64,000 nt of DNA from Actinomycetota bacterium. GTDB lineage: Bacteria > Actinomycetota > Actinomycetes > Propionibacteriales > Propionibacteriaceae. The stretch is from positions 1-64,000 of the forward strand of contig JAIUOT010000007.1 of NCBI GenBank assembly GCA_020161015.1. Reading direction: 5' to 3'. The translations under genes were made by a program, and so were the position numbers. Below are positions 1 to 64,000 of this stretch, piece after piece (within the stretch, counting starts at the first letter, position 1; every line of letters begins with the position of its first letter). The notes under the pieces are model-generated. The model was given only the letters and a program-made list of their open reading frames with translations, was not told where the DNA came from and searched no databases.

Positions 1-20
1 AGCCCGTAGGCTCAGACACA

Positions 21-75
21 GGTCGAGGTCCTTGATGCAGAAGTGTGGTAACTCCTGATCCTGAGGGCCTCGACC
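21..75. repeat. Inverted repeat at left edge
   Basis: GGTCGAGG (21-28) and CCTCGACC (68-75) form perfect 8-base inverted arms around a 39-base loop. No gene is recognised in bases 1-210. The feature could be a terminator for a gene left of the window or the end of a mobile-element remnant; the sequence here does not decide. Confidence 0.3.
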
Positions 76-210
76 CCCTACCTCACCGACCGTGCCCTCA
101 CCGGCGTGTCCCACTCACCCCCACCGCAGATCCGAAGAGCCGGTTAAGGATCGTCGACTCGGGCGTCGAGGTCGATCTCGCATTCGCGGCTCGCTGATAC
201 GTTCCGGGGC

Positions 211-948
211 ATGACCTCCGTGCCGCGCCTGACACGCCTGACGTTCCACGGCCCGCTCTCTTGTACTCGCGCTGACCGGCTCGTCACCCGGTTGTCGCGG
301 ACATCGCCGTCGAGCGTGCTCGACGTGGGTTGTGGGTGGGGGGAACTGCTGCTGCGGGTGCTGGCGGCATGCCCGGCGGCGCGGGGGGTCGGGGTGGACC
401 TGAACGAGGCTGACCTGTCGCGAGGGAGGGCAGCAGCCGAGGAACGCGGTTTGGGTGATCGGGTGCTGTTCACCCGGGCGGACGCCTCGGCGGCCGAGCT
501 GGGCATTGCCGACGTCGTGTTGTGCGTGGGGTCGTCCCATGCCCTGGGCGAGGATCTCGGCGAGGCTCTGGCAGCGCTTCGGACGCTGGTGCGGCCGGGG
601 GGTCGGGTCCTGTTGGGCGAGGGGTTCTTCTGCCGTCCTCCAACGCGTGTCGAGCTGGCGGCGATGTGGCCGGGCGCGAGCCCTGATGACCATCCGTCGC
701 TGCCGGATCTGGTCGACACGGCGGTCGAGGCGGGGTTCCGCCCGGAGTGGGTCGAGACCGCGACCCGGGCCGAGTGGGAAGACTTCGAAAGCGGCTACCT
801 CGCAGATGTCGAGGAGTGGCTGGTCGCGAACCCGGACCACGCTGAGGCGGCGGATACCCGGGCGAAAGCGGATGCACACCGCCGGCGCTGGCTTCGAGGG
901 TACGGCGATGCGCTGGGTCAGGCGTACCTGACCCTGATACCGACATGA
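211..948 (+). CDS. Class I SAM-dependent methyltransferase, substrate unknown
   Basis: A 245-residue Rossmann-fold methyltransferase. The SAM-binding motif I, VLDVGCGWGE, lies near residues 36-45. An acidic strand-2 residue follows in GVGVDLNEAD, and the post-II region VRPGGRVLLGEGFF is typical of class I enzymes. The first 35 residues are short, so this is a compact catalytic domain with a helical C-terminal lid. The ATG at 211 is the natural start; no strong ribosome-binding site is seen. Codon use is visibly richer in G/T at third positions than in the neighbouring genes, and the gene is not obviously linked to ychF downstream. Substrate is not predictable from these motifs; small-molecule methylation is the usual role of such proteins. 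Confidence 0.8.
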   Translation: MTSVPRLTRLTFHGPLSCTRADRLVTRLSRTSPSSVLDVGCGWGELLLRVLAACPAARGVGVDLNEADLSRGRAAAEERGLGDRVLFTRADASAAELGIADVVLCVGSSHALGEDLGEALAALRTLVRPGGRVLLGEGFFCRPPTRVELAAMWPGASPDDHPSLPDLVDTAVEAGFRPEWVETATRAEWEDFESGYLADVEEWLVANPDHAEAADTRAKADAHRRRWLRGYGDALGQAYLTLIPT

Positions 949-1017
949 GCCGTCGCGACATCCGACTCAGGCCGCAGCCAGGGTCAGGCTGAGGTAGCCG
1001 GCGTCCCTCAGAAGTGC

Positions 1018-2091
1018 TCAGCTACTGAAGCGGAACTCCACGACGTCACCGTCGGCCATCACGTAGTCCTTGCCCTCCAGGCGCACCTTGCCGGCGGCCT
1101 TGGCTGCGGCCATCGAGCCGGCGGCCACCAGGTCGCCGAAGCTGACGATCTCGGCCTTGATGAAGCCCTTCTGGAAGTCGGTGTGGATCACGCCGGCCGC
1201 CTCCGGGGCGGTGGCGCCCCTCCGGATCGTCCAGGCGCGCGACTCCTTCGGGCCGGCGGTCAGGTAGCTCTGCAGCCCGAGCGTCTCGTAGCCCACACGG
1301 GCGAGGGTGTCGAGGCCGGGCTCGGCGATGCCCATCTCCACGAGGAACTCGCGGGCCTCCTCCGGCTCCATCTCGATCAGCTCCGACTCGATCTTCGCGT
1401 CCAGGAAGATCGCCTCCGCGGGCGCCACCAGGGCCTTCATCTTCTCGATCAGCGCGGTGTCGGTGAGTTCGTCGGAGTCGCAGTTGAACACGTACAGGTA
1501 CGGCTTGGCGGTGAGCAGGAACAGCTCGCGCAGCGGGGCGAGGTCGAGCCCGGCCGCGTGGACGCCGGTACCGCCGTCGAGCACGCGCTGCGCCTCGCGC
1601 GCCGCGTCCAGCTCGGCCTGGCGCTCCTTCTTGAACCGCGCCTCCTTCTCCAGCCGGGGCAGTGCCTTCTCGAGGGTCTGGAGGTCGGCGAGGATCAGCT
1701 CGGTGCGGATGGTCTCGATGTCGCTGCCGGGGTTCACCGCGCCGTCGACGTGGGTCACGTCCGGGTCGCGGAACACCCGGGTGACCTGGCAGATCGCGTC
1801 CGCCTCACGGATGTTCGCCAGGAAAGCGTTGCCCATGCCCTCGCCCTGCGACGCGCCCTTCACGATGCCCGCGATGTCGACGAAGCTCACCGTGGCCGGC
1901 ACGATCCGCTCGGAGTGGAACATGTCGGACAGCACCGGCAGCCGCTCGTCGGGGACCCCGACCACGCCGACGTTCGGCTCGATCGTGGCGAACGGGTAGT
2001 TCGCCGCGAGCACGTTGTTGCGGGTGAGGGCGTTGAACAGGGTGGACTTGCCGGCGTTGGGCAGTCCGACGATGCCGATGGTGAGAGCCAC
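1018..2091 (-). CDS. ychF: Redox-regulated P-loop ATPase YchF (Obg family, OLA1-like)
   Basis: A 357-residue YchF, the usual length for the family. The P-loop GLPNAGKST is at the N-terminus, switch and G3 region VDIAGIVKGASQGEGMGN follow, and the G4 region is the degenerate FNCDSDEL expected for a protein that prefers ATP to GTP. A C-terminal TGS domain ends in GDVVEFRFSS. The family binds ribosomes and influences translation and the oxidative stress response. The start is a GTG at 2091: upstream in-frame codons extend the open frame, but the family starts with ALTIGIVGLPNAG. It is divergent from the HAD gene at 2177. Confidence 0.95.
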   Translation of the reverse strand: MALTIGIVGLPNAGKSTLFNALTRNNVLAANYPFATIEPNVGVVGVPDERLPVLSDMFHSERIVPATVSFVDIAGIVKGASQGEGMGNAFLANIREADAICQVTRVFRDPDVTHVDGAVNPGSDIETIRTELILADLQTLEKALPRLEKEARFKKERQAELDAAREAQRVLDGGTGVHAAGLDLAPLRELFLLTAKPYLYVFNCDSDELTDTALIEKMKALVAPAEAIFLDAKIESELIEMEPEEAREFLVEMGIAEPGLDTLARVGYETLGLQSYLTAGPKESRAWTIRRGATAPEAAGVIHTDFQKGFIKAEIVSFGDLVAAGSMAAAKAAGKVRLEGKDYVMADGDVVEFRFSS

Positions 2092-2176
2092 GTCGGCCAA
2101 GCCTATCGGTCGCGCGGACGCAGGTTCGCCCACGCCCTTGCGCGGAAGACGCTCCGACCTGCGACAGGATGGGTGC

Positions 2177-3085
2177 GTGGACGCGGTGATCTTCGACCTC
2201 GGCGGGGTCGTGCTGGAGTGGGTGCCCGAGCGGGCCTTCGAGCAGGTGGTGGACGCAGCGGAGGTGCCGCGCCTGATGGAGCGGATCGGCTTCCACGAGT
2301 GGAACCGCGCCAACGACGGGCGCGACAGCCTCGCCTCCGCCGAGGACGAACTGGTCTCCCTCCACCCCGGCGAAGAGGTGGCCATCCGCGGCTACCGGTC
2401 GCACTTCGCCGCCACGCTCACCGGCATGGTGCCCGGCACGGGCGCCGTGATCGCAGAACTCGGCCAGGCCGGCGTCCCGACCACCGCGCTGACCAACTGG
2501 TCAGGGGAACTGTTCCCGTACGCCCGGCAGCGGTTCGGGATCCTGGGGCGCTTCCGCGACATCGTCGTGTCCGGGCGCGAGGGCGTCATCAAGCCCGACC
2601 CGCGGATCTTCGCGATCGCCTGCGACCGCGCGGGATTCGAGCCCGCCGCGACGGTGTTCGTCGACGACTCCCCCGCCAACGTCGCCGCCGCCCGTGCGTT
2701 CGGGTTGCACGGCCTCCACTTCCGCACCGCGGACGCGCTCCGCGACGACCTCGTCGCACTCGGGCTGTTGCCTCCGCGCCGGTCGCTCTCCGTCCCCGTG
2801 TACCACTGGGCGCCGCGCCAGGAGTGGGAACGGGCCCTGGCGACCGGCTCCTACCCGTGGTCGGGACGGGGTCTCGGGTACGACGCCGAGGGGTTCGTGC
2901 ACCTCTCCTTCGCCGGGCAGCTCACCCGCACCCGGGAGCGCTTCTACGCCGACCTCGCCGCCTACGACCTCGTCCTGCTACGGCTCGAGCCGGACGGCCT
3001 GCCGATCGTCGTCGAGGACGGCTTCCCGCACCTGTTCACCCCGCTCCCGCTGGAGCGGGCCACTCAGGTGTCCGCGCCGGCGTAG
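2177..3085 (+). CDS. HAD-superfamily phosphatase fused to a DUF952 domain
   Basis: A 302-residue two-domain protein. Residues 1 to about 200 are a HAD subfamily IA hydrolase of the YihX type: motif I VIFDLGGVVLEW, motif II TNWSGE, motif III lysine in IKPDPRIF and motif IV FVDDSPAN. YihX-like enzymes dephosphorylate sugar phosphates such as glucose-1-phosphate. From residue 208 (VYHWAPRQEWERA) to the end is a DUF952 domain, with its EGFVHLSF and FPHLFTPLPLE signatures. The GTG start is chosen because a -10-like CAGGAT ends 6 bases upstream and HAD motif I must begin at residue 4. The 3' end overlaps the convergent aminopeptidase gene by 22 bases. The function of DUF952 is unknown. Confidence 0.88.
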   Translation: MDAVIFDLGGVVLEWVPERAFEQVVDAAEVPRLMERIGFHEWNRANDGRDSLASAEDELVSLHPGEEVAIRGYRSHFAATLTGMVPGTGAVIAELGQAGVPTTALTNWSGELFPYARQRFGILGRFRDIVVSGREGVIKPDPRIFAIACDRAGFEPAATVFVDDSPANVAAARAFGLHGLHFRTADALRDDLVALGLLPPRRSLSVPVYHWAPRQEWERALATGSYPWSGRGLGYDAEGFVHLSFAGQLTRTRERFYADLAAYDLVLLRLEPDGLPIVVEDGFPHLFTPLPLERATQVSAPA

Positions 3086-4323
3086 AACGCGGTCAGCGCC
3101 TGGGCCAGCCACTGCGGGTCCTGCGTGCCGCACAGCTCGCGCGCCGAGTGCATGCTGAGCAGCGGGATTCCCACGTCCACGCTCTCGATGCCCAGGCGGG
3201 TCGCGGTGAGGGGGCCGATCGTCGACCCGCACGGCACGGCGTTGTTCGAGACGAACGGCTGGGTGGGCACGCCGGCGGCCCGGCAGACGCGCAGCCACCG
3301 GGCGGCCGAGGGACCTTCGGTGGTGTAGCGCTGGTTGGCGTTCACCTTCAGCAGCGGGCCGCCGTTCACCGTCGGCCGGTGGTCGGGGTCGTGCAGGTGG
3401 GGGTAGTTCGGGTGGATCGCGTGGCCCGCGTCCGCCGAGATCACGAAGGACGCCGCCAGCGCCCGGTGGTAGCCGTCGCTGCCCCAGCCCAGCCCGTCCG
3501 CGATGCGCAGCAGGACGCTCTCCAGGAACGGCCCGGACGCGCCGCTGCGGGAGTCCGAGCCGATCTCCTCGTGGTCGAAGCAGGCCAGCACCTGCACCTG
3601 CCCGGAGGCCGGGGTGCCGGTCAGCGCGACCACGCCCGCGTGGACGCTGGAGAGGTTGTCCAGGCGGGGGGAGGCGAGGAACTCCCCCGTCACGCCGATG
3701 ATCGCCGGCGCCTCCGCGACCGCGGAGAACAGGTCGTGGGAGTCGATCTCGTCGCGGTGCAGCCCCAGCAGGCCGGCCACGGCGGACAGCACGTCGAGGG
3801 AGGCGGTGCCGAACACCGGCTTCAGGCTCGCCTGCCGGTCGAGGTGCAGGTTGTCGTTGACGCTGCGGTCCAGGTGCGGCGCGACCTGCGGGACGCGGAG
3901 CCACGGCGGCGTGGACACCAGGTGCACCTCGCCGGTGCGCGTCACCACCCGTCCCGCCAGGCCGAACTCGCGGTCGAGCCACGAGTTCAGCAGCGGGCCG
4001 CCGTACACCTCCATGCCGGCCTGCGACCAGCCGAACGCGTACGAGGACGGTTCCGGCTTCAGCTTGAAGCCCGGGGAGTCGGTGTGGGCACCGACGATGC
4101 GGAAGCCGACCGGCCCGTCCACCGCCTCCGGGGTGCGCCAGGCGATGACCGCGCCGTCGCGGACGACGTACCGCGCACCGCCCGCCTGCCACGGGTCGGT
4201 CTCGCGCTGCTGGGTGAAGCCGGCCTCCGACAGCCTGCGGACGGCCTCCGCCGCGGCGTGGTAGCTGGACGGGGAGGCGGAGACGAAGGCGGCGAGGTCC
4301 TGTGCTGCGGTGGCGTCGGGCAT
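3064..4323 (-). CDS. M18 family aminopeptidase (aspartyl aminopeptidase type)
   Basis: A 419-residue cytosolic zinc aminopeptidase of family M18, within the normal size range. Metal-binding and catalytic motifs are visible: GAHTDSPGFKLKP near residue 80 supplies the first histidine and aspartate, ACFDHEEIGSDSRSGA supplies the catalytic glutamate pair, and SADAGHAIHPNY and a C-terminal histidine (LLSMHSARE) complete the site. Members form dodecamers and remove acidic or neutral N-terminal residues. The ATG at 4323 is preceded 7 bases upstream by CAGACT, a likely -10 of a leaderless transcript. It overlaps the end of the HAD-DUF952 gene. Confidence 0.93.
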   Translation of the reverse strand: MPDATAAQDLAAFVSASPSSYHAAAEAVRRLSEAGFTQQRETDPWQAGGARYVVRDGAVIAWRTPEAVDGPVGFRIVGAHTDSPGFKLKPEPSSYAFGWSQAGMEVYGGPLLNSWLDREFGLAGRVVTRTGEVHLVSTPPWLRVPQVAPHLDRSVNDNLHLDRQASLKPVFGTASLDVLSAVAGLLGLHRDEIDSHDLFSAVAEAPAIIGVTGEFLASPRLDNLSSVHAGVVALTGTPASGQVQVLACFDHEEIGSDSRSGASGPFLESVLLRIADGLGWGSDGYHRALAASFVISADAGHAIHPNYPHLHDPDHRPTVNGGPLLKVNANQRYTTEGPSAARWLRVCRAAGVPTQPFVSNNAVPCGSTIGPLTATRLGIESVDVGIPLLSMHSARELCGTQDPQWLAQALTAFYAGADT

Positions 4324-4358
4324 GGCGCCCAGTCTGCACCTTCGGGGCGACAGCCCGC

Positions 4359-4922
4359 TCAGCGGGGCGCGCCGGCCGCGTCCGCCCTCGCCGAGAGGTA
4401 GCCGGCCAGATCCTCCCCGGTCACCTCCAGCACGCGCAGGTTGCCCAGGCTCGTCGAGCGGGCCCGGCCCGGCCGCCCGCGGTGGGCGATGCCTCCCGGC
4501 GCGGTGATCACCATGTCCCTGCGGTAGACGCGGATCCGGGTGATCGCCGACAGCCGCACCGAGACCCGGCTGAAGAACACCAGGACGTGCAGGTCCGTGG
4601 CGTCCACCACGAGCACCGGACGCCCGCCGCGCACCGCCAGGGCGAGGTCGCCGCCGGCCATCACCGCGCAGACGGCCGTGATCAGGAGAGCGAGGGCCAC
4701 ACCCCAGGGCGACGCGGCGTTGCGGACGGCGAGCGAGACGCCGAGCACGGTACCGGCGGCCCAGGCCGACCCCTTCACCCAGAGCCACCACCGGGCCGGG
4801 CGCTTCAGCAGCGCGCCGACGGCCCCGGCGCCGTGCGCGGGGACCGCGACGAGCCCCGCCGGAAGCGGCACGCGCGATGCGTCGGCCGGCAGCCCGGCGT
4901 CACCGTCCTCGGCACCGTCCAC
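4359..4922 (-). CDS. Membrane protein with a PH-like (bPH) domain
   Basis: About 187 residues. A basic stretch precedes two hydrophobic helices (around WWLWVKGSAWAAGTVLGVSLAV and WGVALALLITAVCAVMAGG), followed by a beta-rich tail with LVVDATDLHVLVFFSRVSVRLSAITRIRVY, which resembles the start of bacterial PH-like domains found after two TM helices. The function is unknown. The start is uncertain: a GTG at 4922 gives a compact protein, while the frame stays open further upstream into the divergent rmuC region. It probably has its own promoter in the 4923-5028 gap. Confidence 0.6.
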   Translation of the reverse strand: MDGAEDGDAGLPADASRVPLPAGLVAVPAHGAGAVGALLKRPARWWLWVKGSAWAAGTVLGVSLAVRNAASPWGVALALLITAVCAVMAGGDLALAVRGGRPVLVVDATDLHVLVFFSRVSVRLSAITRIRVYRRDMVITAPGGIAHRGRPGRARSTSLGNLRVLEVTGEDLAGYLSARADAAGAPR

Positions 4923-5028
4923 CGCCCCCGCCCTTCTTCGACCTCGCGGGGAGTGTATTCGACCCGCATCCGGCCGCCCCCGAGCGAGCCTCAGCGGAAC
5001 TGTCGGAGGCGACCGGCAAGATCGAGCC

Positions 5029-6540
5029 ATGGAGTCGTTGGCGTGGTTGGTCGTGGGCATGCTCGTGGGTGCCCTTCTCACGTGGGTGCTGGTTCGCGCC
5101 CGGACGCGCAGCGACGCCTCGGCGCAGGACGCGGAGGCCGAGCGAGCCCGGGCGGAGGCTGCGCAGGCACGCGCAGAGGCGGCCCAGGCACGCGCGGAGA
5201 CCGCGCGCGTCCAGCTCGGCGTCGCGGTGGCGCAGGGCGAGGCGGCCCAGGCGCGCGCCGAGCGGGCAGACGCGTTCGCCGACCTGGCCGAGGCACGCGC
5301 GGAGGTCGCGGGCAGCCGCGCCGAGCGCGACGCCGCCGTGCGGCGCGCGGAGGAGATCGCCGCCGACCGCGAGCAGCTGGTCGCGCAGTTCAAGACGCTG
5401 TCCGCGGAGACCATGGAGCACCAGGCACGCCGGCTCGACGAGTCCGCGCAGGCCCGCCAGCAGGCCACCGACCAGTTGCTCACCCCGGTGCGGGAGAGCC
5501 TCCAGCGCTTCAACGACCGCCTCACCGAGGTGGAGAAGGAGCGGGTGGCGATGGCCACCGACCTGCGCAACCAGGTCAGTGAGGTGAAGCTCACCGGCGA
5601 GACGCTGCGGCGCGAGACGGCCGCGCTGGTGACCGCCCTGCGCAAGCCGCAGGTACGCGGCGCCTGGGGCGAGCTCCAGCTGAAGCGGGTGGTGGAGCTC
5701 GCGGGCATGGTGGAGCACTGCGACTTCGTCCAGCAGCAGACCACCCAGACCACGACCGGGGCGACGATCCGTCCCGACCTCAAGGTGACGCTCACCGAGG
5801 GCCGGTTCATCTACGTGGACTCGAAGGTGCCGCTCAGCGCCTTCCTCGACGCGCAGGAGAGCGAGGACGCGGGCGATCGCGCCCGGCTGCTCGGCCAGTT
5901 CGCGAAGAACGTGCAGACCCACGTCGACCAGCTCTCCCGCAAGGACTACTACAAGGCCGACGGCGGGGGCACCCCGGAGTTCGTCGTGCTCTTCCTCGCC
6001 AGCGAGGCCCTGGCGGCGGAGGCGTTCAACCAGCTGCCCTCGCTCCTGGAATACGCCTCCGAGCGCGCGGTCATGCTGGCCACCCCGAGCTCGCTGATCG
6101 CGATGCTGAAGACCATCGCCTTCTCCTGGCGCCAGGCGGCTCTCGCCGAGTCGGCGCAGGAGGTGTTCAGCGTGGGCCGGGAGCTGTACGACCGCCTGGG
6201 CACCCTCGGCAAGCACTTCGACAAGGTGGGCCGCTCCCTCACGTCCGCGGTCGGCGCGTACAACGACGCCGTCGGGTCCATCGAGGGACGGGTGTTCCCG
6301 GCCGCCCGCAAGCTCCGTGAACTGAAGGTCACCGAGAAGCAGCTCCCCGCGGTCAACGGCTCGGACGCCGCCGTGCGGCCGATCACCGCCACCGAGCTCG
6401 TGGAGGACGCGGCCCTGGTCACGCCCCTCATCGGGCGCCGCAGCAGCGAGGAGCTGCTGGCCCGCCCGCAGCCGGCACTGGACGAGCTGCTGGTCCGCGA
6501 GCACTCGACGCCGGCGGAGGGCGGGGTACAGACTGCCTGA
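5029..6540 (+). CDS. rmuC: DNA recombination protein RmuC
   Basis: A 503-residue RmuC. One N-terminal TM helix (LAWLVVGMLVGALLTWVLV) is followed by a long alanine/arginine/glutamate coiled coil to about residue 150, with repeated AQARAE units. The RmuC nuclease-like domain follows (RGAWGELQLKRVVELAGM, PDLKVTL, YVDSKVPLSAF, ATPSSLIAMLKTIAFSWR). RmuC limits inversions at short repeats and is related to endonuclease-fold enzymes. The ATG lies 6 bases after CAAGAT, a likely leaderless -10. A DUF4287 gene follows 31 bases downstream and may be co-transcribed. Confidence 0.94.
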   Translation: MESLAWLVVGMLVGALLTWVLVRARTRSDASAQDAEAERARAEAAQARAEAAQARAETARVQLGVAVAQGEAAQARAERADAFADLAEARAEVAGSRAERDAAVRRAEEIAADREQLVAQFKTLSAETMEHQARRLDESAQARQQATDQLLTPVRESLQRFNDRLTEVEKERVAMATDLRNQVSEVKLTGETLRRETAALVTALRKPQVRGAWGELQLKRVVELAGMVEHCDFVQQQTTQTTTGATIRPDLKVTLTEGRFIYVDSKVPLSAFLDAQESEDAGDRARLLGQFAKNVQTHVDQLSRKDYYKADGGGTPEFVVLFLASEALAAEAFNQLPSLLEYASERAVMLATPSSLIAMLKTIAFSWRQAALAESAQEVFSVGRELYDRLGTLGKHFDKVGRSLTSAVGAYNDAVGSIEGRVFPAARKLRELKVTEKQLPAVNGSDAAVRPITATELVEDAALVTPLIGRRSSEELLARPQPALDELLVREHSTPAEGGVQTA

Positions 6541-6571
6541 GCCGGCGCGCGCGCCGGGCGGAGGAGGTTCG

Positions 6572-6862
6572 ATGTCGTTCCAGGCGTATCTCGACACCAT
6601 CGAGGAGAAGACGGGGCTGACCCCGCGCCAGCTCGTCGACCTGGCCGCGCAGAAGGGGTTCGGCCCGTCGACGAAGGCCGGCGAGATCGTCGCCTGGCTC
6701 GCCGCCGACTACGGCCTGGGACGCGGGCACGCCATGGCCCTCGTCCACGTCATCACCAAGGGCCCGGTGATCAGCGACCGGCACGTGAACTCCGGCGGTA
6801 CGCACTCCGACCCGTCCGACACCCTGTGGCTCGACGGGAAGGCCACCAACCCCCACCGCTGA
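6572..6862 (+). CDS. DUF4287 domain protein
   Basis: A 96-residue protein beginning MSFQAYLDTIEEKTGLTPRQL, a typical DUF4287 start, with the central GEIVAWLAADYGLGRGHAMALVHVI region. The family is small, cytosolic and uncharacterised; some members are fused to DUF5655. A good ribosome-binding site (GGAGGAGG) precedes the ATG, unlike the leaderless genes around it, which fits translation from the rmuC message. A threonine deaminase gene follows after 66 bases. Confidence 0.85.
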   Translation: MSFQAYLDTIEEKTGLTPRQLVDLAAQKGFGPSTKAGEIVAWLAADYGLGRGHAMALVHVITKGPVISDRHVNSGGTHSDPSDTLWLDGKATNPHR

Positions 6863-6928
6863 CGCCGCGTCTCACCGGCGGGGGTCGCCCGGCGTGCGCG
6901 CCGTCGGTGGGCGGCGGGCCGGTGCACA

Positions 6929-8179
6929 ATGAGCCGCGTGACGATCGATGCCCGGGCGGTGGAGCAGGCCGCGGAGCGGCTGGCCAGCGTGGTCACCCGT
7001 ACCCCGCTCCAGTTCAACGAGCGCCTCAGCGCCGCCACCGGCGCGTCCGTGTGGCTGAAGCGCGAGGACCTCCAGCCCGTCCGCTCGTACAAGATCCGCG
7101 GCGCCTACAACCTGATCTCCCAGCTCGACGAGCAGCAGCGGGCGGCCGGCGTGGTGTGCGCGTCCGCCGGCAACCACGGCCAGGGTGTGGCGTACGCCTG
7201 CGCCAGGCTCGGCATCCGCGGACGCATCTTCGTGCCGGCCACCACGCCGCGCCAGAAGCGGCAGCGGATCCTGGCGCTCGGCGAAGGGTTGGTGGAGCTC
7301 GCCGTCACCGGCGACACCTACGACGACGCGGCGGAGGCAGCGCTGCGCGAGGCGGGGCGGACGGGCGCGACGGTGGTGCCGGCGTTCGACGACGTGCGCA
7401 CGATCGCCGGGCAGGGCACCGTGGCGCTCGAGATCGTCGAGCAGTTCGGCTCTGCACCCGACGTGCTGGTCGCGCCGGTGGGCGGTGGCGGCATGATCTC
7501 CGGCTGCCTGGCCTACCTCGGCGAGCGTCACCCCGGCACGACGGTCGTGGGGGCCGAGCCGTCGGGGGCCGCGTCCATGATCTCCGCGGTGGCCGCCGGC
7601 GGGCCGGTGGAGCTCACCTCGCTCGACACCTTCGTGGACGGCGCTGCCGTCCGCCGGGCGGGCGACGTGACCTACCGCCTGGTGGAGCGGTGGCGACCGG
7701 CGCTCTACCCGGTGCCGGAGGGCCGTATCTGCTCGGAGATGCTCGCGCTGTACCAGATCGAGGGCATCGTGACCGAGCCGGCTGGCGCCCTCGCCGCGGC
7801 GAGCCTGGGGTTGTTCCAGCCCGAGCCGGGCCAGACGGTCGTGGTGATCGTGTCCGGCGGCAACAACGACGTCTCCCGCTACGCGGAGATCCTCGAGCGC
7901 TCGCTGGTGTACGAGGGCCGCAAGCACTACTTCCTGGTCAACTTCCCCCAGGAGCCGGGCGCCCTGCGGCGGTTCCTCGACGAGGTGCTCGGGCCGGACG
8001 ACGACATCACGCACTTCGAGTACGTCAAGCGCAGCAACCGCGAGACCGGCCCGGCCCTGGTCGGGATCGAGCTGGGCGACCCGGCCTCGTTCGGCGACCT
8101 GCTGATGAAGATGGACGCCAGCCCGATCACGTTCGAGGTGGTCGCCTCCGACAGCCCCTTCTACCGCTTCCTGGTCTGA
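6929..8179 (+). CDS. ilvA: Threonine ammonia-lyase (biosynthetic threonine deaminase)
   Basis: A 416-residue PLP enzyme that converts L-threonine to 2-oxobutanoate, the first step of isoleucine synthesis. The PLP lysine is K55 in RSYKIRGAYN; the phosphate-binding glycine loop is PVGGGGMISG. From about residue 331 there is a single ACT-like regulatory domain (KHYFLVNFPQEPGALRRF), the form that responds to isoleucine in many actinobacteria; the longer E. coli IlvA has two such modules. The stop codon abuts the stop of the convergent EamA gene. Confidence 0.93.
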   Translation: MSRVTIDARAVEQAAERLASVVTRTPLQFNERLSAATGASVWLKREDLQPVRSYKIRGAYNLISQLDEQQRAAGVVCASAGNHGQGVAYACARLGIRGRIFVPATTPRQKRQRILALGEGLVELAVTGDTYDDAAEAALREAGRTGATVVPAFDDVRTIAGQGTVALEIVEQFGSAPDVLVAPVGGGGMISGCLAYLGERHPGTTVVGAEPSGAASMISAVAAGGPVELTSLDTFVDGAAVRRAGDVTYRLVERWRPALYPVPEGRICSEMLALYQIEGIVTEPAGALAAASLGLFQPEPGQTVVVIVSGGNNDVSRYAEILERSLVYEGRKHYFLVNFPQEPGALRRFLDEVLGPDDDITHFEYVKRSNRETGPALVGIELGDPASFGDLLMKMDASPITFEVVASDSPFYRFLV

Positions 8180-9061
8180 TCAGGCGAGCATCGCCAGCGT
8201 GCCGCCGACGAGCAGCGCCAGGCCGAGGGCGGACCGGCCGGAGAGCCGCTCCTTGAGCACGAACAGCGAGAAGGCGACCGCGAACACGATGCTGAGCTTG
8301 TCGATCGGGACGACCACGCTCGCCGGTCCCTCCTGCAGCGCGCGGAAGTAGCACAGCCACGACGCGCCGGTGGCCAGCCCGGAGAGCACGATGAACAGCA
8401 GGTCGCGCCGCGGCACCTGGAGGCGGTGCCGCCGGCCCGACACGAGCACCATCAGCCAGGCCATCACGAGCACCACCACGGTCCGGATCGCGGTGCCCAG
8501 GTTCGACTCGACCTCGCTGATGCCCACTTTGCCGAGGATCGCGGTGAGCGCGGCGAAGACCGCCGACCCGATCGCCCACGGCAGCCAGCCCTGCCCGGGT
8601 ACCGCATCGGGGGGTTGGCCGGGTTGTTCCTCCGCCGCCCTGCCGTTGGTGGCCATCAGCCAGGTACCGACGCCGATCAGCGCCAGACCGGGCAGCCGGG
8701 TCTCCAGGTGCTGGGTCTCGCCGAGGAAGACCATCGCGAACACCACCGTGAGCAGGAGGCTGGAGCGGTCGACCGGGGCCACCCGGTTCACCTCGCCGAG
8801 CTGGAGCGCCCGGAAGTAGCACAGCCAGGACGCCCCGGTCGCCAGCCCCGAGAGCACGAGGAACCACAGCGTCGACGCCGACAGGTGGGCCAGCTGCGAC
8901 TGCGACCCGACGACGAGCACCATCAGGCACGACGCGACCAGCACCACCACGGTCCGGATCGCGGTCGCCAGGGTGGAGTCGGTGTTCCGGACGCCGATCT
9001 TGGCCAGCACCGCCGTCAGGCCGGCGAACAGCGCCGAGCCGAACGCGAATCCCACCCACAC
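8180..9061 (-). CDS. EamA-family transporter with two near-repeated halves
   Basis: A 293-residue inner-membrane transporter of the drug/metabolite superfamily with two EamA domains of about five TM helices each. The halves are unusually alike: the 19-residue string VLSGLATGASWLCYFRALQ and TAIRTVVVLV occur in both, at equivalent positions. A hydrophilic linker (about residues 140-158) joins them. The substrate is unknown; EamA proteins export metabolites or amino acids. Start at 9061 is ATG; the protein begins directly with a TM helix. It is convergent with ilvA with no gap. Confidence 0.9.
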   Translation of the reverse strand: MWVGFAFGSALFAGLTAVLAKIGVRNTDSTLATAIRTVVVLVASCLMVLVVGSQSQLAHLSASTLWFLVLSGLATGASWLCYFRALQLGEVNRVAPVDRSSLLLTVVFAMVFLGETQHLETRLPGLALIGVGTWLMATNGRAAEEQPGQPPDAVPGQGWLPWAIGSAVFAALTAILGKVGISEVESNLGTAIRTVVVLVMAWLMVLVSGRRHRLQVPRRDLLFIVLSGLATGASWLCYFRALQEGPASVVVPIDKLSIVFAVAFSLFVLKERLSGRSALGLALLVGGTLAMLA

Positions 9062-9153
9062 CGGACCAGTCCTCCTGGAGGGAGGCTACGCCTGTGGTGC
9101 GCGGCCGGGTGGCTCCGCAGCCAGCGCCGGGGAGCCATCCCGACCATTCGGGG

Positions 9154-10077
9154 TCAGACCAGGCCGTTGGCCTTCAGCCACTCGCCGGCCACCGCTGCGG
9201 CGTCCTGCTTGTCGACGACGACCTTGGTCACCAGCCCGGCCAGGGTGTCGGTGTCGAGCTTGGCCGACACCGCGTTCAGCGCCCCAACCACCTCGGGCGT
9301 CGCCTTGCTCTTGGTGATCACCGGGATCACGTTCTGGGCGCCGAAGAAGCTCTTGGTGTCCTCGAGCGAGACGAAGTCGTTGGCCTTGATCGACGGGTCG
9401 GTGGTGAACAGGTTGGCCGCCTGCACCTGGCCGTTCTTCAGCGCCTGGACGGTCAGCGGGCCGGCCACGTCAAGGGCCTTGAAGCTCTTGAACTCCAGCC
9501 CGTAGACCTTCTTCAGCCCCGGGACACCCGCCGCGCGGTTCTTCCACTCCGGCGGGCCGCCGAGCACCAGGTCCTTGGCCACCGGGACGAGGTCCTCGAT
9601 GGTCTTCAGCTGGTAGGTGTCCGCGGTCTCCCGGGTGACCGTGATCGAATCCTTGTCCTGCGCGGACGCCGGCTCGAGCGCCTCCAGGGTGTCCGGCAGC
9701 GCGGCCTTCAGCGACGCCAGCGCGGCCTCCTCGGTGGAGGTGTCGGCATCAGCGTTCAGGTAGGTGGCGAAGGCGCCGGTGTACTCGGGGATCAGGTCGA
9801 TCTCCCCGTTCTGCAGGGCCGGGACGTAGGTCTCGCGCGAGGCGATGTTCAGCTTCGGGGTCACCTGGACGCCCTTGGCCTTCAGTGCCCCGGCATAGAT
9901 CTCGGCCAGCAGTTCGCTCTCGGGGAAGTTGGCCGAGCCGACCACGACGGAGACGGCCGCGGCGCTGCTCGCCGGTGCGGAGCTCGCCGGGGCGGAGCTG
10001 GCCAGCGGGTTGCCCGAGGAGCAGGCGGTCAGCGCCAGGGAGGCGACGGCCGCGGTCACGATCGCGAGGTGTTTCAT
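9154..10077 (-). CDS. Osmoprotectant (glycine betaine/choline type) ABC transporter substrate-binding lipoprotein
   Basis: A 307-residue secreted lipoprotein. The signal peptide ends in the lipobox LTAC (Cys about residue 19), then a Ser/Ala linker leads to an OpuAC domain (VVVGSANFPESELLAEIYAGAL, GEIDLIPEYTGAFATYL, NLFTTDPSI). It would bind quaternary ammonium solutes outside the membrane. Last gene of a four-gene minus-strand operon: ATPase, permease, permease, binding protein. The ATG has a GGAAGAAGGAAGAG ribosome-binding region. Ligand choice (betaine, carnitine, choline) cannot be read here. Confidence 0.92.
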   Translation of the reverse strand: MKHLAIVTAAVASLALTACSSGNPLASSAPASSAPASSAAAVSVVVGSANFPESELLAEIYAGALKAKGVQVTPKLNIASRETYVPALQNGEIDLIPEYTGAFATYLNADADTSTEEAALASLKAALPDTLEALEPASAQDKDSITVTRETADTYQLKTIEDLVPVAKDLVLGGPPEWKNRAAGVPGLKKVYGLEFKSFKALDVAGPLTVQALKNGQVQAANLFTTDPSIKANDFVSLEDTKSFFGAQNVIPVITKSKATPEVVGALNAVSAKLDTDTLAGLVTKVVVDKQDAAAVAGEWLKANGLV

Positions 10078-10105
10078 CTCTCTTCCTTCTTCCTTGTGGG
10101 GTCGA

Positions 10106-10834
10106 TCAGGTCGTGGTGGGGACGAGCCGGGAGAGCCGGCCGGTGCGGCGCGACGTCCGGACGGGGGCCAGGCCGGGAGACACCGCGACGCGCTGGACGC
10201 CGGCCAGGACGAGGTCGACCAGCATCGCGAGCACCGCCACCAGCAGCGCACCGCCGGCCATCTGTCCGTAGTCGCGGTAGGCCTGGCCGTCGATGAGGAA
10301 GCGGCCGAGCCCGCCCAGGCTCACCGACGCCGCCAGCGTGGCGGTCGCCACCACCTGGAGGGCGGCCGACCGCAGGCCGCTGAAGATCAGCGGGAGGGCG
10401 CACGGCACCTCCACCTTCGCCAGCACCTCGAGGGGCCGCATGCCCATGCCGCGGGCGGCGTCCCGCGCGCCCGGGTCCACACCCTCCACCCCGGCGTACG
10501 CCCCGGCAAGGATCGGCGGGACGGCCAGCACGACGAGCACGAAGATCGCCGGGACGACGAAGGCGATGTCTCCGGCCAGCAGCGGCCCGACCACCAGCAC
10601 GGCGACGAAGAGCAGGCCGAGCGTCGGCACCGAGCGCATGCCGTTCACCAGGTTCACCACGAGCACGCGCCCGCGTCCGGTGTGGCCCACCCACAGCCCC
10701 AGCGGGACGCCGATCGCCGCGGCCAGCAGCAGCGTGACGCCCGAGTAGGCGAGGTGCTCGGCGATGCGCACAGGGATGCCGTCGTCGCCCTGCCAGTGCG
10801 CCGGGTCGGCCAGCCACGTCCACAACAGGTTCAT
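10106..10834 (-). CDS. Osmoprotectant ABC transporter permease (second)
   Basis: A 242-residue permease with about six TM helices and the EAA-loop region GARDAARGMGMRPLEVLAKVEVPCALPLI. It resembles OpuCB/OpuCD-type subunits (GVPLGLWVGHTGRGR, NGMRSVPTLGLLF). It overlaps the upstream permease gene by 4 bases, so translation is coupled, and precedes the binding-protein gene by 28 bases. The two permeases of this system are paralogous and probably form a heterodimer in the membrane. Confidence 0.92.
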   Translation of the reverse strand: MNLLWTWLADPAHWQGDDGIPVRIAEHLAYSGVTLLLAAAIGVPLGLWVGHTGRGRVLVVNLVNGMRSVPTLGLLFVAVLVVGPLLAGDIAFVVPAIFVLVVLAVPPILAGAYAGVEGVDPGARDAARGMGMRPLEVLAKVEVPCALPLIFSGLRSAALQVVATATLAASVSLGGLGRFLIDGQAYRDYGQMAGGALLVAVLAMLVDLVLAGVQRVAVSPGLAPVRTSRRTGRLSRLVPTTT

Positions 10835-11475
10835 GCGGGGCTCCCCACCCGCAGCCAGGGCGTGACCGCCCTGCTGACCGCGAGGATCGCCAGGTCGAGC
10901 GCCAGCGCCAGCACCATGCACGCCACGATGCCCACGATGATCGGGTCGAGGAAGTTGCGGGCGAAGCCGTCGGTGAACAGCGAGCCCAGCTGGGCGATGC
11001 CGAGCAGGGCCGCCACCGACACGATCGACACGTTGCTCACCGCCGCGACCCGCAGTCCCGCGGCGATCACCGGGACGGCGAGCGGGAGCTGGACGCCGAA
11101 GAACCGGCGCAACGGCCCGATCCCCATGGCCGTGGCCGCCTGGAGCACCTCGTCCGGCACCGACGCCAGGCCGTCGGCCACCGTCCGCACCAGCAGCGCA
11201 ACCGTGTAGACGCTGAGGGCGACCACCACGTTGAGCGGGTCGAGGATGCCCGTGCCCAGCACGAGGGGCATCAGGATGAACAGGGCCAGCGACGGAATCG
11301 TGTAGAGCAGGCCGGTGCCGGCGACGAGCGGGGTGCGCAGCAGCCGGTAGCGCCACGCCAGCCAGCCCAGCGGGACGGCCACGACGAGCCCGATCACCAG
11401 TGGGATCACCGAGAGGACGGCATGGGTGACCATGAGTCCGCCGACCTCGTCGAGGTGGGTCAGCAGCCAGTTCAC
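10831..11475 (-). CDS. Osmoprotectant ABC transporter permease (first)
   Basis: A 214-residue permease with an N-terminal TM region, TIPSLALFILMPLVLG and an EAA-type loop in DEVLQAATAMGIGPLRRFFGVQLPLAVPVI. The GTG start at 11475 overlaps the ATPase stop by 4 bases (GTGA), giving translational coupling. Together with the second permease it would form the channel of an OpuC-like importer of compatible solutes. Confidence 0.92.
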   Translation of the reverse strand: MNWLLTHLDEVGGLMVTHAVLSVIPLVIGLVVAVPLGWLAWRYRLLRTPLVAGTGLLYTIPSLALFILMPLVLGTGILDPLNVVVALSVYTVALLVRTVADGLASVPDEVLQAATAMGIGPLRRFFGVQLPLAVPVIAAGLRVAAVSNVSIVSVAALLGIAQLGSLFTDGFARNFLDPIIVGIVACMVLALALDLAILAVSRAVTPWLRVGSPA

Positions 11476-12575
11476 GAGGCGGCCTCCGACGGCTCGCGCT
11501 CGATCTCGGCGAGGACGTCCTGCGCGCGGACGGTGCCCACCAGGCGCCCGTCGTCGTCGGCGAGGACGCCGCGCCGGCTCGGCGCGGACAGCGCGGCGTC
11601 GAGCGCGGCCCGCAGGGAGCCGCCGACCCGGGCGACGGTGCCGCCGCGGTGGAGGTCGTCGGGGCCGACCGGCGCGACCAGCGCCGAGGGACGCACCCAG
11701 CCGGCGGGTGCCCCGTCCGCGTCCACCACCAGCAGCCACTCCTCGCCCGCGGCGACGCGGCGGGCCTCGTCCGCACCGGCGCCCAGCCGCACGGTGGGCT
11801 CGCGGGTGACCGGCAGCGCGGGGGCCTCGGTGAAGGCGAGCCCGCGGTAGCCGCGGTCGCGTCCGAGGAAGTCGGCCACGAAGTCGTCGGCCGGGTCGGC
11901 GAGCAGGTCGGCCGGGGCGGCGAGCTGGGCCAGCGTCCCCCCGACGCGCAGGACGGCGACCTGGTCGCCGAGCTTGATCGCCTCGTCGATGTCGTGGGTG
12001 ACGAAGACGATGGTCTTGCCGATGTCGGCCTGGAGCCGGAGGAACTCGTCCTGCAACTGCTCGCGGACCACGGGGTCGACGGCGCTGAAGGGCTCGTCCA
12101 TGAGCATCACGGGCGGATCGGCGGCGAGTGCCCGGGCGACGCCGACGCGCTGCTGCTGGCCGCCGGAGAGCTGGTTCGGGTAGCGGCGGCCGAGCTCCGG
12201 CGCGAGACCGACCCGCTCCAGCAGCTCGTGCGCGCGAGCGCGGGCCCTCCGCCGGTCCCAGCCCAGGAGCAGCGGCACCGTGGCGATGTTGTCGAGGATC
12301 GTGCGGTGCGGGAACAGCCCGCCGCTCTGGATCACGTAGCCGATGCCGCGGCGCAACTCGTTCGGCTCGAGGCCGGAGGTGTCGCGGCCGTCGATCTCGA
12401 TGGTGCCGCTGGTCGGCTCGATCATCCGGTTGATCATCCGCAGCGAGGTGGTCTTGCCGCAGCCCGAAGGACCGACGAGGACGGTGATCTTCCCGCTCGG
12501 CGCACGCAGGCTGAGGCCGCCGACGGCGACCGTCCCGCCCGGGTACACCTTGGTGACGTCGGTGAAACGGATCAT
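11472..12575 (-). CDS. Osmoprotectant ABC transporter ATP-binding protein with CBS-like C-terminus
   Basis: A 367-residue ATPase. Walker A is GPSGCGKTTS, the signature LSGGQQQR and Walker B VMLMDEPF are intact, with the switch histidine in FVTHDIDEA. After about residue 240 a C-terminal region (EEWLLVVDADGAPAGWV, RRGVLADDDGRLVGTVRAQDVL) looks like a CBS pair, the module that senses ionic strength in OpuA-type importers. ATG 12575 is preceded by a strong AGGAGGGAGG ribosome-binding site. First gene of the operon; a promoter is expected in 12576-12720 but no confident boxes were found. Confidence 0.92.
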   Translation of the reverse strand: MIRFTDVTKVYPGGTVAVGGLSLRAPSGKITVLVGPSGCGKTTSLRMINRMIEPTSGTIEIDGRDTSGLEPNELRRGIGYVIQSGGLFPHRTILDNIATVPLLLGWDRRRARARAHELLERVGLAPELGRRYPNQLSGGQQQRVGVARALAADPPVMLMDEPFSAVDPVVREQLQDEFLRLQADIGKTIVFVTHDIDEAIKLGDQVAVLRVGGTLAQLAAPADLLADPADDFVADFLGRDRGYRGLAFTEAPALPVTREPTVRLGAGADEARRVAAGEEWLLVVDADGAPAGWVRPSALVAPVGPDDLHRGGTVARVGGSLRAALDAALSAPSRRGVLADDDGRLVGTVRAQDVLAEIEREPSEAAS

Positions 12576-12720
12576 GCCGGCCTCCCTCCTCGACGTGGCG
12601 GACCAGTGACGGCGGTACAGCTGGTATCGATCATGCACCCGGCCACCGACAGTCGAGCCGCGGCGAGGATCACGTCGTGGGTAACACCCCGGCGCCCGGA
12701 ATCGTTCCGCCCGGCCGGGC

Positions 12721-13683
12721 TCAGTCCCCGTCCGCCTTACGCCGGAGGTCCTTGCGCAGCTCCGGGGGGAGGGCGAAGACGAGGTTCTCCTCGGTCAGCC
12801 GCTCCTCGACGGCCTCCGGGAAACCCTGTGCGGTCAGGTAGTCGAGGACGCCCTGCACGAGCGCGTCGGGCACGGAGGCGCCCGAGGTGACCCCCACCGC
12901 GTCGACGCCCTCGAGCCAGGCGGGGTCGATCTCGCCGGCGTTGTCCACGCGGTAGGCGGCCTTCGCCCCTGCCTCGATCGCGACCTCGACCAGGCGCACC
13001 GAGTTCGACGAGTTGCGCGAGCCCACGACGATCACCAGGTCGGAGTGCGCGGCGATCTGCTTGACCGCCGACTGCCGGTTCTGGGTGGCGTAGCAGATGT
13101 CGTCGCTGGGCGGGTCGATCAGGGCGGGGAACTTCTCGCGCAGCCGGCCGACCGTCTCCCAGGTCTCGTCGACGCTCAGGGTGGTCTGGCTGAGCCAGGC
13201 GACCTTGCCGGGATCGAGCTCCACGGCGTCCACGTCGTCGGGGTGCTGGACCAGGGTGATGTGGTCGGGCGCCTCACCGGTGGTGCCCTCGACCTCCTCG
13301 TGCCCGGCGTGGCCGATCAGCAGGATCTGCACGCCCTGGGAGGCGAACCTCCGGGCCTCGTTGTGCACCTTGGTGACCAGCGGGCAGGTGGCGTCGATGG
13401 TCTTGAGGCCCCGTTCGGCGGCCTCGGCGTGCACCGCGGGCGAGACCCCGTGCGCGGAGAACACCACCGTGGCGCCGGCCGGCACCTCAGCCAGCTCCTC
13501 GACGAAGATCGCGCCGCGGGCCTCGAGGTCCTCGACCACGTGACGGTTGTGGACGATCTGCTTGCGGACGTAGACCGGCGGGCCGTACACGTCGAGCGCC
13601 CGCTCGACGGTGACCACCGCCCGGTCGACGCCGGCACAGTAGCCACGGGGTGCGGCGACCACGACTCGCTTGCTTGGGGACAT
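12721..13683 (-). CDS. ispH: 4-hydroxy-3-methylbut-2-enyl diphosphate reductase
   Basis: A 320-residue IspH, last enzyme of the MEP pathway, giving isopentenyl and dimethylallyl diphosphate. The three [4Fe-4S] cysteines are visible: C16 in GYCAGVDRA, one in DATCPLV and one in [11 protein letters not shown]. Substrate-binding motifs [25 protein letters not shown] and TSGASVPD are intact. The ATG lies 7 bases after TAGACT on the minus strand, a clear leaderless -10. It is divergent from xseA. Confidence 0.96.
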
Positions 13684-13690
13684 GGCCGCC

Positions 13691-13696
13691 AGTCTA
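13691..13696 (-). promoter_or_regulatory. Leaderless -10 box for ispH
   Basis: TAGACT on the minus strand, ending 7 bases before the ispH ATG, so transcription would begin at or next to the start codon. Confidence 0.55.
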
Positions 13697-13777
13697 CGTG
13701 GCGCTCCCTCGGCCCCCGCCTGGGGAAGCGGCGGGGCCAGAGCGCAGGGACGGGGTGAGGGAGTCGGTGCCGACCGC

Positions 13778-13783
13778 TAGCCT
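13778..13783 (+). promoter_or_regulatory. Leaderless -10 box for xseA
   Basis: TAGCCT ends 6 bases before the ATG at 13790. The placement supports this ATG over the ATG two codons later. Confidence 0.55.
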
Positions 13784-13789
13784 GCGTGC

Positions 13790-15007
13790 ATGGCCATGAC
13801 CAGCTCGCCGGAGCAGCCGCAGCCGCTGCGGGCGGTGGTGCAGGCGACCAAGAACTGGGTGGAACGCCTCGGCGAGGTCTGGGTCGAGGGCCAGCTGATC
13901 GAGATCAAGCGACGCTCGGGCCCGACCCAGTTCCTGACCATGCGGGACACCCTGGCGGAGGTGTCGGTGCGCATCTCCACCTCCTCCGCGGCGCTGGACG
14001 CCGCCGGCCCGCTCACCGAGGGCACCATCGTCGCGGCCCGGATCCGCCCGACGCTGTGGACGAAGTCGGGCGACCTCACCTTCCAGTGCAGCGAGCTGCG
14101 GCCCTCGGGCGAGGGCCGGTTGCTGGCGGCGATCGAGCAGCGCAAGCGGATGCTCCAGGCCGAGGGCCTGTTCGACCCGGCGAGGAAGAAGCGCCTGCCC
14201 TTCCTCCCGCGCCGCGTCGGGCTGGTCACCGGGGCCCAGAGCGCCGCGGAGCGCGACGTCGTGGAGAACATCGCCCGCCGCTGGCCGGCGGCCGTCGTCG
14301 AGGTGCGCCACTCGCTGATGCAGGGCCCGCAGGCCACGGAGCAGCTCATCGGCGCGCTGCGCGCCCTCGACGCCCACCCGGAGGTGGACGTGATCATCGT
14401 CGCCCGCGGGGGCGGCTCGCTGGAGGACCTCCTGCCCTTCAGCGACGAGGCGCTGGCACGCGCCGTGTTCGCGTGCCGTACCCCCGTGGTGAGTGCGATC
14501 GGCCACGAGACAGACACCCCGATCATCGACCTGGTCGCCGACCTGCGCGCCTCGACGCCGACGGACGCCGCCAAGCGCGTCGTCCCCGACGCCGCGGCGG
14601 AGGCCGACCTCGTGCGGACGGCGCGCGGCCGCGTCCGCGCGGCGATCACCGCGCGGATCGACGCCGAGCAGCGCCGGCTCGACGAGGTGCGCAGCCGTCC
14701 GGTGCTGCGCGAGCCGGGCGCGTTCCTGACCGGGCACGCCGAGCGCCTCCAGCTCGCCCGCGACCGCCTGCACCGCGCGATCGGATCCCGGCTGCGCGAG
14801 GAGGGTCTGGGGCTGGAGCACACCCTCCAGCGCATTCGTGCCCTGTCCCCGCAGGCCACGCTCCAGCGCGGGTACGCGATCCTCGCCGAGGAGAGCGGAC
14901 GGACCGTCGACCGCGTCTCCGCGACGAGGGCCGGCGCCCACGTCACCGCCCGGCTGGCCGACGGCCGGCTCGGGCTCACCGTCACCGAGACCACACCACA
15001 GGAGTAG
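13790..15007 (+). CDS. xseA: Exodeoxyribonuclease VII large subunit
   Basis: A 405-residue XseA. The N-terminal OB-fold (WVEGQLIEIKRRSGPTQFLTMRD) binds DNA; the catalytic domain has the family motifs LVTGAQSAAERDVVENI, VIIVARGGGSLEDLLPFSDE and SAIGHETDTPIIDLVADLRASTPT. A helical C-terminal region follows. With XseB it degrades single-stranded DNA from both ends to oligonucleotides. xseB begins 3 bases after the stop codon, so the two are one operon. Confidence 0.96.
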   Translation: MAMTSSPEQPQPLRAVVQATKNWVERLGEVWVEGQLIEIKRRSGPTQFLTMRDTLAEVSVRISTSSAALDAAGPLTEGTIVAARIRPTLWTKSGDLTFQCSELRPSGEGRLLAAIEQRKRMLQAEGLFDPARKKRLPFLPRRVGLVTGAQSAAERDVVENIARRWPAAVVEVRHSLMQGPQATEQLIGALRALDAHPEVDVIIVARGGGSLEDLLPFSDEALARAVFACRTPVVSAIGHETDTPIIDLVADLRASTPTDAAKRVVPDAAAEADLVRTARGRVRAAITARIDAEQRRLDEVRSRPVLREPGAFLTGHAERLQLARDRLHRAIGSRLREEGLGLEHTLQRIRALSPQATLQRGYAILAEESGRTVDRVSATRAGAHVTARLADGRLGLTVTETTPQE

Positions 15008-15009
15008 CC

Positions 15010-15207
15010 ATGGCCACGCCGGAACCCAGCTACGAGGAGGCCCGCGAGCAGCTGGTCGAGATCGTCCGGACGCTCGAGTCGGGCAGCGTCCCGCTGTCGG
15101 AGTCGATGGCGCTGTGGGAGCGCGGCGAGCAGCTCGCCACGATCTGCCAGCAGTGGCTGGACGGCGCCCGGGCCCGGATCGACGCGGCCCGCCCCAAGGA
15201 GGGCTGA
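15010..15207 (+). CDS. xseB: Exodeoxyribonuclease VII small subunit
   Basis: A 65-residue XseB, normal for the family: YEEAREQLVEIVRTLESGSVPLSESMALWERGE is the canonical helical pair, cited here in part as EEAREQLVEIV and PLSESMALWERGE. It binds XseA in several copies. It lies 3 bases after xseA, with a GGAG ribosome-binding site overlapping the xseA stop. Confidence 0.94.
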   Translation: MATPEPSYEEAREQLVEIVRTLESGSVPLSESMALWERGEQLATICQQWLDGARARIDAARPKEG

Positions 15208-15212
15208 GCCGC

Positions 15213-15734
15213 GTGCGGTACGTGATCGCGCCGGGCTACCTCGACTCCGACGAGGGCCATTGGCAGACGTTGTGGCAGGCCGGCCTCGGGCCGGACGCCG
15301 TCCGCACCGCCCCCGGCTCGTGGACCGAGCCGGCGTTCGACGACTGGGTGGCCGCCCTCGACGCCGTGATGACCCCGGGGGCGGTGATCGTGGCGCACAG
15401 CCTCGGCTGCCTCACCGCCCTCGCGTGGCTGGAACGCCACCCCGGCGGCGCGGCCGGCGCCTTCCTGGTGGCCGTGCCCGACCCCGAGGGCGCCACGTTC
15501 CCGCCCGAGATCACCGGCTTCACCCGACCCACCGTCCCGGCGTCCGTCCCGGTGCTGATGGTGGCCTCGACCGACGACCCGTACGCCGGGATCGGCTTCA
15601 GTCGCGACACCGCGGCCCTCCTGGGCGCCGACCTGGTGGAGGTGGAGCGGGGCGGCCACCTCAGCACCGCGTCCGGGCGCGGGCCGTGGCCCGAGGGACG
15701 GGCGCTGCTCGACCGGTTCGTGGCCGGCCTCTGA
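15213..15734 (+). CDS. RBBP9/YdeN-type alpha/beta hydrolase
   Basis: A 173-residue compact serine hydrolase. The nucleophile elbow is AHSLGC (Ser about residue 57), the acid is in STDDPY and the catalytic histidine in GGHLSTASG, matching the RBBP9/YdeN family. The opening PGYLDSDEGHWQTLW is also typical. The substrate is unknown. The GTG at 15213 follows xseB by 5 bases, so it is probably the third gene of the xse operon. Confidence 0.88.
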   Translation: MRYVIAPGYLDSDEGHWQTLWQAGLGPDAVRTAPGSWTEPAFDDWVAALDAVMTPGAVIVAHSLGCLTALAWLERHPGGAAGAFLVAVPDPEGATFPPEITGFTRPTVPASVPVLMVASTDDPYAGIGFSRDTAALLGADLVEVERGGHLSTASGRGPWPEGRALLDRFVAGL

Positions 15735-15755
15735 CGCGCGCCCCGGGCCGCCGCC

Positions 15756-16184
15756 TCAGCCCTGGGCCGGCGCTGCCGTCCCGGCGATGTTCACCATCCA
15801 GGCGATCCCGAAGCGGTCGACGAGCTGGCCGAAGGAGTCACCCCACGGCGACTGGTCGAGCGGCAGCGTGACCGTGCCGCCGTCGGCGAGCCGCTCCCAG
15901 TAGCCGCGCAGCTCGTCCTGCTCGCTGCCGCTGAGCGAGACGGTGATCGTGTTCCCGGCCGTCCGCTCCATGAACGCCGGCGTGTCCGCGGCCATCAGGG
16001 TGAAGCCGGACGGCGTGGTGAGCTGGGCGTGCATCACCTTGTCGCGCTCGTCCTCACCGATGCCCGGCATCTCGTACTCGCCGAACGTCGCGACGGTGAG
16101 TTCGCCGCCGAAGACGGAGCGGTAGAACTCCATCGCCTCGCGCGCCGTGTCGCGGAACGAGATGTACGGATTGAGCAGTGCCAT
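15756..16184 (-). CDS. VOC-family (PhnB/glyoxalase-like) protein
   Basis: A 142-residue protein of the vicinal-oxygen-chelate fold, PhnB-like subgroup: MALLNPYISFRDTAREAMEFYRSVFGGEL at the start (two halves of a beta-alpha-beta repeat) and WGDSFGQLVDRFGIAWMVNI at the end. Such proteins are often annotated as 3-demethylubiquinone methyltransferase-like, but have no proven activity. The conserved metal ligands of true glyoxalases are not all evident. It stands alone on the minus strand, convergent with the hydrolase gene. Confidence 0.88.
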   Translation of the reverse strand: MALLNPYISFRDTAREAMEFYRSVFGGELTVATFGEYEMPGIGEDERDKVMHAQLTTPSGFTLMAADTPAFMERTAGNTITVSLSGSEQDELRGYWERLADGGTVTLPLDQSPWGDSFGQLVDRFGIAWMVNIAGTAAPAQG

Positions 16185-16257
16185 GGGCCTTCCCCTTCGT
16201 GTCGTGGTCCGGGCCCAGTCTGGTGGCCCCCACTGACAGCGGGCAGTGCATCCTCTG

Positions 16258-17238
16258 CTACCAGCGGTTGTGGACGTCCTCCGCCCACCCGTAGAGCCCG
16301 TCGAAGGCCAGGCCGTCGAACGTTCCCGACCACGTGCCGAAGCACTGGTCGGTGCGGGCAGAGACCACGACCAGGTTCGAGGAGGCGCGGCGGTCGTACT
16401 CCGGGGTGAAGGTCGCGTCCAGCCCGCCCCCGGTGACCCGCCACGGACGCCGCCAGTCGGCCAGGTCGTAGCGCCAGTCGAGCTCTGTGGAGATCTTGTG
16501 CATCACGCCGTCGACGAGGATCCCGTTCTCCGTCGAGCCGGTGCCGGCGGTCCAGCGTCCGCCCACCTGGACGCCGATCGTGTGCCCGCCGGACACCCCG
16601 GAGCCGGCTCCCCAGTTCCACGCGACGTCGTAGGGCCAGCGTCCCCGTCCGTGGTCGAGGACGGCCCACGAGCCCCCCGGCACGTCGTGGCGCTGCCCGT
16701 CGATGACCAGCGTCCCGGAGGCGGGCAGCGCGACGTCCTTGACCGTGTACTGGAACCGTCGCCGCGACCACGGGACGACGACCGCCAAGCAGTCGTGGGC
16801 GGCCGGACGGGTGACCGTGACGTCGAACGACACGGCGGAGGTCTCTGCCCGGAGACGGACGGCGCCCTCTCCGGGAGTGATGTCGATGGCGAGCCCGGTG
16901 GCGCGCGCCCGCGCGGGTCCCGCGCCCAGGCTCGCCGGGAGCGTGGCCCCCCGCGCCGGCAGGACGGTCGCCGCCGCCGGCCACGCCTGCTGCGAGCGGC
17001 GGTCGAACACCCACACCTCGTGGACGGCGGCGTAGTCGATGTGCGACGCGGTCAGCGCCAGCACGTGGGTGGGCGTGACGACGTTCCAGTACTCCCACCG
17101 CTTGTTGCGCGGCCACCCGCGGCGTCCCCCGATCCCCGAGGTGTCCACCAGCGGCCGGCGCGCCCAGCCGATCGCGTCCGGGTTCAGCGTGCCGTCCGGG
17201 AGGGTCAGGGAGACGGGCGCGGTGAGTTCTCGCTCCAT
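16258..17238 (-). CDS. DUF2804 family protein
   Basis: About 326 residues beginning MERELTAPVSLTLPDG with the diagnostic DUF2804 opening LNPDAIGWARRPL. A further feature is the WPYDVAWNWGAGSG segment followed by a C-terminal TFTPEYDRRASSNL. The fold is predicted to be beta-rich and lipocalin/AttH-like; no biochemical role is established. An ATG at 17268 would add 10 residues, but homologues start near the ERELTAPV motif, so 17238 is preferred. It precedes no gene in operon distance. Confidence 0.85.
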   Translation of the reverse strand: MERELTAPVSLTLPDGTLNPDAIGWARRPLVDTSGIGGRRGWPRNKRWEYWNVVTPTHVLALTASHIDYAAVHEVWVFDRRSQQAWPAAATVLPARGATLPASLGAGPARARATGLAIDITPGEGAVRLRAETSAVSFDVTVTRPAAHDCLAVVVPWSRRRFQYTVKDVALPASGTLVIDGQRHDVPGGSWAVLDHGRGRWPYDVAWNWGAGSGVSGGHTIGVQVGGRWTAGTGSTENGILVDGVMHKISTELDWRYDLADWRRPWRVTGGGLDATFTPEYDRRASSNLVVVSARTDQCFGTWSGTFDGLAFDGLYGWAEDVHNRW

Positions 17239-17319
17239 GGTGACATCATCGCGGGACGCGCTGCGCACCCGGGGACGCGCACCGGCCCGGGCGACACCCG
17301 GTCGGCACAGGCTGCGCGG

Positions 17320-19182
17320 CTACTCCTCCAGGGTGGTGAGGTCGCCCTCGTCCTGGCCGAGCGCGCGGGCCTTCAGCACCCGGCGCATGATCTTGCCGGA
17401 GCGGGTCTTGGGCAGCTTGTCCGGGAAGTCGATCCAGTCCGGCTTCGCGATCGGGGACAGGTGCACCGAGACGTGCTTGCGCAGGTCCTCGGCCAGCTGG
17501 GGACTGCCCTCGTAGCCCATGCGCAGCACCACGAAGGCGTGGATCGCGTTGCCCTTCACCTCGTGCGGCAGGCCGATGGCCGCCGCCTCGGCGACCGCCG
17601 GGTGCGAGACCAGCGCCGACTCGACCTCCGCCGTGCCGAGACGGTGCCCGGACACCTTGATCACGTCGTCGGTGCGGCCGATCACCCAGAAGTAGCCGTC
17701 GGCGTCCCTGCGGGCCGAGTCGCCCGCGAGGTACTTGCCGGGGTACTTCGACCAGTACGTGTTCACGTACCGCTCGTCGTCCTTGAAGAGGGTCCGCAGC
17801 ATCCCCGGCCACGGCTTGGTGAGCACGAGGAAGCCCTCCTCGCCATCGGGCACCGGCTCGCCGGCCTCGTTGAGGATCTCGGCCACCTGCCCGTAGAAGG
17901 GCTTGCCCGCCGAGCCCGGCTTCAGCGGCATCGACGGCGTCGGGCAGATCTGGAACATGCCGGTCTCGGTCTGCCACCAGGTGTCCATGATCGGGCAGCG
18001 TCCCTTGCCGATCACCCGATGGAACCAGTGCCAGGCCTCCGGGTTGATCGGCTCCCCCACCGACCCGAGCAGCCGCAGCGAGCTGAGGTCGTGCCGGTTC
18101 GGCCACGCCTCGCCGAACCGCATCAGCGACCGGATCGCCGTCGGCGCGGTGTAGAAGGTCGTGATCCCGTAGTACTCGATCAGCTGCCACCACCGGTTCG
18201 GGTAGGGGTAGGTGGGACCGCCCTCGAACATGAACGAGGTCGCTCCGGCCAGCAGCGGGCCGTAGACGAGGTAGGAGTGGCCGGTGATCCAGCCCGGGTC
18301 GGCCGTGCACCACCACCGGTCCTCGTCGCGGATGTCGAAGGTGTACTTCAGGGTCGTGTAGGTGCCCACCATGTAGCCGCCGTGGCTGTGGAGGATCGCC
18401 TTCGGCTTCCCGGTCGAGCCCGAGGTGTACAGGATGAACAGCGGGTCCTCGGCGTCCATCTGCTCGGTCGGGCAGTCGCCCTTCGCGATCGGCAGCGCGG
18501 TCAGGTCGTGGTACCAGTGGTCGCGGAGCGCGTCCATGGCCACCTCGTGGCCGGTGCGCTTCACGACGATCACGTTCTCCACGGACGGGGAGAAGCGGAT
18601 CGCCTCGTCGACGATGTCCTTGAGCTTGAAGATGCCGCCGTTCACCCAGGAGCCGTCCGCGGTGATCACCACCTTCGACTCCGAGTCGTCGATGCGGTCG
18701 GCGAGCGCGTCGGCGGAGAAGCCGGCGAAGATCACCGAGTGCACAGCGCCGAGCTTCGCGCAGGCGAGCATCGCGAAGACGACCTCGGGGATCCGCGGCA
18801 GGTAGATCGTGATCTTGTCGCCCCGGCCCACGCCCATCGCCTTGAGCACGTTGGCCATCTGGTTGACCTCGCGGTTCAGGCTGAAGTAGCTGTAGGTCTT
18901 GTAGTCCGTCCCGTTCTCGCCCACCCAGATGAGGGCGAGCTTGTTCTTGTACGGGCCGGACAGGTGGCGGTCGATGCAGTTGTGGACGATGTTCGTGCGC
19001 GCGCCGGTGAACCACTTGTAGAACGGCGGGTTCGTGTCGTCGAGCACCTTCTCCCACGGCTCGTACCACTCCAGTTCTGCGGCGCGGTCGGCCCAGAAGC
19101 CGATCGGGTCGGCAGCAGCGGCCTCGCGCAGCGCGGTGTCCTCGGCCCCGAACGACGGGTCCGGGTAGATGGCATCGTCCAT
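17320..19182 (-). CDS. acs: Acetyl-CoA synthetase (AMP-forming)
   Basis: A 620-residue AMP-forming acyl-CoA synthetase. The P-loop LYTSGSTGKPKA, the acetate-pocket and adenylation motif WWQTETGM, the hinge GRTDDVIKVSGHRLGTAEVE and the C-terminal PKTRSGKIMRR are all present; the lysine in SGKIMRR is the residue that is reversibly acetylated in the family. Converts acetate, ATP and CoA to acetyl-CoA. ATG 19182 has an AAGGAGG ribosome-binding site at good spacing. The precise acyl preference (acetate versus propionate) is inferred from overall similarity only. Confidence 0.9.
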   Translation of the reverse strand: MDDAIYPDPSFGAEDTALREAAAADPIGFWADRAAELEWYEPWEKVLDDTNPPFYKWFTGARTNIVHNCIDRHLSGPYKNKLALIWVGENGTDYKTYSYFSLNREVNQMANVLKAMGVGRGDKITIYLPRIPEVVFAMLACAKLGAVHSVIFAGFSADALADRIDDSESKVVITADGSWVNGGIFKLKDIVDEAIRFSPSVENVIVVKRTGHEVAMDALRDHWYHDLTALPIAKGDCPTEQMDAEDPLFILYTSGSTGKPKAILHSHGGYMVGTYTTLKYTFDIRDEDRWWCTADPGWITGHSYLVYGPLLAGATSFMFEGGPTYPYPNRWWQLIEYYGITTFYTAPTAIRSLMRFGEAWPNRHDLSSLRLLGSVGEPINPEAWHWFHRVIGKGRCPIMDTWWQTETGMFQICPTPSMPLKPGSAGKPFYGQVAEILNEAGEPVPDGEEGFLVLTKPWPGMLRTLFKDDERYVNTYWSKYPGKYLAGDSARRDADGYFWVIGRTDDVIKVSGHRLGTAEVESALVSHPAVAEAAAIGLPHEVKGNAIHAFVVLRMGYEGSPQLAEDLRKHVSVHLSPIAKPDWIDFPDKLPKTRSGKIMRRVLKARALGQDEGDLTTLEE

Positions 19183-19252
19183 TGATCCTCCTTGACCGGG
19201 TGAGCCTAGGCCCCGGCTCAGCACCCGCGGAAGCCCCTGTTTCGTCGTCCGT

Positions 19253-19258
19253 TAGGGT
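19253..19258 (+). promoter_or_regulatory. Leaderless -10 box for the spermidine-synthase-like gene
   Basis: TAGGGT ends 6 bases before the GTG at 19265 and so decides that start. Confidence 0.55.
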
Positions 19259-19264
19259 GCAGGC

Positions 19265-19882
19265 GTGGACGGAACCGACGCCGTGGTGCTGCGCACCCGC
19301 GACGGCGTGGACGAACTCATCGTCAACGGCGTCTTCGCGATGGACTCGACGCAGGTGAGCTCCGAGCTGGCGCTCGCCGACGCGGCCCTGCCCGCCGCCC
19401 GCGTCCTGGTCGGCGGGCTCGGCCTGGGCTACACCGCCGCCCGGCTGCTGGCCGCGGGCGTCGAACAGGTGCGGGTGGTGGAGCTGTCGTCCACGCTCGT
19501 CGCGGCGGCCCGGGCCGGCGCGACCGAACAGTTGGGACGGGTGGCCGCCGACCCCCGCGTGGACCTCGTGACCGGCGACATCGCCGACCATGTGCACGGC
19601 GCGTGGGACGCGATCCTGCTGGACGTCGACAACGGGCCGACCTTCCTCATCCACGACCACAACGCGCGGCTCTACCGCGAGCAGTTCCTCGCCCACTGCC
19701 TGCGCGCGCTCGTCCCGGGCGGCCGGCTCGTCGTGTGGTGCGAGCAGGCCAGCCCCGACCTCGCGGACGCGCTCGCCGCCGCCGGGGCGCGGGTGGAGGC
19801 GATCGTCGTACCCGTCACCCGCGGTGAGCGGAGCTTCGAGTACGTGCTCTACCGCGCGTACGGGTCGGCGATCCCCACGTAG
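19265..19882 (+). CDS. Spermidine-synthase-like Rossmann protein
   Basis: A 205-residue SAM-fold protein. Motif I is the altered LVGGLGLGYTAARLL, followed by VRVVELSSTLVAAAR, VTGDIADHV and AILLDVDNGP, matching spermidine-synthase-like and class I methyltransferase folds. It lacks the N-terminal beta domain of true spermidine synthases, so aminopropyl transfer is not supported. Being next to a polyamine degradation locus is suggestive but not evidence of function. Its 3' end overlaps the convergent gabD gene by 34 bases. Confidence 0.75.
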   Translation: MDGTDAVVLRTRDGVDELIVNGVFAMDSTQVSSELALADAALPAARVLVGGLGLGYTAARLLAAGVEQVRVVELSSTLVAAARAGATEQLGRVAADPRVDLVTGDIADHVHGAWDAILLDVDNGPTFLIHDHNARLYREQFLAHCLRALVPGGRLVVWCEQASPDLADALAAAGARVEAIVVPVTRGERSFEYVLYRAYGSAIPT

Positions 19883-21306
19883 ACCGTCTCGAGGTACTCC
19901 TCGATGCCCTCGGCGCTGCCCTCACGGCCGAGCCCGGACTGCTTCACGCCGCCGAACGGCGCCGCCGGGTTCGAGATGACGCCGGAGTTCACCGCCAGCA
20001 TGCCGGTCTCGATGCGCTCGGACATCCGCAGGGCGCGGGCCAGATCGGTCGTGAACACGTAGGAGATCAGGCCGAACGGCGTGCTGTTCGCCGCAGCCAC
20101 CGCCTCGTCCTCGGTGGCGAACGTCGCGATCGGGGCCACCGGGCCGAAGATCTCCTCCGTCATCACCCGCGAGCCCGCCGGCACCCCCGACACCACGGTC
20201 GGGGCGAAGAAGTACCCCGGACGGTCCAGGGCCCGGCCGCCGGTGAGCACCCGCGCCCCCCCGGCCACGGCATCGGCGACGAGGGCGCCGATCCGCTCGC
20301 GGGCGTCCGCGTCGATGACCGGGCCGAGCTGGGTGCCGTCCTCGATGCCCGGGCCGACGCGGAGCACGTCCATGCGCTCGGCCAGGCGCCGCGAGAACTC
20401 GTCGGCGATCCCCGCCTGCACGTAGATCCGGTTGGCCGCGGTGCAGGCCTGGCCGCCGTTGCGCACCTTCGCGTTGAAGGCACCCTCGACAGCCACGTCG
20501 AGGTCGGCGTCGTCGAAGACCAACACCGGGGCGTTGCCGCCCAGCTCCATGGAGGTGCGAAGGACGTTGTCGGAGGCCTGGCGCAAGAGCACCTGGCCGA
20601 CCTCGGTGGAGCCGGTGAACGACAGCTTGCGCAGGCGCGGGTCGGCGAACAACGGCCTGGTCGTCGCGCCGGAGTGGCTGGTCGGGATCACGTTGATCAC
20701 CCCGGCCGGCACGCCCACCTCCGCCATGACCTGCGTGAACAGCAGGGTGGTCAGCGGGGTCAGGGCGGCCGGCTTGATCACCATCGTGCAGCCCGCCGCC
20801 AGCGCCGGCGCGCTCTTGCGGGTCGCCATCGCCAGCGGGAAGTTCCACGGCGTGATCAGCAGGCACGGACCCACCGGGCGCTTGGTCACCAGGATGCGCT
20901 GGACGCCGTCCGGGGCCGGTGAGTAGCGGCCGTAGATGCGCGCGGCCTCCTCGGAGAACCAGCGCAGGAACTCCGCGCCGTAGGCCACCTCCCCGCGCGC
21001 CTCCGCCAGCGGCTTGCCCATCTCGAGGGTCATCACGGTGGCGAACTCGTCGGCCCGCGCCGTGACCGCCTCGAAGCCGGCGCGCAGCAGCTCGGCCCGC
21101 TTGCGCGGCGCCGTCCGCCCCCACGACTCCTGTGCGGAGGACGCGGCGTCGAGCGCCGCCTTCGCGTCCTCCGCCGTGGCGTCGGCCACCTCGGCGATCA
21201 CCTCGCCGGTCGCGGGATCCTCGACCGCGAAGGTCCCCCCGCCGGTGGCGTCACGCCACTCGCCGTTGATGAACAGCTTGGTCGGCACCGACCCGGGCAG
21301 CGTCAT
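19849..21306 (-). CDS. gabD: Succinate-semialdehyde dehydrogenase (aldehyde dehydrogenase family)
   Basis: A 485-residue aldehyde dehydrogenase. The catalytic cysteine is in GGQACTAANR, the general base glutamate in MELGGNAP, and the cofactor site in TPWNFPLAMATRK and SFTGSTEVGQ. Most similar in pattern to GabD, which oxidises succinate semialdehyde to succinate. It follows gabT by 9 bases as the last gene of the polyamine operon. No second aldehyde dehydrogenase is present in the locus, so this enzyme might also oxidise 4-aminobutanal; that is inference. Confidence 0.9.
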   Translation of the reverse strand: MTLPGSVPTKLFINGEWRDATGGGTFAVEDPATGEVIAEVADATAEDAKAALDAASSAQESWGRTAPRKRAELLRAGFEAVTARADEFATVMTLEMGKPLAEARGEVAYGAEFLRWFSEEAARIYGRYSPAPDGVQRILVTKRPVGPCLLITPWNFPLAMATRKSAPALAAGCTMVIKPAALTPLTTLLFTQVMAEVGVPAGVINVIPTSHSGATTRPLFADPRLRKLSFTGSTEVGQVLLRQASDNVLRTSMELGGNAPVLVFDDADLDVAVEGAFNAKVRNGGQACTAANRIYVQAGIADEFSRRLAERMDVLRVGPGIEDGTQLGPVIDADARERIGALVADAVAGGARVLTGGRALDRPGYFFAPTVVSGVPAGSRVMTEEIFGPVAPIATFATEDEAVAAANSTPFGLISYVFTTDLARALRMSERIETGMLAVNSGVISNPAAPFGGVKQSGLGREGSAEGIEEYLETVYVGIADPYAR

Positions 21307-21315
21307 CCGTCCTCC

Positions 21316-22647
21316 TCAGCCGAGCGCTTCGGCGAGGGCCTCGCCGAGCACGTCCATGGCATCCTCCACCAGCGATGCCTCGATCACCAGGGGCGGCAGC
21401 ATCCGGATCACGTTCCCGTAGGTGCCGCAGGAGAGCATGACCACCCCGCGCCGGGCGCACCCGGCGACGACCGCCTTGGCCAGCGCGGCGTCCGGGCGCT
21501 TCGAGCCATCGGGGACGACCAGCTCCATCGCCAGCATCGCGCCGCGCCCGCGCACCTCGCCGATCTGCGGGTACACCTGCGCGAGCGTCGCCAGGCGTGC
21601 GGTGACCTGCTCGCCGACCCGCAGGGCACGCCCGGCCAGGTCCTCGGACTCCATCGTCGAGATGGCGGCCAGCGCCGCGGCGCACGACACCGGGTTGCCG
21701 CCGTAGGTGCCACCCAGGCCGCCGACCACCGGGGCGTCCATGATCTCCGCCCGGCCGGTCACCGCCGCGAGCGGCATGCCGCCGCCGAGGGCCTTCGCCG
21801 TCGTGACCACGTCCGGCACCACCCCCTCATGGCTGGACGCGAACCAGTCGCCGGTGCGGCAGAAGCCGGTCTGCACCTCGTCGGCGATGAAGACCACGCC
21901 GTGCTCGGTGCACCAGTCGGCCACCATCTTCAGGAAGCCGGGCGCCGGCACGATGAAGCCGCCCTCGCCCTGGATCGGCTCCACGATCACCGCCGCGACG
22001 TGCTGCTCGCCAACCTGGACGTGCACCCGCGAGGCGAACTCGGCGAACGCCTCCTCCGCGCAGCGCTCTGGACCCGTCGGCCACCGGTACGGGTAGGCCA
22101 TGGGCACCCGGTACACCTCGGGGGCGAACGGGCCGAAGCCGTCCTTGTAGGGCTGCACCTTCGCGGTCAGCGCCATGGTCATGTTCGTGCGTCCGTGGTA
22201 GGCGTGGTCGAACGCGACGACGGCCTTCCGGCCGGTGTACGCGCGGGCCACCTTGACGGCGTTCTCGACCGCCTCGGCGCCGGAGTTGAACAGCGCCGTC
22301 CGCTTGGCGTGGTCGCCGGGGGTCAGCCGGTTGAGCTGCTCGCACACCTCCACGTAGCCGTCGTAGGGCGTGACCATGAAGCAGGTGTGCTCGAAGCGCG
22401 CCGCCTGTTCGGCGACCGCGGCGACGACCGCGGGCGCGGCGTGGCCGACCGAGGCCACGGCGATGCCGGCGCCGAAGTCGATGTGCTGGTTGCCGTCGGC
22501 GTCGACGAGGATCGCGCCCTCGCCGCGCTCGATGTAGACCTCGTTGCCGACCGACACCGCCCCCGACACGGCCGCCTTGCGCCGCGCGGCCAGGGCACGG
22601 GACGCCGGTCCCGGCAGCTCTGTGACGAGCCTGCGCTCCTGCTTCAC
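21316..22647 (-). CDS. gabT: 4-aminobutyrate aminotransferase
   Basis: A 443-residue class III PLP aminotransferase. The PLP lysine is in TTAKALGGGMP, the aspartate in IADEVQTGFCRTG and phosphate-site residues in NSGAEAVENAVK. The overall pattern (GGLGGTYGGNPVSCAAALA) is that of GabT, which moves the amino group of GABA to 2-oxoglutarate to give succinate semialdehyde. The GTG start at 22647 overlaps the preceding stop by 4 bases. With gabD directly downstream it forms the GABA-to-succinate branch. Confidence 0.92.
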   Translation of the reverse strand: MKQERRLVTELPGPASRALAARRKAAVSGAVSVGNEVYIERGEGAILVDADGNQHIDFGAGIAVASVGHAAPAVVAAVAEQAARFEHTCFMVTPYDGYVEVCEQLNRLTPGDHAKRTALFNSGAEAVENAVKVARAYTGRKAVVAFDHAYHGRTNMTMALTAKVQPYKDGFGPFAPEVYRVPMAYPYRWPTGPERCAEEAFAEFASRVHVQVGEQHVAAVIVEPIQGEGGFIVPAPGFLKMVADWCTEHGVVFIADEVQTGFCRTGDWFASSHEGVVPDVVTTAKALGGGMPLAAVTGRAEIMDAPVVGGLGGTYGGNPVSCAAALAAISTMESEDLAGRALRVGEQVTARLATLAQVYPQIGEVRGRGAMLAMELVVPDGSKRPDAALAKAVVAGCARRGVVMLSCGTYGNVIRMLPPLVIEASLVEDAMDVLGEALAEALG

Positions 22648-23888
22648 CGGTCCTCCATCCCCCACGACGAGGCGTAGCCGGACGGCGCCGCGCCGGCCAG
22701 CAGCTCGAGGAACGGGACGGCGTCGAACGCCTCCGGCCCGAGCACGCCCTGGCCCTGCCAGACGCCGGTGGCCAGCAGCTCGAGCGCCACCACCGGGTTG
22801 ATCGCGGTCTGCCACACCACGCACTGGGCTCCGAACTCCCGCATCGAGGTCTCGTTGTCGACCACGTGGTAGAGGTAGGTGCGCCGCGGCCGGCCGTCCT
22901 TGCCGGTGCCGGTCACGTACAGGCCCGCGCAGGTCTTGCCCGTCATCCGCGGGCCGATCGTCGCCGGGTCGGGCAGCACGGCGGCCACCACGTCGCGGGG
23001 CGACACCTCGACCCCCTTGACCCGCACCGGTTCCGTGCGGTCCAGGCCGAGCGCGTGCAGGGTCTTGAGGACGCCGATGAACTCGTCACCGAGCCCGTAC
23101 TTGAACGTGACCCTCTTGGCGTCCAGGAAGCGCGGCATCAGCAGCACCTCCTCGTGCTCGACGTTCACGCACTCCACGCCCCCGATGCCCTCGGGGAACT
23201 CGAAGACCTCCGGCTCGCTGAACGGCGGGGTGGTGAACCAGCCGCGCCCCTCCTCGTAGACCACCGGCGGGTTGAGGCACTCCTCGATCGTCGTCCAGAT
23301 GGAGAAGCTGGGGGCGAAGACCTCCTCGCCGGCCTCGTTGCGCACCACGAGGTTCGCGCCGTCCCGGGTGCCGAGCTCGTCGATCTCGCTGAAGAGGTGG
23401 TCGGAGGCGTACCGCGCGAACACGTCCGACAGCCCGGGCTCGACGCCCATGCCCACCAGGGCCAGCCTCCCCGCGGCCGCCCACCGGCCACCCTCGGCGA
23501 ACTGCTCGTCGCCCAGCTTCACGCCGGTCTCTGCGTACGGACGCTCCGGGTGCGGCCGGGACAGGCTCATCGCCATGTCGAGGTAGTCGGCCCCCGCGTC
23601 GAAGGCGCCGGTGAACACGCTCATCACGAAGCGGGGGTCCACGGCGTTGAGCACGTGGGTGATCCCGTGCGCGCGGGCCAGGTCCGCGACCGACGCCGCG
23701 TCCGAGGCGTCCACCCGCGCGGCGACGAACCGGTCCCCACCCCCCGCCGCGACCGCCGCGGCCACCGTGGCCTCGGCCCGGGCGAGGTCGTAGTCGGCCA
23801 TCACCATGAGCTCGAAGAAGTCCCGCCGGGCGGCGATGCGCGCGACCGCGTCCCCCACCCCGCCGGCGCCAACCACCAAAACGCGCAT
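22644..23888 (-). CDS. Saccharopine-dehydrogenase-like NAD(P) oxidoreductase in the polyamine operon
   Basis: A 414-residue protein with an N-terminal Rossmann domain (MRVLVVGAGGVGDAVARIA, VMADYDLARAE) and a C-terminal saccharopine-dehydrogenase-type domain. This is the same architecture as saccharopine, carboxynorspermidine and homospermidine-forming enzymes. Its substrate is not known. It is coupled by a 1-base overlap (TGATG) to potC upstream and by 4 bases to gabT downstream, so it very likely acts on a polyamine or an aminoaldehyde adduct. No lysine-pathway genes are near. Confidence 0.82.
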   Translation of the reverse strand: MRVLVVGAGGVGDAVARIAARRDFFELMVMADYDLARAEATVAAAVAAGGGDRFVAARVDASDAASVADLARAHGITHVLNAVDPRFVMSVFTGAFDAGADYLDMAMSLSRPHPERPYAETGVKLGDEQFAEGGRWAAAGRLALVGMGVEPGLSDVFARYASDHLFSEIDELGTRDGANLVVRNEAGEEVFAPSFSIWTTIEECLNPPVVYEEGRGWFTTPPFSEPEVFEFPEGIGGVECVNVEHEEVLLMPRFLDAKRVTFKYGLGDEFIGVLKTLHALGLDRTEPVRVKGVEVSPRDVVAAVLPDPATIGPRMTGKTCAGLYVTGTGKDGRPRRTYLYHVVDNETSMREFGAQCVVWQTAINPVVALELLATGVWQGQGVLGPEAFDAVPFLELLAGAAPSGYASSWGMEDR

Positions 23889-24682
23889 CAGTGCGCTTCC
23901 TTTCTCCTCCTGGCGCCGATCGCCTGGCCGATCCCGACGATCGCCAGGGCGCCGAAGAACATGACGGTGCCGACCACGTTGATCTGCACCGGGGTGCCGC
24001 GCTGGGCCGCTCCCCACACGTACATCGGGAACGTCACGGTGGACGCGCCCGCGTTGAAGTTGGTCACGATGTAGTCGTCGAAGCTGAGCGCGAAGGCCAG
24101 CAGGGCGCCGGCGGCGATCCCGGGGGCCACCAGCGGGAAGGTGACCTTCCAGAAGGCCTGGGACGGACGCGCGTACAGGTCGGCGGCCGCCTGCTCCAGC
24201 GCCGGGTCGAGGGAGGACACCCTCGCCTTCACCGTGGTCACGACGAAGGACAGCGTGAACAGGATGTGGGCGATCAGGATCGTCATCTGGCCGGTCGGCA
24301 CGCCCATCGCCACGAACAGGGTCAGCAGCGACGAGCCCATGACCACCTCGGGGGTGGCCATCGGGAAGAACACCAGCAGGTTCGTCGCCGCGCGCCCGCG
24401 GAAGCGGTAGCGGGCCAGCGCGAAGGCGGCCATCGTGCCGATCAGGGTCGCCGCGAGCGCGGACGCCACCGCCACCCACAGGCTCAGCCCGAGCGCCTCG
24501 CACATGCCCGCGCTGGCGCACGGGTTGAGCCAGGCGTCGAGGGAGAACTGGTTCCACTCGTAGTTGAACCGCCCGTTCGGCTTGTTGAACGAGAAGATCG
24601 TCACCACCAGGTTCGGCAGCAGGATGTAGGCCAGGACGAGGAGTCCGGCGATCACCACGAGGTTCCGGCGCAGCCAGGCCAT
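23888..24682 (-). CDS. potC: Spermidine/putrescine ABC transporter permease PotC
   Basis: A 264-residue permease with about six TM helices. It has the MetI-type EAA loop LEQAAADLYARPSQAFWKV and ends in the cytosolic ARRRKEAH. The ATG at 24682 overlaps the potB stop by one base (TGATG); a GTG one codon upstream is a possible alternative. Third transporter gene of the seven-gene operon. Confidence 0.92.
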   Translation of the reverse strand: MAWLRRNLVVIAGLLVLAYILLPNLVVTIFSFNKPNGRFNYEWNQFSLDAWLNPCASAGMCEALGLSLWVAVASALAATLIGTMAAFALARYRFRGRAATNLLVFFPMATPEVVMGSSLLTLFVAMGVPTGQMTILIAHILFTLSFVVTTVKARVSSLDPALEQAAADLYARPSQAFWKVTFPLVAPGIAAGALLAFALSFDDYIVTNFNAGASTVTFPMYVWGAAQRGTPVQINVVGTVMFFGALAIVGIGQAIGARRRKEAH

Positions 24683-25596
24683 CACACGAGCTCCTCTGTC
24701 CCGGCGGCACGGACGTAGGACGCCACGAGCACGATGATCGCGAACATCAGGATGAACGACAGCGCTGCGGCCGTCGGGTAGTCGAGTACCCGCAGGAACT
24801 GGGCGTCGATGACCTGGCCGATCATCACCGTCTGGGTGTTGCCGAGCAGCTTGGAGTTGATGTAGTCGCCGGCCGCGGGGATGAAGGTGAGCAGCGTTCC
24901 CGACACCACGCCCGGCAGCGACAGCGGCCAGATCACCTTCCAGAACGTGTTCCACCCGTTGGCGTACAGGTCGCCGGCGGCGTCCAGCAGGCGCGAGTCG
25001 AGGCGTTCCAGCACCGTGTACAGCGGCAGCACCATGAACGGGAGGAAGTTGTAGATCAGGCCGCTGATCACCGCGAACTGGGAGTTCAGCAGCGAGTCGT
25101 TCTCGGTCAGGCCGACGGCCTGGAGCACGGTGGTCAGGCCGGTGCTCCGGAAGAACTGCGCCACCGGCCCCTGGTCGGTGAGGATGATCTGCCAGGCCAG
25201 CGTCCGGATCAGGAAGTTCGTGAAGAACGGCGCGACGACCAGCACGAGCAGCGTGTTCTTCCACCGCCCCGAGCGGTGCGCGATGAACCACGCCAGCGGG
25301 TAGCCCAGCAGCAGGGTGCCGACGGTGGCCGAGCCGGCGTAGATGATCGAGCGGAGGAACTGCGGCCAGTAGCGCGACAGCGCGTCCGCGTAGGTGGCGA
25401 AGTTCCAGGTCAGGGTGAAGCCGTTGTCGATGTCGCCGGTCTGCAGCGACTGGGACGCCAGCGAGACCGTCGGCACGACGAAGAACGCCACCAGCCACAG
25501 CAGGGCCGGCGCGAGCAGCAGGAACGGCACGAAGGTGCCGCGGCGCCGGGCCGTCCGCGTCCGGCGCGCACCGCCGGCCGGGATGGCGAACGCCAT
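24682..25596 (-). CDS. potB: Spermidine/putrescine ABC transporter permease PotB
   Basis: A 304-residue permease. The first TM helix (FVPFLLLAPALLWLVAFFVVP) follows a basic, arginine-rich N-terminus; the EAA loop is LLDAAGDLYANGWNTFWKV. Pairs with PotC as the heterodimeric membrane channel. Starts with a 1-base overlap on the potA stop, so it is translationally coupled. Confidence 0.92.
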   Translation of the reverse strand: MAFAIPAGGARRTRTARRRGTFVPFLLLAPALLWLVAFFVVPTVSLASQSLQTGDIDNGFTLTWNFATYADALSRYWPQFLRSIIYAGSATVGTLLLGYPLAWFIAHRSGRWKNTLLVLVVAPFFTNFLIRTLAWQIILTDQGPVAQFFRSTGLTTVLQAVGLTENDSLLNSQFAVISGLIYNFLPFMVLPLYTVLERLDSRLLDAAGDLYANGWNTFWKVIWPLSLPGVVSGTLLTFIPAAGDYINSKLLGNTQTVMIGQVIDAQFLRVLDYPTAAALSFILMFAIIVLVASYVRAAGTEELV

Positions 25597-26714
25597 CAGT
25601 CGGCCCCCGCCACGACGAACGCCTGGTGCGGGTCCCACCCGAGGACGACCTGGTCGCCGGGACGGGCGCGCGGCGAGCCGTCGTTCGGCTGCGCGACCGT
25701 GAGCTCCTGGGCCCACGGCATGGCCACCAGGTAGGTGGTCGCGACGCCGGTGAAGGACGCGTCGGTCACCGTGCCGGTGAGCCGGTTGGCGCTGGGCGGG
25801 CTGTCCGGCCCGAGCAGGCGGAGCTTCTCCGGGCGGATGCCGAGGTGGACCAGCGACTCCGTGGCCGACATCTCCGGCCCCAGGTGCAGCCCCTGCGGGA
25901 GCTGGGCCCGCTCGACCACGAGGCCGTGGCCGTGGGCGTGCGCGGTGACGAACTCCCCGCCCGGATCGCTGAACCCGTCCAGCGGGAGCAGGTTCGACTG
26001 CCCGAGGAAGTTCGCCACGAAGGCCGTCGCCGGGTGGTCGTACAGCTCGTTGGGCGTGCCCAGCTGCTCGATGCGCCCCGCCCGCATCACCGCGACCGTG
26101 TCGGCCATCGTCATGGCCTCCTCCTGGTCGTGGGTGACGTGGATGAAGGTGATCCCGACCTCCTGCTGGATGCGCTTGAGCTCGATCTGCATCTCGCGGC
26201 GCAGCTTCAGGTCGAGGGCCCCCAGCGGCTCGTCCAGCAACAGCACCTCCGGCCGGTTGACGATCGCGCGGGCCAGCGCGACCCGCTGCTGCATGCCGCC
26301 GGAGAGCTGTCGCGGCCGCTGCCGGGCGCGGTCGGCGAGCTTCACCAGCTCGAGGGCCTCCATGGCCTTGGTCTTCCAGTCGGCCACCTTGAGCTGGCGG
26401 AGGCCGAAGCCGACGTTCTCCAGCACGTCCAGGTGGGGGAAGAGCGCGTAGCTCTGGAACACGGTGTTCACCCGGCGCTGGTAGGCCCGGGTGGCGGTGA
26501 TGTCGTCCCCGCCGAGGAAGATCCGTCCCGACGTCGGCTCCTCCAGCCCTGCGACCATCCGCAGGGTGGTCGTCTTGCCACAGCCGGACGGGCCGAGCAG
26601 GGCGAAGAAGGAACCGGACGGCACGACGAGGTCGATGCCGGCCACCGCGACGAAGTCGTCGAAGTGGCGGGTCAGCTCGACGAGTTCCAGCTCGCCCTGC
26701 GTGGTCTCGCCCAT
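25596..26714 (-). CDS. potA: Spermidine/putrescine ABC transporter ATPase PotA
   Basis: A 372-residue ATPase. Walker A GPSGCGKTTT, signature LSGGMQQR, Walker B VLLLDEPLGALD and switch HVTHDQEEA are intact. A TOBE domain occupies the C-terminal third (about residues 285-365; RPEKLRLLG). Powers import of putrescine or spermidine. Lies 2 bases downstream of the potD stop. Confidence 0.93.
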   Translation of the reverse strand: MGETTQGELELVELTRHFDDFVAVAGIDLVVPSGSFFALLGPSGCGKTTTLRMVAGLEEPTSGRIFLGGDDITATRAYQRRVNTVFQSYALFPHLDVLENVGFGLRQLKVADWKTKAMEALELVKLADRARQRPRQLSGGMQQRVALARAIVNRPEVLLLDEPLGALDLKLRREMQIELKRIQQEVGITFIHVTHDQEEAMTMADTVAVMRAGRIEQLGTPNELYDHPATAFVANFLGQSNLLPLDGFSDPGGEFVTAHAHGHGLVVERAQLPQGLHLGPEMSATESLVHLGIRPEKLRLLGPDSPPSANRLTGTVTDASFTGVATTYLVAMPWAQELTVAQPNDGSPRARPGDQVVLGWDPHQAFVVAGAD

Positions 26715-26716
26715 GC

Positions 26717-27925
26717 CTAGCCCGTCACCACGGCCTGGAACTGGCGGTTGAACGCGGTCTCCTCCTCGGCCGTCAGGGCCCGGAAGGACTGCGTCCTCGC
26801 CATCACCGCGTCGCTGGGGAAGATCAGCTCGTTGTTGGCGATCTCCGGGTCCTTCTTGACCAGGATCTCCTTGGCCCCGGCGACCGGCGAGATGTAGTTC
26901 ACGTACTCGGTGACCTTCGCCATCACCTGCGGGTCGTAGTAGTAGTCGATCAGCCGCTCGGCGTTCTTCTTGTGCTTGGCGAGGTTCGGGATCACGAAGT
27001 TGTCGGAGAAGGTCGGGATGCCCTTCTCGCCGAGCGCGTACCCCAGCGCGGGGTTGTCCGCGCGCAGCTGCACGACGTCGCCGGTCCAGGCCACGCAGGC
27101 CGCCGTGTCGCCGGAGGCCAGCGGCTTGGTGTACTCGTTGCCGGTGAAGCCCTTGATCTGGCCGGAGTCCTTCGCCTCCTGGATCACGGCCAGCGCCGCG
27201 GTGAACTGCTCGGCGGTCACGGAGCCGAGGTTGACGCCCTGCTCGATCAGCACCAGGCCGACGGTGTCGCGCATCTCGGTGAGCATCGTCACCTTGCCCT
27301 TCAGGGCCGGGTCGTGGAGCAGCTGGTCGACCGTGGTGACCTTGCGCCCGCCGGTCGCCTTCGGGTTGTAGGCGATGCCGGTGAAGCCGATCTGCCAGGG
27401 CAGCGAGTAGACGCGTCCCTTGTCGAAGGCCACGTCCTTCAGCGACGGGTCGAGGTTCACCGCGTTCGGGATGTTCGCGTAGTCCAGCGGCTGGATGTAG
27501 CCGAGGCGGGCGAGCCGCGCGACCATCCAGTCGGTGCTCACCCAGGTGTCGCGCCCGGTGTCCTGTCCGCTCTCGAGTAGCGGGCGCACCTTGGCGAAGA
27601 ACTCGTCGTTGTCGTTGTAGTCCTCGGTGTAGGTGACGTCGATGCCCGTCTTCTTCGTGAAGGCCTCGATCGAGGGGTGCTTGCCGTTGTCGTCGACGTC
27701 GATGTACTCGGGCCAGTTCGACCACTTGACGATCTTCTCGGTGTCGGAGAGGTCCGGGGCGGCCTGCGGGGTCTTGCTGGCCGCGCCGGAGGCGCTGGGG
27801 TTACGGCCCGGGGAGCCACAGGCGGCCAGCAGTCCTGCTGCGGCGGTGCCGGCCAGGCCGGCGAGCGCGGCGCGGCGCGAGATCGCGGAGCGGGCGAAGG
27901 ACGCGAACGAGGGATCAGGTGACAT
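26717..27925 (-). CDS. potD: Spermidine/putrescine-binding lipoprotein PotD
   Basis: A 402-residue secreted binding protein. A twin-arginine-like segment ISRRAALAGLAGTAAAGLL precedes the lipobox LLAAC, so export by Tat and lipidation are likely. The periplasmic-binding domain begins IVKWSNWPEYIDVD and carries the polyamine-type WSNWPEYI motif. First gene of the operon. The ATG at 27925 has a GAGGAGCT ribosome-binding site 7-8 bases upstream. Which polyamine it prefers is not visible. Confidence 0.92.
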   Translation of the reverse strand: MSPDPSFASFARSAISRRAALAGLAGTAAAGLLAACGSPGRNPSASGAASKTPQAAPDLSDTEKIVKWSNWPEYIDVDDNGKHPSIEAFTKKTGIDVTYTEDYNDNDEFFAKVRPLLESGQDTGRDTWVSTDWMVARLARLGYIQPLDYANIPNAVNLDPSLKDVAFDKGRVYSLPWQIGFTGIAYNPKATGGRKVTTVDQLLHDPALKGKVTMLTEMRDTVGLVLIEQGVNLGSVTAEQFTAALAVIQEAKDSGQIKGFTGNEYTKPLASGDTAACVAWTGDVVQLRADNPALGYALGEKGIPTFSDNFVIPNLAKHKKNAERLIDYYYDPQVMAKVTEYVNYISPVAGAKEILVKKDPEIANNELIFPSDAVMARTQSFRALTAEEETAFNRQFQAVVTG

Positions 27926-28120
27926 TGCGGCGAGCTCCTCGGTAGTTGGGTCGGTGTCGGCGATGCTGCGGACGCGCACTCGGGCGGACGGCGGCGGACG
28001 CCGGCCACGGACCTGCGAGGTCTCGTACCATCCCGCCTCCTTGGATGAGCATCCTGCTGCCCTGCAGGCTAATCCGCAATTGTTTCGCAAGAGTTACCAC
28101 GGAAATCGTAGCCGCAGGGT

Positions 28121-28150
28121 TTGCAGACTTCGATAGTCGGAGTGCAGGAT
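28121..28150 (+). promoter_or_regulatory. Promoter of the Lrp-type regulator gene
   Basis: TTGCAG (28121-28126) and CAGGAT (28145-28150) are separated by 18 bases, and CAGGAT ends 6 bases before the ATG at 28157. The region upstream (28060-28120) is AT-rich for this genome and is a plausible place for Lrp binding and the divergent potD promoter. Confidence 0.5.
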
Positions 28151-28156
28151 CTACCC

Positions 28157-28660
28157 ATGGCACAGGTTGACCACGTCGAGCAGAGGCGGGAGCCCCCGCA
28201 ACGCTCGAGCATGCCGGTGGTGGACGCGATCGGGAAGCGGATCATCGAGCTGCTTCAGCAGGACGGCCGCAAGCCGTTCGTCAGCATCGCCGCGGAGGTC
28301 GGACTCTCGGAGGGGGCGGTCCGACAGCGCGTTCAGCGGCTCACGGAGTCGGGCGTGATGCAGATCGTCGCGGTCACCGACCCGCTCGTGGTCGGCTTCA
28401 CGCGGCAGGCGATGATCGGCATCAAGACCGCCGGCGACGCCGGCCCGATCGCCGACCGCCTGTGCGAACTCGCCGAGGTCGACTACGTCGTCACCACCGC
28501 CGGGAGCTTCGACCTGCTCGTCGAAGTGGTCTGCGAGGGGGACGCGGAGCTGCTCGAACTCCTGATGACCAGGATCCGCACGATCGAGGGCGTGATCGGC
28601 ACAGAGACGTTCGTCTACCTCAAACTCAACAAGCAGCACTACGACTGGGGAACCCGATGA
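28157..28660 (+). CDS. Lrp/AsnC-family transcriptional regulator
   Basis: A 167-residue Lrp-type regulator. An N-terminal winged helix (IGKRIIELLQQDGRK, SIAAEVGLSEGAVRQRVQRL) binds DNA, and a C-terminal RAM effector domain (GIKTAGDAGPIADRL, VTTAGSFDLLVEVVCEG) binds a small ligand. It is divergent from potD and overlaps the aminotransferase start by 4 bases (ATGA). It probably controls the polyamine locus in response to a polyamine or amino acid. The ATG at 28157 is supported by the -10 box 6 bases upstream; an ATG at 28211 is the alternative. Confidence 0.88.
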   Translation: MAQVDHVEQRREPPQRSSMPVVDAIGKRIIELLQQDGRKPFVSIAAEVGLSEGAVRQRVQRLTESGVMQIVAVTDPLVVGFTRQAMIGIKTAGDAGPIADRLCELAEVDYVVTTAGSFDLLVEVVCEGDAELLELLMTRIRTIEGVIGTETFVYLKLNKQHYDWGTR

Positions 28661-30060
28661 CGCAGACCACCCGCTCCGGCACGCCGCTGGCCCAGGCGGC
28701 GCAGTCGCACCTGTGGGGGCACTTCACCCGCCACTCGGTCTACGAGCCGGTGGAGGCCGGCGGGCGCGGTGCCGAGATGCCGGTCATCGTCCGCGGCCGC
28801 GGCCACCGGATCTGGGACGACCGCGGCCGGGAGTACTTCGACGGGCTCGCCGGGCTGTTCACCGTCCAGGTGGGCCACGGACGCACCGAACTGGCCGAGG
28901 CCGCGGCGAGGCAGGCATCCGAGCTCGCGTACTTCCCGCTGTGGAGCTACGGGCACCCGGCCGGGATCGAGCTGGCCGAGCGCCTGGCCGGCTACGCGCC
29001 CGGCGACCTCAACCGCGTGTTCTTCACCACCGGCGGCGGCGAGGCCGTCGAGTCGGCGTGGAAGCTCGCCAAGCAGTACTTCAAGCTCACCGGACGGCCC
29101 ACGAAGACCAAAGTGATCTCGCGCTCGATCGCGTACCACGGCACCCCGCACGGCGCCTTGTCGATCACCGGCATCCCCGCAGCGCGCGCCCCGTTCGAGC
29201 CGCTGGTGCCCGGCGCGTTCAAGGTGCCGAACACCGGCTTCTACCGGGCCCCGGAGCACCTTCGCGACGACGAGCACGCCTTCGGCCAGTGGGCGGCCGA
29301 ACGGATCGCGGAGGCGATCGAGTTCGAGGGGCCGGACACCGTCGCCGCGGTGTTCCTCGAGCCCGTCCAGAACTCCGGCGGCTGCTTCCCGCCGCCCCCG
29401 GGGTACTTCGAGCGTGTCCGCCAGATCTGTGACACCTACGACGTCCTGCTGGTCTCGGACGAGACGATCTGCGCGTTCGGCCGCATCGGCTCGATGTTCG
29501 CCTGTGACGACTTCGGCTACGTGCCCGACATCATCACCTGCGCCAAGGGCATGAGCAGCGGCTACTCCCCGATCGGGGCGATGATCGCCTCCGACCGGCT
29601 GTTCGAGCCGTTCCGCTCCGGCACCACGAGCTTCGCCCACGGCTACACCTTCGGCGGGCACCCGGTGTCGTCCGCGGTGGCGCTGGCCAACCTCGACATC
29701 ATGGAGCGCGAGGGACTGAACCAGCAGGTGGCCACGCTCGCCCCGTCCTTCCGTGCGGCGCTGGACGGGCTGCGGGACCTGCCCATCGTCGGCGACGTCC
29801 GGGGCGCGGGCTACTTCTACGGCATCGAACTGGTGAAGGACCGCGAGACCAGGGAGACCTTCGACGACGACGAGGCCGAGCGGCTCTTGCGCGGCTTCCT
29901 CTCGAAGGCGCTGTTCGACGCCGGCCTGTACTGCCGCGCCGACGACCGGGGCGACCCCGTCATCCAGCTCGCGCCGCCGCTGACCATCGGCGAGCCCGAG
30001 TTCGCCGAGATCGCCGGCATGCTCCGCTCGGTGCTGACCGAGGCCAGCGAGCTTCTCTAG
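28657..30060 (+). CDS. Class III aminotransferase, putrescine/omega-amino-acid--pyruvate type
   Basis: A 467-residue PLP aminotransferase. The start QSHLWGHFTRHSVYE, the PLP lysine in ITCAKGMSSGYSPIGA and the aspartate in LLVSDETICAFGRIG match the putrescine--pyruvate (SpuC-like) and omega-amino-acid--pyruvate group. With PotABCD, GabT and GabD beside it, conversion of putrescine to 4-aminobutanal is the best inference. The start overlaps the Lrp gene. The stop codon TAG (30058-30060) lies inside the 6-base target duplication of the adjacent IS481 element, so the insertion left the protein intact. Confidence 0.88.
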   Translation: MTQTTRSGTPLAQAAQSHLWGHFTRHSVYEPVEAGGRGAEMPVIVRGRGHRIWDDRGREYFDGLAGLFTVQVGHGRTELAEAAARQASELAYFPLWSYGHPAGIELAERLAGYAPGDLNRVFFTTGGGEAVESAWKLAKQYFKLTGRPTKTKVISRSIAYHGTPHGALSITGIPAARAPFEPLVPGAFKVPNTGFYRAPEHLRDDEHAFGQWAAERIAEAIEFEGPDTVAAVFLEPVQNSGGCFPPPPGYFERVRQICDTYDVLLVSDETICAFGRIGSMFACDDFGYVPDIITCAKGMSSGYSPIGAMIASDRLFEPFRSGTTSFAHGYTFGGHPVSSAVALANLDIMEREGLNQQVATLAPSFRAALDGLRDLPIVGDVRGAGYFYGIELVKDRETRETFDDDEAERLLRGFLSKALFDAGLYCRADDRGDPVIQLAPPLTIGEPEFAEIAGMLRSVLTEASELL

Positions 30061-30061
30061 C
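30056..30061 (+). repeat. Left 6-base target duplication of the IS481-family element
   Basis: TCTAGC, identical to the right copy at 31182-31187. It fits the NCTAGN target consensus known for IS481. It contains the aminotransferase stop codon. Confidence 0.85.
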
Positions 30062-31181
30062 TGTGATGTCCGGGCACGTTGGTCGAGATCGTGTGACGAC
30101 ACGATCTGAGGTTGGGGGTGGGTGAAGGCCTCCCGGTGTGGAGTGGAGCTGTCTAGGAACCGCTTCACGACCAAGGAGGCCTTCATGTCCCACGCTAATG
30201 CTGCGTTGACTCCGCGTGCCCGGTTGAGGCTGGCGCTTCTTATCGTCGATCACGGTTGGCCGGCGGCGCGGGCCGCTGAACGCTACGACGTGTCGTGGAA
30301 GACCGCGGTGAAATGGGCTGACCGGTACCGCGCTGAGGGTCCGGCAGGGATGTCGGATCGGTCGTCTCGGCCGCACCATCAGCCGAACCGGACACCGCAG
30401 CCGATGGTCCGCAAGATCGTCCACCTGCGCTGGAAGCAGCGACTCGGGCCGGTCGAGATCGCCGATCGGCTCGGTATGGCGGCCTCGACCGTGCATGCGG
30501 TCCTGGTGCGGTGCCGGTTGAACCGGCTCAGCCATGTCGACCGGGCCACCGGTGAACCGATCCGGCGCTTCGAGCACCCCCACCCCGGTGATCTGATCCA
30601 TGTCGATGTGAAGAAGCTCGGCAAAGTCCCTGATGGTGGCGGCTGGCGCTACGTCGGCCGGCGACAGGGCGAGAAGAACCGGTCAGCGACCGTGGCGCTC
30701 AACGGCACTCCACGCAACAAGCATCGGAACCCGGTGATCGGCACCTGTTACCTGCACACCGTGATCGATGACTATTCCCGGGTCGCCTACGTCGAAGCCC
30801 ATGACGACGAGACCAAGGAGACCGCGACCCAGGTGCTGCGCAACGCCGTCGCCTGGTTCGCCGCACGCGGCGTCGCCGTCCAACGGGTCCTGTCCGACAA
30901 CGGCAGCTGCTACAAGTCCCACCTGTGGCACCAGACCTGCACCGACCTCGGCATCACACCGAAGAAGACCCGGCCCTACCGGCCACAGACCAACGGCAAG
31001 ATCGAACGTTTCCACCGCACCCTGGCCGAGGACTGGGCATTCAAGAAGCTCTACAACTCCGAATCAGCCCGGCTCGCCGCGCTACCCGCCTGGATCCACG
31101 AATACAATCACCACCGGCCCCACTCAGCACTCGGGAAAGCCGCACCCATCACCAGACTGGACAACCTGGCTGGACATCACA
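30062..31181 (+). mobile_element. IS481-family insertion sequence, intact, 1120 bp
   Basis: The ends are terminal inverted repeats: the left begins TGTGATGTCC at 30062 and the right ends GGACATCACA at 31181, 17 of 21 positions matching. Both flanks are the same 6 bases, TCTAGC. One transposase gene fills the element. It lies between the aminotransferase and phoH genes, which would have been convergent and only 9 bases apart before insertion. The perfect duplication and intact gene suggest a recent event. Confidence 0.9.
30087..30106. promoter_or_regulatory. Hairpin in the IS leader
   Basis: GATCGTGT and ACACGATC form perfect 8-base arms around GACG, just inside the left end and before the transposase. 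Such leader hairpins can block readthrough expression; that role here is inference. Confidence 0.4.
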
Positions 31182-31186
31182 TCTAG
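30185..31186 (+). CDS. IS481-family transposase
   Basis: A 333-residue DDE transposase. An N-terminal homeodomain-like helix-turn-helix (residues about 10-80) is followed by an rve integrase core. The catalytic triad is D141 (HVDVKKLG), D238 (LSDNGSC) and E274 (TNGKIERFHR), with 35 residues between the last two, the classic DD35E spacing. The stop codon TAG (31184-31186) is outside the element, in the right target duplication: the element supplies only the first base of the last codon (ATC) and the host target supplies TC-TAG. An ATG at 30185 with an AAGGAGG ribosome-binding site is the start. Confidence 0.93.
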   Translation: MSHANAALTPRARLRLALLIVDHGWPAARAAERYDVSWKTAVKWADRYRAEGPAGMSDRSSRPHHQPNRTPQPMVRKIVHLRWKQRLGPVEIADRLGMAASTVHAVLVRCRLNRLSHVDRATGEPIRRFEHPHPGDLIHVDVKKLGKVPDGGGWRYVGRRQGEKNRSATVALNGTPRNKHRNPVIGTCYLHTVIDDYSRVAYVEAHDDETKETATQVLRNAVAWFAARGVAVQRVLSDNGSCYKSHLWHQTCTDLGITPKKTRPYRPQTNGKIERFHRTLAEDWAFKKLYNSESARLAALPAWIHEYNHHRPHSALGKAAPITRLDNLAGHHI

Positions 31187-31187
31187 C
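31182..31187 (+). repeat. Right 6-base target duplication of the IS481-family element
   Basis: TCTAGC, copy of 30056-30061. It supplies the stop codon of the transposase. Confidence 0.85.
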
Positions 31188-31195
31188 GGGACGGC

Positions 31196-32530
31196 CTAGA
31201 TCCCGACGTCCTCCAGCATCTCGGTCACCAGGGCGGCGATCGGAGAACGCTCGGAGCGGGTCAGGGTGACGTGGGCGAACAGCGGGTGGCCCTTGAGCCG
31301 CTCCACCACGGCCACCACCCCGTCGTGCCGGCCCACGCGCAGGTTGTCGCGCTGGGCGACGTCGTGGGTGAGGACGACCCGCGAGTTCTGTCCGATCCGC
31401 GACAGCACGGTGAGCAGCACGTTGCGCTCCAGTGACTGCGCCTCGTCGACGATCACGAAGGCGTCGTGCAGCGAGCGACCGCGGATGTGGGTGAGCGGGA
31501 GGACCTCGATCAGGTCCTGCGCCAGCACCTCGTCGATCACGTTCTTGCTGGTCACCGAGCCCAGCGTGTCGAACACCGCCTGGCCCCAGGGCGACATCTT
31601 CTCGTTCTCGCTGCCGGGCAGGTAGCCGAGTTCCTGCCCGCCCACCGCGTACAGCGGACGGAACACGATCACTTTCGCGTACTGCCGCCGCTCGAGGACG
31701 GCCTCCAGCCCCGCGCAGAGGGCGAGCGCCGACTTGCCGGTACCCGCCCGCCCGCCGAGGGAGACGATGCCGATGTCGGGGTCGAGCAGGAGGTCGAGGG
31801 CCACCCGCTGCTCCGCGGAGCGGCCGTGGAGGCCGAACGCCTCCCGGTCGCGGACCAGGCGGACCGCACCGTCCGGCAGCACCCGGCCCAGCGCGGAAGA
31901 GCTGGCCCCGTGCAGCACGACGCCGGTGTGGCAGGGCAGGTCGACCGCCTCGGCGACGACCGCGGAGCCCTCGGCGTAGAGGCGCTCGATGGTGGCCGTC
32001 GGCACGTCGACCTCCGCCATCCCGGTCCACCCGGAATCGGGCGTGATCTCGTGCCGGTACTCCTCGGCCGGGAGGCCGACGGCCGAGGCCTTCACCCGCA
32101 TCGGCAGGTCCTTGCTGACCAGGACGACGTCGTGGCCCTCGGCGCGGAAGTTGAGCGCGACGGCGAGGATGCGGGAGTCGTTGTCGCCCAGGCGGAAGCC
32201 CGGCGGGAGCACCTCGGTGTCGGTGTGGTTGAGCTCGACCCGGACGGTGCCCTCGGCCTCGTTGACCGGGATCGGCGCATCGAGGCCTCCGTAGCGCACC
32301 CGCAGGTCGTCGAGGTAGCGCAGCGCGGTGCGCGCGAAGTACCCGAGCTCGGGGTGGTGGCGCTTGGCCTCCAGTTCGGTGATGACGACCACCGGGACCA
32401 CGACGCTGTGCTCGGCGAAGTTCCGCAGGGCGTGCGGGTCGCTCAGCAGCACGGAGGTGTCCAGAACGTAGGTCTTCAGCGCCAGAGCGGTGTCACGGGT
32501 CCCGGAGAAGGCGGTCCTGGTCGATGGCAT
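31196..32530 (-). CDS. phoH2: PhoH2-type PIN-PhoH protein (RNA helicase/ribonuclease)
   Basis: A 444-residue fusion. The N-terminal PIN domain ([20 protein letters not shown]) holds acidic RNase residues, and [14 protein letters not shown] completes it. The C-terminal PhoH ATPase has Walker [16 protein letters not shown] and Walker B FVIVDEAQ. Mycobacterial PhoH2 unwinds and cleaves RNA. Its stop is only 9 bases from the IS target duplication. The start at 32530 is ATG; a start nearer the PIN domain (ALKTYVLD) is possible. Confidence 0.92.
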
Positions 32531-32781
32531 GTCGATCCCTTGTCCGAGCCGGATCGCCGCCCGTCCGGCTCAACCTGGTGGTCAGCCGAGGGGACGGGGT
32601 CCGGGGGCGGGCCCGCGGGTCACGCTGTGCAGCATGGTGCCTCTCGTCCGGACGGATGGGGCACCCGCCCGTGCCACGAGAGTAAGCCCGCCGCCACGAC
32701 CACCCGCGTCCCGACACGCCGCGCGCGGGGTGCGTTCACCCGACCGTCACACAGCACCTCCGCGGCGCCCGCCGACCGCCC

Positions 32782-32787
32782 TAGACT
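32782..32787 (+). promoter_or_regulatory. Leaderless -10 box for the GH31 gene
   Basis: TAGACT ends 6 bases before the ATG at 32794, which favours that ATG over the GTG at 32791. The rest of the 263-base gap after phoH showed no other clear signals. Confidence 0.5.
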
Positions 32788-32793
32788 CCGGTG

Positions 32794-35145
32794 ATGGGCC
32801 GACTTCCCGCACACCTCACCATCGCCACCACCCCGCTGGCCGCGCCGTCGGCGCAGGTGGTCGGCGACCACTACCGGATCACGGTGCTCACCCCCCGGCT
32901 GCTGCGGCTGGAGTACTCCCCCACCGGCAGGTTCGAGGACCGCGCCACCCAGATGGTGCTCAACCGGGCGTTCGAGCCGGCCGGCTTCCGCGTCGAGCGG
33001 GACGCGAACGGGATCCACCTGTTCACCGACGCCCTCGTGCTCGACTACGACGAGCGCCCGTTCTCGGCGTCGGGGCTCCGGGTCCGGCTGGCCGGCGCCC
33101 ACGGCTACCACAGCGAGTGGCGCCACGGCGCCCGGTTCACGCCGAGCCCCTGGCAGCAGGGGAACCTCGGCGGCACCGCGCGCACCCTCGACGGCGTGGA
33201 CGGGGCGCTGCCGCTGGAGGACGGGCTGGTGTCCACCACCGGCTACGCGGTGCTGGAGGACACGACGCTCGCGCTCGAGGAGTGGGTGGAGCCGCGGATC
33301 GAGGGCAACACCGACCTGTACTACTTCGGCCACGGCCACGACGCCGCCGGGGCCGTCCGCGACTTCTACCGGCTCACCGGGCCGCAGCCGCTGCTGCCGC
33401 GCTGGGCCCTGGGCAACTGGTGGAGCCGGTACTACGCCTACTCCGCGCAGGAGTACCGGGCGCTCGTGGAGCGCTTCGAGCAGGAGCACCTGCCGTTCAG
33501 CGTTGCGGTGGTCGACATGGACTGGCACTGGGTGGACGTCGACCCGTCCTACGGCCACGGCTGGACCGGCTACTCCTGGAACACCGACCTGTTCCCCGAC
33601 CCTCGCGGCTTCCTCTCCTGGCTGCACGAGCACGGGCTGCGGGTCTCGCTCAACCTGCACCCCGCGGACGGCGTCCGCGCCTACGAGGACCGCTACCCGC
33701 AGCTGGCCCGGCGGCTGGGCATCGACCCGGAGAGCCGGCGGGCGATCGACTTCGACGCCGCCGACCCCGGCTTCCTTGTGGCCTACCTCGAGGAGGTGCT
33801 CCACCCGCTGGAGGCCGAAGGGGTCGACTTCTGGTGGCTGGACTGGCAGCAGGGCCCGCACTCGACAATGCCGGGCCTGGACCCGCTGTGGATGCTGAAC
33901 CACATCCACCACCTCGACTCCGCGAGGGACGGGCGGCGTCCGCTCACCTTCTCCCGCTACGCCGGGCCCGGCTCGCACCGGTACCCGGTGGGCTTCTCCG
34001 GCGACACGATCACCACCTGGGAGAGCCTCGACTTCCAGCCGTACTTCACTGCCACGGCCGCCAACATCGGCTACGGGTGGTGGAGCCACGACATCGGCGG
34101 CCACGCCTTCGGCTACCGCGACGACGAGCTGGCCACGCGGTGGTTCCAGCTCGGGGTGTTCTCGCCGGTCAACCGCCTGCACTCCACCAACGACCTGTTC
34201 GCGGGCAAGGAGCCGTGGAAGTACTCCGCGCCGGCCCGGGCGGCGATGGGCGAGGCGCTCCGGCTGCGGCACCGGCTGGTGCCCTACCTGTTCACGATGG
34301 CCGAGCGCGCGCACTCGGCCGGCGAGCCGCTGGTCCGCCCGCTCTACCACCTGGACCCGCGGCCGGAGGCCGTGGCGTCGCGCAACACCTTCGCCTTCGG
34401 CAGCGAGCTGCTGGTGGCCCCGATCACGTCCCCGGCCGACCGCAGCACGCTGCTCGGGCGGGTCTCCACCTGGCTCCCGGCCGGGGAGTGGACGGACTTC
34501 TTCACCGGCGTCCGCTACAGCGGGGGGCGCACGGTCACCCTGCACCGGCCGCTGGAGGGGTACCCGGTGCTGGCCAGGGCCGGCGGGATCGTCCCGCTCA
34601 CCTGGCCGGGCGAGTACGGGACGCAGAACCCCGCCGCGCTCGAGGTGCACGTCTTCGCGGGCGCGGACGGCCGGCTGGCTCTCTACGAGGACGACGACGC
34701 CGCCGTGCCCCGGGCGGTCACCACCGTGATCACGTGGGACGAGGCGACCGGCGACCTGCGGATCGCGCCGGGGTCCGGGGCGCTGGACGTCGTCCCGGCG
34801 ACGCGGCGCTTCCGCGTGGTGCTGCACGGGCTCGACGACGTGGACGCCGCACTGCCCGACGGCGCCCACGAGAGCGCCGCGGCCGGACCGCTCACCGTCG
34901 AGCTGGACGTGGTGACCTCCGACGGCGCGTCGGTCAGGTTCAGCGGGCGGCGGTCGGACAACCGGGCGGAGTCACGCCTGCACGACCTGCTCAACGCCGC
35001 CCAGGTGGAGTACCGCACGAAGGAGGCCGTGTGGCGCGTCCTGCAGTCCACCTCCGGACTGCGGCGCGTCGCGGCGATCGAGGGCCTGGGGCTTCCGGAC
35101 GCGCTGCGCTCCGCGGTCTGCGAGCTTCTGCTGGCCGACGCCTGA
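32794..35145 (+). CDS. GH31 family glycoside hydrolase (alpha-glucosidase-like)
   Basis: A 783-residue GH31 enzyme. An N-terminal beta-sandwich (to about residue 190) leads to the catalytic barrel: the nucleophile is Asp350 in FWWLDWQQGP and the acid/base Asp433 in WWSHDIGGH. AVVDMDWHWVD and the C-terminal beta domains fit the family. No signal peptide, so it is cytosolic. The last 60 or so residues (LHDLLNAAQVEYRTKEAVWR) form a helical extension that is not part of the standard fold. The exact alpha-glycoside is unknown; no sugar transporter is adjacent. Confidence 0.9.
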   Translation: MGRLPAHLTIATTPLAAPSAQVVGDHYRITVLTPRLLRLEYSPTGRFEDRATQMVLNRAFEPAGFRVERDANGIHLFTDALVLDYDERPFSASGLRVRLAGAHGYHSEWRHGARFTPSPWQQGNLGGTARTLDGVDGALPLEDGLVSTTGYAVLEDTTLALEEWVEPRIEGNTDLYYFGHGHDAAGAVRDFYRLTGPQPLLPRWALGNWWSRYYAYSAQEYRALVERFEQEHLPFSVAVVDMDWHWVDVDPSYGHGWTGYSWNTDLFPDPRGFLSWLHEHGLRVSLNLHPADGVRAYEDRYPQLARRLGIDPESRRAIDFDAADPGFLVAYLEEVLHPLEAEGVDFWWLDWQQGPHSTMPGLDPLWMLNHIHHLDSARDGRRPLTFSRYAGPGSHRYPVGFSGDTITTWESLDFQPYFTATAANIGYGWWSHDIGGHAFGYRDDELATRWFQLGVFSPVNRLHSTNDLFAGKEPWKYSAPARAAMGEALRLRHRLVPYLFTMAERAHSAGEPLVRPLYHLDPRPEAVASRNTFAFGSELLVAPITSPADRSTLLGRVSTWLPAGEWTDFFTGVRYSGGRTVTLHRPLEGYPVLARAGGIVPLTWPGEYGTQNPAALEVHVFAGADGRLALYEDDDAAVPRAVTTVITWDEATGDLRIAPGSGALDVVPATRRFRVVLHGLDDVDAALPDGAHESAAAGPLTVELDVVTSDGASVRFSGRRSDNRAESRLHDLLNAAQVEYRTKEAVWRVLQSTSGLRRVAAIEGLGLPDALRSAVCELLLADA

Positions 35146-35146
35146 G

Positions 35147-35950
35147 CTATCGGCCGTAGCGGCGCTCGCGCTGGGCGTAGGAGCGCAGCGCCCGGATGAA
35201 GTCGACCTTGCGGAAGTCCGGCCACAGGGCCTCGCAGAAGTAGAACTCCGAGTGCGCCGACTGCCAGATCAGGAAGCCGGACATGCGCTGCTCCCCGGAC
35301 GTGCGGATGATCAGGTCGGGGTCGGGCTGGCCCGCGGTGTAGAGGTGGTCGGCGATGTGGTCGATCTCCAGGGTCTCCGCGAGCTCCTCCAGCCGGGTGC
35401 CCTTGGTCGCCTCGCTGGCCAGCAGCGAGCGGACGGCGTCCCGCAGCTCGTGGCGTCCGCCGTAGGCGATCGCGACGTTGACGTGGGTGCCGGTGTGGCC
35501 GGAGGAGGCCTGCTCGGCGTCCCGCAGCCGGCCCGCCATGTCGTCGGGCAGCAGTGCCGGGTCGCCGACCACCTGCACGCGGTAGCTCGCGGCGAGGTCG
35601 GTGACGAGCCGCTCGATCACGCGCAGCAGCGGGGCCACCTCCTCCGCACTGGAGCGGGTGAGGTTGTCGGTGGACAGGACCCAGAGAGTGACCACCCCGA
35701 TGCCGAGGTCGGCGCACCAGTCGACGAACTCCTTCAGCTTGTCGGCGCCGGCCTGGTAGCCCACGACGAGCGGGCTGTCGGGGGCGTTGGTGCGGGCCCA
35801 GCGGCGGTTCCCGTCCGCGAGCACCGCGACGTGGCGCGGCAGCGCCGAGCGATCGAGCTGGGCGAGCAGCTGGGTCTCGTAGGCGGAGTACAGGAACCCC
35901 AGCGGCTCGAGGCGGTTCACCGCTTCGCGTATCCGGAGGCCCCACGCCAT
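35147..35950 (-). CDS. uppS: Short-chain cis-isoprenyl diphosphate synthase (Rv1086-like)
   Basis: A 267-residue cis-prenyltransferase. The substrate loop is ADGNRRWAR, the variant of DGNGRWA seen in mycobacterial Rv1086, which makes Z,E-farnesyl diphosphate; the C-terminal LIIRTSGEQRMSGFLIWQ and FRKVDFIRALRSYAQRERR match. Synteny with the hemolysin III gene supports the Rv1086-like assignment; chain length cannot be proved. The ATG is 6 bases after a TAGGGT -10. Convergent with the GH31 gene, one base apart. Confidence 0.9.
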   Translation of the reverse strand: MAWGLRIREAVNRLEPLGFLYSAYETQLLAQLDRSALPRHVAVLADGNRRWARTNAPDSPLVVGYQAGADKLKEFVDWCADLGIGVVTLWVLSTDNLTRSSAEEVAPLLRVIERLVTDLAASYRVQVVGDPALLPDDMAGRLRDAEQASSGHTGTHVNVAIAYGGRHELRDAVRSLLASEATKGTRLEELAETLEIDHIADHLYTAGQPDPDLIIRTSGEQRMSGFLIWQSAHSEFYFCEALWPDFRKVDFIRALRSYAQRERRYGR

Positions 35951-35956
35951 AGCTGC

Positions 35957-35962
35957 ACCCTA
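35957..35962 (-). promoter_or_regulatory. Leaderless -10 box for uppS
   Basis: TAGGGT on the minus strand ends 6 bases before the ATG. Confidence 0.5.
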
Positions 35963-36014
35963 CCGCCCGCACCCGTGGGCCGATCCGGGCGTGGCCCTGT
36001 TGAATCGGAGAGAT

Positions 36015-36047
36015 ACCTACGCTAACGTAACTTACGACGCCGTAGGT
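36015..36047. promoter_or_regulatory. 33-base dyad, likely operator
   Basis: Two nested inverted repeats share one centre at 36031: outer arms ACCTACG / CGTAGGT (7 bases) and inner arms CGTAA / TTACG (5 bases), separated by 4 unmatched bases on each side. It lies between the divergent uppS and hemolysin III genes and ends 13 bases before the latter. Such a two-tier dyad fits a TetR-type regulator binding as two dimers; the regulator is not in the window. Confidence 0.6.
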
Positions 36048-36060
36048 TTCTGGAGGGACG

Positions 36061-36702
36061 ATGGAAGAGACGGTCACCGAACAGAAGCCCCGGCTGCGCG
36101 GCTGGCTGCACCTGGGCATGACGCCTGTGGTGCTGGTCGGCGGGGTGCTGCTGGTGGTGCTCGCCCCCACCGTGGCCGGGCGCATCGGCAGCGCGGTCTG
36201 GCTGGCCGGCGCGCTGCTGCTGTTCGGCACCAGCGCCGCCTACCACCTCGGCGACTGGACGCCCGCGACCAGGGCGGCGCTACGCCGCTGGGACCACGCG
36301 AACATCTTCGTGTTCATCGCCGCCACCTACACCCCGCTCGCGCTCACGATGCTGCCGACAGCGGAGGCGACGAAACTGCTGGTGCTCATCTGGTCGGTGG
36401 GCGTGGTCGGGCTGGTGGTGCGGGTGTTCTGGCACACCGCCCCGCGCTGGCTGGACGTCGCCTGCTACCTGGGCATGGGCTGGGCCGGCATCGCGTGGCT
36501 CCCGGCCTTCTGGGCCCAGAGCCCGCTGGTCGTCCTGCTGATCGCCCTCGGCGGGCTGTTCTACACCGTCGGCGCGCTCATCTACGCCCGCAAGCTGCCC
36601 AACCCCTCGCCGGCGTGGTTCGGCTTCCACGAGGTGTTCCACGCCTGCACGATCGCCGCAGCGCTGGCCCACTTCGCGGCGATCGCCGTCGCGCTGTTCT
36701 GA
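36061..36702 (+). CDS. Hemolysin III family membrane protein (TrhA-like)
   Basis: A 213-residue protein of seven predicted TM helices in the PAQR/hemolysin III family: the metal-site residues are in GTSAAYHLGDW and FHEVFHACTI (histidines). In other bacteria TrhA affects membrane lipid homeostasis; haemolysis is not implied. A TGGAGGGACG ribosome-binding site precedes the ATG. The 33-base dyad sits just upstream, so repression is likely. Confidence 0.92.
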   Translation: MEETVTEQKPRLRGWLHLGMTPVVLVGGVLLVVLAPTVAGRIGSAVWLAGALLLFGTSAAYHLGDWTPATRAALRRWDHANIFVFIAATYTPLALTMLPTAEATKLLVLIWSVGVVGLVVRVFWHTAPRWLDVACYLGMGWAGIAWLPAFWAQSPLVVLLIALGGLFYTVGALIYARKLPNPSPAWFGFHEVFHACTIAAALAHFAAIAVALF

Positions 36703-36711
36703 GCGGCGGGG

Positions 36712-38721
36712 CTACGCGCGGCTCCACAACGCCGTGCGCAGTTCGGCGAGGTCGGCGGTGGGCGCGAAGCACACCGTCCCGCGGCACACGTAGGCGGCCG
36801 GTTCCGTGCGCTCCTCGAAGTGACTGCCGAAGCCCGGCGTGCCGGCGGGCCCGGTGAGGACCGCGGTGCCGATCGGCGCCATCCGCCACGTGGCCCGTGA
36901 CAGTTCGGCCAGCGGGTCGTCCGCGACCACCACGGCAACGGCGGGACGCAGGCCCGTGCGGGCCTCGTCGGCCACCAGCGCGTCGACCAGCGCGGACCCG
37001 GCGAACCGGGGCGCCTGCTCCAGCAGGCCGCGCAGGGTGAGCGCCGCCGCGTCCGCCCGTTCGGCGAGCTCGGGACGCTCCGCCAGCAGCGCCACCAGCC
37101 GCAGTGCCGCGACCAGCGCGCTCGTGCCGGACGGTGTCGGGTTGTCGCTGACGTCCCTTGCCCGGGCGAACAGCTGCTCGGCGTCCGCTGCCACGTCGTG
37201 GAACCCGCCGTCGTCCGCGCCGAACAGCTCGAGCGCCTGCGCGAGCAGCGTCTCCGCCCGCCGCAACCACTCCGCGTCGCCGAGCGCCCCGGCGAGCCGG
37301 GCGAACCCGAGCGCCACGGCGCCGTAGTCGTCGGCGAACGCCGTCACCGACGCCGCCTCGCCGGCCAGCGATGTGCGGTGCAGCCGCCCGTCCCATTGGT
37401 CGCGCCACAGGCACTCGGCCGCCCCGCGGGCCAGTTCCAGCCAGCCGGGCTCGCCGAACACCTCTGCCGCCCACACCAGCGCGTCGACCGCCCAGCCGTT
37501 CCACGCCGCCACGACCTTGTCGTCACGGGCCGGCGGGAACCGTCCCTGGCGTTCGGCGAGCAGGCGCGCCGACACCGCGGCGAGCCGCTCCGGGTCGGGG
37601 TTGCCCCGCAGCTGGAGGGTCGACAGGCCGTGCTCGAAGGTCCCGCCGGTGGTGACGTGGAAGACCTCCGCCGCCCACTCCGCGTCCTCACCCAGCACGT
37701 CGGCGAGGAGGGCCGGGTCCCAGCAGTAGTAGATGCCCTCGTGCTGCATGCCGCGGCTGTCGAGGCTGTCGGCGTCCAGCGACGACGCGAACCCGCCCGA
37801 GGGCAGCAGCAGCTCGCGCTCCAGCCAGCCGACGATGCCCCGGACGACCCGCTCGAACTGCCAGCGCAGCACCGGGTCGTGGTCGGGCACCCGCCGCCAG
37901 CCGCGGGTGTACGCGCCCAGCAGCAGCGCGTTGTCGTACAGCATCTTCTCGAAGTGCGGCACCACCCAGCCGGCGTCGACGCTGTAGCGGGCGAAGCCAC
38001 CCCCGACCTGGTCGTGGATGCCGCCGCGGGCCATCGCGTCCAGGGTGCGCTGGGCGACGTCGAGGGAGCCGGGCTCCCCCTTCACCAGCAGCGCGTCCAC
38101 GAGCAGCGGGGCGGGGAACTTCGGTGCGGTGCCGAAGCCGCCGTGCAGCGGGTCGAACTCCCCGCTCACGCGGTCGAGCACCGCCCACACGTCGAGCCGG
38201 TCGCTCGAGGCGGGCAGCGGCGCGAAGGCGTCGACCAGGTGCGTCGTGATCACCTCCGCGCTGGCTGCGGCCTCGTCCCTGCGCTGGCGCCACGCGGTGT
38301 CGATGGCCTCCAGCACCTCGGCGAAGGACGGCATGCCGCCGGTACGCTCGGGCGGGTAGTAGGTGCCGGCGAAGAACGGCCGGGCGTCCGGGGTGAGGAA
38401 GACCGTCATCGGCCAGCCCCCCGAACCGGTGAGGGCCTGGGTCGCCTTCATGTAGAGGGCGTCGATGTCGGGACGCTCCTCGCGGTCCACCTTGATCGCG
38501 ACGAAGTTGGGGTTGACCAGTGCCGCGATCGCCGGGTCGGAGAACGACTCGTGGGCCATCACGTGGCACCAGTGGCAGGCCGCGTAGCCCACCGACAGCA
38601 GGATCGGGCGACCGGACGCCGCGGCCTCCGCCAGGGCCTCCTCGCCCCACTCCCACCAGTCGATGGGGTTGTCCGCGTGCATCCGCAGGTAGGGGGACGT
38701 GGCTTCCGCTAGGCGATTCAC
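36712..38721 (-). CDS. Thioredoxin-domain DUF255 protein (YyaL/Rv1084-like)
   Basis: A 669-residue protein. The N-terminal thioredoxin-like domain starts NRLAEATSPYLRMHADNPIDW and has a CxxC in ACHWCHVMAHESF; the remaining 500 residues are an alpha/alpha toroid like those of N-acylglucosamine epimerases (GGFGTAPKFP, EGIYYCWDPA, DDKVVAAWNGWAV). The function is unproven. The GTG start at 38721 matches the family and lies 8 bases after TATGCT; a TTG three codons upstream is less likely. Part of the mca-linked block. Confidence 0.9.
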   Translation of the reverse strand: MNRLAEATSPYLRMHADNPIDWWEWGEEALAEAAASGRPILLSVGYAACHWCHVMAHESFSDPAIAALVNPNFVAIKVDREERPDIDALYMKATQALTGSGGWPMTVFLTPDARPFFAGTYYPPERTGGMPSFAEVLEAIDTAWRQRRDEAAASAEVITTHLVDAFAPLPASSDRLDVWAVLDRVSGEFDPLHGGFGTAPKFPAPLLVDALLVKGEPGSLDVAQRTLDAMARGGIHDQVGGGFARYSVDAGWVVPHFEKMLYDNALLLGAYTRGWRRVPDHDPVLRWQFERVVRGIVGWLERELLLPSGGFASSLDADSLDSRGMQHEGIYYCWDPALLADVLGEDAEWAAEVFHVTTGGTFEHGLSTLQLRGNPDPERLAAVSARLLAERQGRFPPARDDKVVAAWNGWAVDALVWAAEVFGEPGWLELARGAAECLWRDQWDGRLHRTSLAGEAASVTAFADDYGAVALGFARLAGALGDAEWLRRAETLLAQALELFGADDGGFHDVAADAEQLFARARDVSDNPTPSGTSALVAALRLVALLAERPELAERADAAALTLRGLLEQAPRFAGSALVDALVADEARTGLRPAVAVVVADDPLAELSRATWRMAPIGTAVLTGPAGTPGFGSHFEERTEPAAYVCRGTVCFAPTADLAELRTALWSRA

Positions 38722-38817
38722 AACCGCCAAGCATAGGCGACGGTGCTCAGGTCATCGCCGCCGGCGGGACGCCGCGGGGCGTGGTGGTGCGGCGGCAGGG
38801 CCCCGTCCGCGTCGTCG

Positions 38818-38979
38818 TCAGGGGCGCTCGGTGGGCGACTGCGGCGCCGGGGGCTCCTCGAAGTCGATACGCCCGATGTTGCGGCGCATGCTCCAGTACA
38901 GGAAGCCGAGCAGCACCAGCAGCACCACCACCATGGCCAGGGGCAGCCAGGGGGGCGTCACTAGATTGAGTAGCACCAT
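38818..38979 (-). CDS. Small single-pass membrane protein (Rv1083-position homologue)
   Basis: A 53-residue protein, too short for most ORF tables: MVLLNLVTPPWLPLAMVVVL begins a single TM helix (about residues 9-30) followed by a basic, then acidic/proline-rich cytosolic tail ending APQSPTERP. The ATG at 38979 overlaps the 3' end of mca by 19 bases, so translation is probably coupled to mca. Rv1083, which occupies the same slot in M. tuberculosis, is also a small membrane protein. Function unknown. Confidence 0.75.
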   Translation of the reverse strand: MVLLNLVTPPWLPLAMVVVLLVLLGFLYWSMRRNIGRIDFEEPPAPQSPTERP

Positions 38980-39848
38980 GCCCCAAGGTTATCGGTGTCC
39001 CTGAGCCCGGCGAAGAGGTCGTCCTCGGGCAGCGAGACCGGCACGGCCGAGCGGACCAGCTGGTAGTCCTCCGTCGGCCAGCCCGCCTGCTGGATCTCCA
39101 GCGGGACGGCGAACCACCGTCCCTCCGGGTCGATCTGGGTGGCGTGGGCCAGCAGCGCGGCATTGCGGACGCCGAAGTACTGCGCGCAGGGCACGAAGGT
39201 CGTCAGCCGGGCCAGGCGCTCGGGATCCTCCCCCCACTGGGCCAGCCACTCGGCGTAGGGACGGCCGAGCCCGGCCTCGTGCATCGCGGCGTCGAGGGCG
39301 GCGTAGCGGCCGCGGTGCAGCGACATGTCGTAGTACACCTTCGGCACCTGCCACGGCTCGCCGCGTCCGGGCCAGGCATTCGGGTCCGCGGCGGCCTCGA
39401 CGGCAGCCATCGACACCCGGTGGCACTGGATGTGGTCGGGATGGGGGTAGCCGCCGTTCTCGTCGTAGGTGGTCAGCACGTGGGGACGGAACTCGCGGAT
39501 CACCTCCACCAGCGGACCGGCCGCGACCGCAGGATCGATCCGGGCGAACGCGTCCTCGGGGAGCTCCTCCCCCTCGTCCGGCATGCCGGAGTCGACGTAG
39601 CCCAGCCACACCTGGCGGATGCCGAGGACCTCTGCGGCGCGGGCCATCTCCGCCCGCCGCAGGTCGGGAAGGCTCGCCCAGTTCTGTGGGGTGTCCATCC
39701 TGGGGTTGAGGATCGACCCCCGCTCGCCACCGGTGCAGGTGGCCACCATCACGTCCACGCCCTGGGCGACGTAGTAGGCGGTGGTGGCCGCACCCTTGCT
39801 CGACTCGTCGTCGGGGTGCGCGTGGACGTGCAGCAACCGCAGGCTCAT
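38961..39848 (-). CDS. mca: Mycothiol S-conjugate amidase
   Basis: A 295-residue zinc amidase that cleaves mycothiol adducts during detoxification. The zinc site is in HVHAHPDDESSKGA and YPHPDHIQCHR, and the family-typical TCTGGERGSILNP and YYDMSLHRGRYAAL are present. Mca and the related deacetylase MshB differ mainly outside these motifs; the gene order supports Mca. The ATG at 39848 starts MSLRLLHVHAHPDDES. It shows that this organism makes mycothiol. Confidence 0.93.
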   Translation of the reverse strand: MSLRLLHVHAHPDDESSKGAATTAYYVAQGVDVMVATCTGGERGSILNPRMDTPQNWASLPDLRRAEMARAAEVLGIRQVWLGYVDSGMPDEGEELPEDAFARIDPAVAAGPLVEVIREFRPHVLTTYDENGGYPHPDHIQCHRVSMAAVEAAADPNAWPGRGEPWQVPKVYYDMSLHRGRYAALDAAMHEAGLGRPYAEWLAQWGEDPERLARLTTFVPCAQYFGVRNAALLAHATQIDPEGRWFAVPLEIQQAGWPTEDYQLVRSAVPVSLPEDDLFAGLRDTDNLGAWCYSI

Positions 39849-39907
39849 GACCCCATTCTGCGAAACCCGGCACGTCCTTCCCAGTTCCCCGGGCAAGAAT
39901 GGACACC

Positions 39908-40309
39908 GTGACCGACCCGGACGCCGCCGCACGCCTGGCCCGCAGGTACCCCGCCCCACCGCGACGCCGGTGGTGGATCCCCCTCGCGATCGCCCTCGGG
40001 GCCGCCGCGGTCGCCTGGCTGGTGTGGGCCGGAGGGCACGGCGCCTTCGGGGTGGTCACCGCGCGGGTCGACGCGTTCACCGTCCGCTCGGACACCCTGA
40101 TCGACGTGACCGTCACCATCGACCGTCCCGATGTCGCGCAGGGCGCGCAGTGCCAGGTGTTCGCCCAGGCCGTCAGCCACGAGCGGGTCGGCGAGGTGAC
40201 CGCGACCGTGGCCTCCGGGGGCGAGCGGCTCACGCAGGTCGTCGTCCCCGTGCGGACCTACCTGCGCGCGACCAGCGCGTCCGTCGAGGCGTGCCGGACG
40301 ACCGGTTGA
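39908..40309 (+). CDS. DUF4307 single-pass membrane protein
   Basis: A 133-residue protein: a basic N-terminus (ARLARRYPAPPRRRWW), one TM helix (IPLAIALGAAAVAWLVW) and an extracellular beta-rich domain with VTIDRPDVAQGAQCQV, the DUF4307 pattern. Two cysteines in the outer domain may form a disulfide. The GTG at 39908 is preferred because AAGAAT ends 7 bases upstream; an ATG at 39899 would add 3 residues. Same position and strand logic as Rv1081c. Confidence 0.85.
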   Translation: MTDPDAAARLARRYPAPPRRRWWIPLAIALGAAAVAWLVWAGGHGAFGVVTARVDAFTVRSDTLIDVTVTIDRPDVAQGAQCQVFAQAVSHERVGEVTATVASGGERLTQVVVPVRTYLRATSASVEACRTTG

Positions 40310-40330
40310 GAATCCCCTGCGGGCATCGGC

Positions 40331-40336
40331 TAGCCT
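40331..40336 (+). promoter_or_regulatory. Leaderless -10 box for greA
   Basis: TAGCCT ends 7 bases before the ATG; TTGAGA, a possible -35, lies 19 bases upstream of it. Confidence 0.5.
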
Positions 40337-40343
40337 GCAAGGC

Positions 40344-40844
40344 ATGACTGATCCGACCACGTGGCTCACCCAGGAGGCCTTCGACCGGCTGAGCGCCGAG
40401 CTCGCCTACCTCAAGACCGAGGGACGGCAGAAGGTGTCGGCCAAGATCGCCCAGGCCCGCGAGGAGGGGGACCTCAGCGAGAACGGCGGCTACCACGCCG
40501 CCCGTGAGGAGCAGGGGCACCAGGAGGCACGGATCCGCCAGCTCACCGCCATGCTCGAGAACGCCCAGGTGGGCGAGACTCCCGCCGACTCCGACGAGGT
40601 GACCCCCGGCGTCTCCGTGACCATCTATTACGACGACGACCCCGACGACACCGACACGTTCCTGCTCGGCTCGCGCGAGCTCGTCGGCCTCGACGACTCG
40701 GTGGACGTCGAGGTCTTCTCGCCGCAGTCACCGCTCGGCGCGGCCATCCTCGGACGCCGCGTCGGCGACACCGTCTCCTACACCGCCCCCACCGGCAAAC
40801 CCATCGAGGTCACCATCCTCGAGGTGAAGCCCTTCACGAGCTGA
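40344..40844 (+). CDS. greA: Transcription elongation factor GreA
   Basis: A 166-residue GreA. The N-terminal coiled coil contains AREEGDLSENGGYHAAREEQ with the acidic tip residues that stimulate RNA cleavage by backtracked RNA polymerase; the C-terminal FKBP-like domain has SPLGAAILGRRVGDTVSY. Length and start are as usual. Its downstream flank is the palindromic repeat cluster. Confidence 0.96.
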   Translation: MTDPTTWLTQEAFDRLSAELAYLKTEGRQKVSAKIAQAREEGDLSENGGYHAAREEQGHQEARIRQLTAMLENAQVGETPADSDEVTPGVSVTIYYDDDPDDTDTFLLGSRELVGLDDSVDVEVFSPQSPLGAAILGRRVGDTVSYTAPTGKPIEVTILEVKPFTS

Positions 40845-40861
40845 GCCACCCGCCCCTCTCC

Positions 40862-41216
40862 CGAGGGCCAGCCCCGCCGATCGAGGACCAGCCCTCCCGA
40901 TCGAGGGCCAGCCCTCCCGATCGAGGACCAGCGTTGACGTCGAGGGCCAGCCCCTGCGGGCTGGCCCTCGGCCACAAGGCTGGCCCTCGGCGAGTGAGGG
41001 AGCTGGTCGCCGAAGCTCGACGCCGGATCGACCCGTCCCCTCGACACCCGCGACATCACCCGTTGGAGAGGACGGCAGACCCCGTCCGGACGCCGCCCCA
41101 CACAGCCGAGGGCCATCTCCTGGCAGCCGAGAGCCATCCTCTGGTGTCGAGGGCCAGCGCTGTTGTCGAGGGCCAGCCCCTGCGGGCTGGCCCTCGACGA
41201 CAAGGCTGGCCATCGG
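40862..41216. repeat. Palindromic repeat cluster between greA and DUF2089
   Basis: This gap (40845-41258) has no gene. Units based on TCGAGGGCCAGC recur at 40861, 40881, 40901, 40921, about 40940, 41147 and 41166, the first four at a 20-base period. Two 52-base copies (40939-40990 and 41165-41216; 49 of 52 identical) each hold a perfect hairpin: CGAGGGCCAGCCC and its complement around CTGC, at 40941-40970 and 41167-41196. The first hairpin may end greA transcription, the second the convergent DUF2089 operon. Confidence 0.75.
40941..40970. terminator. Hairpin downstream of greA
   Basis: 13-base perfect arms with a 4-base loop, about 100 bases after greA. There is no U-tract, so a simple intrinsic terminator is not certain. 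Confidence 0.4.
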
Positions 41217-41258
41217 CCGTTCCTGGGGCGGGAGCGCCCTGTGGCGGAAGGACGCGGG

Positions 41259-41630
41259 CTACAGGGCGGCGAGCAGCTCGGCGGCCTCGACCGGCGAGAG
41301 GGCGCCGGAGGCGACCTCGCTGAGGACCTGGTCGCGGGTCATCGCGGTCACCGGCTCGGTGTCGCCGGCCAGTCCGAGCTTCACCAGCAGGGCGGTGAAG
41401 CGCGCGCGGGCGGTCGGGTAGGAGACGCCGAGGTGCTTCTCGACCTCGCGGAGGTTGCCCCGTGAGGCGAGGAAGACCCGCAGCAGCTCGGTGTCCCGCT
41501 CGTCGAGCGCACAGAAGTCGCAGTGGCCGAACTCGCCGGCCAGCTCCGAGCCGCAGTTGTGGCAGCCGAGCCGGGTCGTGACCAGCTCGCCGCCGCACAC
41601 CGGGCAGTCGGACGGCGCCCGGTAGCTCAT
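41259..41630 (-). CDS. DUF2089 zinc-ribbon/helix-turn-helix protein
   Basis: A 123-residue likely regulator. The N-terminus has two CxxC pairs (CPVCGGEL, CHNCGSEL) and a third CDFC, forming a zinc ribbon. A helix-turn-helix follows (LREVEKHLGVSYPTARARF), then a C-terminal VLSEVASGALSPVEAAELL of the SHOCT-like type. Its gene starts by a 4-base overlap within the stop of the DUF4097-like gene, the usual DUF2089 arrangement. It may bind the AAAG/CTTT palindrome upstream of the pair. Confidence 0.88.
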   Translation of the reverse strand: MSYRAPSDCPVCGGELVTTRLGCHNCGSELAGEFGHCDFCALDERDTELLRVFLASRGNLREVEKHLGVSYPTARARFTALLVKLGLAGDTEPVTAMTRDQVLSEVASGALSPVEAAELLAAL

Positions 41631-42511
41631 CGCTCGCTCCCGGCCTTGATGTTCGCCCAGCCCATCACGACGCCGACGTCCAGGCGGGCGGAGCCGTTGC
41701 CCATGACCACCTCGTCGACCTGTCCGCTGTGCGCGCCGGTCCAGCTCACCTTGCCCAGCTGCGCCTCGCCCCGGATCGTCACGTTCGACTCATCGCCGAG
41801 CGCGACGGTCAGCTGGCCCGACTCCACGCGGACGCGCGAGCGGCCGCTGGTGATCGTCCCCTTGACGGTCGCGGAGCCGGCCTGGACCAGCACGTCGTTG
41901 ACCTCGGCCACGCCCTCGAGCTCCGCGCTGCCGGCGGTCACCCGCACCTTGCCCAGGTAGGGCAGGTCGGACGTGGTCAGCTGGCCGGCGGTGACCTCGA
42001 CGTCGACGATGATCGCGGGGTTGATCCGCAGGTAGAGCTCCTTGCCCAGGCCCATCGCCCGGATGTCGTCGAAGTTGCGCGGCGGCCGGAGGATGCTGAA
42101 GCCGTCGAGGGTCGGCCCGATCTCGCCGTCGCTGGTCACCTCGAGCACCGAACCGTTACGGCGCAGCACGTGGGGCCCCTCCGCGGACGCCGTCGCCACC
42201 GACGGGTCGCCGACGATCCGGACGCGGCGTCCCACGGCGCGCACCCAAATGCGGTCCACGCCCTTGCTCCCGGTCGGACGCCGGCGGCCGGAGGCGGGCG
42301 CCTCGTCCTGGCCGAACACCTCGCGGGCGTACGGCGAGTACTGCCGGCGCGACGGCTCCTCGCCGAGCTCCTCGTTGGTCGGTTCGGTCGGCGGGGGTTC
42401 GGGGGCCGGCTCCGCGGCCTTCAGGGCGTCGATGCGCCGGGCGGCCTCGGACGCGTCGATACGGCCGGCGGCGAGTTCCTCGAGGATGGCTCCCAGATCT
42501 GCACTACTCAT
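41627..42511 (-). CDS. Toastrack (DUF4097-like) beta-helix protein with N-terminal SHOCT-like helix
   Basis: A 294-residue protein. Residues 1-30 (SSADLGAILEELAAGRIDASEAARRIDAL) form a short helical hairpin like that at the end of DUF2089 proteins; a proline/glutamate linker follows; residues from about 90 are a right-handed beta-helix of short strands (GKVRVTAGSAELEGVAEVND). No signal peptide, so cytosolic. Function is unknown; its partner is the DUF2089 protein. The ATG at 42511 lies 7 bases after TACGCT on the minus strand. Confidence 0.82.
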   Translation of the reverse strand: MSSADLGAILEELAAGRIDASEAARRIDALKAAEPAPEPPPTEPTNEELGEEPSRRQYSPYAREVFGQDEAPASGRRRPTGSKGVDRIWVRAVGRRVRIVGDPSVATASAEGPHVLRRNGSVLEVTSDGEIGPTLDGFSILRPPRNFDDIRAMGLGKELYLRINPAIIVDVEVTAGQLTTSDLPYLGKVRVTAGSAELEGVAEVNDVLVQAGSATVKGTITSGRSRVRVESGQLTVALGDESNVTIRGEAQLGKVSWTGAHSGQVDEVVMGNGSARLDVGVVMGWANIKAGSER

Positions 42512-42538
42512 GTGTCCCAGCGTAGCGCGATTTTCCAG

Positions 42539-42563
42539 AAAGGAAAGTTGCGCTTTCTACTTT
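42539..42563. promoter_or_regulatory. AAAG/CTTT double palindrome, candidate operator of the DUF2089 operon
   Basis: AAAG occurs at 42539 and 42544, and CTTT at 42553 and 42560. The core is GAAAG-TTGCG-CTTTC. It sits 30 bases upstream of the toastrack gene start and overlaps the 3' end of the AI-2E-type gene. Confidence 0.5.
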
Positions 42564-43654
42564 GGTAGGTCAGCGGTCTCGAAGCGGTCCGGATCGAGGC
42601 CGCGGACGAACGCCACGAAGAACGCCAGCACCGGGATCGCGAGCAGCGCACCGAGGATGCCGGCCAGCGTCGAGCCGACCACGAGGCCCACCAGCACGAC
42701 CAGCGGGTGCAGCGCGACCGCGCGCCCGAGCAGGATGGGCTGCAGGAAGTGGCCCTCGGCCTCCATCACCAGGACGGTGATGCCCAGCATGATCAGCGCG
42801 GTCACCGGGCCGTGCGTGACCAGGGCGAGGGCGCACGCCACCGTCCCGGCCAGGACCGCTCCGACCACCGGCACGAACGCGGTGACGAAGGTCAGCGCGA
42901 ACAGCGCCAGCGGCATCGGCAGCCCGAGGACGAGGGCGCCGGCGAGGATGCCGAGCGCGTCCACAAGGGCCACCAGCACCTGCGCCCGCATGTAGGCCAC
43001 CAGCGACATCCAGCCGCGCTCCGACGCACGGGCCGTGGACGCCTGGTAGTGGCGTGGGACGAGCCGGGTGGTCGCGGCCCAGATCTCCCGGCCGGACGCG
43101 AGGAAGAAGAAGGCGGCGATCAGGGCGATCGCCAGCCCGGCGAGGAAGTGGCCGATGCCGATGCCGGCGTGCGCCGCGGCACCGGCGATCGCCTCCGCGG
43201 AGTTGGACACCCACGTCGTGAGCTGGTCGAGGTAGCCGTTCAGCTGCGCCTGGTCGATGTGCAGGGGCCCGGCCGCCAGCCAGTTCAGCAGCGCCGCCAC
43301 GCCCTCCCGTGCCTTGACCCACAGCTCCGGCCACTCCCTGGCGACCTGCGCGCCGACGGTCGCGAACACGCCGACCACCACCAGGGCCATCGCCAGCAGA
43401 CAGCCGGCAGCGGCGAGGGCTGGCGGCCAGTTCCAGCGGCGAAGGACCCGGTTCAGCGGGGTCAGCAGTGCGGTCAGCAGGACGGCGACCGCGATCGGCA
43501 CCGCCACGGCGGAGAAGTACTGGAGGAGCCACCACACGAGCCCGACGACGGCGGCGACGAGCAGCGTCCGCCAGGCCCACTCCGAGGCGGTGACGAGCCC
43601 CTGCGGCACGCGGGAACCCGGGTCGTCGGTGCGGCGCGGTCTGGGTGTGAGCAC
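42557..43654 (-). CDS. AI-2E family transporter
   Basis: A 365-residue permease of the AI-2E exporter family with about eight TM helices. The conserved C-terminal core [19 protein letters not shown] and [35 protein letters not shown] is clear. The family includes TqsA and many unrelated exporters, including Na+/H+ antiporters, so autoinducer transport is not shown. It ends 45 bases before the DUF2089-pair start. Confidence 0.88.
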
Positions 43655-43700
43655 GGGATCACTGTAGCCAGCGCCACCCCGGGGACGCCGCCCCCGCCGC

Positions 43701-43706
43701 TAGGGT
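43701..43706 (+). promoter_or_regulatory. Leaderless -10 box for ung
   Basis: TAGGGT ends 7 bases before the GTG at 43714, supporting that start. Confidence 0.5.
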
Positions 43707-43713
43707 GAGGCGG

Positions 43714-44391
43714 GTGAGGAAGCCCCTGCCCGAGCTCATCGCCCCCGACTGGGCCGAGGCCCTCGCCCCGGTGGCCGCGCGCATCAGCGCGATGGGCGAC
43801 TTCCTGCGCGCGGAGCTCGCCGCCGGGCGCGACTACCTCCCGTCCGGGCAGAACGTCCTGCGCGCCTTCTCCCGTCCGCTGGCCGACGTCAGGGTGCTGA
43901 TCGTCGGCCAGGACCCCTACCCGACGCCCGGGCACCCGGTGGGGCTGTCGTTCTCGGTGGCTCCGCAGGTGCGCCCGCTGCCGCGCAGCCTGGCCAACAT
44001 CTACGCGGAACTCCAGACCGACCTCGGCATCGCGCCCGCCGCGTCCGGAGACCTCAGCGGCTGGTTCGAGCAGGGCGTCCTGCTGCTCAACCGGGTGCTG
44101 ACCGTGCGTCCGGGGACGCCCGGCTCCCACCGCGGCAAGGGCTGGGAGGAGGTCACCGACTGCGCGATCGACGCGCTCGCGGCCCGCGGCGGCCCGCTGG
44201 TCGCCGTCCTGTGGGGCAGGGACGCGCAGTCGCTGGGGCCGCGCCTGGCCGGCGTCCCCCTGATCACCTCGCCCCACCCCTCGCCGATGTCGGCACACGC
44301 CGGGTTCTTCGGGTCCCGCCCGTTCAGCCGCGCGAACGCCGCGCTCCGCGCACAGGGCGGGACGGAGATCGACTGGCGGCTGGAGCGATGA
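43714..44391 (+). CDS. ung: Uracil-DNA glycosylase
   Basis: A 225-residue family-1 UDG. The water-activating motif [18 protein letters not shown] and the DNA-intercalating loop [18 protein letters not shown] are intact, so it should remove uracil from DNA. A GTG at 43705 would add 3 residues; 43714 is favoured by the -10 box. msrA starts 4 bases before its stop. Confidence 0.94.
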
Positions 44392-45056
44392 GGAATGCCG
44401 GCCCCGCCCCGGGCGTTCACACCGACGTGTTCACCGACAAGCTCCGCATGATCACCCCGCAGTCCGCACTGCCCGGACGCGACCGCCCGATCCTCACCCC
44501 CGGCACCACCTTCCACGAGGTGCTCGGCACGCCGATCGACGCCGTGCCGGACGGCGCGGAGGTCGCGTACTTCGCCCTGGGCTGCTTCTGGGGCGCGGAG
44601 AAGCTGTTCTGGCAGCTGGACGGCGTCCTCACCACGGCGGTCGGCTACCAGGGCGGCTACACGCCGAACCCCACCTACGAGGAGGTCTGCAGCGGCCGCA
44701 CCGGCCACGCAGAGACCGTCCGGGTGGTGTTCGACCCGCGGCGGATCAGCTACGACGCCCTGCTGCGGGTGTTCCTGGAGAACCACGATCCGACCCAGGG
44801 CATGCGCCAGGGCAACGACCACGGCACCCAGTACCGGTCGGCCGTCTACGCCACCGACCCCGGGCAGGCCGACGCCGCCCGACGGGCGATCGCGGAGTAC
44901 CAGCCGCGCCTGACCGCGTCCGGCTACGGGACGATCACCACGGAGGTCCTGCCCGCCGGGCCGTTCCACTTCGCCGAGCGCTACCACCAGCAGTACCTGG
45001 ACAAGAACCCGAACGGCTACTGCCCGGTGCACGCCACGGGGGTGACCTGCGGCTGA
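44388..45056 (+). CDS. msrA: Peptide-methionine (S)-S-oxide reductase
   Basis: A 222-residue MsrA. The catalytic cysteine is in [38 protein letters not shown] and NDHGTQYRS complete the active site, and the C-terminal [14 protein letters not shown] has the resolving cysteines. It repairs methionine S-sulfoxide. The ATGA overlap with ung suggests a shared repair message. Confidence 0.95.
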
Positions 45057-45069
45057 CCGGGGGTTCGCC

Positions 45070-45098
45070 TTGACCCTCCGCGCGCCCGCCGCTTTACT
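45070..45098 (+). promoter_or_regulatory. Promoter of the LacI-type regulator
   Basis: TTGACC (45070-45075), a 17-base spacer and TTTACT (45093-45098), in the 72-base gap before the regulator's ATG. Confidence 0.6.
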
Positions 45099-45128
45099 GA
45101 GGGCGTTCTGCGGAGAGCGGTGGGAACG

Positions 45129-46148
45129 ATGACGGGCATCTCCCGGCCGACCATGGCCGACGTGGGACGCGCCGCAGGCGTGTCCCCGACGACCGTGTCC
45201 CTGGTGCTCAACGGCCGCGACCTCAAGATCAGCGACGCCACGCGCGAGCGCGTCCTGGCCGCCGTCCAGGAGCTCGACTACCGGCCCAACCGCACCGCAC
45301 AGGGCCTGCGGCTGGGCACGACGAGCACGATCGGGTTCCTGACAGACGAGATCGCGATCGAGCCGTTCTCCGGCCCGATGATCGCCGCGATCCACGACCT
45401 CGCCTGGGAGCAGCGGTCCCTGCTGCTGATGGTCAACACCACCCGCAACCCCAGCCGGCTGCGGGCCGCGGTGGAGGACCTCCTGGACCGCCGGGTCGAC
45501 GCGCTGATCTTCGCCGCCATGGGCACCCGGCAGGTCGAGTTCCCCGACCTCCCGTCGCAGGTCCCCGCGCTGCTCGTCAACGCCTTCACCGCGGACGCAA
45601 GGCTGCCCGCGATCCTGCCCGACGAACTGGCCGGCGGCCGCGCAGCGGTGGAGCACGTCCTCGCGCTCGGCCACCGCCGGATCGCCTTCATCGCCGGACG
45701 CGAGGCCGCCTGGGCCACGCGGATGCGGATCAAGGGCTTCCGGGACGGCCTGGAGGCGGCCGGCCTCGACCCGGACAAGAGCCCGATCTACCTCGGCAAC
45801 TACCGCATCGACAGCGGCTACGACATCACGCTGCGGGCGATGAGCGTGAAGAAGCCGCCCACGGCGCTGCTGCTGGGCAACGACCAGATGGCCACGGGCG
45901 CCTACATCGCCCTCGCCCGGATGGGGCTGCGCATCCCCGACGACGTCTCTGTGGTCGGCTACGACGACGAGCCCCTCGCCGCTGACCTCTCGCCGGCGCT
46001 GACCACGGTCCGCATCCCGTTCTACGAGATGGGCCGGATCGCCGCCCAGCACACGCTGGAGGGCACCATCAGCGACCTCCCCCCGCGCACCTTCGAGCCC
46101 TGCACGATCATCCACCGCTCATCGACCAACCCGCCGCCCGGGGAGTGA
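45129..46148 (+). CDS. LacI-family transcriptional regulator
   Basis: A 339-residue LacI/GalR regulator. The helix-turn-helix is TMADVGRAAGVSPTTVSLVL with the hinge TRERVLAAVQELDYRPN; the sugar-binding core has GRAAVEHVLALGHRRIAFIAG and DDVSVVGYDDEPLAADLSPAL. No carbohydrate genes are adjacent, so its regulon is elsewhere. The ATG at 45129 follows a TTGACC-17-TTTACT promoter. Confidence 0.92.
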   Translation: MTGISRPTMADVGRAAGVSPTTVSLVLNGRDLKISDATRERVLAAVQELDYRPNRTAQGLRLGTTSTIGFLTDEIAIEPFSGPMIAAIHDLAWEQRSLLLMVNTTRNPSRLRAAVEDLLDRRVDALIFAAMGTRQVEFPDLPSQVPALLVNAFTADARLPAILPDELAGGRAAVEHVLALGHRRIAFIAGREAAWATRMRIKGFRDGLEAAGLDPDKSPIYLGNYRIDSGYDITLRAMSVKKPPTALLLGNDQMATGAYIALARMGLRIPDDVSVVGYDDEPLAADLSPALTTVRIPFYEMGRIAAQHTLEGTISDLPPRTFEPCTIIHRSSTNPPPGE

Positions 46149-46238
46149 GGATCCCGGCGCAGGGACGCCGCTCGCGCCGGTGACGTGGGGGAAGTACCCC
46201 CTTGGTGTCCCGGCTGGCCGCGCCTAGCCTCTGCAGGC

Positions 46239-46514
46239 ATGTGCCGAAACATTCACACCCTGCACAACTTCGACCCGCCCGCCACCGGCGACGAGGTGCA
46301 CGCCGCCGCCCTCCAGTACGTGCGCAAGGTGGCGGGGACGACCCGTCCGTCCCGGGCGAACCAGGAGGCGTTCGACGAAGCCGTGGAGGCGATCGCGCAC
46401 GCGACGCACCACCTGCTCGAGCACCTGACCACCAGCGCCCCGCCGAAGAACCGCGACCAGGAGGCGGCCAAGGCGCGGACCCGCGCGGCCACGCGTTACC
46501 CGGTCAGCGCCTGA
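46239..46514 (+). CDS. DUF2277 family protein
   Basis: A 91-residue helical protein with the DUF2277 opening MCRNIHTLHNFDPPATGDEV and LQYVRKVAGTTRPSRANQEAF. Function unknown. TAGCCT ends 8 bases before the ATG. The following 207 bases hold only a GGGGACCC/GGGTCTCCCC imperfect inverted repeat before the convergent SRPBCC gene. Confidence 0.88.
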   Translation: MCRNIHTLHNFDPPATGDEVHAAALQYVRKVAGTTRPSRANQEAFDEAVEAIAHATHHLLEHLTTSAPPKNRDQEAAKARTRAATRYPVSA

Positions 46515-46721
46515 GCGTCCCGGACGGCCGTCCCGCGCAGCCTGGCGTCCCCGGCGACGGTCGTGCCGGACGGTGCGTCGCCGGCGGGAACGCAGGAGCG
46601 CCGACGAGCACGCGTGGACACCGCGCGGGTGCCTCGCCGCTCGTGGCGCTCCGTGTTCGGCCCTCAGGCCTGGATCCCCGCCCGCGACGCTGGGGGTGGG
46701 GACCCGGGGTCTCCCCTACGG

Positions 46722-47135
46722 TCAGCCGGCCGCGGTGGCCAGCTTCTCCAGCGCATGCTCCCACTTGCGGGTGAGCGCTGCGGCGTCGAAGTAGGTGGGG
46801 ATGTGCTCGTGGCGGATCTCGACGGTGGTGCCGTCCTCGGATTCGGCCAGGTCCACCTCGACGATGGTCTTGGGCGCCTCCTCCGCGGCATGCCAGCTGA
46901 ACCGGATCTGCTCCAGGGGGTGGTAGGAGCGGACGACCCCGAAGGTCCCGTCCGCGGCATGCCAGCTGTCGCCCTTGTCACCGAGTTCACCTCCGGCCCC
47001 GAGCAGGGCTTCGGCGCCCTCACGGGTGACCAGGAGCTTCCAGATTTCCTTGACAGGCTTGGACACCGACCGCCGCACGGTGACGGTGGTGTCCACGGGG
47101 TTCACGAGAGTGTCGCCCTGGCTCTGTTCGATCAT
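46722..47135 (-). CDS. SRPBCC-fold protein
   Basis: A 137-residue START/AHSA1-like protein: VTVRRSVSKPVKEIWKLL opens the fold, IRFSWHAAEEAPKTIVEVDL and ALTRKWEHALEKLATA close it. Likely a ligand-binding cavity protein; many homologues sit in stress or toxin-type contexts, but no clear role. An ATG at 47135 is used; a later GTG is possible. Confidence 0.82.
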   Translation of the reverse strand: MIEQSQGDTLVNPVDTTVTVRRSVSKPVKEIWKLLVTREGAEALLGAGGELGDKGDSWHAADGTFGVVRSYHPLEQIRFSWHAAEEAPKTIVEVDLAESEDGTTVEIRHEHIPTYFDAAALTRKWEHALEKLATAAG

Positions 47136-47313
47136 GAGTTACCTCGTTCCACTCAGTGGTTCGAACCGGCCCGACGGTGGGCCGGTACCCGACACCCTAC
47201 TCAGGATCGGGGGGCGGGGAAGGGGGTTCACGAAGGCCGAACCGACGGCTTTTGCAGCCCTTCGGCGTGTCGCTCCCCGGCCGCCCGGGGCCGACCCGAT
47301 AGACATGGGTCAG

Positions 47314-47340
47314 GCCGGACCAGGTATGAGATGGTCCGGC
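47314..47340. repeat. Hairpin, inverted copy of the downstream terminator
   Basis: GCCGGACCA / TGGTCCGGC with a loop containing GTATGAG. Read on the opposite strand it differs from the central part of the 47638-47672 hairpin in only two positions. Confidence 0.55.
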
Positions 47341-47441
47341 TTTCACGTTGCCGGAGAAGGTCACACAAGTGACGGGTGGGACGGGCGTGAACGCCTGTGA
47401 CACATCCTGGAAAATCCCTTCCGGAAGTTCGCGAAAACCGC

Positions 47442-47470
47442 TTGCGCCGCCCCCGCCGCGGGCGTAGAAC
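47442..47470 (+). promoter_or_regulatory. Strong-looking promoter in the 600-base gap
   Basis: TTGCGC (47442-47447), a 17-base spacer and TAGAAC (47465-47470), preceded by the A-rich patches GGAAAAT and GCGAAAA, unusual in this GC-rich genome and like a stable-RNA upstream region. Confidence 0.5.
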
Positions 47471-47476
47471 TGTCCT

Positions 47477-47672
47477 ACGCCACACGCGGTGCCGGTCCCG
47501 AAAGGGAACGGAGAGCCGGTGGGGCGGACGGTCAGCAATCGAGGTCTGTGCCCGCGGAGCGATCCGCAGGAGCCCCCGGGACGGGGGGTGGACCAGGCGG
47601 GCTGCCGGGCTCTGGATCGTCCAGTCCTGAGCGAACTGAGGGCCGGACCAACTCATACTTGGTCCGGCCCTC
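47477..47672 (+). ncRNA. Candidate small RNA (about 195 nt)
   Basis: The gap 47136-47743 holds no recognisable gene. A promoter ending at 47470 would start an RNA near 47477 that ends in a perfect 14-base-pair terminator hairpin at 47638-47672. No open frame in it has a supported start. It does not match tmRNA, RNase P RNA or SRP RNA signature sequences as far as can be seen by eye; a 6S-like RNA or a leader of the mrp operon are other options. Confidence 0.35.
47638..47672 (+). terminator. Perfect 14-bp terminator hairpin
   Basis: GAGGGCCGGACCAA and its exact complement around CTCATAC, followed by CGCCTTTCC. It lies 72 bases before mrpA. Confidence 0.7.
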
Positions 47673-47743
47673 GCCTTTCCCGCACTGCGCCCGTCATCCA
47701 TCGCCGGTAGAGTGGCCAGACCCCCGCCGGACCGGAGGACCGC

Positions 47744-50656
47744 ATGCTGATGGCCCTGATCGCCGCCCACCTCGGGCTGGCGGTCTGCGCGCCGCTGTTG
47801 GCGCGCGTGCTCGGGCAGCGCACCTTCCTGCTGGCTGCGCTGGCTCCGGCGACGGCCTTCGCGATGCTGGTCGGCCTCGGGCCCACCGTCCTCTCCGGGG
47901 GGGTCGTGGTCGAGACCCTCGAGTGGATCCCCGCGCTCGGCGTCGCCCTCGACTTCCGCATCGGGCTGGTGCAGTGGCTGCTGTCGCTGGTGGTCACCGG
48001 CATCGGCGCCGTCGTGCTGGCCTACTGCCGCTGGTACTTCGAGGCCGACCCGCCGCAGGCTCGCGTCGTCGGGCTCCTCACCGCCTTCTGCGCGGCGATG
48101 ATCGGCCTGGTCACCGCTGACGACCTGGTCGTGGTCTACGTGTTCTGGGAGGCGACCACCGTCTTCTCCTACCTGCTGATCGGGCACGACCCGACACGGC
48201 GGGCGAACCGCTCGGCCGCGCTCACCGCGCTCATCGTGACCACCACCGGCGGGCTGGCCATGCTCGTCGGGCTCCTCGCGCTGGGGCACGCGGCCGGCAC
48301 CTACAGCCTCGCGGCGATCGTCGCCGCACCGCCGTCCGGGCCAGTGGTGGCGGTCGCGGCCCTTCTCGTCCTGGTCGGGGCATTGAGCAAGTCGGCCCTT
48401 GTCCCCTTCCACTTCTGGCTGCCGGGGGCCATGGCCGCACCGACGCCGATCTCGGCGTACCTGCACGCCGCGGCGATGGTGAAGGCGGGCGTGTACCTGG
48501 TGGCCGTCCTCGCTCCGGCGCTGGCCGCCTCGCCCGGCTGGCGCCCGGCGGTCTGGGTGCTCGGCGCGCTGACGCTCTTCCTGGGCGGGTGGCGCGCGCT
48601 CCGCCAGGACGACCTGAAGCTGCTGCTCGCCTACGGGACCGTCAGCCAGCTCGGCCTGCTGGTGCTGCTGCTGGGCACCGGCACCCGCGCCGCGGCCCTC
48701 GGCGGCCTGGCCATGGTGCTGGCCCACGCACTGTTCAAGGCGACGCTGTTCCTCGTCGTCGGGGTGGTCGACCACTCCGCCGGCACCCGCCAGCTCAGCC
48801 AGCTGAGCGGCCTCCACCGGCGCCTGCCGGTGACCGCGGTGGTGGCGGCGGTCGCGGCCGCGTCCATGGCCGGACTGCCACCCACGATCGGGTTCATGGC
48901 GAAGGAGGCCGGCCTGGAGGGGCTGACGAACCTCGCGCTCACCGGCGACGGCACGGGCATCGCCCCCGTGCCGGGCTGGGCGCTCGTCGCGGTCGTCGTC
49001 GTCGGCTCGGCGATCACCGTCGCCTACTCGTTGCGGTTCTGGTGGGGCGCGTTCGGTCCCAAGCCGGGCGTCGCGCCATCCGGCCTCGCCCACCCGCCGT
49101 CGGCGGGCTTCGCCGCGGGGCCGGTGCTCCTCGCGCTGGCCAGCCTCGCCGCCGGGTTCGTGCCGGGGCCGCTCACCGCGGTCCTGCAGCCGTACGCGCA
49201 GACCCTCGCGACCGGCGAGGAGAGCCACGGCCTGGTGCTCGTCCCCTCGCCCGGCGCACCGCTGTACGCCTCGCTGATCGCGATCGTCGCCGGGGCGGTC
49301 CTGTTCTGGCAGCGCGAGCGCATCGCCGCCGTCCAGCAGACGTTCCCCGCCGTCCCCGCGGCGGCCGACCTGTACCGCACCACGATGCGCGGGCTCGACC
49401 GGCTGGCCGTCGAGGTGACCGACCGCACCCAGCGCGGCTCGCTCGCCAGCTACGTCGGCACGATCCTCGTCGTCCTCACCGGCGCCCTCGCGGTCACCCT
49501 GGCCGGCATCCGCGACTGGCCGGCCGTGCACCTTGCCGACAACGCCGGACAGGTCATGGTCGGGCTCCTCGTCGTCGTCGCCGGGTTCCTGGTCGCGACG
49601 TCGCGCGGACGACTCCGGGCGCTCGTGCTGTTGGGGGTCGCCGGCTACGGCACCGCCGTCCTGTTCCTCCTGCACGGCGCGCCCGACCTGGCCCTGACCC
49701 AGGTGCTGGTCGAGACGGTGTCGCTGCTGGTGTTCCTGCTGGTGCTGCGGAAGCTGCCGAAGTACTTCACTGAACGACCGCTCACCTCCGGCCGCTGGTG
49801 GCGCGTGCTGATCTCGGCCGCCACCGGCGTTGCGTTCACCCTCGTCGCGGTCCTGATGATCGGCTCACGGACGGCCACGCCGGTCTCCGCGCCCTATCCC
49901 GAGGTGGCCAAGTCGTTCGGCTACGGCAACAACATCGTGAACGTGGTGCTCGTGGACACCCGGGCCTGGGACACGATCGGGGAGATCGCCGTGCTCAGCA
50001 TCGCCGCCACCGGCGTGGCCAGCCTGATCTTCCTCCGCGGACGCGCGTCCCGCGTGCGCCGCGCGGACCTCGACCCCCTGCGGGGCTGGCTCCGCGGCAG
50101 CCGCGTGCTGCCCCCCGGCGAACGATCGCTGATGTTCGAGGTCGTCACCCGCCTGCTGTTCCCGCTGATGATGATCGTGTCGGTCTACCTGCTCGTCGCG
50201 GGCCACAACCTGCCCGGCGGCGGCTTCGCCGGCGGCCTGGTCGCCGGCACGGCGCTGCTGGTGCGCTACCTCGCCGGCGGGGGGAGCGAGCTGGACGAGG
50301 CGATGCCGATCCCGGCGGGCGTCCTGCTCGGCTCGGGCCTGGTGGTGTCCGTGCTCACCGCGATCACCCCGCTGAGCGTCGGCGGCCTGATCTTCCAGAG
50401 CTACGACGTGTACCTCCGCGTGCCGGGCTGGGAGTCGCTGGCCACGCCGTGGGGGTCGTGGACGCTGCTCGGCGACATCCACCTCGTGTCCTCCACCGCC
50501 TTCGACATCGGCGTCTACCTCGTCGTGCTGGGCATGATGCTCGACCTGGGCCGCAGCCTGGGCAGCGGCATCGACGTCCAGGCCAGGGACGGACTGACGC
50601 CGGCCCCCGAGCCAGAGTCGAACCGCGCGATCCCGGGACGGCGGTGGGACCGGTGA
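47744..50656 (+). CDS. mrpA: Mrp Na+/H+ antiporter subunit A fused to subunit B
   Basis: A 970-residue membrane protein. Residues 1 to about 650 are the MrpA/NuoL-like channel (FWEATTVFSYLLIGHDP, GALSKSALVPFHFWLPGAM, HALFKATLFLVVGVVDH); a DUF4040-like middle follows; the last 180 residues are an MrpB domain (VYLLVAGHNLPGGGFAGGLV, HLVSSTAFDIGVYLVV). The fusion explains the absence of a separate mrpB. The complex exports Na+ in exchange for H+. ATG 47744 has a GGAGGACC ribosome-binding site, and TAGAGT at 47708 may be its -10. First of six coupled genes. Confidence 0.94.
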   Translation: MLMALIAAHLGLAVCAPLLARVLGQRTFLLAALAPATAFAMLVGLGPTVLSGGVVVETLEWIPALGVALDFRIGLVQWLLSLVVTGIGAVVLAYCRWYFEADPPQARVVGLLTAFCAAMIGLVTADDLVVVYVFWEATTVFSYLLIGHDPTRRANRSAALTALIVTTTGGLAMLVGLLALGHAAGTYSLAAIVAAPPSGPVVAVAALLVLVGALSKSALVPFHFWLPGAMAAPTPISAYLHAAAMVKAGVYLVAVLAPALAASPGWRPAVWVLGALTLFLGGWRALRQDDLKLLLAYGTVSQLGLLVLLLGTGTRAAALGGLAMVLAHALFKATLFLVVGVVDHSAGTRQLSQLSGLHRRLPVTAVVAAVAAASMAGLPPTIGFMAKEAGLEGLTNLALTGDGTGIAPVPGWALVAVVVVGSAITVAYSLRFWWGAFGPKPGVAPSGLAHPPSAGFAAGPVLLALASLAAGFVPGPLTAVLQPYAQTLATGEESHGLVLVPSPGAPLYASLIAIVAGAVLFWQRERIAAVQQTFPAVPAAADLYRTTMRGLDRLAVEVTDRTQRGSLASYVGTILVVLTGALAVTLAGIRDWPAVHLADNAGQVMVGLLVVVAGFLVATSRGRLRALVLLGVAGYGTAVLFLLHGAPDLALTQVLVETVSLLVFLLVLRKLPKYFTERPLTSGRWWRVLISAATGVAFTLVAVLMIGSRTATPVSAPYPEVAKSFGYGNNIVNVVLVDTRAWDTIGEIAVLSIAATGVASLIFLRGRASRVRRADLDPLRGWLRGSRVLPPGERSLMFEVVTRLLFPLMMIVSVYLLVAGHNLPGGGFAGGLVAGTALLVRYLAGGGSELDEAMPIPAGVLLGSGLVVSVLTAITPLSVGGLIFQSYDVYLRVPGWESLATPWGSWTLLGDIHLVSSTAFDIGVYLVVLGMMLDLGRSLGSGIDVQARDGLTPAPEPESNRAIPGRRWDR

Positions 50657-51081
50657 CCGCCAACCTCACCCTCGCCCTCGTCGCCGGCGCCCTGATCGCC
50701 TGCGGCGTCTACCTGATCACCGAGCGGTCGCTGTCGCGCATCCTGATCGGCGTCGTCCTGGCCAGCAACGGGGTCAACGTCCTCTTCCTCGTCGCGTCCG
50801 GCCCCGCGGGCGGGGCCCCGATCATCGGGCTCACCCCGGGCCCGCAGATGAGCGACCCGCTCCCCCAGGCGATGGTGCTCACCGCCATCGTGATCACACT
50901 CAGCGTGGCGGCCTTCGTGATGACGATGGCCTACCGGTCCTTCCAGATCAACGGCGACGACGAGGTGGCCGACGACGTCGAGGACGCCCGGATCGCCGAG
51001 CTCGCCCGGGCCGACCTGGCTTCGGAGAGCTATGAGGAGATGGGCTTCTCCGACACCGGCGAGGACGTGGTGAGCGAATGA
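50653..51081 (+). CDS. mrpC: Mrp antiporter subunit C
   Basis: A 142-residue NuoK-like subunit with three TM helices (CGVYLITERSLSRILIGVVL, SNGVNVLFLVA, AMVLTAIVITLSVAAFVMTM). The acidic C-terminal tail after residue 105 is longer than in many homologues. The GTG start overlaps the mrpA stop by 4 bases. Confidence 0.93.
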   Translation: MTANLTLALVAGALIACGVYLITERSLSRILIGVVLASNGVNVLFLVASGPAGGAPIIGLTPGPQMSDPLPQAMVLTAIVITLSVAAFVMTMAYRSFQINGDDEVADDVEDARIAELARADLASESYEEMGFSDTGEDVVSE

Positions 51082-52598
51082 ACAACCTGCTCGCCGTCCC
51101 CGTCCTGCTGTGCCTGTTCGGCGCGGGCGCCACGTTCCTCGCCGGCCGCCACCCGGGCGTCCAGCGGGCCGTGTCGGTGACCGCTGTCGCGGCCGTGTGC
51201 GTCGTGGCCGGCGTCCTGGTCTGGCTCACCGACAGCGCGCCGCTGGTGCTGTGGGTGGGCGACTGGCCGCAGCCACTGGGCATCGTCCTCGTCGCCGACC
51301 GGCTGGCGGCGCTCATGCTGCTCGTCGCGGCCCTCGTCTCCCTGGCGGTGCTCGTGTACGCCACCGGGCTCGACCAGGACGAGGTGCGCAGGGAGACCCC
51401 GGTGTCGATCTTCCACCCCACCTTCCTGCTGCTGGTCGCGGGGGTGTCCAACGCCTTCCTCGCCGGTGACCTGTTCAACCTGTTCGTCAGCTTCGAGCTG
51501 CTGCTGTTCGCCTCGTACGTCCTGCTCACGATGGGTGGGACGAAGGACCGCGTCCGCGCGGGCAGCGTGTACGTGGTGGTGAACCTGGTCTCCTCAGCAC
51601 TGTTCCTGGTGGCCCTGGCCAGCTGCTACGCCGCCACCGGGACGGTGAACCTCGCCGACCTCGCCGTGCGCCTCGCCGAGTTGCCGGCAGAGGTCCGCGG
51701 CGTCCTGCAGGTGCTGCTGCTCACCGTCTTCGGGCTCAAGGCCGCGGTCTTCCCGCTGTCGGCCTGGCTGCCGCACTCCTACCCCACCGCGCCCGCACCG
51801 GTGACCGCGGTGTTCGCGGGCCTGCTCACCAAGGTGGGCGTCTACGCGATCATCCGCACCCAGACGCTGCTGTTCCCGACCGAGCCACTGAGCCTGCTGC
51901 TCGGCGTGGTCGGTATCGCCACGATGCTGCTGGGGATCCTCGGCGCGGTCGCGCAGGGGGAGATCAAGCGCATGCTCTCCTTCACCCTCGTCAGCCACAT
52001 CGGCTACATGGTCTTCGGCATCTCGCTGGCCACGTCCGCAGCGCTGGCCGGCGCGATCTTCTACGCCGCCCACCACATCACCATCCAGGCGACGCTGTTC
52101 CTCGTGGCCGGGCTCATCCAGCGGGTGGGCGGATCGAGCTCGCTCGACCGGCTGGGCGGCCTGGCCCGCCTCTCGCCGCTGCTCGGCGCGCTGTTCCTGG
52201 TTCCGGCGATGAACCTGGCCGGCATCCCGCCGCTGTCCGGCTTCGTCGCCAAGCTCGCCCTCCTCCAGGCGGGCGTCGCGGACGCCGGCCCGATGGCCTG
52301 GGCGCTGGTCGCCGCCGGCGTCGTCACCTCGCTGCTCACGCTGTACGCCATGGCGAAGGTGTGGAACCGCGCGTTCTGGGGCGTCGTCCCCGAGCAGGCC
52401 ACCGCCCGCGTCACGACGCTGTCGAGGCAGGGACGCCTGCTGCCGCGGCTGATGGTCGGCTCCACGCTGGGCCTGGTGGTGCTCGCGCTGGCGTTCACCG
52501 TCGCCGCCGGGCCGATGTACGGCTACGTCGAGCGGTCGGCGACCGCCCTGTTCGACCGCAGCTACATCGCCGCCGTGCTGAGCGGGGGTGAGCGATGA
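51078..52598 (+). CDS. mrpD: Mrp antiporter subunit D
   Basis: A 506-residue NuoM/NuoN-like proton channel subunit with about fourteen TM helices. Conserved residues are seen in NLFVSFELLLFASYVLL, FGLKAAVFPLSAWLPHSYP and HITIQATLFLVAGLIQ (charged and histidine residues of the proton path). Starts with an ATGA overlap on mrpC. Confidence 0.94.
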   Translation: MNNLLAVPVLLCLFGAGATFLAGRHPGVQRAVSVTAVAAVCVVAGVLVWLTDSAPLVLWVGDWPQPLGIVLVADRLAALMLLVAALVSLAVLVYATGLDQDEVRRETPVSIFHPTFLLLVAGVSNAFLAGDLFNLFVSFELLLFASYVLLTMGGTKDRVRAGSVYVVVNLVSSALFLVALASCYAATGTVNLADLAVRLAELPAEVRGVLQVLLLTVFGLKAAVFPLSAWLPHSYPTAPAPVTAVFAGLLTKVGVYAIIRTQTLLFPTEPLSLLLGVVGIATMLLGILGAVAQGEIKRMLSFTLVSHIGYMVFGISLATSAALAGAIFYAAHHITIQATLFLVAGLIQRVGGSSSLDRLGGLARLSPLLGALFLVPAMNLAGIPPLSGFVAKLALLQAGVADAGPMAWALVAAGVVTSLLTLYAMAKVWNRAFWGVVPEQATARVTTLSRQGRLLPRLMVGSTLGLVVLALAFTVAAGPMYGYVERSATALFDRSYIAAVLSGGER

Positions 52599-53131
52599 TC
52601 ACCCCCAACCAGCGGCTGCGGTTCCGCTTCCAGGGACGGGCGGTGCTGCTGCTCGCCGCCGTGTGGGTGATGCTGTGGGGCGAGGCGTCCCTGCTGAACA
52701 TCCTCTACGGGCTCGCGCTGGGCTGGCTGGTCACCGTGGTGTTCTGGCTGCCGCCCATCCGCTACTACGGACGGGTGCGCCCGCTGCGCGTGCTGCTGCT
52801 GGTGCTCGCGCAGCTGCGCGACCTCGCGGTCGCGTCCGTGCACCTGGCTGCGGTGGCGTTCCGCAGGCACCCCCGGTTCCGTCCGGGCATCATCCGGGTG
52901 GACCTGCGCAGCAACAACGACCTCTACCAGGTGGCCGTGGCACAGCTGATCTCGATCGTGCCGGGCACCCTCGTGGTCGAGGTCAGCCGGCACCCGAGGA
53001 TCCTCTACCTGCACGTGTTCGACCTGCCGGACGAGGACGCCGTGGAGCACCAGCGCGCGCACGCGCTCGCGGTCGAGCGGCGCTTCGTCCGGGCCTTCGG
53101 CAGCGCAGCGGACGTGGAGGCGGTGTCATGA
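52595..53131 (+). CDS. mrpE: Mrp antiporter subunit E
   Basis: A 178-residue MrpE: TM helices near the N-terminus, then a cytosolic domain with LISIVPGTLVVEV, the family motif, and LYLHVFDLPDED. ATGA overlap with mrpD. Confidence 0.93.
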   Translation: MITPNQRLRFRFQGRAVLLLAAVWVMLWGEASLLNILYGLALGWLVTVVFWLPPIRYYGRVRPLRVLLLVLAQLRDLAVASVHLAAVAFRRHPRFRPGIIRVDLRSNNDLYQVAVAQLISIVPGTLVVEVSRHPRILYLHVFDLPDEDAVEHQRAHALAVERRFVRAFGSAADVEAVS

Positions 53132-53436
53132 CGGTGATCCTCGGCCTCGCCGCCGTCCTGCTCGTCACCGCTGCCGCGCTCGCGCTGTGGCGCATGGTCG
53201 CGGGCCCGACGCCCCTGGACCGCATCATCAGCTCCGACGTCGTCGTCGCGGTGGTGATCGCCGTGGTCGGCCTCTACTCGGTGGTCGCCGGCAACGCGAC
53301 GGGGCTGCCGATCCTGCTGGTGCTGTCGCTGGTCGGCTTCACCGGTGCCGTCGGCGTCGCCCGGCTGATCGCGTCCGCGGAGGGCGTGCGCAAGCTGTTC
53401 GACCGCCGCCAGGCGATGAGGAAGGACGAGGAATGA
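53128..53436 (+). CDS. mrpF: Mrp antiporter subunit F
   Basis: A 102-residue three-helix subunit: RMVAGPTPLDRIISSDVVVA is the conserved MrpF loop. ATGA overlap with mrpE. Confidence 0.93.
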   Translation: MTVILGLAAVLLVTAAALALWRMVAGPTPLDRIISSDVVVAVVIAVVGLYSVVAGNATGLPILLVLSLVGFTGAVGVARLIASAEGVRKLFDRRQAMRKDEE

Positions 53437-53777
53437 CGCTCGAGCTCGTCGCGGACTACGCCGGCGCCCTGCTGATCCTCGCCGGGGCGGCGTTCTGCCT
53501 CGCCGCCGCGGTGGGCCTGGTGCGCTTCCCCGGTCCGCTGACCCGGATGCACGCCGCCACCAAGCCGTCCGTGTTCGGCCTCCTGCTGATCCTCACCGGA
53601 GTGAGCCTCAGCCTGCGCGACCCCAAGGTGATCACCCTGCTCACCCTGGCCGTGCTGTTCCAGGTGATGACCGCCCCGGTGTCGGGCCACCTCGTCTCGC
53701 GCACCGCGCACCGCACCGGCCAGTACGACCGCGAGACGGTGGAGATCGACGAGCTCGCCCGCGACCTCGAGGACTGA
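53433..53777 (+). CDS. mrpG: Mrp antiporter subunit G
   Basis: A 114-residue subunit with the MrpG motif AAVGLVRFPGPLTRMHAATK, and a C-terminal acidic tail. Last gene of the operon; ATGA overlap with mrpF. The convergent glycosylase gene starts its stop codon 2 bases later. Confidence 0.93.
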   Translation: MTLELVADYAGALLILAGAAFCLAAAVGLVRFPGPLTRMHAATKPSVFGLLLILTGVSLSLRDPKVITLLTLAVLFQVMTAPVSGHLVSRTAHRTGQYDRETVEIDELARDLED

Positions 53778-53778
53778 G

Positions 53779-54357
53779 CTACCAGTCGTCCCCGGCGATC
53801 CGTGGGCTGCGGCGGTAGGCGGAGACCGTCGGGTCGCCATCGGCCCAGAACCGCCACGGACGGCCATGCGCGACGCTCACGCCCACCCGCGGACCCGACC
53901 GGACGCGGCCGGGTCCGGACCCGGCCTCCAGCAGCGGGCCGTTCCCGCCGAAACGACGGCCGGAGTCGGCCAGCGTCCAGCCCAGCGCGCGGCCGAGGTT
54001 CCCCGGGCCACGGGCGAGCGCCACGTCCGCGACGTCGCCCCGCCGCGCCCTGGCGAGCTCCACGCCGTCGACCACGCGTCCGGCCCGCAGCAGGACGGCG
54101 GCGCCGCCGTGCGGCGGTCCGCAGACGACGTTGCCGCAGATGTGGAGGCCGTGCGAGAGGTAGCAGTAGAGGGTTCCGGGCGGGCCGAACAGGTCGCGCG
54201 TGCGGGGACGCGGCCCGCGGTACGCGTGGGCCGCCGGGTCGTCGCTGCCGGCATAGGCCTCCACCTCCGTCAGCCGGACGGTGACCCCGCCGTCGCTGAC
54301 CAGCGCGCCCACCAGCAGCGGGGCAAGCTCGAGCGGGCCGAGGGTGAGGTCGAACAC
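53779..54357 (-). CDS. mpg: DNA-3-methyladenine glycosylase (AAG/MPG family)
   Basis: A 192-residue MPG: the active-site region is VRLTEVEAYAGSDDPAAHAY (general-base glutamate), then GPPGTLYCYLSHGLHICGNV. It excises alkylated purines. The GTG start is 6 bases after CAGACT on the minus strand. Divergent from the lipoprotein gene; the two -10 boxes are only 20 bases apart. Confidence 0.92.
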   Translation of the reverse strand: MFDLTLGPLELAPLLVGALVSDGGVTVRLTEVEAYAGSDDPAAHAYRGPRPRTRDLFGPPGTLYCYLSHGLHICGNVVCGPPHGGAAVLLRAGRVVDGVELARARRGDVADVALARGPGNLGRALGWTLADSGRRFGGNGPLLEAGSGPGRVRSGPRVGVSVAHGRPWRFWADGDPTVSAYRRSPRIAGDDW

Positions 54358-54363
54358 GCCTCC

Positions 54364-54395
54364 AGTCTGCCCGGCTCCCGCCGCCGCGCTACCCT
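54364..54395. promoter_or_regulatory. Back-to-back leaderless promoters
   Basis: CAGACT on the minus strand (54364-54369) for mpg and TACCCT on the plus strand (54390-54395) for the lipoprotein, each 6 bases from its GTG start. Confidence 0.5.
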
Positions 54396-54401
54396 CGACG
54401 G

Positions 54402-55313
54402 GTGACCACCCGCCGCCACCTCCTCGTCGGGTGGCTGGCCGTTGCCCTGCTCACCGCCTGCGGCACGCCCGCACCGACGGCCACCCCGACCGCGAGCCCG
54501 TCCGGGCCCGACTTCACCACGCCCGGGACGGCGGCGTCGATGGTGCGCCAGCTCCTGGAGGCGGCCGGCAACCAGAACCTGCTGATGGTCGAGATCACCG
54601 AGGAGACCGTCGAGGTGAGCGTCCTCGACACCGGCCACAGGCCGGTCACCTGGGCCTACCGGGACGGCGAGATCGGCGAGGTGGCCAGCGACCTCCAGTA
54701 CGTCGACCAGGCGACCTTCTCGCTGTCACGGTTCAACATCTCCGACGTCGGAGCGCTGTTCCGCGCCGCGCAGGGCCAGTCGGGCTCGGCGGAGAAGCAG
54801 AGCCTGACGATCGTGGACTACTCCGGTGGCGAGGTGATGATGTCGGTCTCGACCGTGCCGGAGTCGCGCACGGTCTTCTTCACCCCCGACGGCGCGCTCC
54901 TGCCGGTGCTGAGTTTCGACACCCCCGGCGGGATCGCCGCGGGCATCGCGGACGCGGTCGGCACGCGGGCGCTGGTGCACTCGGTGACGGTGGACTCCCA
55001 GCAGGGCGCCTGGGTGGAGTACCCGGGGACGAGCGGGACGACCGTCCGCCGCACCCGGACGGCGAAGGTTCCGGTGACCACGAACGTCACGGCCAAGGAG
55101 ATGGACCTGCCGCTGTTCTTCGCGACCAAGGTCCGGCCCGAGGCCGTCTGGGCGGTCGTGGACGACGTGCGCGGCTCCGGCGACGTGCCGGCCGAGGCGT
55201 CGTGGAGCGTCGTCATCGACGACCGCGAGGGCCTGGGCGTGCCGCGGATGTACTTCAGCATCGGGTCGACGGTGCTCGTCACCGACGCCGCCGGATCGGT
55301 GATCAGCCGCTGA
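54402..55313 (+). CDS. Putative lipoprotein, function unknown
   Basis: A 303-residue protein: a basic start (MTTRRHLLVGWLAVA), lipobox LLTAC (Cys about residue 20), a Thr/Pro linker and a mixed alpha/beta domain with no recognised motif. LDTGHRPVTWAYRDGEIGEV and the C-terminal YFSIGSTVLVTDAAGS suggest two beta-rich repeats. The GTG start is set by the -10 box. The 3' end overlaps the convergent methylase gene by 11 bases. Confidence 0.78.
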   Translation: MTTRRHLLVGWLAVALLTACGTPAPTATPTASPSGPDFTTPGTAASMVRQLLEAAGNQNLLMVEITEETVEVSVLDTGHRPVTWAYRDGEIGEVASDLQYVDQATFSLSRFNISDVGALFRAAQGQSGSAEKQSLTIVDYSGGEVMMSVSTVPESRTVFFTPDGALLPVLSFDTPGGIAAGIADAVGTRALVHSVTVDSQQGAWVEYPGTSGTTVRRTRTAKVPVTTNVTAKEMDLPLFFATKVRPEAVWAVVDDVRGSGDVPAEASWSVVIDDREGLGVPRMYFSIGSTVLVTDAAGSVISR

Positions 55314-56343
55314 CCGCGACCGCCGGGACCGGCTCTGGCGCGCTCACCAGCACGTACTCGACGTTCCGCTCCGGCCCCGGCACCCCCACCTTCCGCCCGT
55401 GCGGGCCGAACACGCCCAGGCGCTGGCCGATGTAGCGGCGCGTGTCGAACGCGAGCACCTCCACAGGGTTCCCGCGCGCCGCACACATCTCCACCAGCTC
55501 CGGAAGCGGCACGAAGCCCTCGTTGCTGAACGAGACCACCACGATCCCCGCGCGCACCTCGGCGATCACCCGGGCCAGCGCTTCCGGCATCGTGCGACGG
55601 GAGTTGAACGGGCTGCGTGTCGCCTCGTCGCGGGCGTCCACCCGCTTGCAGGCGACGCCGTAGTGCTCGGGGGCGTCCCAGCGCACCAGGGTCTCCCAGA
55701 CGTGGTAGTTGGTGAAGTAGCGGTGCTGGTTGTAGGGCGGGTCCAGGTAGGCCAGGTCCACCGGGTCCAGCAGCGGCGCGAGGGCGGCCGCGTCCCCGCG
55801 GATGGCCGTCCCCGTGCCCGGGGTGAGCACCGGCGCGGCAAGGGTGAGCGGACGCAGCGCGCGGGGCGCCCACTCCTTCAGGTAGGCCATCTGGAGCCCG
55901 ACCGTGGAGTCCACGCGGTCGGCAGCCTCCAGCAGTGAGGTCAGCAGGACGGGCCGCAACGGGTGGTCGCCGTACCACGCGTCGATGCCGTCCCTGATGG
56001 CGTCGATGCGCCGGCCGTTGTCGGGGTGGAAGTAACGCGACCGCTCGCAGAACACCTCGGTGACGTACCCGCGCCGACCCGGGAGCGCCTGGAGCCGCGC
56101 CAGGGCCTCGTCCAGCTCCGCCCGGTCGACCTGGCCGGCATCGGTCACCACGTAGCACTGCGCGAACACCTCTGAGTACGCGGCGGTGTCCACGCAGGTG
56201 GGCACGCCGCCGCGGCGGCAGAACTCCTGCGCCACCCGCGTCGTTCCGGTGAACAGGTCGAGCGCCGTGACCGCGCCGGACTCGGAGAAAAGGCGTCCCA
56301 GCTCTCCGACCAGCCGGCGCTTGGAGCCGAGGTACTTAATCAA
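55303..56343 (-). CDS. D12-class DNA adenine methylase, solitary
   Basis: A 346-residue N6-adenine methyltransferase. The SAM motif DLFTGTTRVAQEF follows the D12-type opening IKYLGSKRRLVGEL, and the catalytic motif is YLDPPYNQHRYFTNY (DPPY). The start codon is TTG at 56343, set by the conserved opening; it overlaps the metallopeptidase stop by 8 bases. No restriction endonuclease is near, so it is probably an orphan methylase. Target sequence unknown. Confidence 0.85.
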   Translation of the reverse strand: MIKYLGSKRRLVGELGRLFSESGAVTALDLFTGTTRVAQEFCRRGGVPTCVDTAAYSEVFAQCYVVTDAGQVDRAELDEALARLQALPGRRGYVTEVFCERSRYFHPDNGRRIDAIRDGIDAWYGDHPLRPVLLTSLLEAADRVDSTVGLQMAYLKEWAPRALRPLTLAAPVLTPGTGTAIRGDAAALAPLLDPVDLAYLDPPYNQHRYFTNYHVWETLVRWDAPEHYGVACKRVDARDEATRSPFNSRRTMPEALARVIAEVRAGIVVVSFSNEGFVPLPELVEMCAARGNPVEVLAFDTRRYIGQRLGVFGPHGRKVGVPGPERNVEYVLVSAPEPVPAVAVSG

Positions 56344-57208
56344 GGGCGCCCGCCGCGAAGGTGTCGCACCGGTTCGGGTCGCCGGAGTTGAACCCCGTGG
56401 CCAGCCACTTCTTGCGCATCGCGGCGGAGCCGTGCGTCCAGGACTCCGGCGAGACCGAGCCGGTGCCCTTCAGCTGGATCCGGTCGTCGCCGACCGCGCG
56501 GGCGGCGTCCACGGCCCGGTTCACGTCGTCGCGCGTGATCGCGGCGATCGGCGAGGAGGGGTCGGCCGCGGCGTTGGCCAGCCAGGCGCCGGCATAGCAG
56601 TCGGCCTGGAGTTCCAGGCGCACCTGCGCCGAGGTGGGACCGGTCTTGTTGCCCGAGGCCTGGGCCTTCGCGAGCGCCCCGGTGAGGTCGGAGATGTGGT
56701 GGCCGTACTCGTGCGCGAGCACGTAGGCCTCTGCGGCGTCGCCGCCCTTCGCGCCGAGCTCGTCGGTGAGCATGTCGTCGAAGAAGCTGACGTCCAGGTA
56801 GACGATCTTGTCCGCCGGGCAGTAGAACGGCCCGACCTCCGAGGTCGCCGTGCCGCACCCGGTGGCGATCTGGCCGCTGAAGATCTGGGTCTGGGTCTGC
56901 TGGTAGCCGGAGTACGTCTTCGCCCAGTACGCCTGGATCGAGTTGGTGTAGGCCACGAACCGGCACTCCCGGTTCGCGGAGATGTCGGCCCCGGTGGTGC
57001 ACTGCGCGTACGGGTTCGTGGACGGCCCGGTGTCGACCGGCGCCGCCGGGTCACCCAGACCGAGCTGCGCCGGATTGATGCCGAAGATCAGGGCGACGAG
57101 CAGGAGAAGCACTCCCCCACCGCCCAGCGCGACCGTCGTGCCGCGTCCGCGCCCTCCCCGTGAGCCCATCTGGGACGGGTCGAGCTTCGCGTTCTCGTTG
57201 TACTGCAC
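56336..57208 (-). CDS. Neutral zinc metallopeptidase (YpfJ/KPN_02809 family)
   Basis: A 290-residue membrane-anchored protein. Glycine-rich segment and one TM helix (VALGGGGVLLLLVALIFGI) at the N-terminus, then a catalytic domain with the zincin motif VLAHEYGHHISDL and the third-ligand region LELQADCYAGAWL. The extracellular domain carries cysteines (YAQCTTG, RECRF, GCGTA, FYCPA). The substrate is unknown. GTG 57208 has a GGTGGAGGTG ribosome-binding site. Confidence 0.9.
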   Translation of the reverse strand: MQYNENAKLDPSQMGSRGGRGRGTTVALGGGGVLLLLVALIFGINPAQLGLGDPAAPVDTGPSTNPYAQCTTGADISANRECRFVAYTNSIQAYWAKTYSGYQQTQTQIFSGQIATGCGTATSEVGPFYCPADKIVYLDVSFFDDMLTDELGAKGGDAAEAYVLAHEYGHHISDLTGALAKAQASGNKTGPTSAQVRLELQADCYAGAWLANAAADPSSPIAAITRDDVNRAVDAARAVGDDRIQLKGTGSVSPESWTHGSAAMRKKWLATGFNSGDPNRCDTFAAGALD

Positions 57209-57325
57209 GTCACACCTCCACCCCGAGCCGGCAGCAGCGAGCATAGCTACCCGGCGCGGTTACCGGTGGGTTACCGGACGGGGGGGCGACTTGGTTCGCC
57301 CCGCGCCGGGGGTCATGATGGACGG

Positions 57326-58036
57326 ATGCGGATCATCGGCGTGGAGGTGGCGGGGGGTGCCCCCGTGTTCACCGGCGCCCTGCCCCACGGCGCCGATCCG
57401 CACCGGCTGGCCTGGGAGCTGGGCTACCGCATCGTCCGTCCGCTGTCGGCCAGCGGCAGCGCGCCCGACCTGACCCTGACCGTGCAGGTGGGCCGCCACG
57501 GCCGCAGCAGCGCCCTCCAGGCCCCCCGCACCCGGTCGATCGACCCGGACCTCGACCTGTCCGGCGAGGCGACGCCCGTCGTCCGGCAACGGCTGGCCGC
57601 CTACGGCATCGTGCTGTCCGAACGCGGGCTGCTCGCCACCCAGTTCTCCGACCGGACGGCCGTCCCGGGGTTGTGGGGGCTGCCCGGCGGGGGCATCGAC
57701 CCGGGCGAGAGCCCCAGCCGCGCCCTCGTCCGAGAGGTGGTCGAGGAGAGCGGACAGGAGCTGGAGATCTCGCACCTGCTGGACATCCAGACCGACCACT
57801 GGATCGGGCGCTCGCCGAGCCGGGTCGTGGAGGACTTCCACGCCGTCCGGATCATCTACGCGGCGAGCTGCCCGACGCCCACAGACCCGGTCGTCCACGA
57901 CCACGGCGGCACCACCGCCGCGGCCGCCTGGGTGCCGCTGGAGGGCTGGACGCGCGTCGCGTGGTCCTCGGGCGCCCGCGCGCTGCTGGACCGTCACCTG
58001 CGCGAGCTCTCCCGCTCGGGGCTCGTGCCCCGCTGA
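57326..58036 (+). CDS. Nudix hydrolase with N-terminal extension
   Basis: A 236-residue protein. The Nudix box lies about residues 118-140: GGGIDPGESPSRALVREVVEE followed by SGQ, with all the metal-binding glutamates. About 90 residues precede it (ITVEV-like beta region, LTLTVQVGRHGRSS) and are not part of the standard Nudix fold. Hydrolyses a nucleoside diphosphate-linked substrate; which is unknown. The ATG follows CATGAT by 6 bases. Confidence 0.9.
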   Translation: MRIIGVEVAGGAPVFTGALPHGADPHRLAWELGYRIVRPLSASGSAPDLTLTVQVGRHGRSSALQAPRTRSIDPDLDLSGEATPVVRQRLAAYGIVLSERGLLATQFSDRTAVPGLWGLPGGGIDPGESPSRALVREVVEESGQELEISHLLDIQTDHWIGRSPSRVVEDFHAVRIIYAASCPTPTDPVVHDHGGTTAAAAWVPLEGWTRVAWSSGARALLDRHLRELSRSGLVPR

Positions 58037-58062
58037 GCCCGCCCGGCGCCGGGAAAGGGAAA

Positions 58063-58086
58063 GGCCCCGGCGTCACCGCCGGGGCC
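58063..58086. terminator. Hairpin between Nudix and Bax-inhibitor genes
   Basis: GGCCCCGGCG and its exact complement around TCAC. On the minus strand it is followed by CTTTCCCTTTCCC, so it best serves the Bax-inhibitor gene; it could also end the Nudix message. Confidence 0.65.
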
Positions 58087-58099
58087 CTCGTCCGTCCGC

Positions 58100-58933
58100 C
58101 TACCGGCGGAAGTAGGACAGGATCCGCAGGATCTCGATGTAGAGCCACACCATGGTGACGGTGAGGCCGAACGCGCCTCGCCACGACTCCGACGCCGGGG
58201 CGCCCATGGCGACGCCCTGCTCGATGTAGTCGAAGTCGAGGATGAGGTTGAACACGGCCAGCCCGACGCCGATGGCGGAGGCGAGCAGCGCGAACACGGT
58301 CAGGTTGCCCGCGGTGATGAAGGCCAGGCCGAAGAACGACAGGATGAAGTTCACCAGCAGCACGCCGGCGTAGGCCATCGTGCCGATCATGACCATCCGG
58401 CGGAACTTGCTGCTCACCTTGATCCGGAAGAACTTGTAGGCACCCAGCGTCATCGCCGCGGCGACGAACGTGCCGGCGACCGCCGGCAGGACGATGCCCG
58501 GATAGCTGTACTCGAAGAACTTGCTCACCGCGCCGATGAACACGCCCTCGATCGCGGCGTAGGCGAGAACGAAGGCCGGGTTGACCGCACGGCGGAAGCT
58601 CACCAGGAGCACGACGCCGAAGGACACCAGTCCACCGACCACCCAGGCAGCGGTGAGCAGCGGGCCCACCGGGACGAACACGAACGTGAGCGCGGCGACC
58701 GCCATCAGCGTGCCGATGGTGAGCGCGGTCTTGGTGATCACGTCGTCGATCGTCATCCGCCCGGCGACCGGGGCCGGGGCGAACTGGGCAGCGTTCGGGT
58801 CGTAGCCGTACGGCTGGCCGGGGTACTGGCCGGGAGCCTGACCGGGGTACTGGCCGTACTGGCCGGGCACCTGCTGGGCAGGCTGCACCTGCCAGGTGTC
58901 AGGTCGCGACAGGACCGGGTTGTTGCTGCGCAT
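58100..58933 (-). CDS. Bax-inhibitor-1/YccA family membrane protein
   Basis: A 277-residue protein. The first 60 residues are glutamine/proline/glycine-rich with GQYPGQ-like repeats, then seven TM helices. The family signature is in the C-terminal helices (LILDFDYIEQGVAMGAP, WLYIEILRILSYF). Related proteins affect proton or calcium leak; function here unknown. The ATG at 58933 has an AAGGAGGAAT ribosome-binding site. Confidence 0.9.
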   Translation of the reverse strand: MRSNNPVLSRPDTWQVQPAQQVPGQYGQYPGQAPGQYPGQPYGYDPNAAQFAPAPVAGRMTIDDVITKTALTIGTLMAVAALTFVFVPVGPLLTAAWVVGGLVSFGVVLLVSFRRAVNPAFVLAYAAIEGVFIGAVSKFFEYSYPGIVLPAVAGTFVAAAMTLGAYKFFRIKVSSKFRRMVMIGTMAYAGVLLVNFILSFFGLAFITAGNLTVFALLASAIGVGLAVFNLILDFDYIEQGVAMGAPASESWRGAFGLTVTMVWLYIEILRILSYFRR

Positions 58934-59070
58934 GTGTCTGCATTCCTCCTTGGATGGGCGACGGGCTCGCCGTCGTCGGGTTCCATGGTAGGGAACGCTG
59001 CTGAGAGCCTGCTGTGTTCCCCCCTGATCGTCCCCTGACCGGGACCCTGATCCGCTCGGGGACAGGCAGG

Positions 59071-59349
59071 TCAGTGCGGGAAGGGTGGCTCGCGACCCCA
59101 GACGGCAGAGCCCTTCCGGTTGGGACCGGAACTCGCCGGGCACGCGGCCGCGGTGGAGGCCGCGGCCCCCGCTGCACTGTCGATCGTCCGGTACACCACC
59201 CGGTCGCCCACGATCGTGCCGCAGTAGCGACCGTCCGGATCGAACACCTTCCCGCTGCGGACCAGACCGAGGTAGCGGCCCGATCTGGCGTGGAGGTGCT
59301 CCCCCACCAGCTGGAGGAGCTGGCCGCTCTTGGTGTACAGGTCATCCAT
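59071..59349 (-). CDS. Small beta-repeat protein (YxG repeats)
   Basis: A 92-residue protein. Residues 22-55 hold repeating units GRYLGLVRSGKVFDPDG and GRYCGTIVGDRVVYR, resembling four-fold beta-flower type proteins. The C-terminus is alanine-rich and then basic. It overlaps the GH130-like stop by 8 bases, so it is the fourth gene of the carbohydrate operon. Function unknown. Confidence 0.75.
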   Translation of the reverse strand: MDDLYTKSGQLLQLVGEHLHARSGRYLGLVRSGKVFDPDGRYCGTIVGDRVVYRTIDSAAGAAASTAAACPASSGPNRKGSAVWGREPPFPH

Positions 59350-60826
59350 CGAGGACTTCCTCCCTTTCGTGCTGTCGAACCTGTGGGGAGAGCAGGCGGG
59401 CCATCAGCTCGGACAACGGAACCGACGCGACACGGGTTCGCTGGTCGGCGACCGCGTAGGGGATCCACACGATGTCGTCGTGAAGGATCGAGCCGCAGCT
59501 GTAGACGACGTTGGGCACGTACCCCATGGAGGCGTCGTCCGGCGGCAGCAGCGGTCCATCCAGCGAGCCGAGCACCTTCGTCGGATCCTCGAGGTCGAGC
59601 AGGAGCGCTCCCAGCCCATACGCCCTCATCGCCCCCACGCCGTGAGTGATGACGAGCCAGCCCGCCTCGGTCTCCATCGGCGGACCACACGTCCCGCTCT
59701 GCACGATCTCCCAGGATCGCCGCTTGTAGTGCAGCGGCACCTCCTCGGACCAGTCGAGGCCGTCTGCCGACGTGGTGAGTGCCAGCGTCTCCCCGTCGCT
59801 CCGGGCCAGGGCCAGGTGGGCGGCCCCGACCGGGCGCGGGAAGAGCGCGAGCCCCTTCGTCCCCGCGCACCGACCGGTGAGCCGATGGACGGCAAACGAT
59901 CGGAAGTCCGCGGTGACGAGCAGTCGGGTGGCGATGGAGTGACCGTCGTAGGCCGTGTAGGTCCCCCGGTACTCCCCGGCCCCGAAGCGGACGAGGCGGA
60001 GGTCCTCGATGCCGTGTGCCTCCTCGTCCGCGACTGGCACGAGAACCCGCTGGCTGAGGGCACTGGCCCGGCTGAATGTCGCACGGTACGCCGAGCCAGC
60101 GACCACCCTGATGGCCTCCTGTTCGCCTCGAGCCTGTGCGTGGTGCAGCAGGTCCGGCGACAGGTTCTGCACGGCCCTCTCGATCGCTCCGCTGCCGAAC
60201 TGCTCGGGAAGGGCCTGCAGCACGGTCCTGGCAAGCTCGTCCGTGCTTCCCCGGTGCTCCAGGGCCCGGAGGAGGTGCGCCCGATCCCAGAGCCCCTCGT
60301 CGATCCGGGCGAGGTGGAGCGGCGCGGCACGCTCCGCGAACACCCACGTGCGCCCAGGCCCGATCACCGCCTCGCAGAAGCCGATCGAGGACCGGTGCCC
60401 CTCGCCGATCAGCCGGAGGGAGACGACCACCCGAAGCTGTCCCGCCAGGAGGGCGGACTGGTCGGGGTGTGCCACAACGCTCGGGTTGCAGACACAAGCA
60501 CCCTCCGGAGCAACCTCGGCGCTGAACACCGCGCCGAGCGCGATGCCCAGGTTGTCGTCAGGGGGGAAATCCAGGTCGGGGCGGATGGTTCGGGCGTGCC
60601 GGCGCAGGTCGTCCTCCAGGTACGGGTGGCGCGTGCCGTAACGCTCCCGCACGTCCGCCGCGATCGCCGAGAGCTCGCCGGGAGGCAGCGCCAGGAGCCG
60701 TTCGAGCACCCCCTGGGTACGCGAGGGAGAGCCCGGTGTCGCCTCACCCGGAAGGAAGAGCCGCAGGATCACCCTCGCCGGATCCGCACACACCTCGACC
60801 CCGGCATCAGCGAGTTCCGGGGTCAT
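59342..60826 (-). CDS. GH130-like glycosidase/phosphorylase
   Basis: A 494-residue protein. The C-terminal two-thirds is a five-bladed propeller of the GH130 type: the catalytic aspartate region is GIEDLRLVRFGAGEYRGTY (D275), and SGTCGPPMETEAGWLVITHG and SMGYVPNVVYSCGS follow. Usual GH130 enzymes have EDPR; here the proline is replaced by leucine. Residues 1-170 are a helical domain not seen in short GH130s. The family cleaves beta-mannosides with phosphate, but substrate is not shown. ATGA overlap with the toroid gene. Confidence 0.82.
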   Translation of the reverse strand: MTPELADAGVEVCADPARVILRLFLPGEATPGSPSRTQGVLERLLALPPGELSAIAADVRERYGTRHPYLEDDLRRHARTIRPDLDFPPDDNLGIALGAVFSAEVAPEGACVCNPSVVAHPDQSALLAGQLRVVVSLRLIGEGHRSSIGFCEAVIGPGRTWVFAERAAPLHLARIDEGLWDRAHLLRALEHRGSTDELARTVLQALPEQFGSGAIERAVQNLSPDLLHHAQARGEQEAIRVVAGSAYRATFSRASALSQRVLVPVADEEAHGIEDLRLVRFGAGEYRGTYTAYDGHSIATRLLVTADFRSFAVHRLTGRCAGTKGLALFPRPVGAAHLALARSDGETLALTTSADGLDWSEEVPLHYKRRSWEIVQSGTCGPPMETEAGWLVITHGVGAMRAYGLGALLLDLEDPTKVLGSLDGPLLPPDDASMGYVPNVVYSCGSILHDDIVWIPYAVADQRTRVASVPLSELMARLLSPQVRQHEREEVLDG

Positions 60827-61860
60827 CGCCGAGGTCCCGGCAGGGCCCGCACGTGCTGGAGGGTCCCCAGTGCGGCCAAGGTCGATTCCGCCCCGCAGTT
60901 CTGGTTGCGTCCCTGGGGCTCGAGGCCGTCGTGCCCCGCACCGGTCGCGCTGTCGTACATCACGACCCGGCCGTCGTTCGCGCCCAGGAACCACGCCCAC
61001 GCGAGGTGGACCCTTCGAGCCCAGGAGGCGTCGCCGGTCACCTCTGCGGCGTGCGCGCAGGCGTCGGCGATGACCCCAGGCTCGATCGGCTGCTGATCCC
61101 ACAGCGGGCCGTCCTCACCCGGGCTGCGGCCGGCCGTGCCCGTGACCGAAAGATGGTCACGACCCCCGGTTTCGATCTCCAGGAGCGCGGCGAGCATCCG
61201 GAGCCCCTCGCGGACGTCGTCGACCCGTCGCAGCACTCCACCGCCGTAGACGAGGGCGTCACACAGGGAGGCGTTCGCGTAGCGGAGTCGAGGTTCGGGC
61301 CACGCCCACCCGGGTGCCGATCCGCGGGGAATGCGGTCGAGGCAGTCGGTCAGCAGGGCATGAGCCGGCCCGGGGAGATCGGCCCTTCCGCGGAGGAAGT
61401 CCGCCGCACCGATCGCGGCGAACGCGGCGGCACGGACGTCCACCGTGCGCGAGCGCGTCGCCCTCAGGAACACCCGGGTGGCCCGATGTCGAAGAGTCCG
61501 GGTCGACCCGGCCCGGGCAGCGAAGCCCAGCGCCTGGACGGTCCGTCCCCAGCAGTCGCCGGTACTCAGGTCGGCCGACCACTCCCCGGACACCGCCCTG
61601 CGGTTTCGCACCGACCCGTCATCGGTCACCGCGCCCTCGAGGAAGGTGAGGTAGGTCTGGGCAGCCTCGTCGAGCGACCGCGTCCTCACCGGCTCCCGCA
61701 GGACCACGACGAGCGCTCGCGCGACGTCGTCGGCGCAGTAGCCGTGTTCACGGCGGGCCGTCGTGAACGAGGCGTGCTCGAACACCCCGTGATGATCGGT
61801 GAGGCGGAGCAGGTGGCTGAACACCGGGGGCGGGGCGATCGTCCGCACGAGCACGCTCAC
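60823..61860 (-). CDS. Glycosyltransferase-associated helical-toroid protein
   Basis: A 345-residue protein built of repeated helix pairs (YCADDVARALVVVLRE, AAQTYLTFLEGAV, DCWGRTVQALGFAARA, AAAFAAIGAADFLRG), consistent with an alpha/alpha toroid like six-hairpin glycosidases. No catalytic residues are identified. GTGA overlap with the glycosyltransferase upstream and ATGA with the GH130-like gene downstream. A paralogue starts at 63307 on the plus strand. The pairing of helical protein, glycosyltransferase and GH130 suggests synthesis or remodelling of a mannose-type polymer (inference). Confidence 0.7.
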   Translation of the reverse strand: MSVLVRTIAPPPVFSHLLRLTDHHGVFEHASFTTARREHGYCADDVARALVVVLREPVRTRSLDEAAQTYLTFLEGAVTDDGSVRNRRAVSGEWSADLSTGDCWGRTVQALGFAARAGSTRTLRHRATRVFLRATRSRTVDVRAAAFAAIGAADFLRGRADLPGPAHALLTDCLDRIPRGSAPGWAWPEPRLRYANASLCDALVYGGGVLRRVDDVREGLRMLAALLEIETGGRDHLSVTGTAGRSPGEDGPLWDQQPIEPGVIADACAHAAEVTGDASWARRVHLAWAWFLGANDGRVVMYDSATGAGHDGLEPQGRNQNCGAESTLAALGTLQHVRALPGPRR

Positions 61861-62993
61861 CGGGCCGCCCTTTCCAGTGCGGCACCGGTCAACAGGCCCC
61901 GGAACCGCTCCGCGGCCCGCGGCCAGCTGTTGGCCATGGCGAGGTCCTGGGCGGACGCCTTGGCCGCGACCGCATACGTAGGGTCGCCCAGCACCCGCTG
62001 GATGGCCCTGGCGATCTCCGTCGGGCGCCGGTGGCCCACCAGGATCCCTCCACCGTCGGCGAGCAGCTCCATCGCGTGCGGGAACCGGGTCGCGATCAAG
62101 ACCTTCCCGGCGGCGGCGGCCTCGGCCAGCACGCCCGACGTCGCCTGCTCTGTGGAGTCGTACGGCAGCAGGACCAGCCCTGCGGAGGCGACCTGCGCGG
62201 CGAGTTCATCGGTGTCCTGGTAGCGACCATCGAGCTCGACGTCGGCCGAGACGCGCAGGTCGGCGGCCAGTCCGGTCAGCTGGTCGCGGTACTTCTCACC
62301 GTGCTCCTTGACCACCTTCGGGTGGGTCTGCCCCAACACCCGGTACACCGGCCGCGCGGCGGGCTCCATGCACGCCAGCGCGCGAATCCCCCACTCGATC
62401 CCCTTCCCCGGCCCGATGAGGCCCCAGGTCAGCATCACCGGTCGAGACGCCAACCGGAGGGGCTCGACCGGCCACGGACGGGGGTCGACGCCGTGCGGGA
62501 TGAGCGCCAGCCGGGAGGTGGGGACCGCGTACTGGTCGGCGATGATGTCCTGGGCGGCGTGGGTCATGACCACGACGACGTCCGCCACGTCGGTGACCCG
62601 GCGCAGCACCGCCCGCTGGTGCGGAGTCGCGTCCGCGGGCACCGTGTGCAGGACGACGACCCGGGTGGAGAGGATCCGCTCCAGCACGTCGATGACCTCG
62701 TCACCGTCCGCGCCGCCGTAGATGCCGAACTCGTGCTGCACGATCACCATGTCGCACTGGCTGAGGGCGGCCGCTGCACGCGAGCGTCCCAGTCCGTCGC
62801 CGGGATGCAGGTCGCCGATCACACGGATGCCCGGGCCGGGCGACGGCGCGCCTGCGGGCACGAGGTCGTCGACCCTCACCACGAGTGCCTCGTCGCGGCC
62901 ATCCGCCACCAGCGCGCGGGCAAGGGCGTCGGTGAAGGTCGCCAGACCACAGCGGGTGGGAGGGAAGGTACTGAGGAAACCGAATCGCGTCAT
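61857..62993 (-). CDS. GT4-type glycosyltransferase
   Basis: A 378-residue GT-B glycosyltransferase. The N-terminal FLSTFPPTRCGLATFTDALA and HEFGIYGG are typical of GT4 retaining enzymes; the C-terminal nucleotide-sugar site has WGLIGPGKGIEWGI and the E-x7-E motif in STEQATSGVLAEAAAAG. The donor and acceptor are unknown; mannosyl transfer would fit the GH130 neighbour. First gene of the operon; the ATG at 62993 begins the Rossmann strand. Confidence 0.85.
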   Translation of the reverse strand: MTRFGFLSTFPPTRCGLATFTDALARALVADGRDEALVVRVDDLVPAGAPSPGPGIRVIGDLHPGDGLGRSRAAAALSQCDMVIVQHEFGIYGGADGDEVIDVLERILSTRVVVLHTVPADATPHQRAVLRRVTDVADVVVVMTHAAQDIIADQYAVPTSRLALIPHGVDPRPWPVEPLRLASRPVMLTWGLIGPGKGIEWGIRALACMEPAARPVYRVLGQTHPKVVKEHGEKYRDQLTGLAADLRVSADVELDGRYQDTDELAAQVASAGLVLLPYDSTEQATSGVLAEAAAAGKVLIATRFPHAMELLADGGGILVGHRRPTEIARAIQRVLGDPTYAVAAKASAQDLAMANSWPRAAERFRGLLTGAALERAAR

Positions 62994-63306
62994 GGCGTCT
63001 GCCCATCCGTGAAGGGTGGCGCATCGATCTCGGCGCCACGTGTGGGCGAGACGTCTGCCGATCGGCACCTCTCGCGGAATCGCTGCCGACGATCCGGTTC
63101 GTTGTCCGTCCGCACTACCCGCGGAACGGACGCCTTTGAAGCCCATGGTAGTAGCACCGTCCAACCCGTCCGCTTGGCCACCCGAGTAGCCTGTCCACAG
63201 CGGACAAGCCTGCTCCGACTGCAGGAACCGTTCGCGCGAGGGCTCCACCGGAACGGCCACCACACGACGTTCGCGAGGGCGCTGACCGCCGATGGACACG
63301 TCGTCC
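62994..63306. other. Divergent intergenic region, 313 bases
   Basis: No gene with a credible start or motif. It should hold the divergent promoters of the glycosyltransferase operon and the right-edge toroid gene. A TGTCC / GGACA inverted repeat lies at 63192-63206; no confident -10/-35 pairs were found. Confidence 0.5.
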
Positions 63307-64000
63307 ATGACCGGCGCGAGAGGCGGATGCGACGTGGATGCCACCAATACCGGCCAAGGACCCTCCAGCGCAGGGCAGCTCATCGTGCGCAGCGCGGCCC
63401 CCGCGACACCGACCCGCCGCCTGGAGTTCGCCCACCTCGCCCGCCTGACCGACCGGCACGGCGTGCGGGAGCGCATCGATGACGGACTCTCCGAGCGCCC
63501 CGGTTACCGGACCACGGACGCCGCCCGCGCGCTGGCCCTCGTCCTCCGGGAGGACCGCTACCCGGCCGGCGTGACGGCGACCGCCTACCTCAGCTTCCTC
63601 GAGCACGCCGTTCGCCACGACGGCTCCACCCACCCCCGGATGTCGGCGGTCGGGCAGTGGCAGGCTCCCGATCGCTCGGAGGCGTGGGGGCGGAGCGTCG
63701 CGGCTCTGGGCGCCACGGTCGCCAGCAGTGTGTCGCGACACACCCGTGACCGGGCAACCGACACCTTCCTGCGCGCCGCGAAGTCACGCTCGCTGGACGT
63801 CCGCACGGCAGCTCTGGCCGCGCTCGGGGCCGCGTCCCTCGTCACGTCCCGCACCGACGCGTCGGGCGCGGCTCACTCGCTCCTGTCGGACTGCCTCGAG
63901 ATCATCCCGCGCAAGGCCACCGCCCGCTGGTCGTGGCCCGAAGCGCGACTGGGCCACAACAACGCCGTCCTGTGCGATGCCCTGATCCTTGGCGGGGTCG
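63307..64000 (+). CDS. Second helical-toroid protein, partial (runs off right edge)
   Basis: At least 231 residues, open at the window end. It is a paralogue of the 345-residue toroid protein at 60823-61860: shared pattern includes ARALALVLRE (ARALVVVLRE), TAYLSFLEHAV (QTYLTFLEGAV), WGRSVAALGATV (WGRTVQALGFAA) and SWPEARLGHNNAVLCDALILGGV (WPEPRLRYANASLCDALVYGGG). The alignment runs continuously from about residue 45. Starts at 63307 (ATG), 63334 or 63385 (GTG) are possible; the first is given. It is divergent from the glycosyltransferase operon. Confidence 0.78.
   Translation, partial: MTGARGGCDVDATNTGQGPSSAGQLIVRSAAPATPTRRLEFAHLARLTDRHGVRERIDDGLSERPGYRTTDAARALALVLREDRYPAGVTATAYLSFLEHAVRHDGSTHPRMSAVGQWQAPDRSEAWGRSVAALGATVASSVSRHTRDRATDTFLRAAKSRSLDVRTAALAALGAASLVTSRTDASGAAHSLLSDCLEIIPRKATARWSWPEARLGHNNAVLCDALILGGV

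Follow-up and report, generated by a model that had tools for sequence, protein, structure and literature searches.

A conserved GT4-toroid-GH130 gene cassette that may make and remodel an internal mannose glycan

What could be produced by an operon that couples a GT4-like glycosyltransferase to a helical-toroid protein without a family name and to a member of GH130? The question is raised by the right-hand end of the window, by which we mean the whole stretch of DNA analysed (64,000 nucleotides, positions 1 to 64,000 of contig JAIUOT010000007.1). The answer that we favour, to which we give not quite an even chance, is that the three genes form a cytosolic cassette predicted to make and remodel an internal mannose oligo- or polysaccharide, a product not yet described.

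Operon layout and the divergent toroid

The features discussed below are as follows.

58100..58933, minus strand: Bax inhibitor-1 like membrane protein, a non-core neighbour (PF12811, 254 bits)
59071..59349, minus strand: small protein, 92 aa (PF21784, Bflower, 18.1 bits, below the cut-off of 25)
59342..60826, minus strand: 494-aa member of a distinct GH130 subfamily (PF04041, 80.6 bits over a cut-off of 26; alignments)
60823..61860, minus strand: toroid 1, a helical-toroid enzyme-like protein, 345 aa (matches no Pfam or NCBIfam family)
61857..62993, minus strand: GT4-like glycosyltransferase, 378 aa (PF13692, 45.4 bits over a cut-off of 27)
62994..63291, no strand: region between the divergent genes, holding a perfect 12-bp palindrome, TGCCGATCGGCA (kept in the related locus L006)
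63292..64000, plus strand: in-window part of toroid 2, an intact ORF (382 aa in total, with its end at contig position 64440)

The preliminary description had four genes overlapping by 4-8 bases, and this holds: all lie on the minus strand, with overlaps of 4 bases between GT4 and toroid 1 (GTGA, which contains the GTG start codon of toroid 1), 4 bases between toroid 1 and GH130 (ATGA), and 8 bases between GH130 and the small-protein gene. For GT4, toroid and GH130 the overlaps mean more than chance contact, because the gene order recurs (GT4-toroid in 50/51 core loci). We placed the GT4 start at 62993 (MTRFGFLS...) and not at the ATG farther upstream in the long ORF, since the extra stretch has a third-position GC of 0.74 compared with 0.90 for the gene. 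The palindrome is located about 60 bases ahead of this start, while the Bax inhibitor-1 like gene follows the small gene on the same strand after 137 bp. Scanning 58700-63600 gave 0 terminator-like and 0 sigma-70-like sites, an uninformative outcome given that shuffles average only 0.6 and 0.3.

The possibility that the paralogue at the window's edge is a pseudogene was checked by reading rightward past the window. Toroid 2 proved to be an intact frame of 382 codons (C54:63292-64440) with a third-position GC of 0.87 and 49-50% identity to toroid 1; several conserved positions are changed and the frame is still open. The duplication had also been regarded as a feature of the system. However, the nearest relative locus carries a different divergent neighbour, and toroid 2 is a lineage-specific, fast-evolving local duplicate.

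Recurrence of the cassette and its neighbours

GT4 and toroid form the constant part of the cassette: they are adjacent or fused in 50 of the 51 core loci, which span five phyla, and fused in 18. The partner beside them is GH130 at 40 loci and GH94 at 8, with neither at 3, two of which are on short contigs (L064, 5.6 kb; L098, 4.5 kb); GH94, a beta-glucoside-type family, replaces GH130 in one lineage. The 51-locus table includes L010 and L064 and excludes the later loci L120-L129 and L133, and L059 and L062 were removed before counting as the same records as L007 and L009; near-identical pairs remain (e.g. L082/L083 and L008/L010), so its rows are not all independent. In the loci that were opened, the fused proteins are annotated merely as glycosyltransferase family 4. 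As the toroid matches no named family, plain annotation conceals a conserved glycan cassette of five phyla.

A reverse search was performed with the N-terminus of the GH130 subfamily, a query independent of toroid presence. Of the 97 genomes in the family sample it matched 10, the window's own among them; these all belong to the 11 having a long toroid match, and 0 of the 86 genomes without one were matched (Fisher p 9e-13). Within the phylum sample it matched 14 of 396 genomes (own included), 13 of which have a long toroid match (p 4e-14), with each of the 13 pairs on a shared contig and within ~3.2 kb; about 5-6 first-look candidates were scored per genome there, so that these counts may be low. 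Short C-terminal toroid matches were left out of the statistics, and one weak GH130 match (G374, E 9.5e-4) was removed from the phylum count. Some GH130 subfamily relatives, including that of G375, stand without an adjacent toroid.

Four families had been expected to co-occur; GT4, toroid and GH130 do so in other genomes, but the small protein does not. A relative with 68-70% identity follows GH130 in L006, the only place where this link recurs. Strong relatives (51-73% identity) are found in five other family genomes with a toroid match in none, and GT4, toroid, GH130 and the Bax inhibitor are all absent from the five neighbourhoods of 4.7-8 kb each. Because the toroid is missing from 5 of the 6 family genomes that hold a strong match, the small protein is a separate gene, locally joined to the cassette and not part of its core. 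It has three approximate 17-residue repeats and a tail (repeat self-match equalled by 19 of 2000 shuffles), and a beta-flower, a fold built as a four-fold beta-hairpin barrel, is possible, at a score below the PF21784 cut-off.

Neighbouring genes were surveyed at 15 plasmid loci with a fused GT4-toroid and are given as raw counts. In nine, the gene run of the cassette includes mannose-1-phosphate guanylyltransferase, mannose-6-phosphate isomerase and/or phosphomannomutase, a further two carry an AGE-family epimerase/isomerase, and four have no mannose-supply gene. Chaperone genes lie within 10 kb in 7/15, and some of the plasmid relatives sit inside stress islands, which are of about two related types, in Sphingomonadaceae. 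A GH38 alpha-mannosidase is encoded downstream at two sister loci, L007 and L061. The actinobacterial loci searched yielded 0 ORFs matching the plasmid guanylyltransferase, isomerase or mutase, and L086 alone among them has a sugar nucleotidyltransferase. The link to mannose proposed earlier gains support from GDP-mannose supply genes in the plasmid gene runs together with GH130 signatures.

Residues and folds of the three proteins

The GT4 protein has GT-B domains above cut-off (PF13692, 45.4 bits; PF00534, 39.3 bits) and no signal peptide on inspection by eye. The usual GT4 motif is E-x7-E. Across 50 aligned rows (window included; second GT4 copies of L086, L095 and L098 set aside), the first Glu is replaced by an invariant Gln (Q283, 50/50), and position 291 is Glu in 21, Tyr in 20, Asp in 7 and Phe in 2, so the second Glu is missing in 29/50. 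The subfamily also bears a QHE-G motif. With the motif altered in this way, naming GDP-mannose as the donor is a guess.

Toroid 1 was modelled as a helical toroid (pLDDT 87.8) with 7TEM as the nearest fold. 7TEM (YPO2471) is also its sole clearly significant sequence match, although YPO2471 is longer, is named as exported by its depositors and does not keep toroid E189 in the alignment. The toroid had been described as lacking identified catalytic residues; by contrast, candidates are present. D45, W187 and N196 are each found in 50/50 core rows, D311 in 48/48 rows with a letter and E325 in 46/48, and the near-invariant acidic and aromatic positions hold in core rows from five phyla. In one toroid comparison the broken L010 toroid, the partial L064 toroid and L096/L097 were dropped. 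The confident model combined with such residues argues that the toroid is probably an enzyme. D45, W187, Q256, W290, N295, D311 and E325 are retained in 8/8 large toroid relatives, which are without N196 and E260 and mostly without E189. These large relatives have no GT4 alongside; five have GH130 within 4 kb, and an ABC sugar-uptake component is a tested neighbour at these same five (L096, L114-L117). AGE-type epimerases have catalytic His residues, and such an assignment was rejected for the toroid, with 0 invariant His in 38 rows and H16 in 41/50.

The GH130 protein carries an N-terminal extension and an insert, and reaches 113 bits where the equivalog cut-off is 450; its closest solved sequences, 7fip and 9fj8 (E 2e-26 and 4e-26), are among the beta-1,2-mannobiose and oligomannan phosphorylases, as are Teth514_1788/1789. 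A Lys equivalent to BT3780 Lys199 and a Glu before the catalytic Asp mark beta-1,2-acting GH130 enzymes (PMC4599007), and the corresponding K324 and E274-D275 are invariant in 25/25 rows. In GH130 phosphorylases three basic residues bind phosphate (PMC4599007). Going by the alignment for which residues these are, R342 and H395 are kept while the third is Gln376 in 31/31 subfamily rows; among 12 other aligned GH130s this position is K or R in 8/12 and Gln in 0/12. The catalytic Asp, the preceding Glu and the beta-1,2 Lys are common to 7fip, 9fj8 and Teth514_1788/1789, from which the window GH130 differs in Gln376, the extension and the insert. The Gln376 enzymes may not be ordinary phosphorylases, and this subfamily with its altered phosphate site is open to testing. 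A BT3780-type beta-1,2-mannosidase, in which the basic residues are swapped for catalytic Glu residues, does not fit: R342 and H395 are retained, with no Glu at 376 or 378.

Proposed function and competing explanations

In the proposed pathway, GT4 would add a sugar, most likely mannose from GDP-mannose, onto an acceptor. The toroid, often fused to GT4, would cut the chain in the manner of a glycoside hydrolase, thereby setting its length or making new primers, a role suggested by its fold, its invariant acidic residues and the larger relatives in uptake operons. GH130 would work at the chain end, where beta-1,2-type mannose is added, removed or moved, and the product would be an internal mannose oligo- or polysaccharide serving stress or reserve. 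A retaining GT4 would yield alpha-mannosides, while GH130 acts on beta-mannosides; some further step is therefore needed before making and trimming could form a simple cycle.

The best reading by analogy is that the cassette works like the mycobacterial methylmannose (MMP) cluster without belonging to it. There a GT4 mannosyltransferase, ManT, is encoded with a toroid-fold hydrolase, the (alpha/alpha)6 endomannosidase MmpH, which recuts the chain to give new primers, and the authors tie MMP to cold adaptation (PMC9883506). MmpH has its candidate acid (Asp47/Asp50) within or close to the loop joining its first two helices, much as toroid D44/D45 sits where the second helix begins. However, profile and single-sequence searches with the toroid up to E 10 did not find the MmpH structure 7qsj, and the 1-O- and 3-O-methyltransferases that mark MMP biosynthesis clusters are absent from the operon genes. 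An extended version of our reading, which we consider unlikely, is a horizontally mobile equivalent of mannogen in bacteria, in which GT4-toroid would serve as polymerase-hydrolase for a cytosolic, stress-linked mannan containing beta-1,2 linkages and the trimmer would be exchangeable (GH130, with GH94 giving a glucose version). Leishmania mannogen is a reserve of beta-1,2-mannan whose turnover depends on GH130-like enzymes, GT108 (PMC8950772); it is eukaryotic, and the passages on it in that source mention no toroid or GT4 partner. Were this version true, a new glycoside hydrolase family would begin with the toroid, and the Gln376 GH130s would represent a new reaction type. Any internal mannan made by the cassette would give bacteria a reserve or protectant built from mannose, similar in kind to glycogen or to the mannogen of Leishmania, and the plasmid location amid chaperone genes would link it to stress survival.

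Salvage would reverse the direction, the cassette degrading mannosides of other origin to supply GDP-mannose synthesis. A Thermoanaerobacter cluster of GT4, mannose-1-phosphate guanylyltransferase and two GH130 phosphorylases (Teth514_1788/1789) has been proposed to do this (PMC4264767), and the five large toroid relatives adjoining ABC sugar-uptake genes fit the same idea. We nevertheless regard it as rather improbable: the window operon has no transporter gene and, by eye, no export signal, GT4 is fused to the toroid at 18/51 core loci, and some plasmid loci have a supply route from mannose 6-phosphate (isomerase, mutase, guanylyltransferase) that salvage would make superfluous. Equally doubtful is a product that is no polymer but a small mannosylated solute or glycolipid, which toroid and GH130 finish or recycle. 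The stress islands carry a HAD-IIB phosphatase, the one tested being PMM-like, and fatty-acid desaturase genes occur near the actinobacterial loci L006, L013, L060 and L071 and in Sinorhizobium; yet no acceptor-making or lipid-linking gene recurs among the neighbours tested, and a toroid hydrolase plus GH130 seems too much for a disaccharide. That the toroid is a non-catalytic subunit holding the glycan for GT4 appears very unlikely. Function is not deducible from fold alone, and the ORF of toroid 2 stays open despite the loss of several conserved positions, but the near-invariance of the acidic and aromatic positions across five phyla argues for catalysis, as does the retention of the seven positions in all eight large relatives, where no GT4 is adjacent.

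The operon and its conserved core

The four minus-strand genes overlap by 4, 4 and 8 bases (GT4/toroid 1/GH130/small protein) in a host genome of 3.67 Mb, confirming the overlaps claimed in the preliminary description. The window covers bases 1-64000 of contig C54.

Gene layout around the cassette
62993-61857, minus strand: GT4
61860-60823, minus strand: toroid 1
60826-59342, minus strand: GH130
59349-59071, minus strand: small protein, 92 aa
from 58933: Bax inhibitor-1 like gene, behind the small-protein gene
63292-64440, plus strand: toroid 2, divergent paralogue, 382 open codons

The window GH130 is the genome's sole match to the GH130 Pfam family (80.6 bits, cut-off 26), and the GT4 also has a Pfam match above cut-off. 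Neither toroid matched a Pfam family above cut-off, and no NCBIfam family was found for toroid 1 or the in-window part of toroid 2. A perfect palindrome upstream of GT4, TGCCGATCGGCA (window 63055-63066), is also kept in L006, the operon's nearest relative, and is a possible operator.

At E 0.001 the toroid search matched 14 genomes in the family sample of 97 and 54 in the phylum sample of 396; the matches are long in 11 and 36 of these, respectively (lists read by eye), and short and C-terminal in the others. A reverse search with GH130 residues 1-260, N-terminal to the Pfam-matched stretch, recovered 10 of the 97 family genomes, every one among the 11 with a long toroid match. Across the phylum it recovered 15 of 396 genomes, one weakly, and in 13 of the 14 others a long toroid match shares the contig of the GH130. 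In the exception, genome G375, the GH130 is near a contig end, and no toroid or GT4 was present in the 8.9 kb fetched around it. Of 51 core loci gathered via similarity to the window toroid, 18 have GT4 fused to the toroid, 32 have it adjacent and 1 lacks it; 31 have a window-type GH130 nearby, 9 another GH130, 8 GH94 and 3 neither. Because these loci were chosen by toroid similarity and include related pairs, they describe the family, and the reverse search serves as the test. The three-gene cassette is real and conserved, and the suggested co-occurrence of four families holds for GT4, toroid and GH130 but fails for the small protein.

Strong relatives of the small protein (E <1e-20) occur in 6 of the 97 family genomes, its own included, and a seventh match is weak. 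The other five genomes (G087, G066, G033, G070 and G042; loci L134-L138) are absent from the 14 with toroid matches, and the 4.7-8 kb around each relative held no GT4, toroid 1, GH130 or Bax inhibitor match. The small protein is an independent gene outside the co-occurrence pattern; in the window and in L006 it follows the cassette. Since it is outside the proposed mechanism, this finding leaves the odds of the readings unchanged. Its weak Pfam match (18.1 bits, cut-off 25) points to the beta-flower fold, described in passages of PMC10584680.

Relatives and neighbouring genes

Named relatives come from Actinomycetota (Microbacterium, Propionibacteriaceae), a Chloroflexi bacterium, Pseudomonadota (Sphingobium, Sphingomonas, Novosphingobium, Rhizobium, Sinorhizobium, Devosia), Ilyobacter (Fusobacteriota) and Deinococcus. 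With no minimum length set, 77 plasmid records matched a fused GT4-toroid query, and in 25 the match covered at least 80% of the query. Of the plasmid loci with the fusion, 15 were opened; the gene next to the fusion is GH130 in 13. Two GH130 genes immediately precede the fusion in the Ilyobacter locus, and a second GT4 separates it from GH130, annotated as hypothetical, in the Deinococcus locus. Genes for mannose-6-phosphate isomerase, mannose-1-phosphate guanylyltransferase or phosphomannomutase belong to the same run in 9 of the 15 loci and an AGE epimerase/isomerase in 2, with none of these in the run in 4.

Of the 15 loci, 7 have chaperone genes no more than 10 kb away (raw count), four of one island type and three of another; because the islands are related, these amount to about two cases.

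Island types
Type 1, Sphingomonadaceae plasmids (L122, L124, L125, L129): dnaK, grpE, DnaJ-type gene, universal stress protein and Dps in 4/4; Hsp20 and Bax inhibitor in two of four
Type 2, three loci: groEL adjoins guanylyltransferase, isomerase and mutase genes

In type 1 the stress genes surround the cassette, and an integrase gene comes before the guanylyltransferase gene. Three of the four type 1 plasmids were typed conjugative.

In eight loci (L088-L094, fused, and L086) a GH94 protein replaces GH130 beside GT4-toroid. This suggests that the partner acting on beta-linked ends can be exchanged, and these loci may be a glucose-based variant of the cassette. In L114-L117 and L096, large toroid relatives (~690-970 aa) are accompanied by GH130 and by ABC sugar-uptake genes, which probably represents a mannoside utilisation locus, for which we found no published description. 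For the window-type GH130 relatives at L120 9061-10284 and L121 7983-9281, the stretch shown contains no GT4-toroid gene; one is in a copper-resistance island and the other is by universal stress protein, hexose kinase and PEP synthase genes. GAF-ANTAR regulator genes lie immediately 5' of GT4 in three loci (L007 3813-4589, L061 3210-4112, L064 2380-3213). Five loci by raw count have a fatty-acid desaturase gene, or part of such an ORF, near the cassette (L006 1-456, L060 4089-5366, L071 5306-6496, L013 1237-2370, L101 12043-13083), the one in L071 being near a toroid alone, without the rest of the cassette.

Sequence signatures and proposed mechanism

Aligning GH130 with solved enzymes and relatives identified catalytic Asp275 in the GxEDxR motif, the Glu that precedes it, and Lys324, whose equivalent is linked to beta-1,2 linkages in passages of PMC4599007. 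R342 and H395 are retained, and the third presumed phosphate-site position is Gln376 in all 31 subfamily members, from three phyla, versus Lys/Arg in 8 and Gln in none of 12 other aligned GH130s. We infer that these three basic positions form the phosphate site because the BT3780-like member in L096 lacks all three. Judged by these signatures, the window GH130 is not a standard phosphorylase, nor is it a hydrolase of the BT3780 type.

In GT4, Q283 replaces the usual motif's first Glu in all 50 rows, and the second-Glu position is variable (Glu 21, Tyr 20, Asp 7, Phe 2). The corresponding E321 of ManT is required for activity, according to parts of PMC9883506, making the GT4 donor uncertain. 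The sole solved match of GT4 at E 0.001 is the Tll1590 protein (6kih, E 1e-5).

Mannose involvement is well supported by Pseudomonadota gene context together with the GH130 signatures, and less well supported in the window's own phylum. In the proposed mechanism, GT4 would start or lengthen a mannose chain, the toroid, often in the same polypeptide, would cut it, and GH130 would act at its end. Among known systems, the MMP cluster comes closest to this proposed mode of action: there, MMP is cut by MmpH and the pieces are extended by ManT (parts of PMC9883506). By contrast, the window operon lacks methyltransferases, has no sequence link to MmpH and carries GH130 instead, indicating that it is not an MMP cluster member. 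GT4 enzymes are expected to form alpha bonds, whereas GH130 acts on beta bonds. A GH38 alpha-mannosidase is additionally present in two sister loci, which would fit a mixed chain. The mannose polymer, its linkage and its role are what we infer for this cassette.

Toroid 2 and the adjoining integrative element

Toroid 2, which as a pseudogene would have counted against the preliminary description, has an intact ORF of 382 codons running past the window edge. It groups with toroid 1 and L006 (support 99/91) on a branch of 0.92 versus 0.18, and is substituted at four positions (D44T, Y194H, Q257L, N321T) while retaining D45, W187, E189, N196, Q256, N295, D311 and E325. A desaturase-like ORF occupies its place in L006, so the duplicated toroid was not borne out as a feature of the system; we read toroid 2 as the product of a local duplication that has come under altered constraint, outside the conserved system.

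C54:64445-80724 (L002 from 4446, L003 to 725): integrative element, ~16.3 kb

A 26-bp direct repeat (C54 64445-64470 and 80699-80724, 96%) starts just after the end of toroid 2 and overlaps the 3' end of a tRNA-Leu gene (~80701-80775), and a phage-type integrase gene lies just within the repeat-bounded stretch, indicating that an inserted ~16.3-kb element separates toroid 2 from the tRNA. Judged by eye, the element also has ORFs resembling RHS (2199 aa), transposase and relaxase/helicase proteins.
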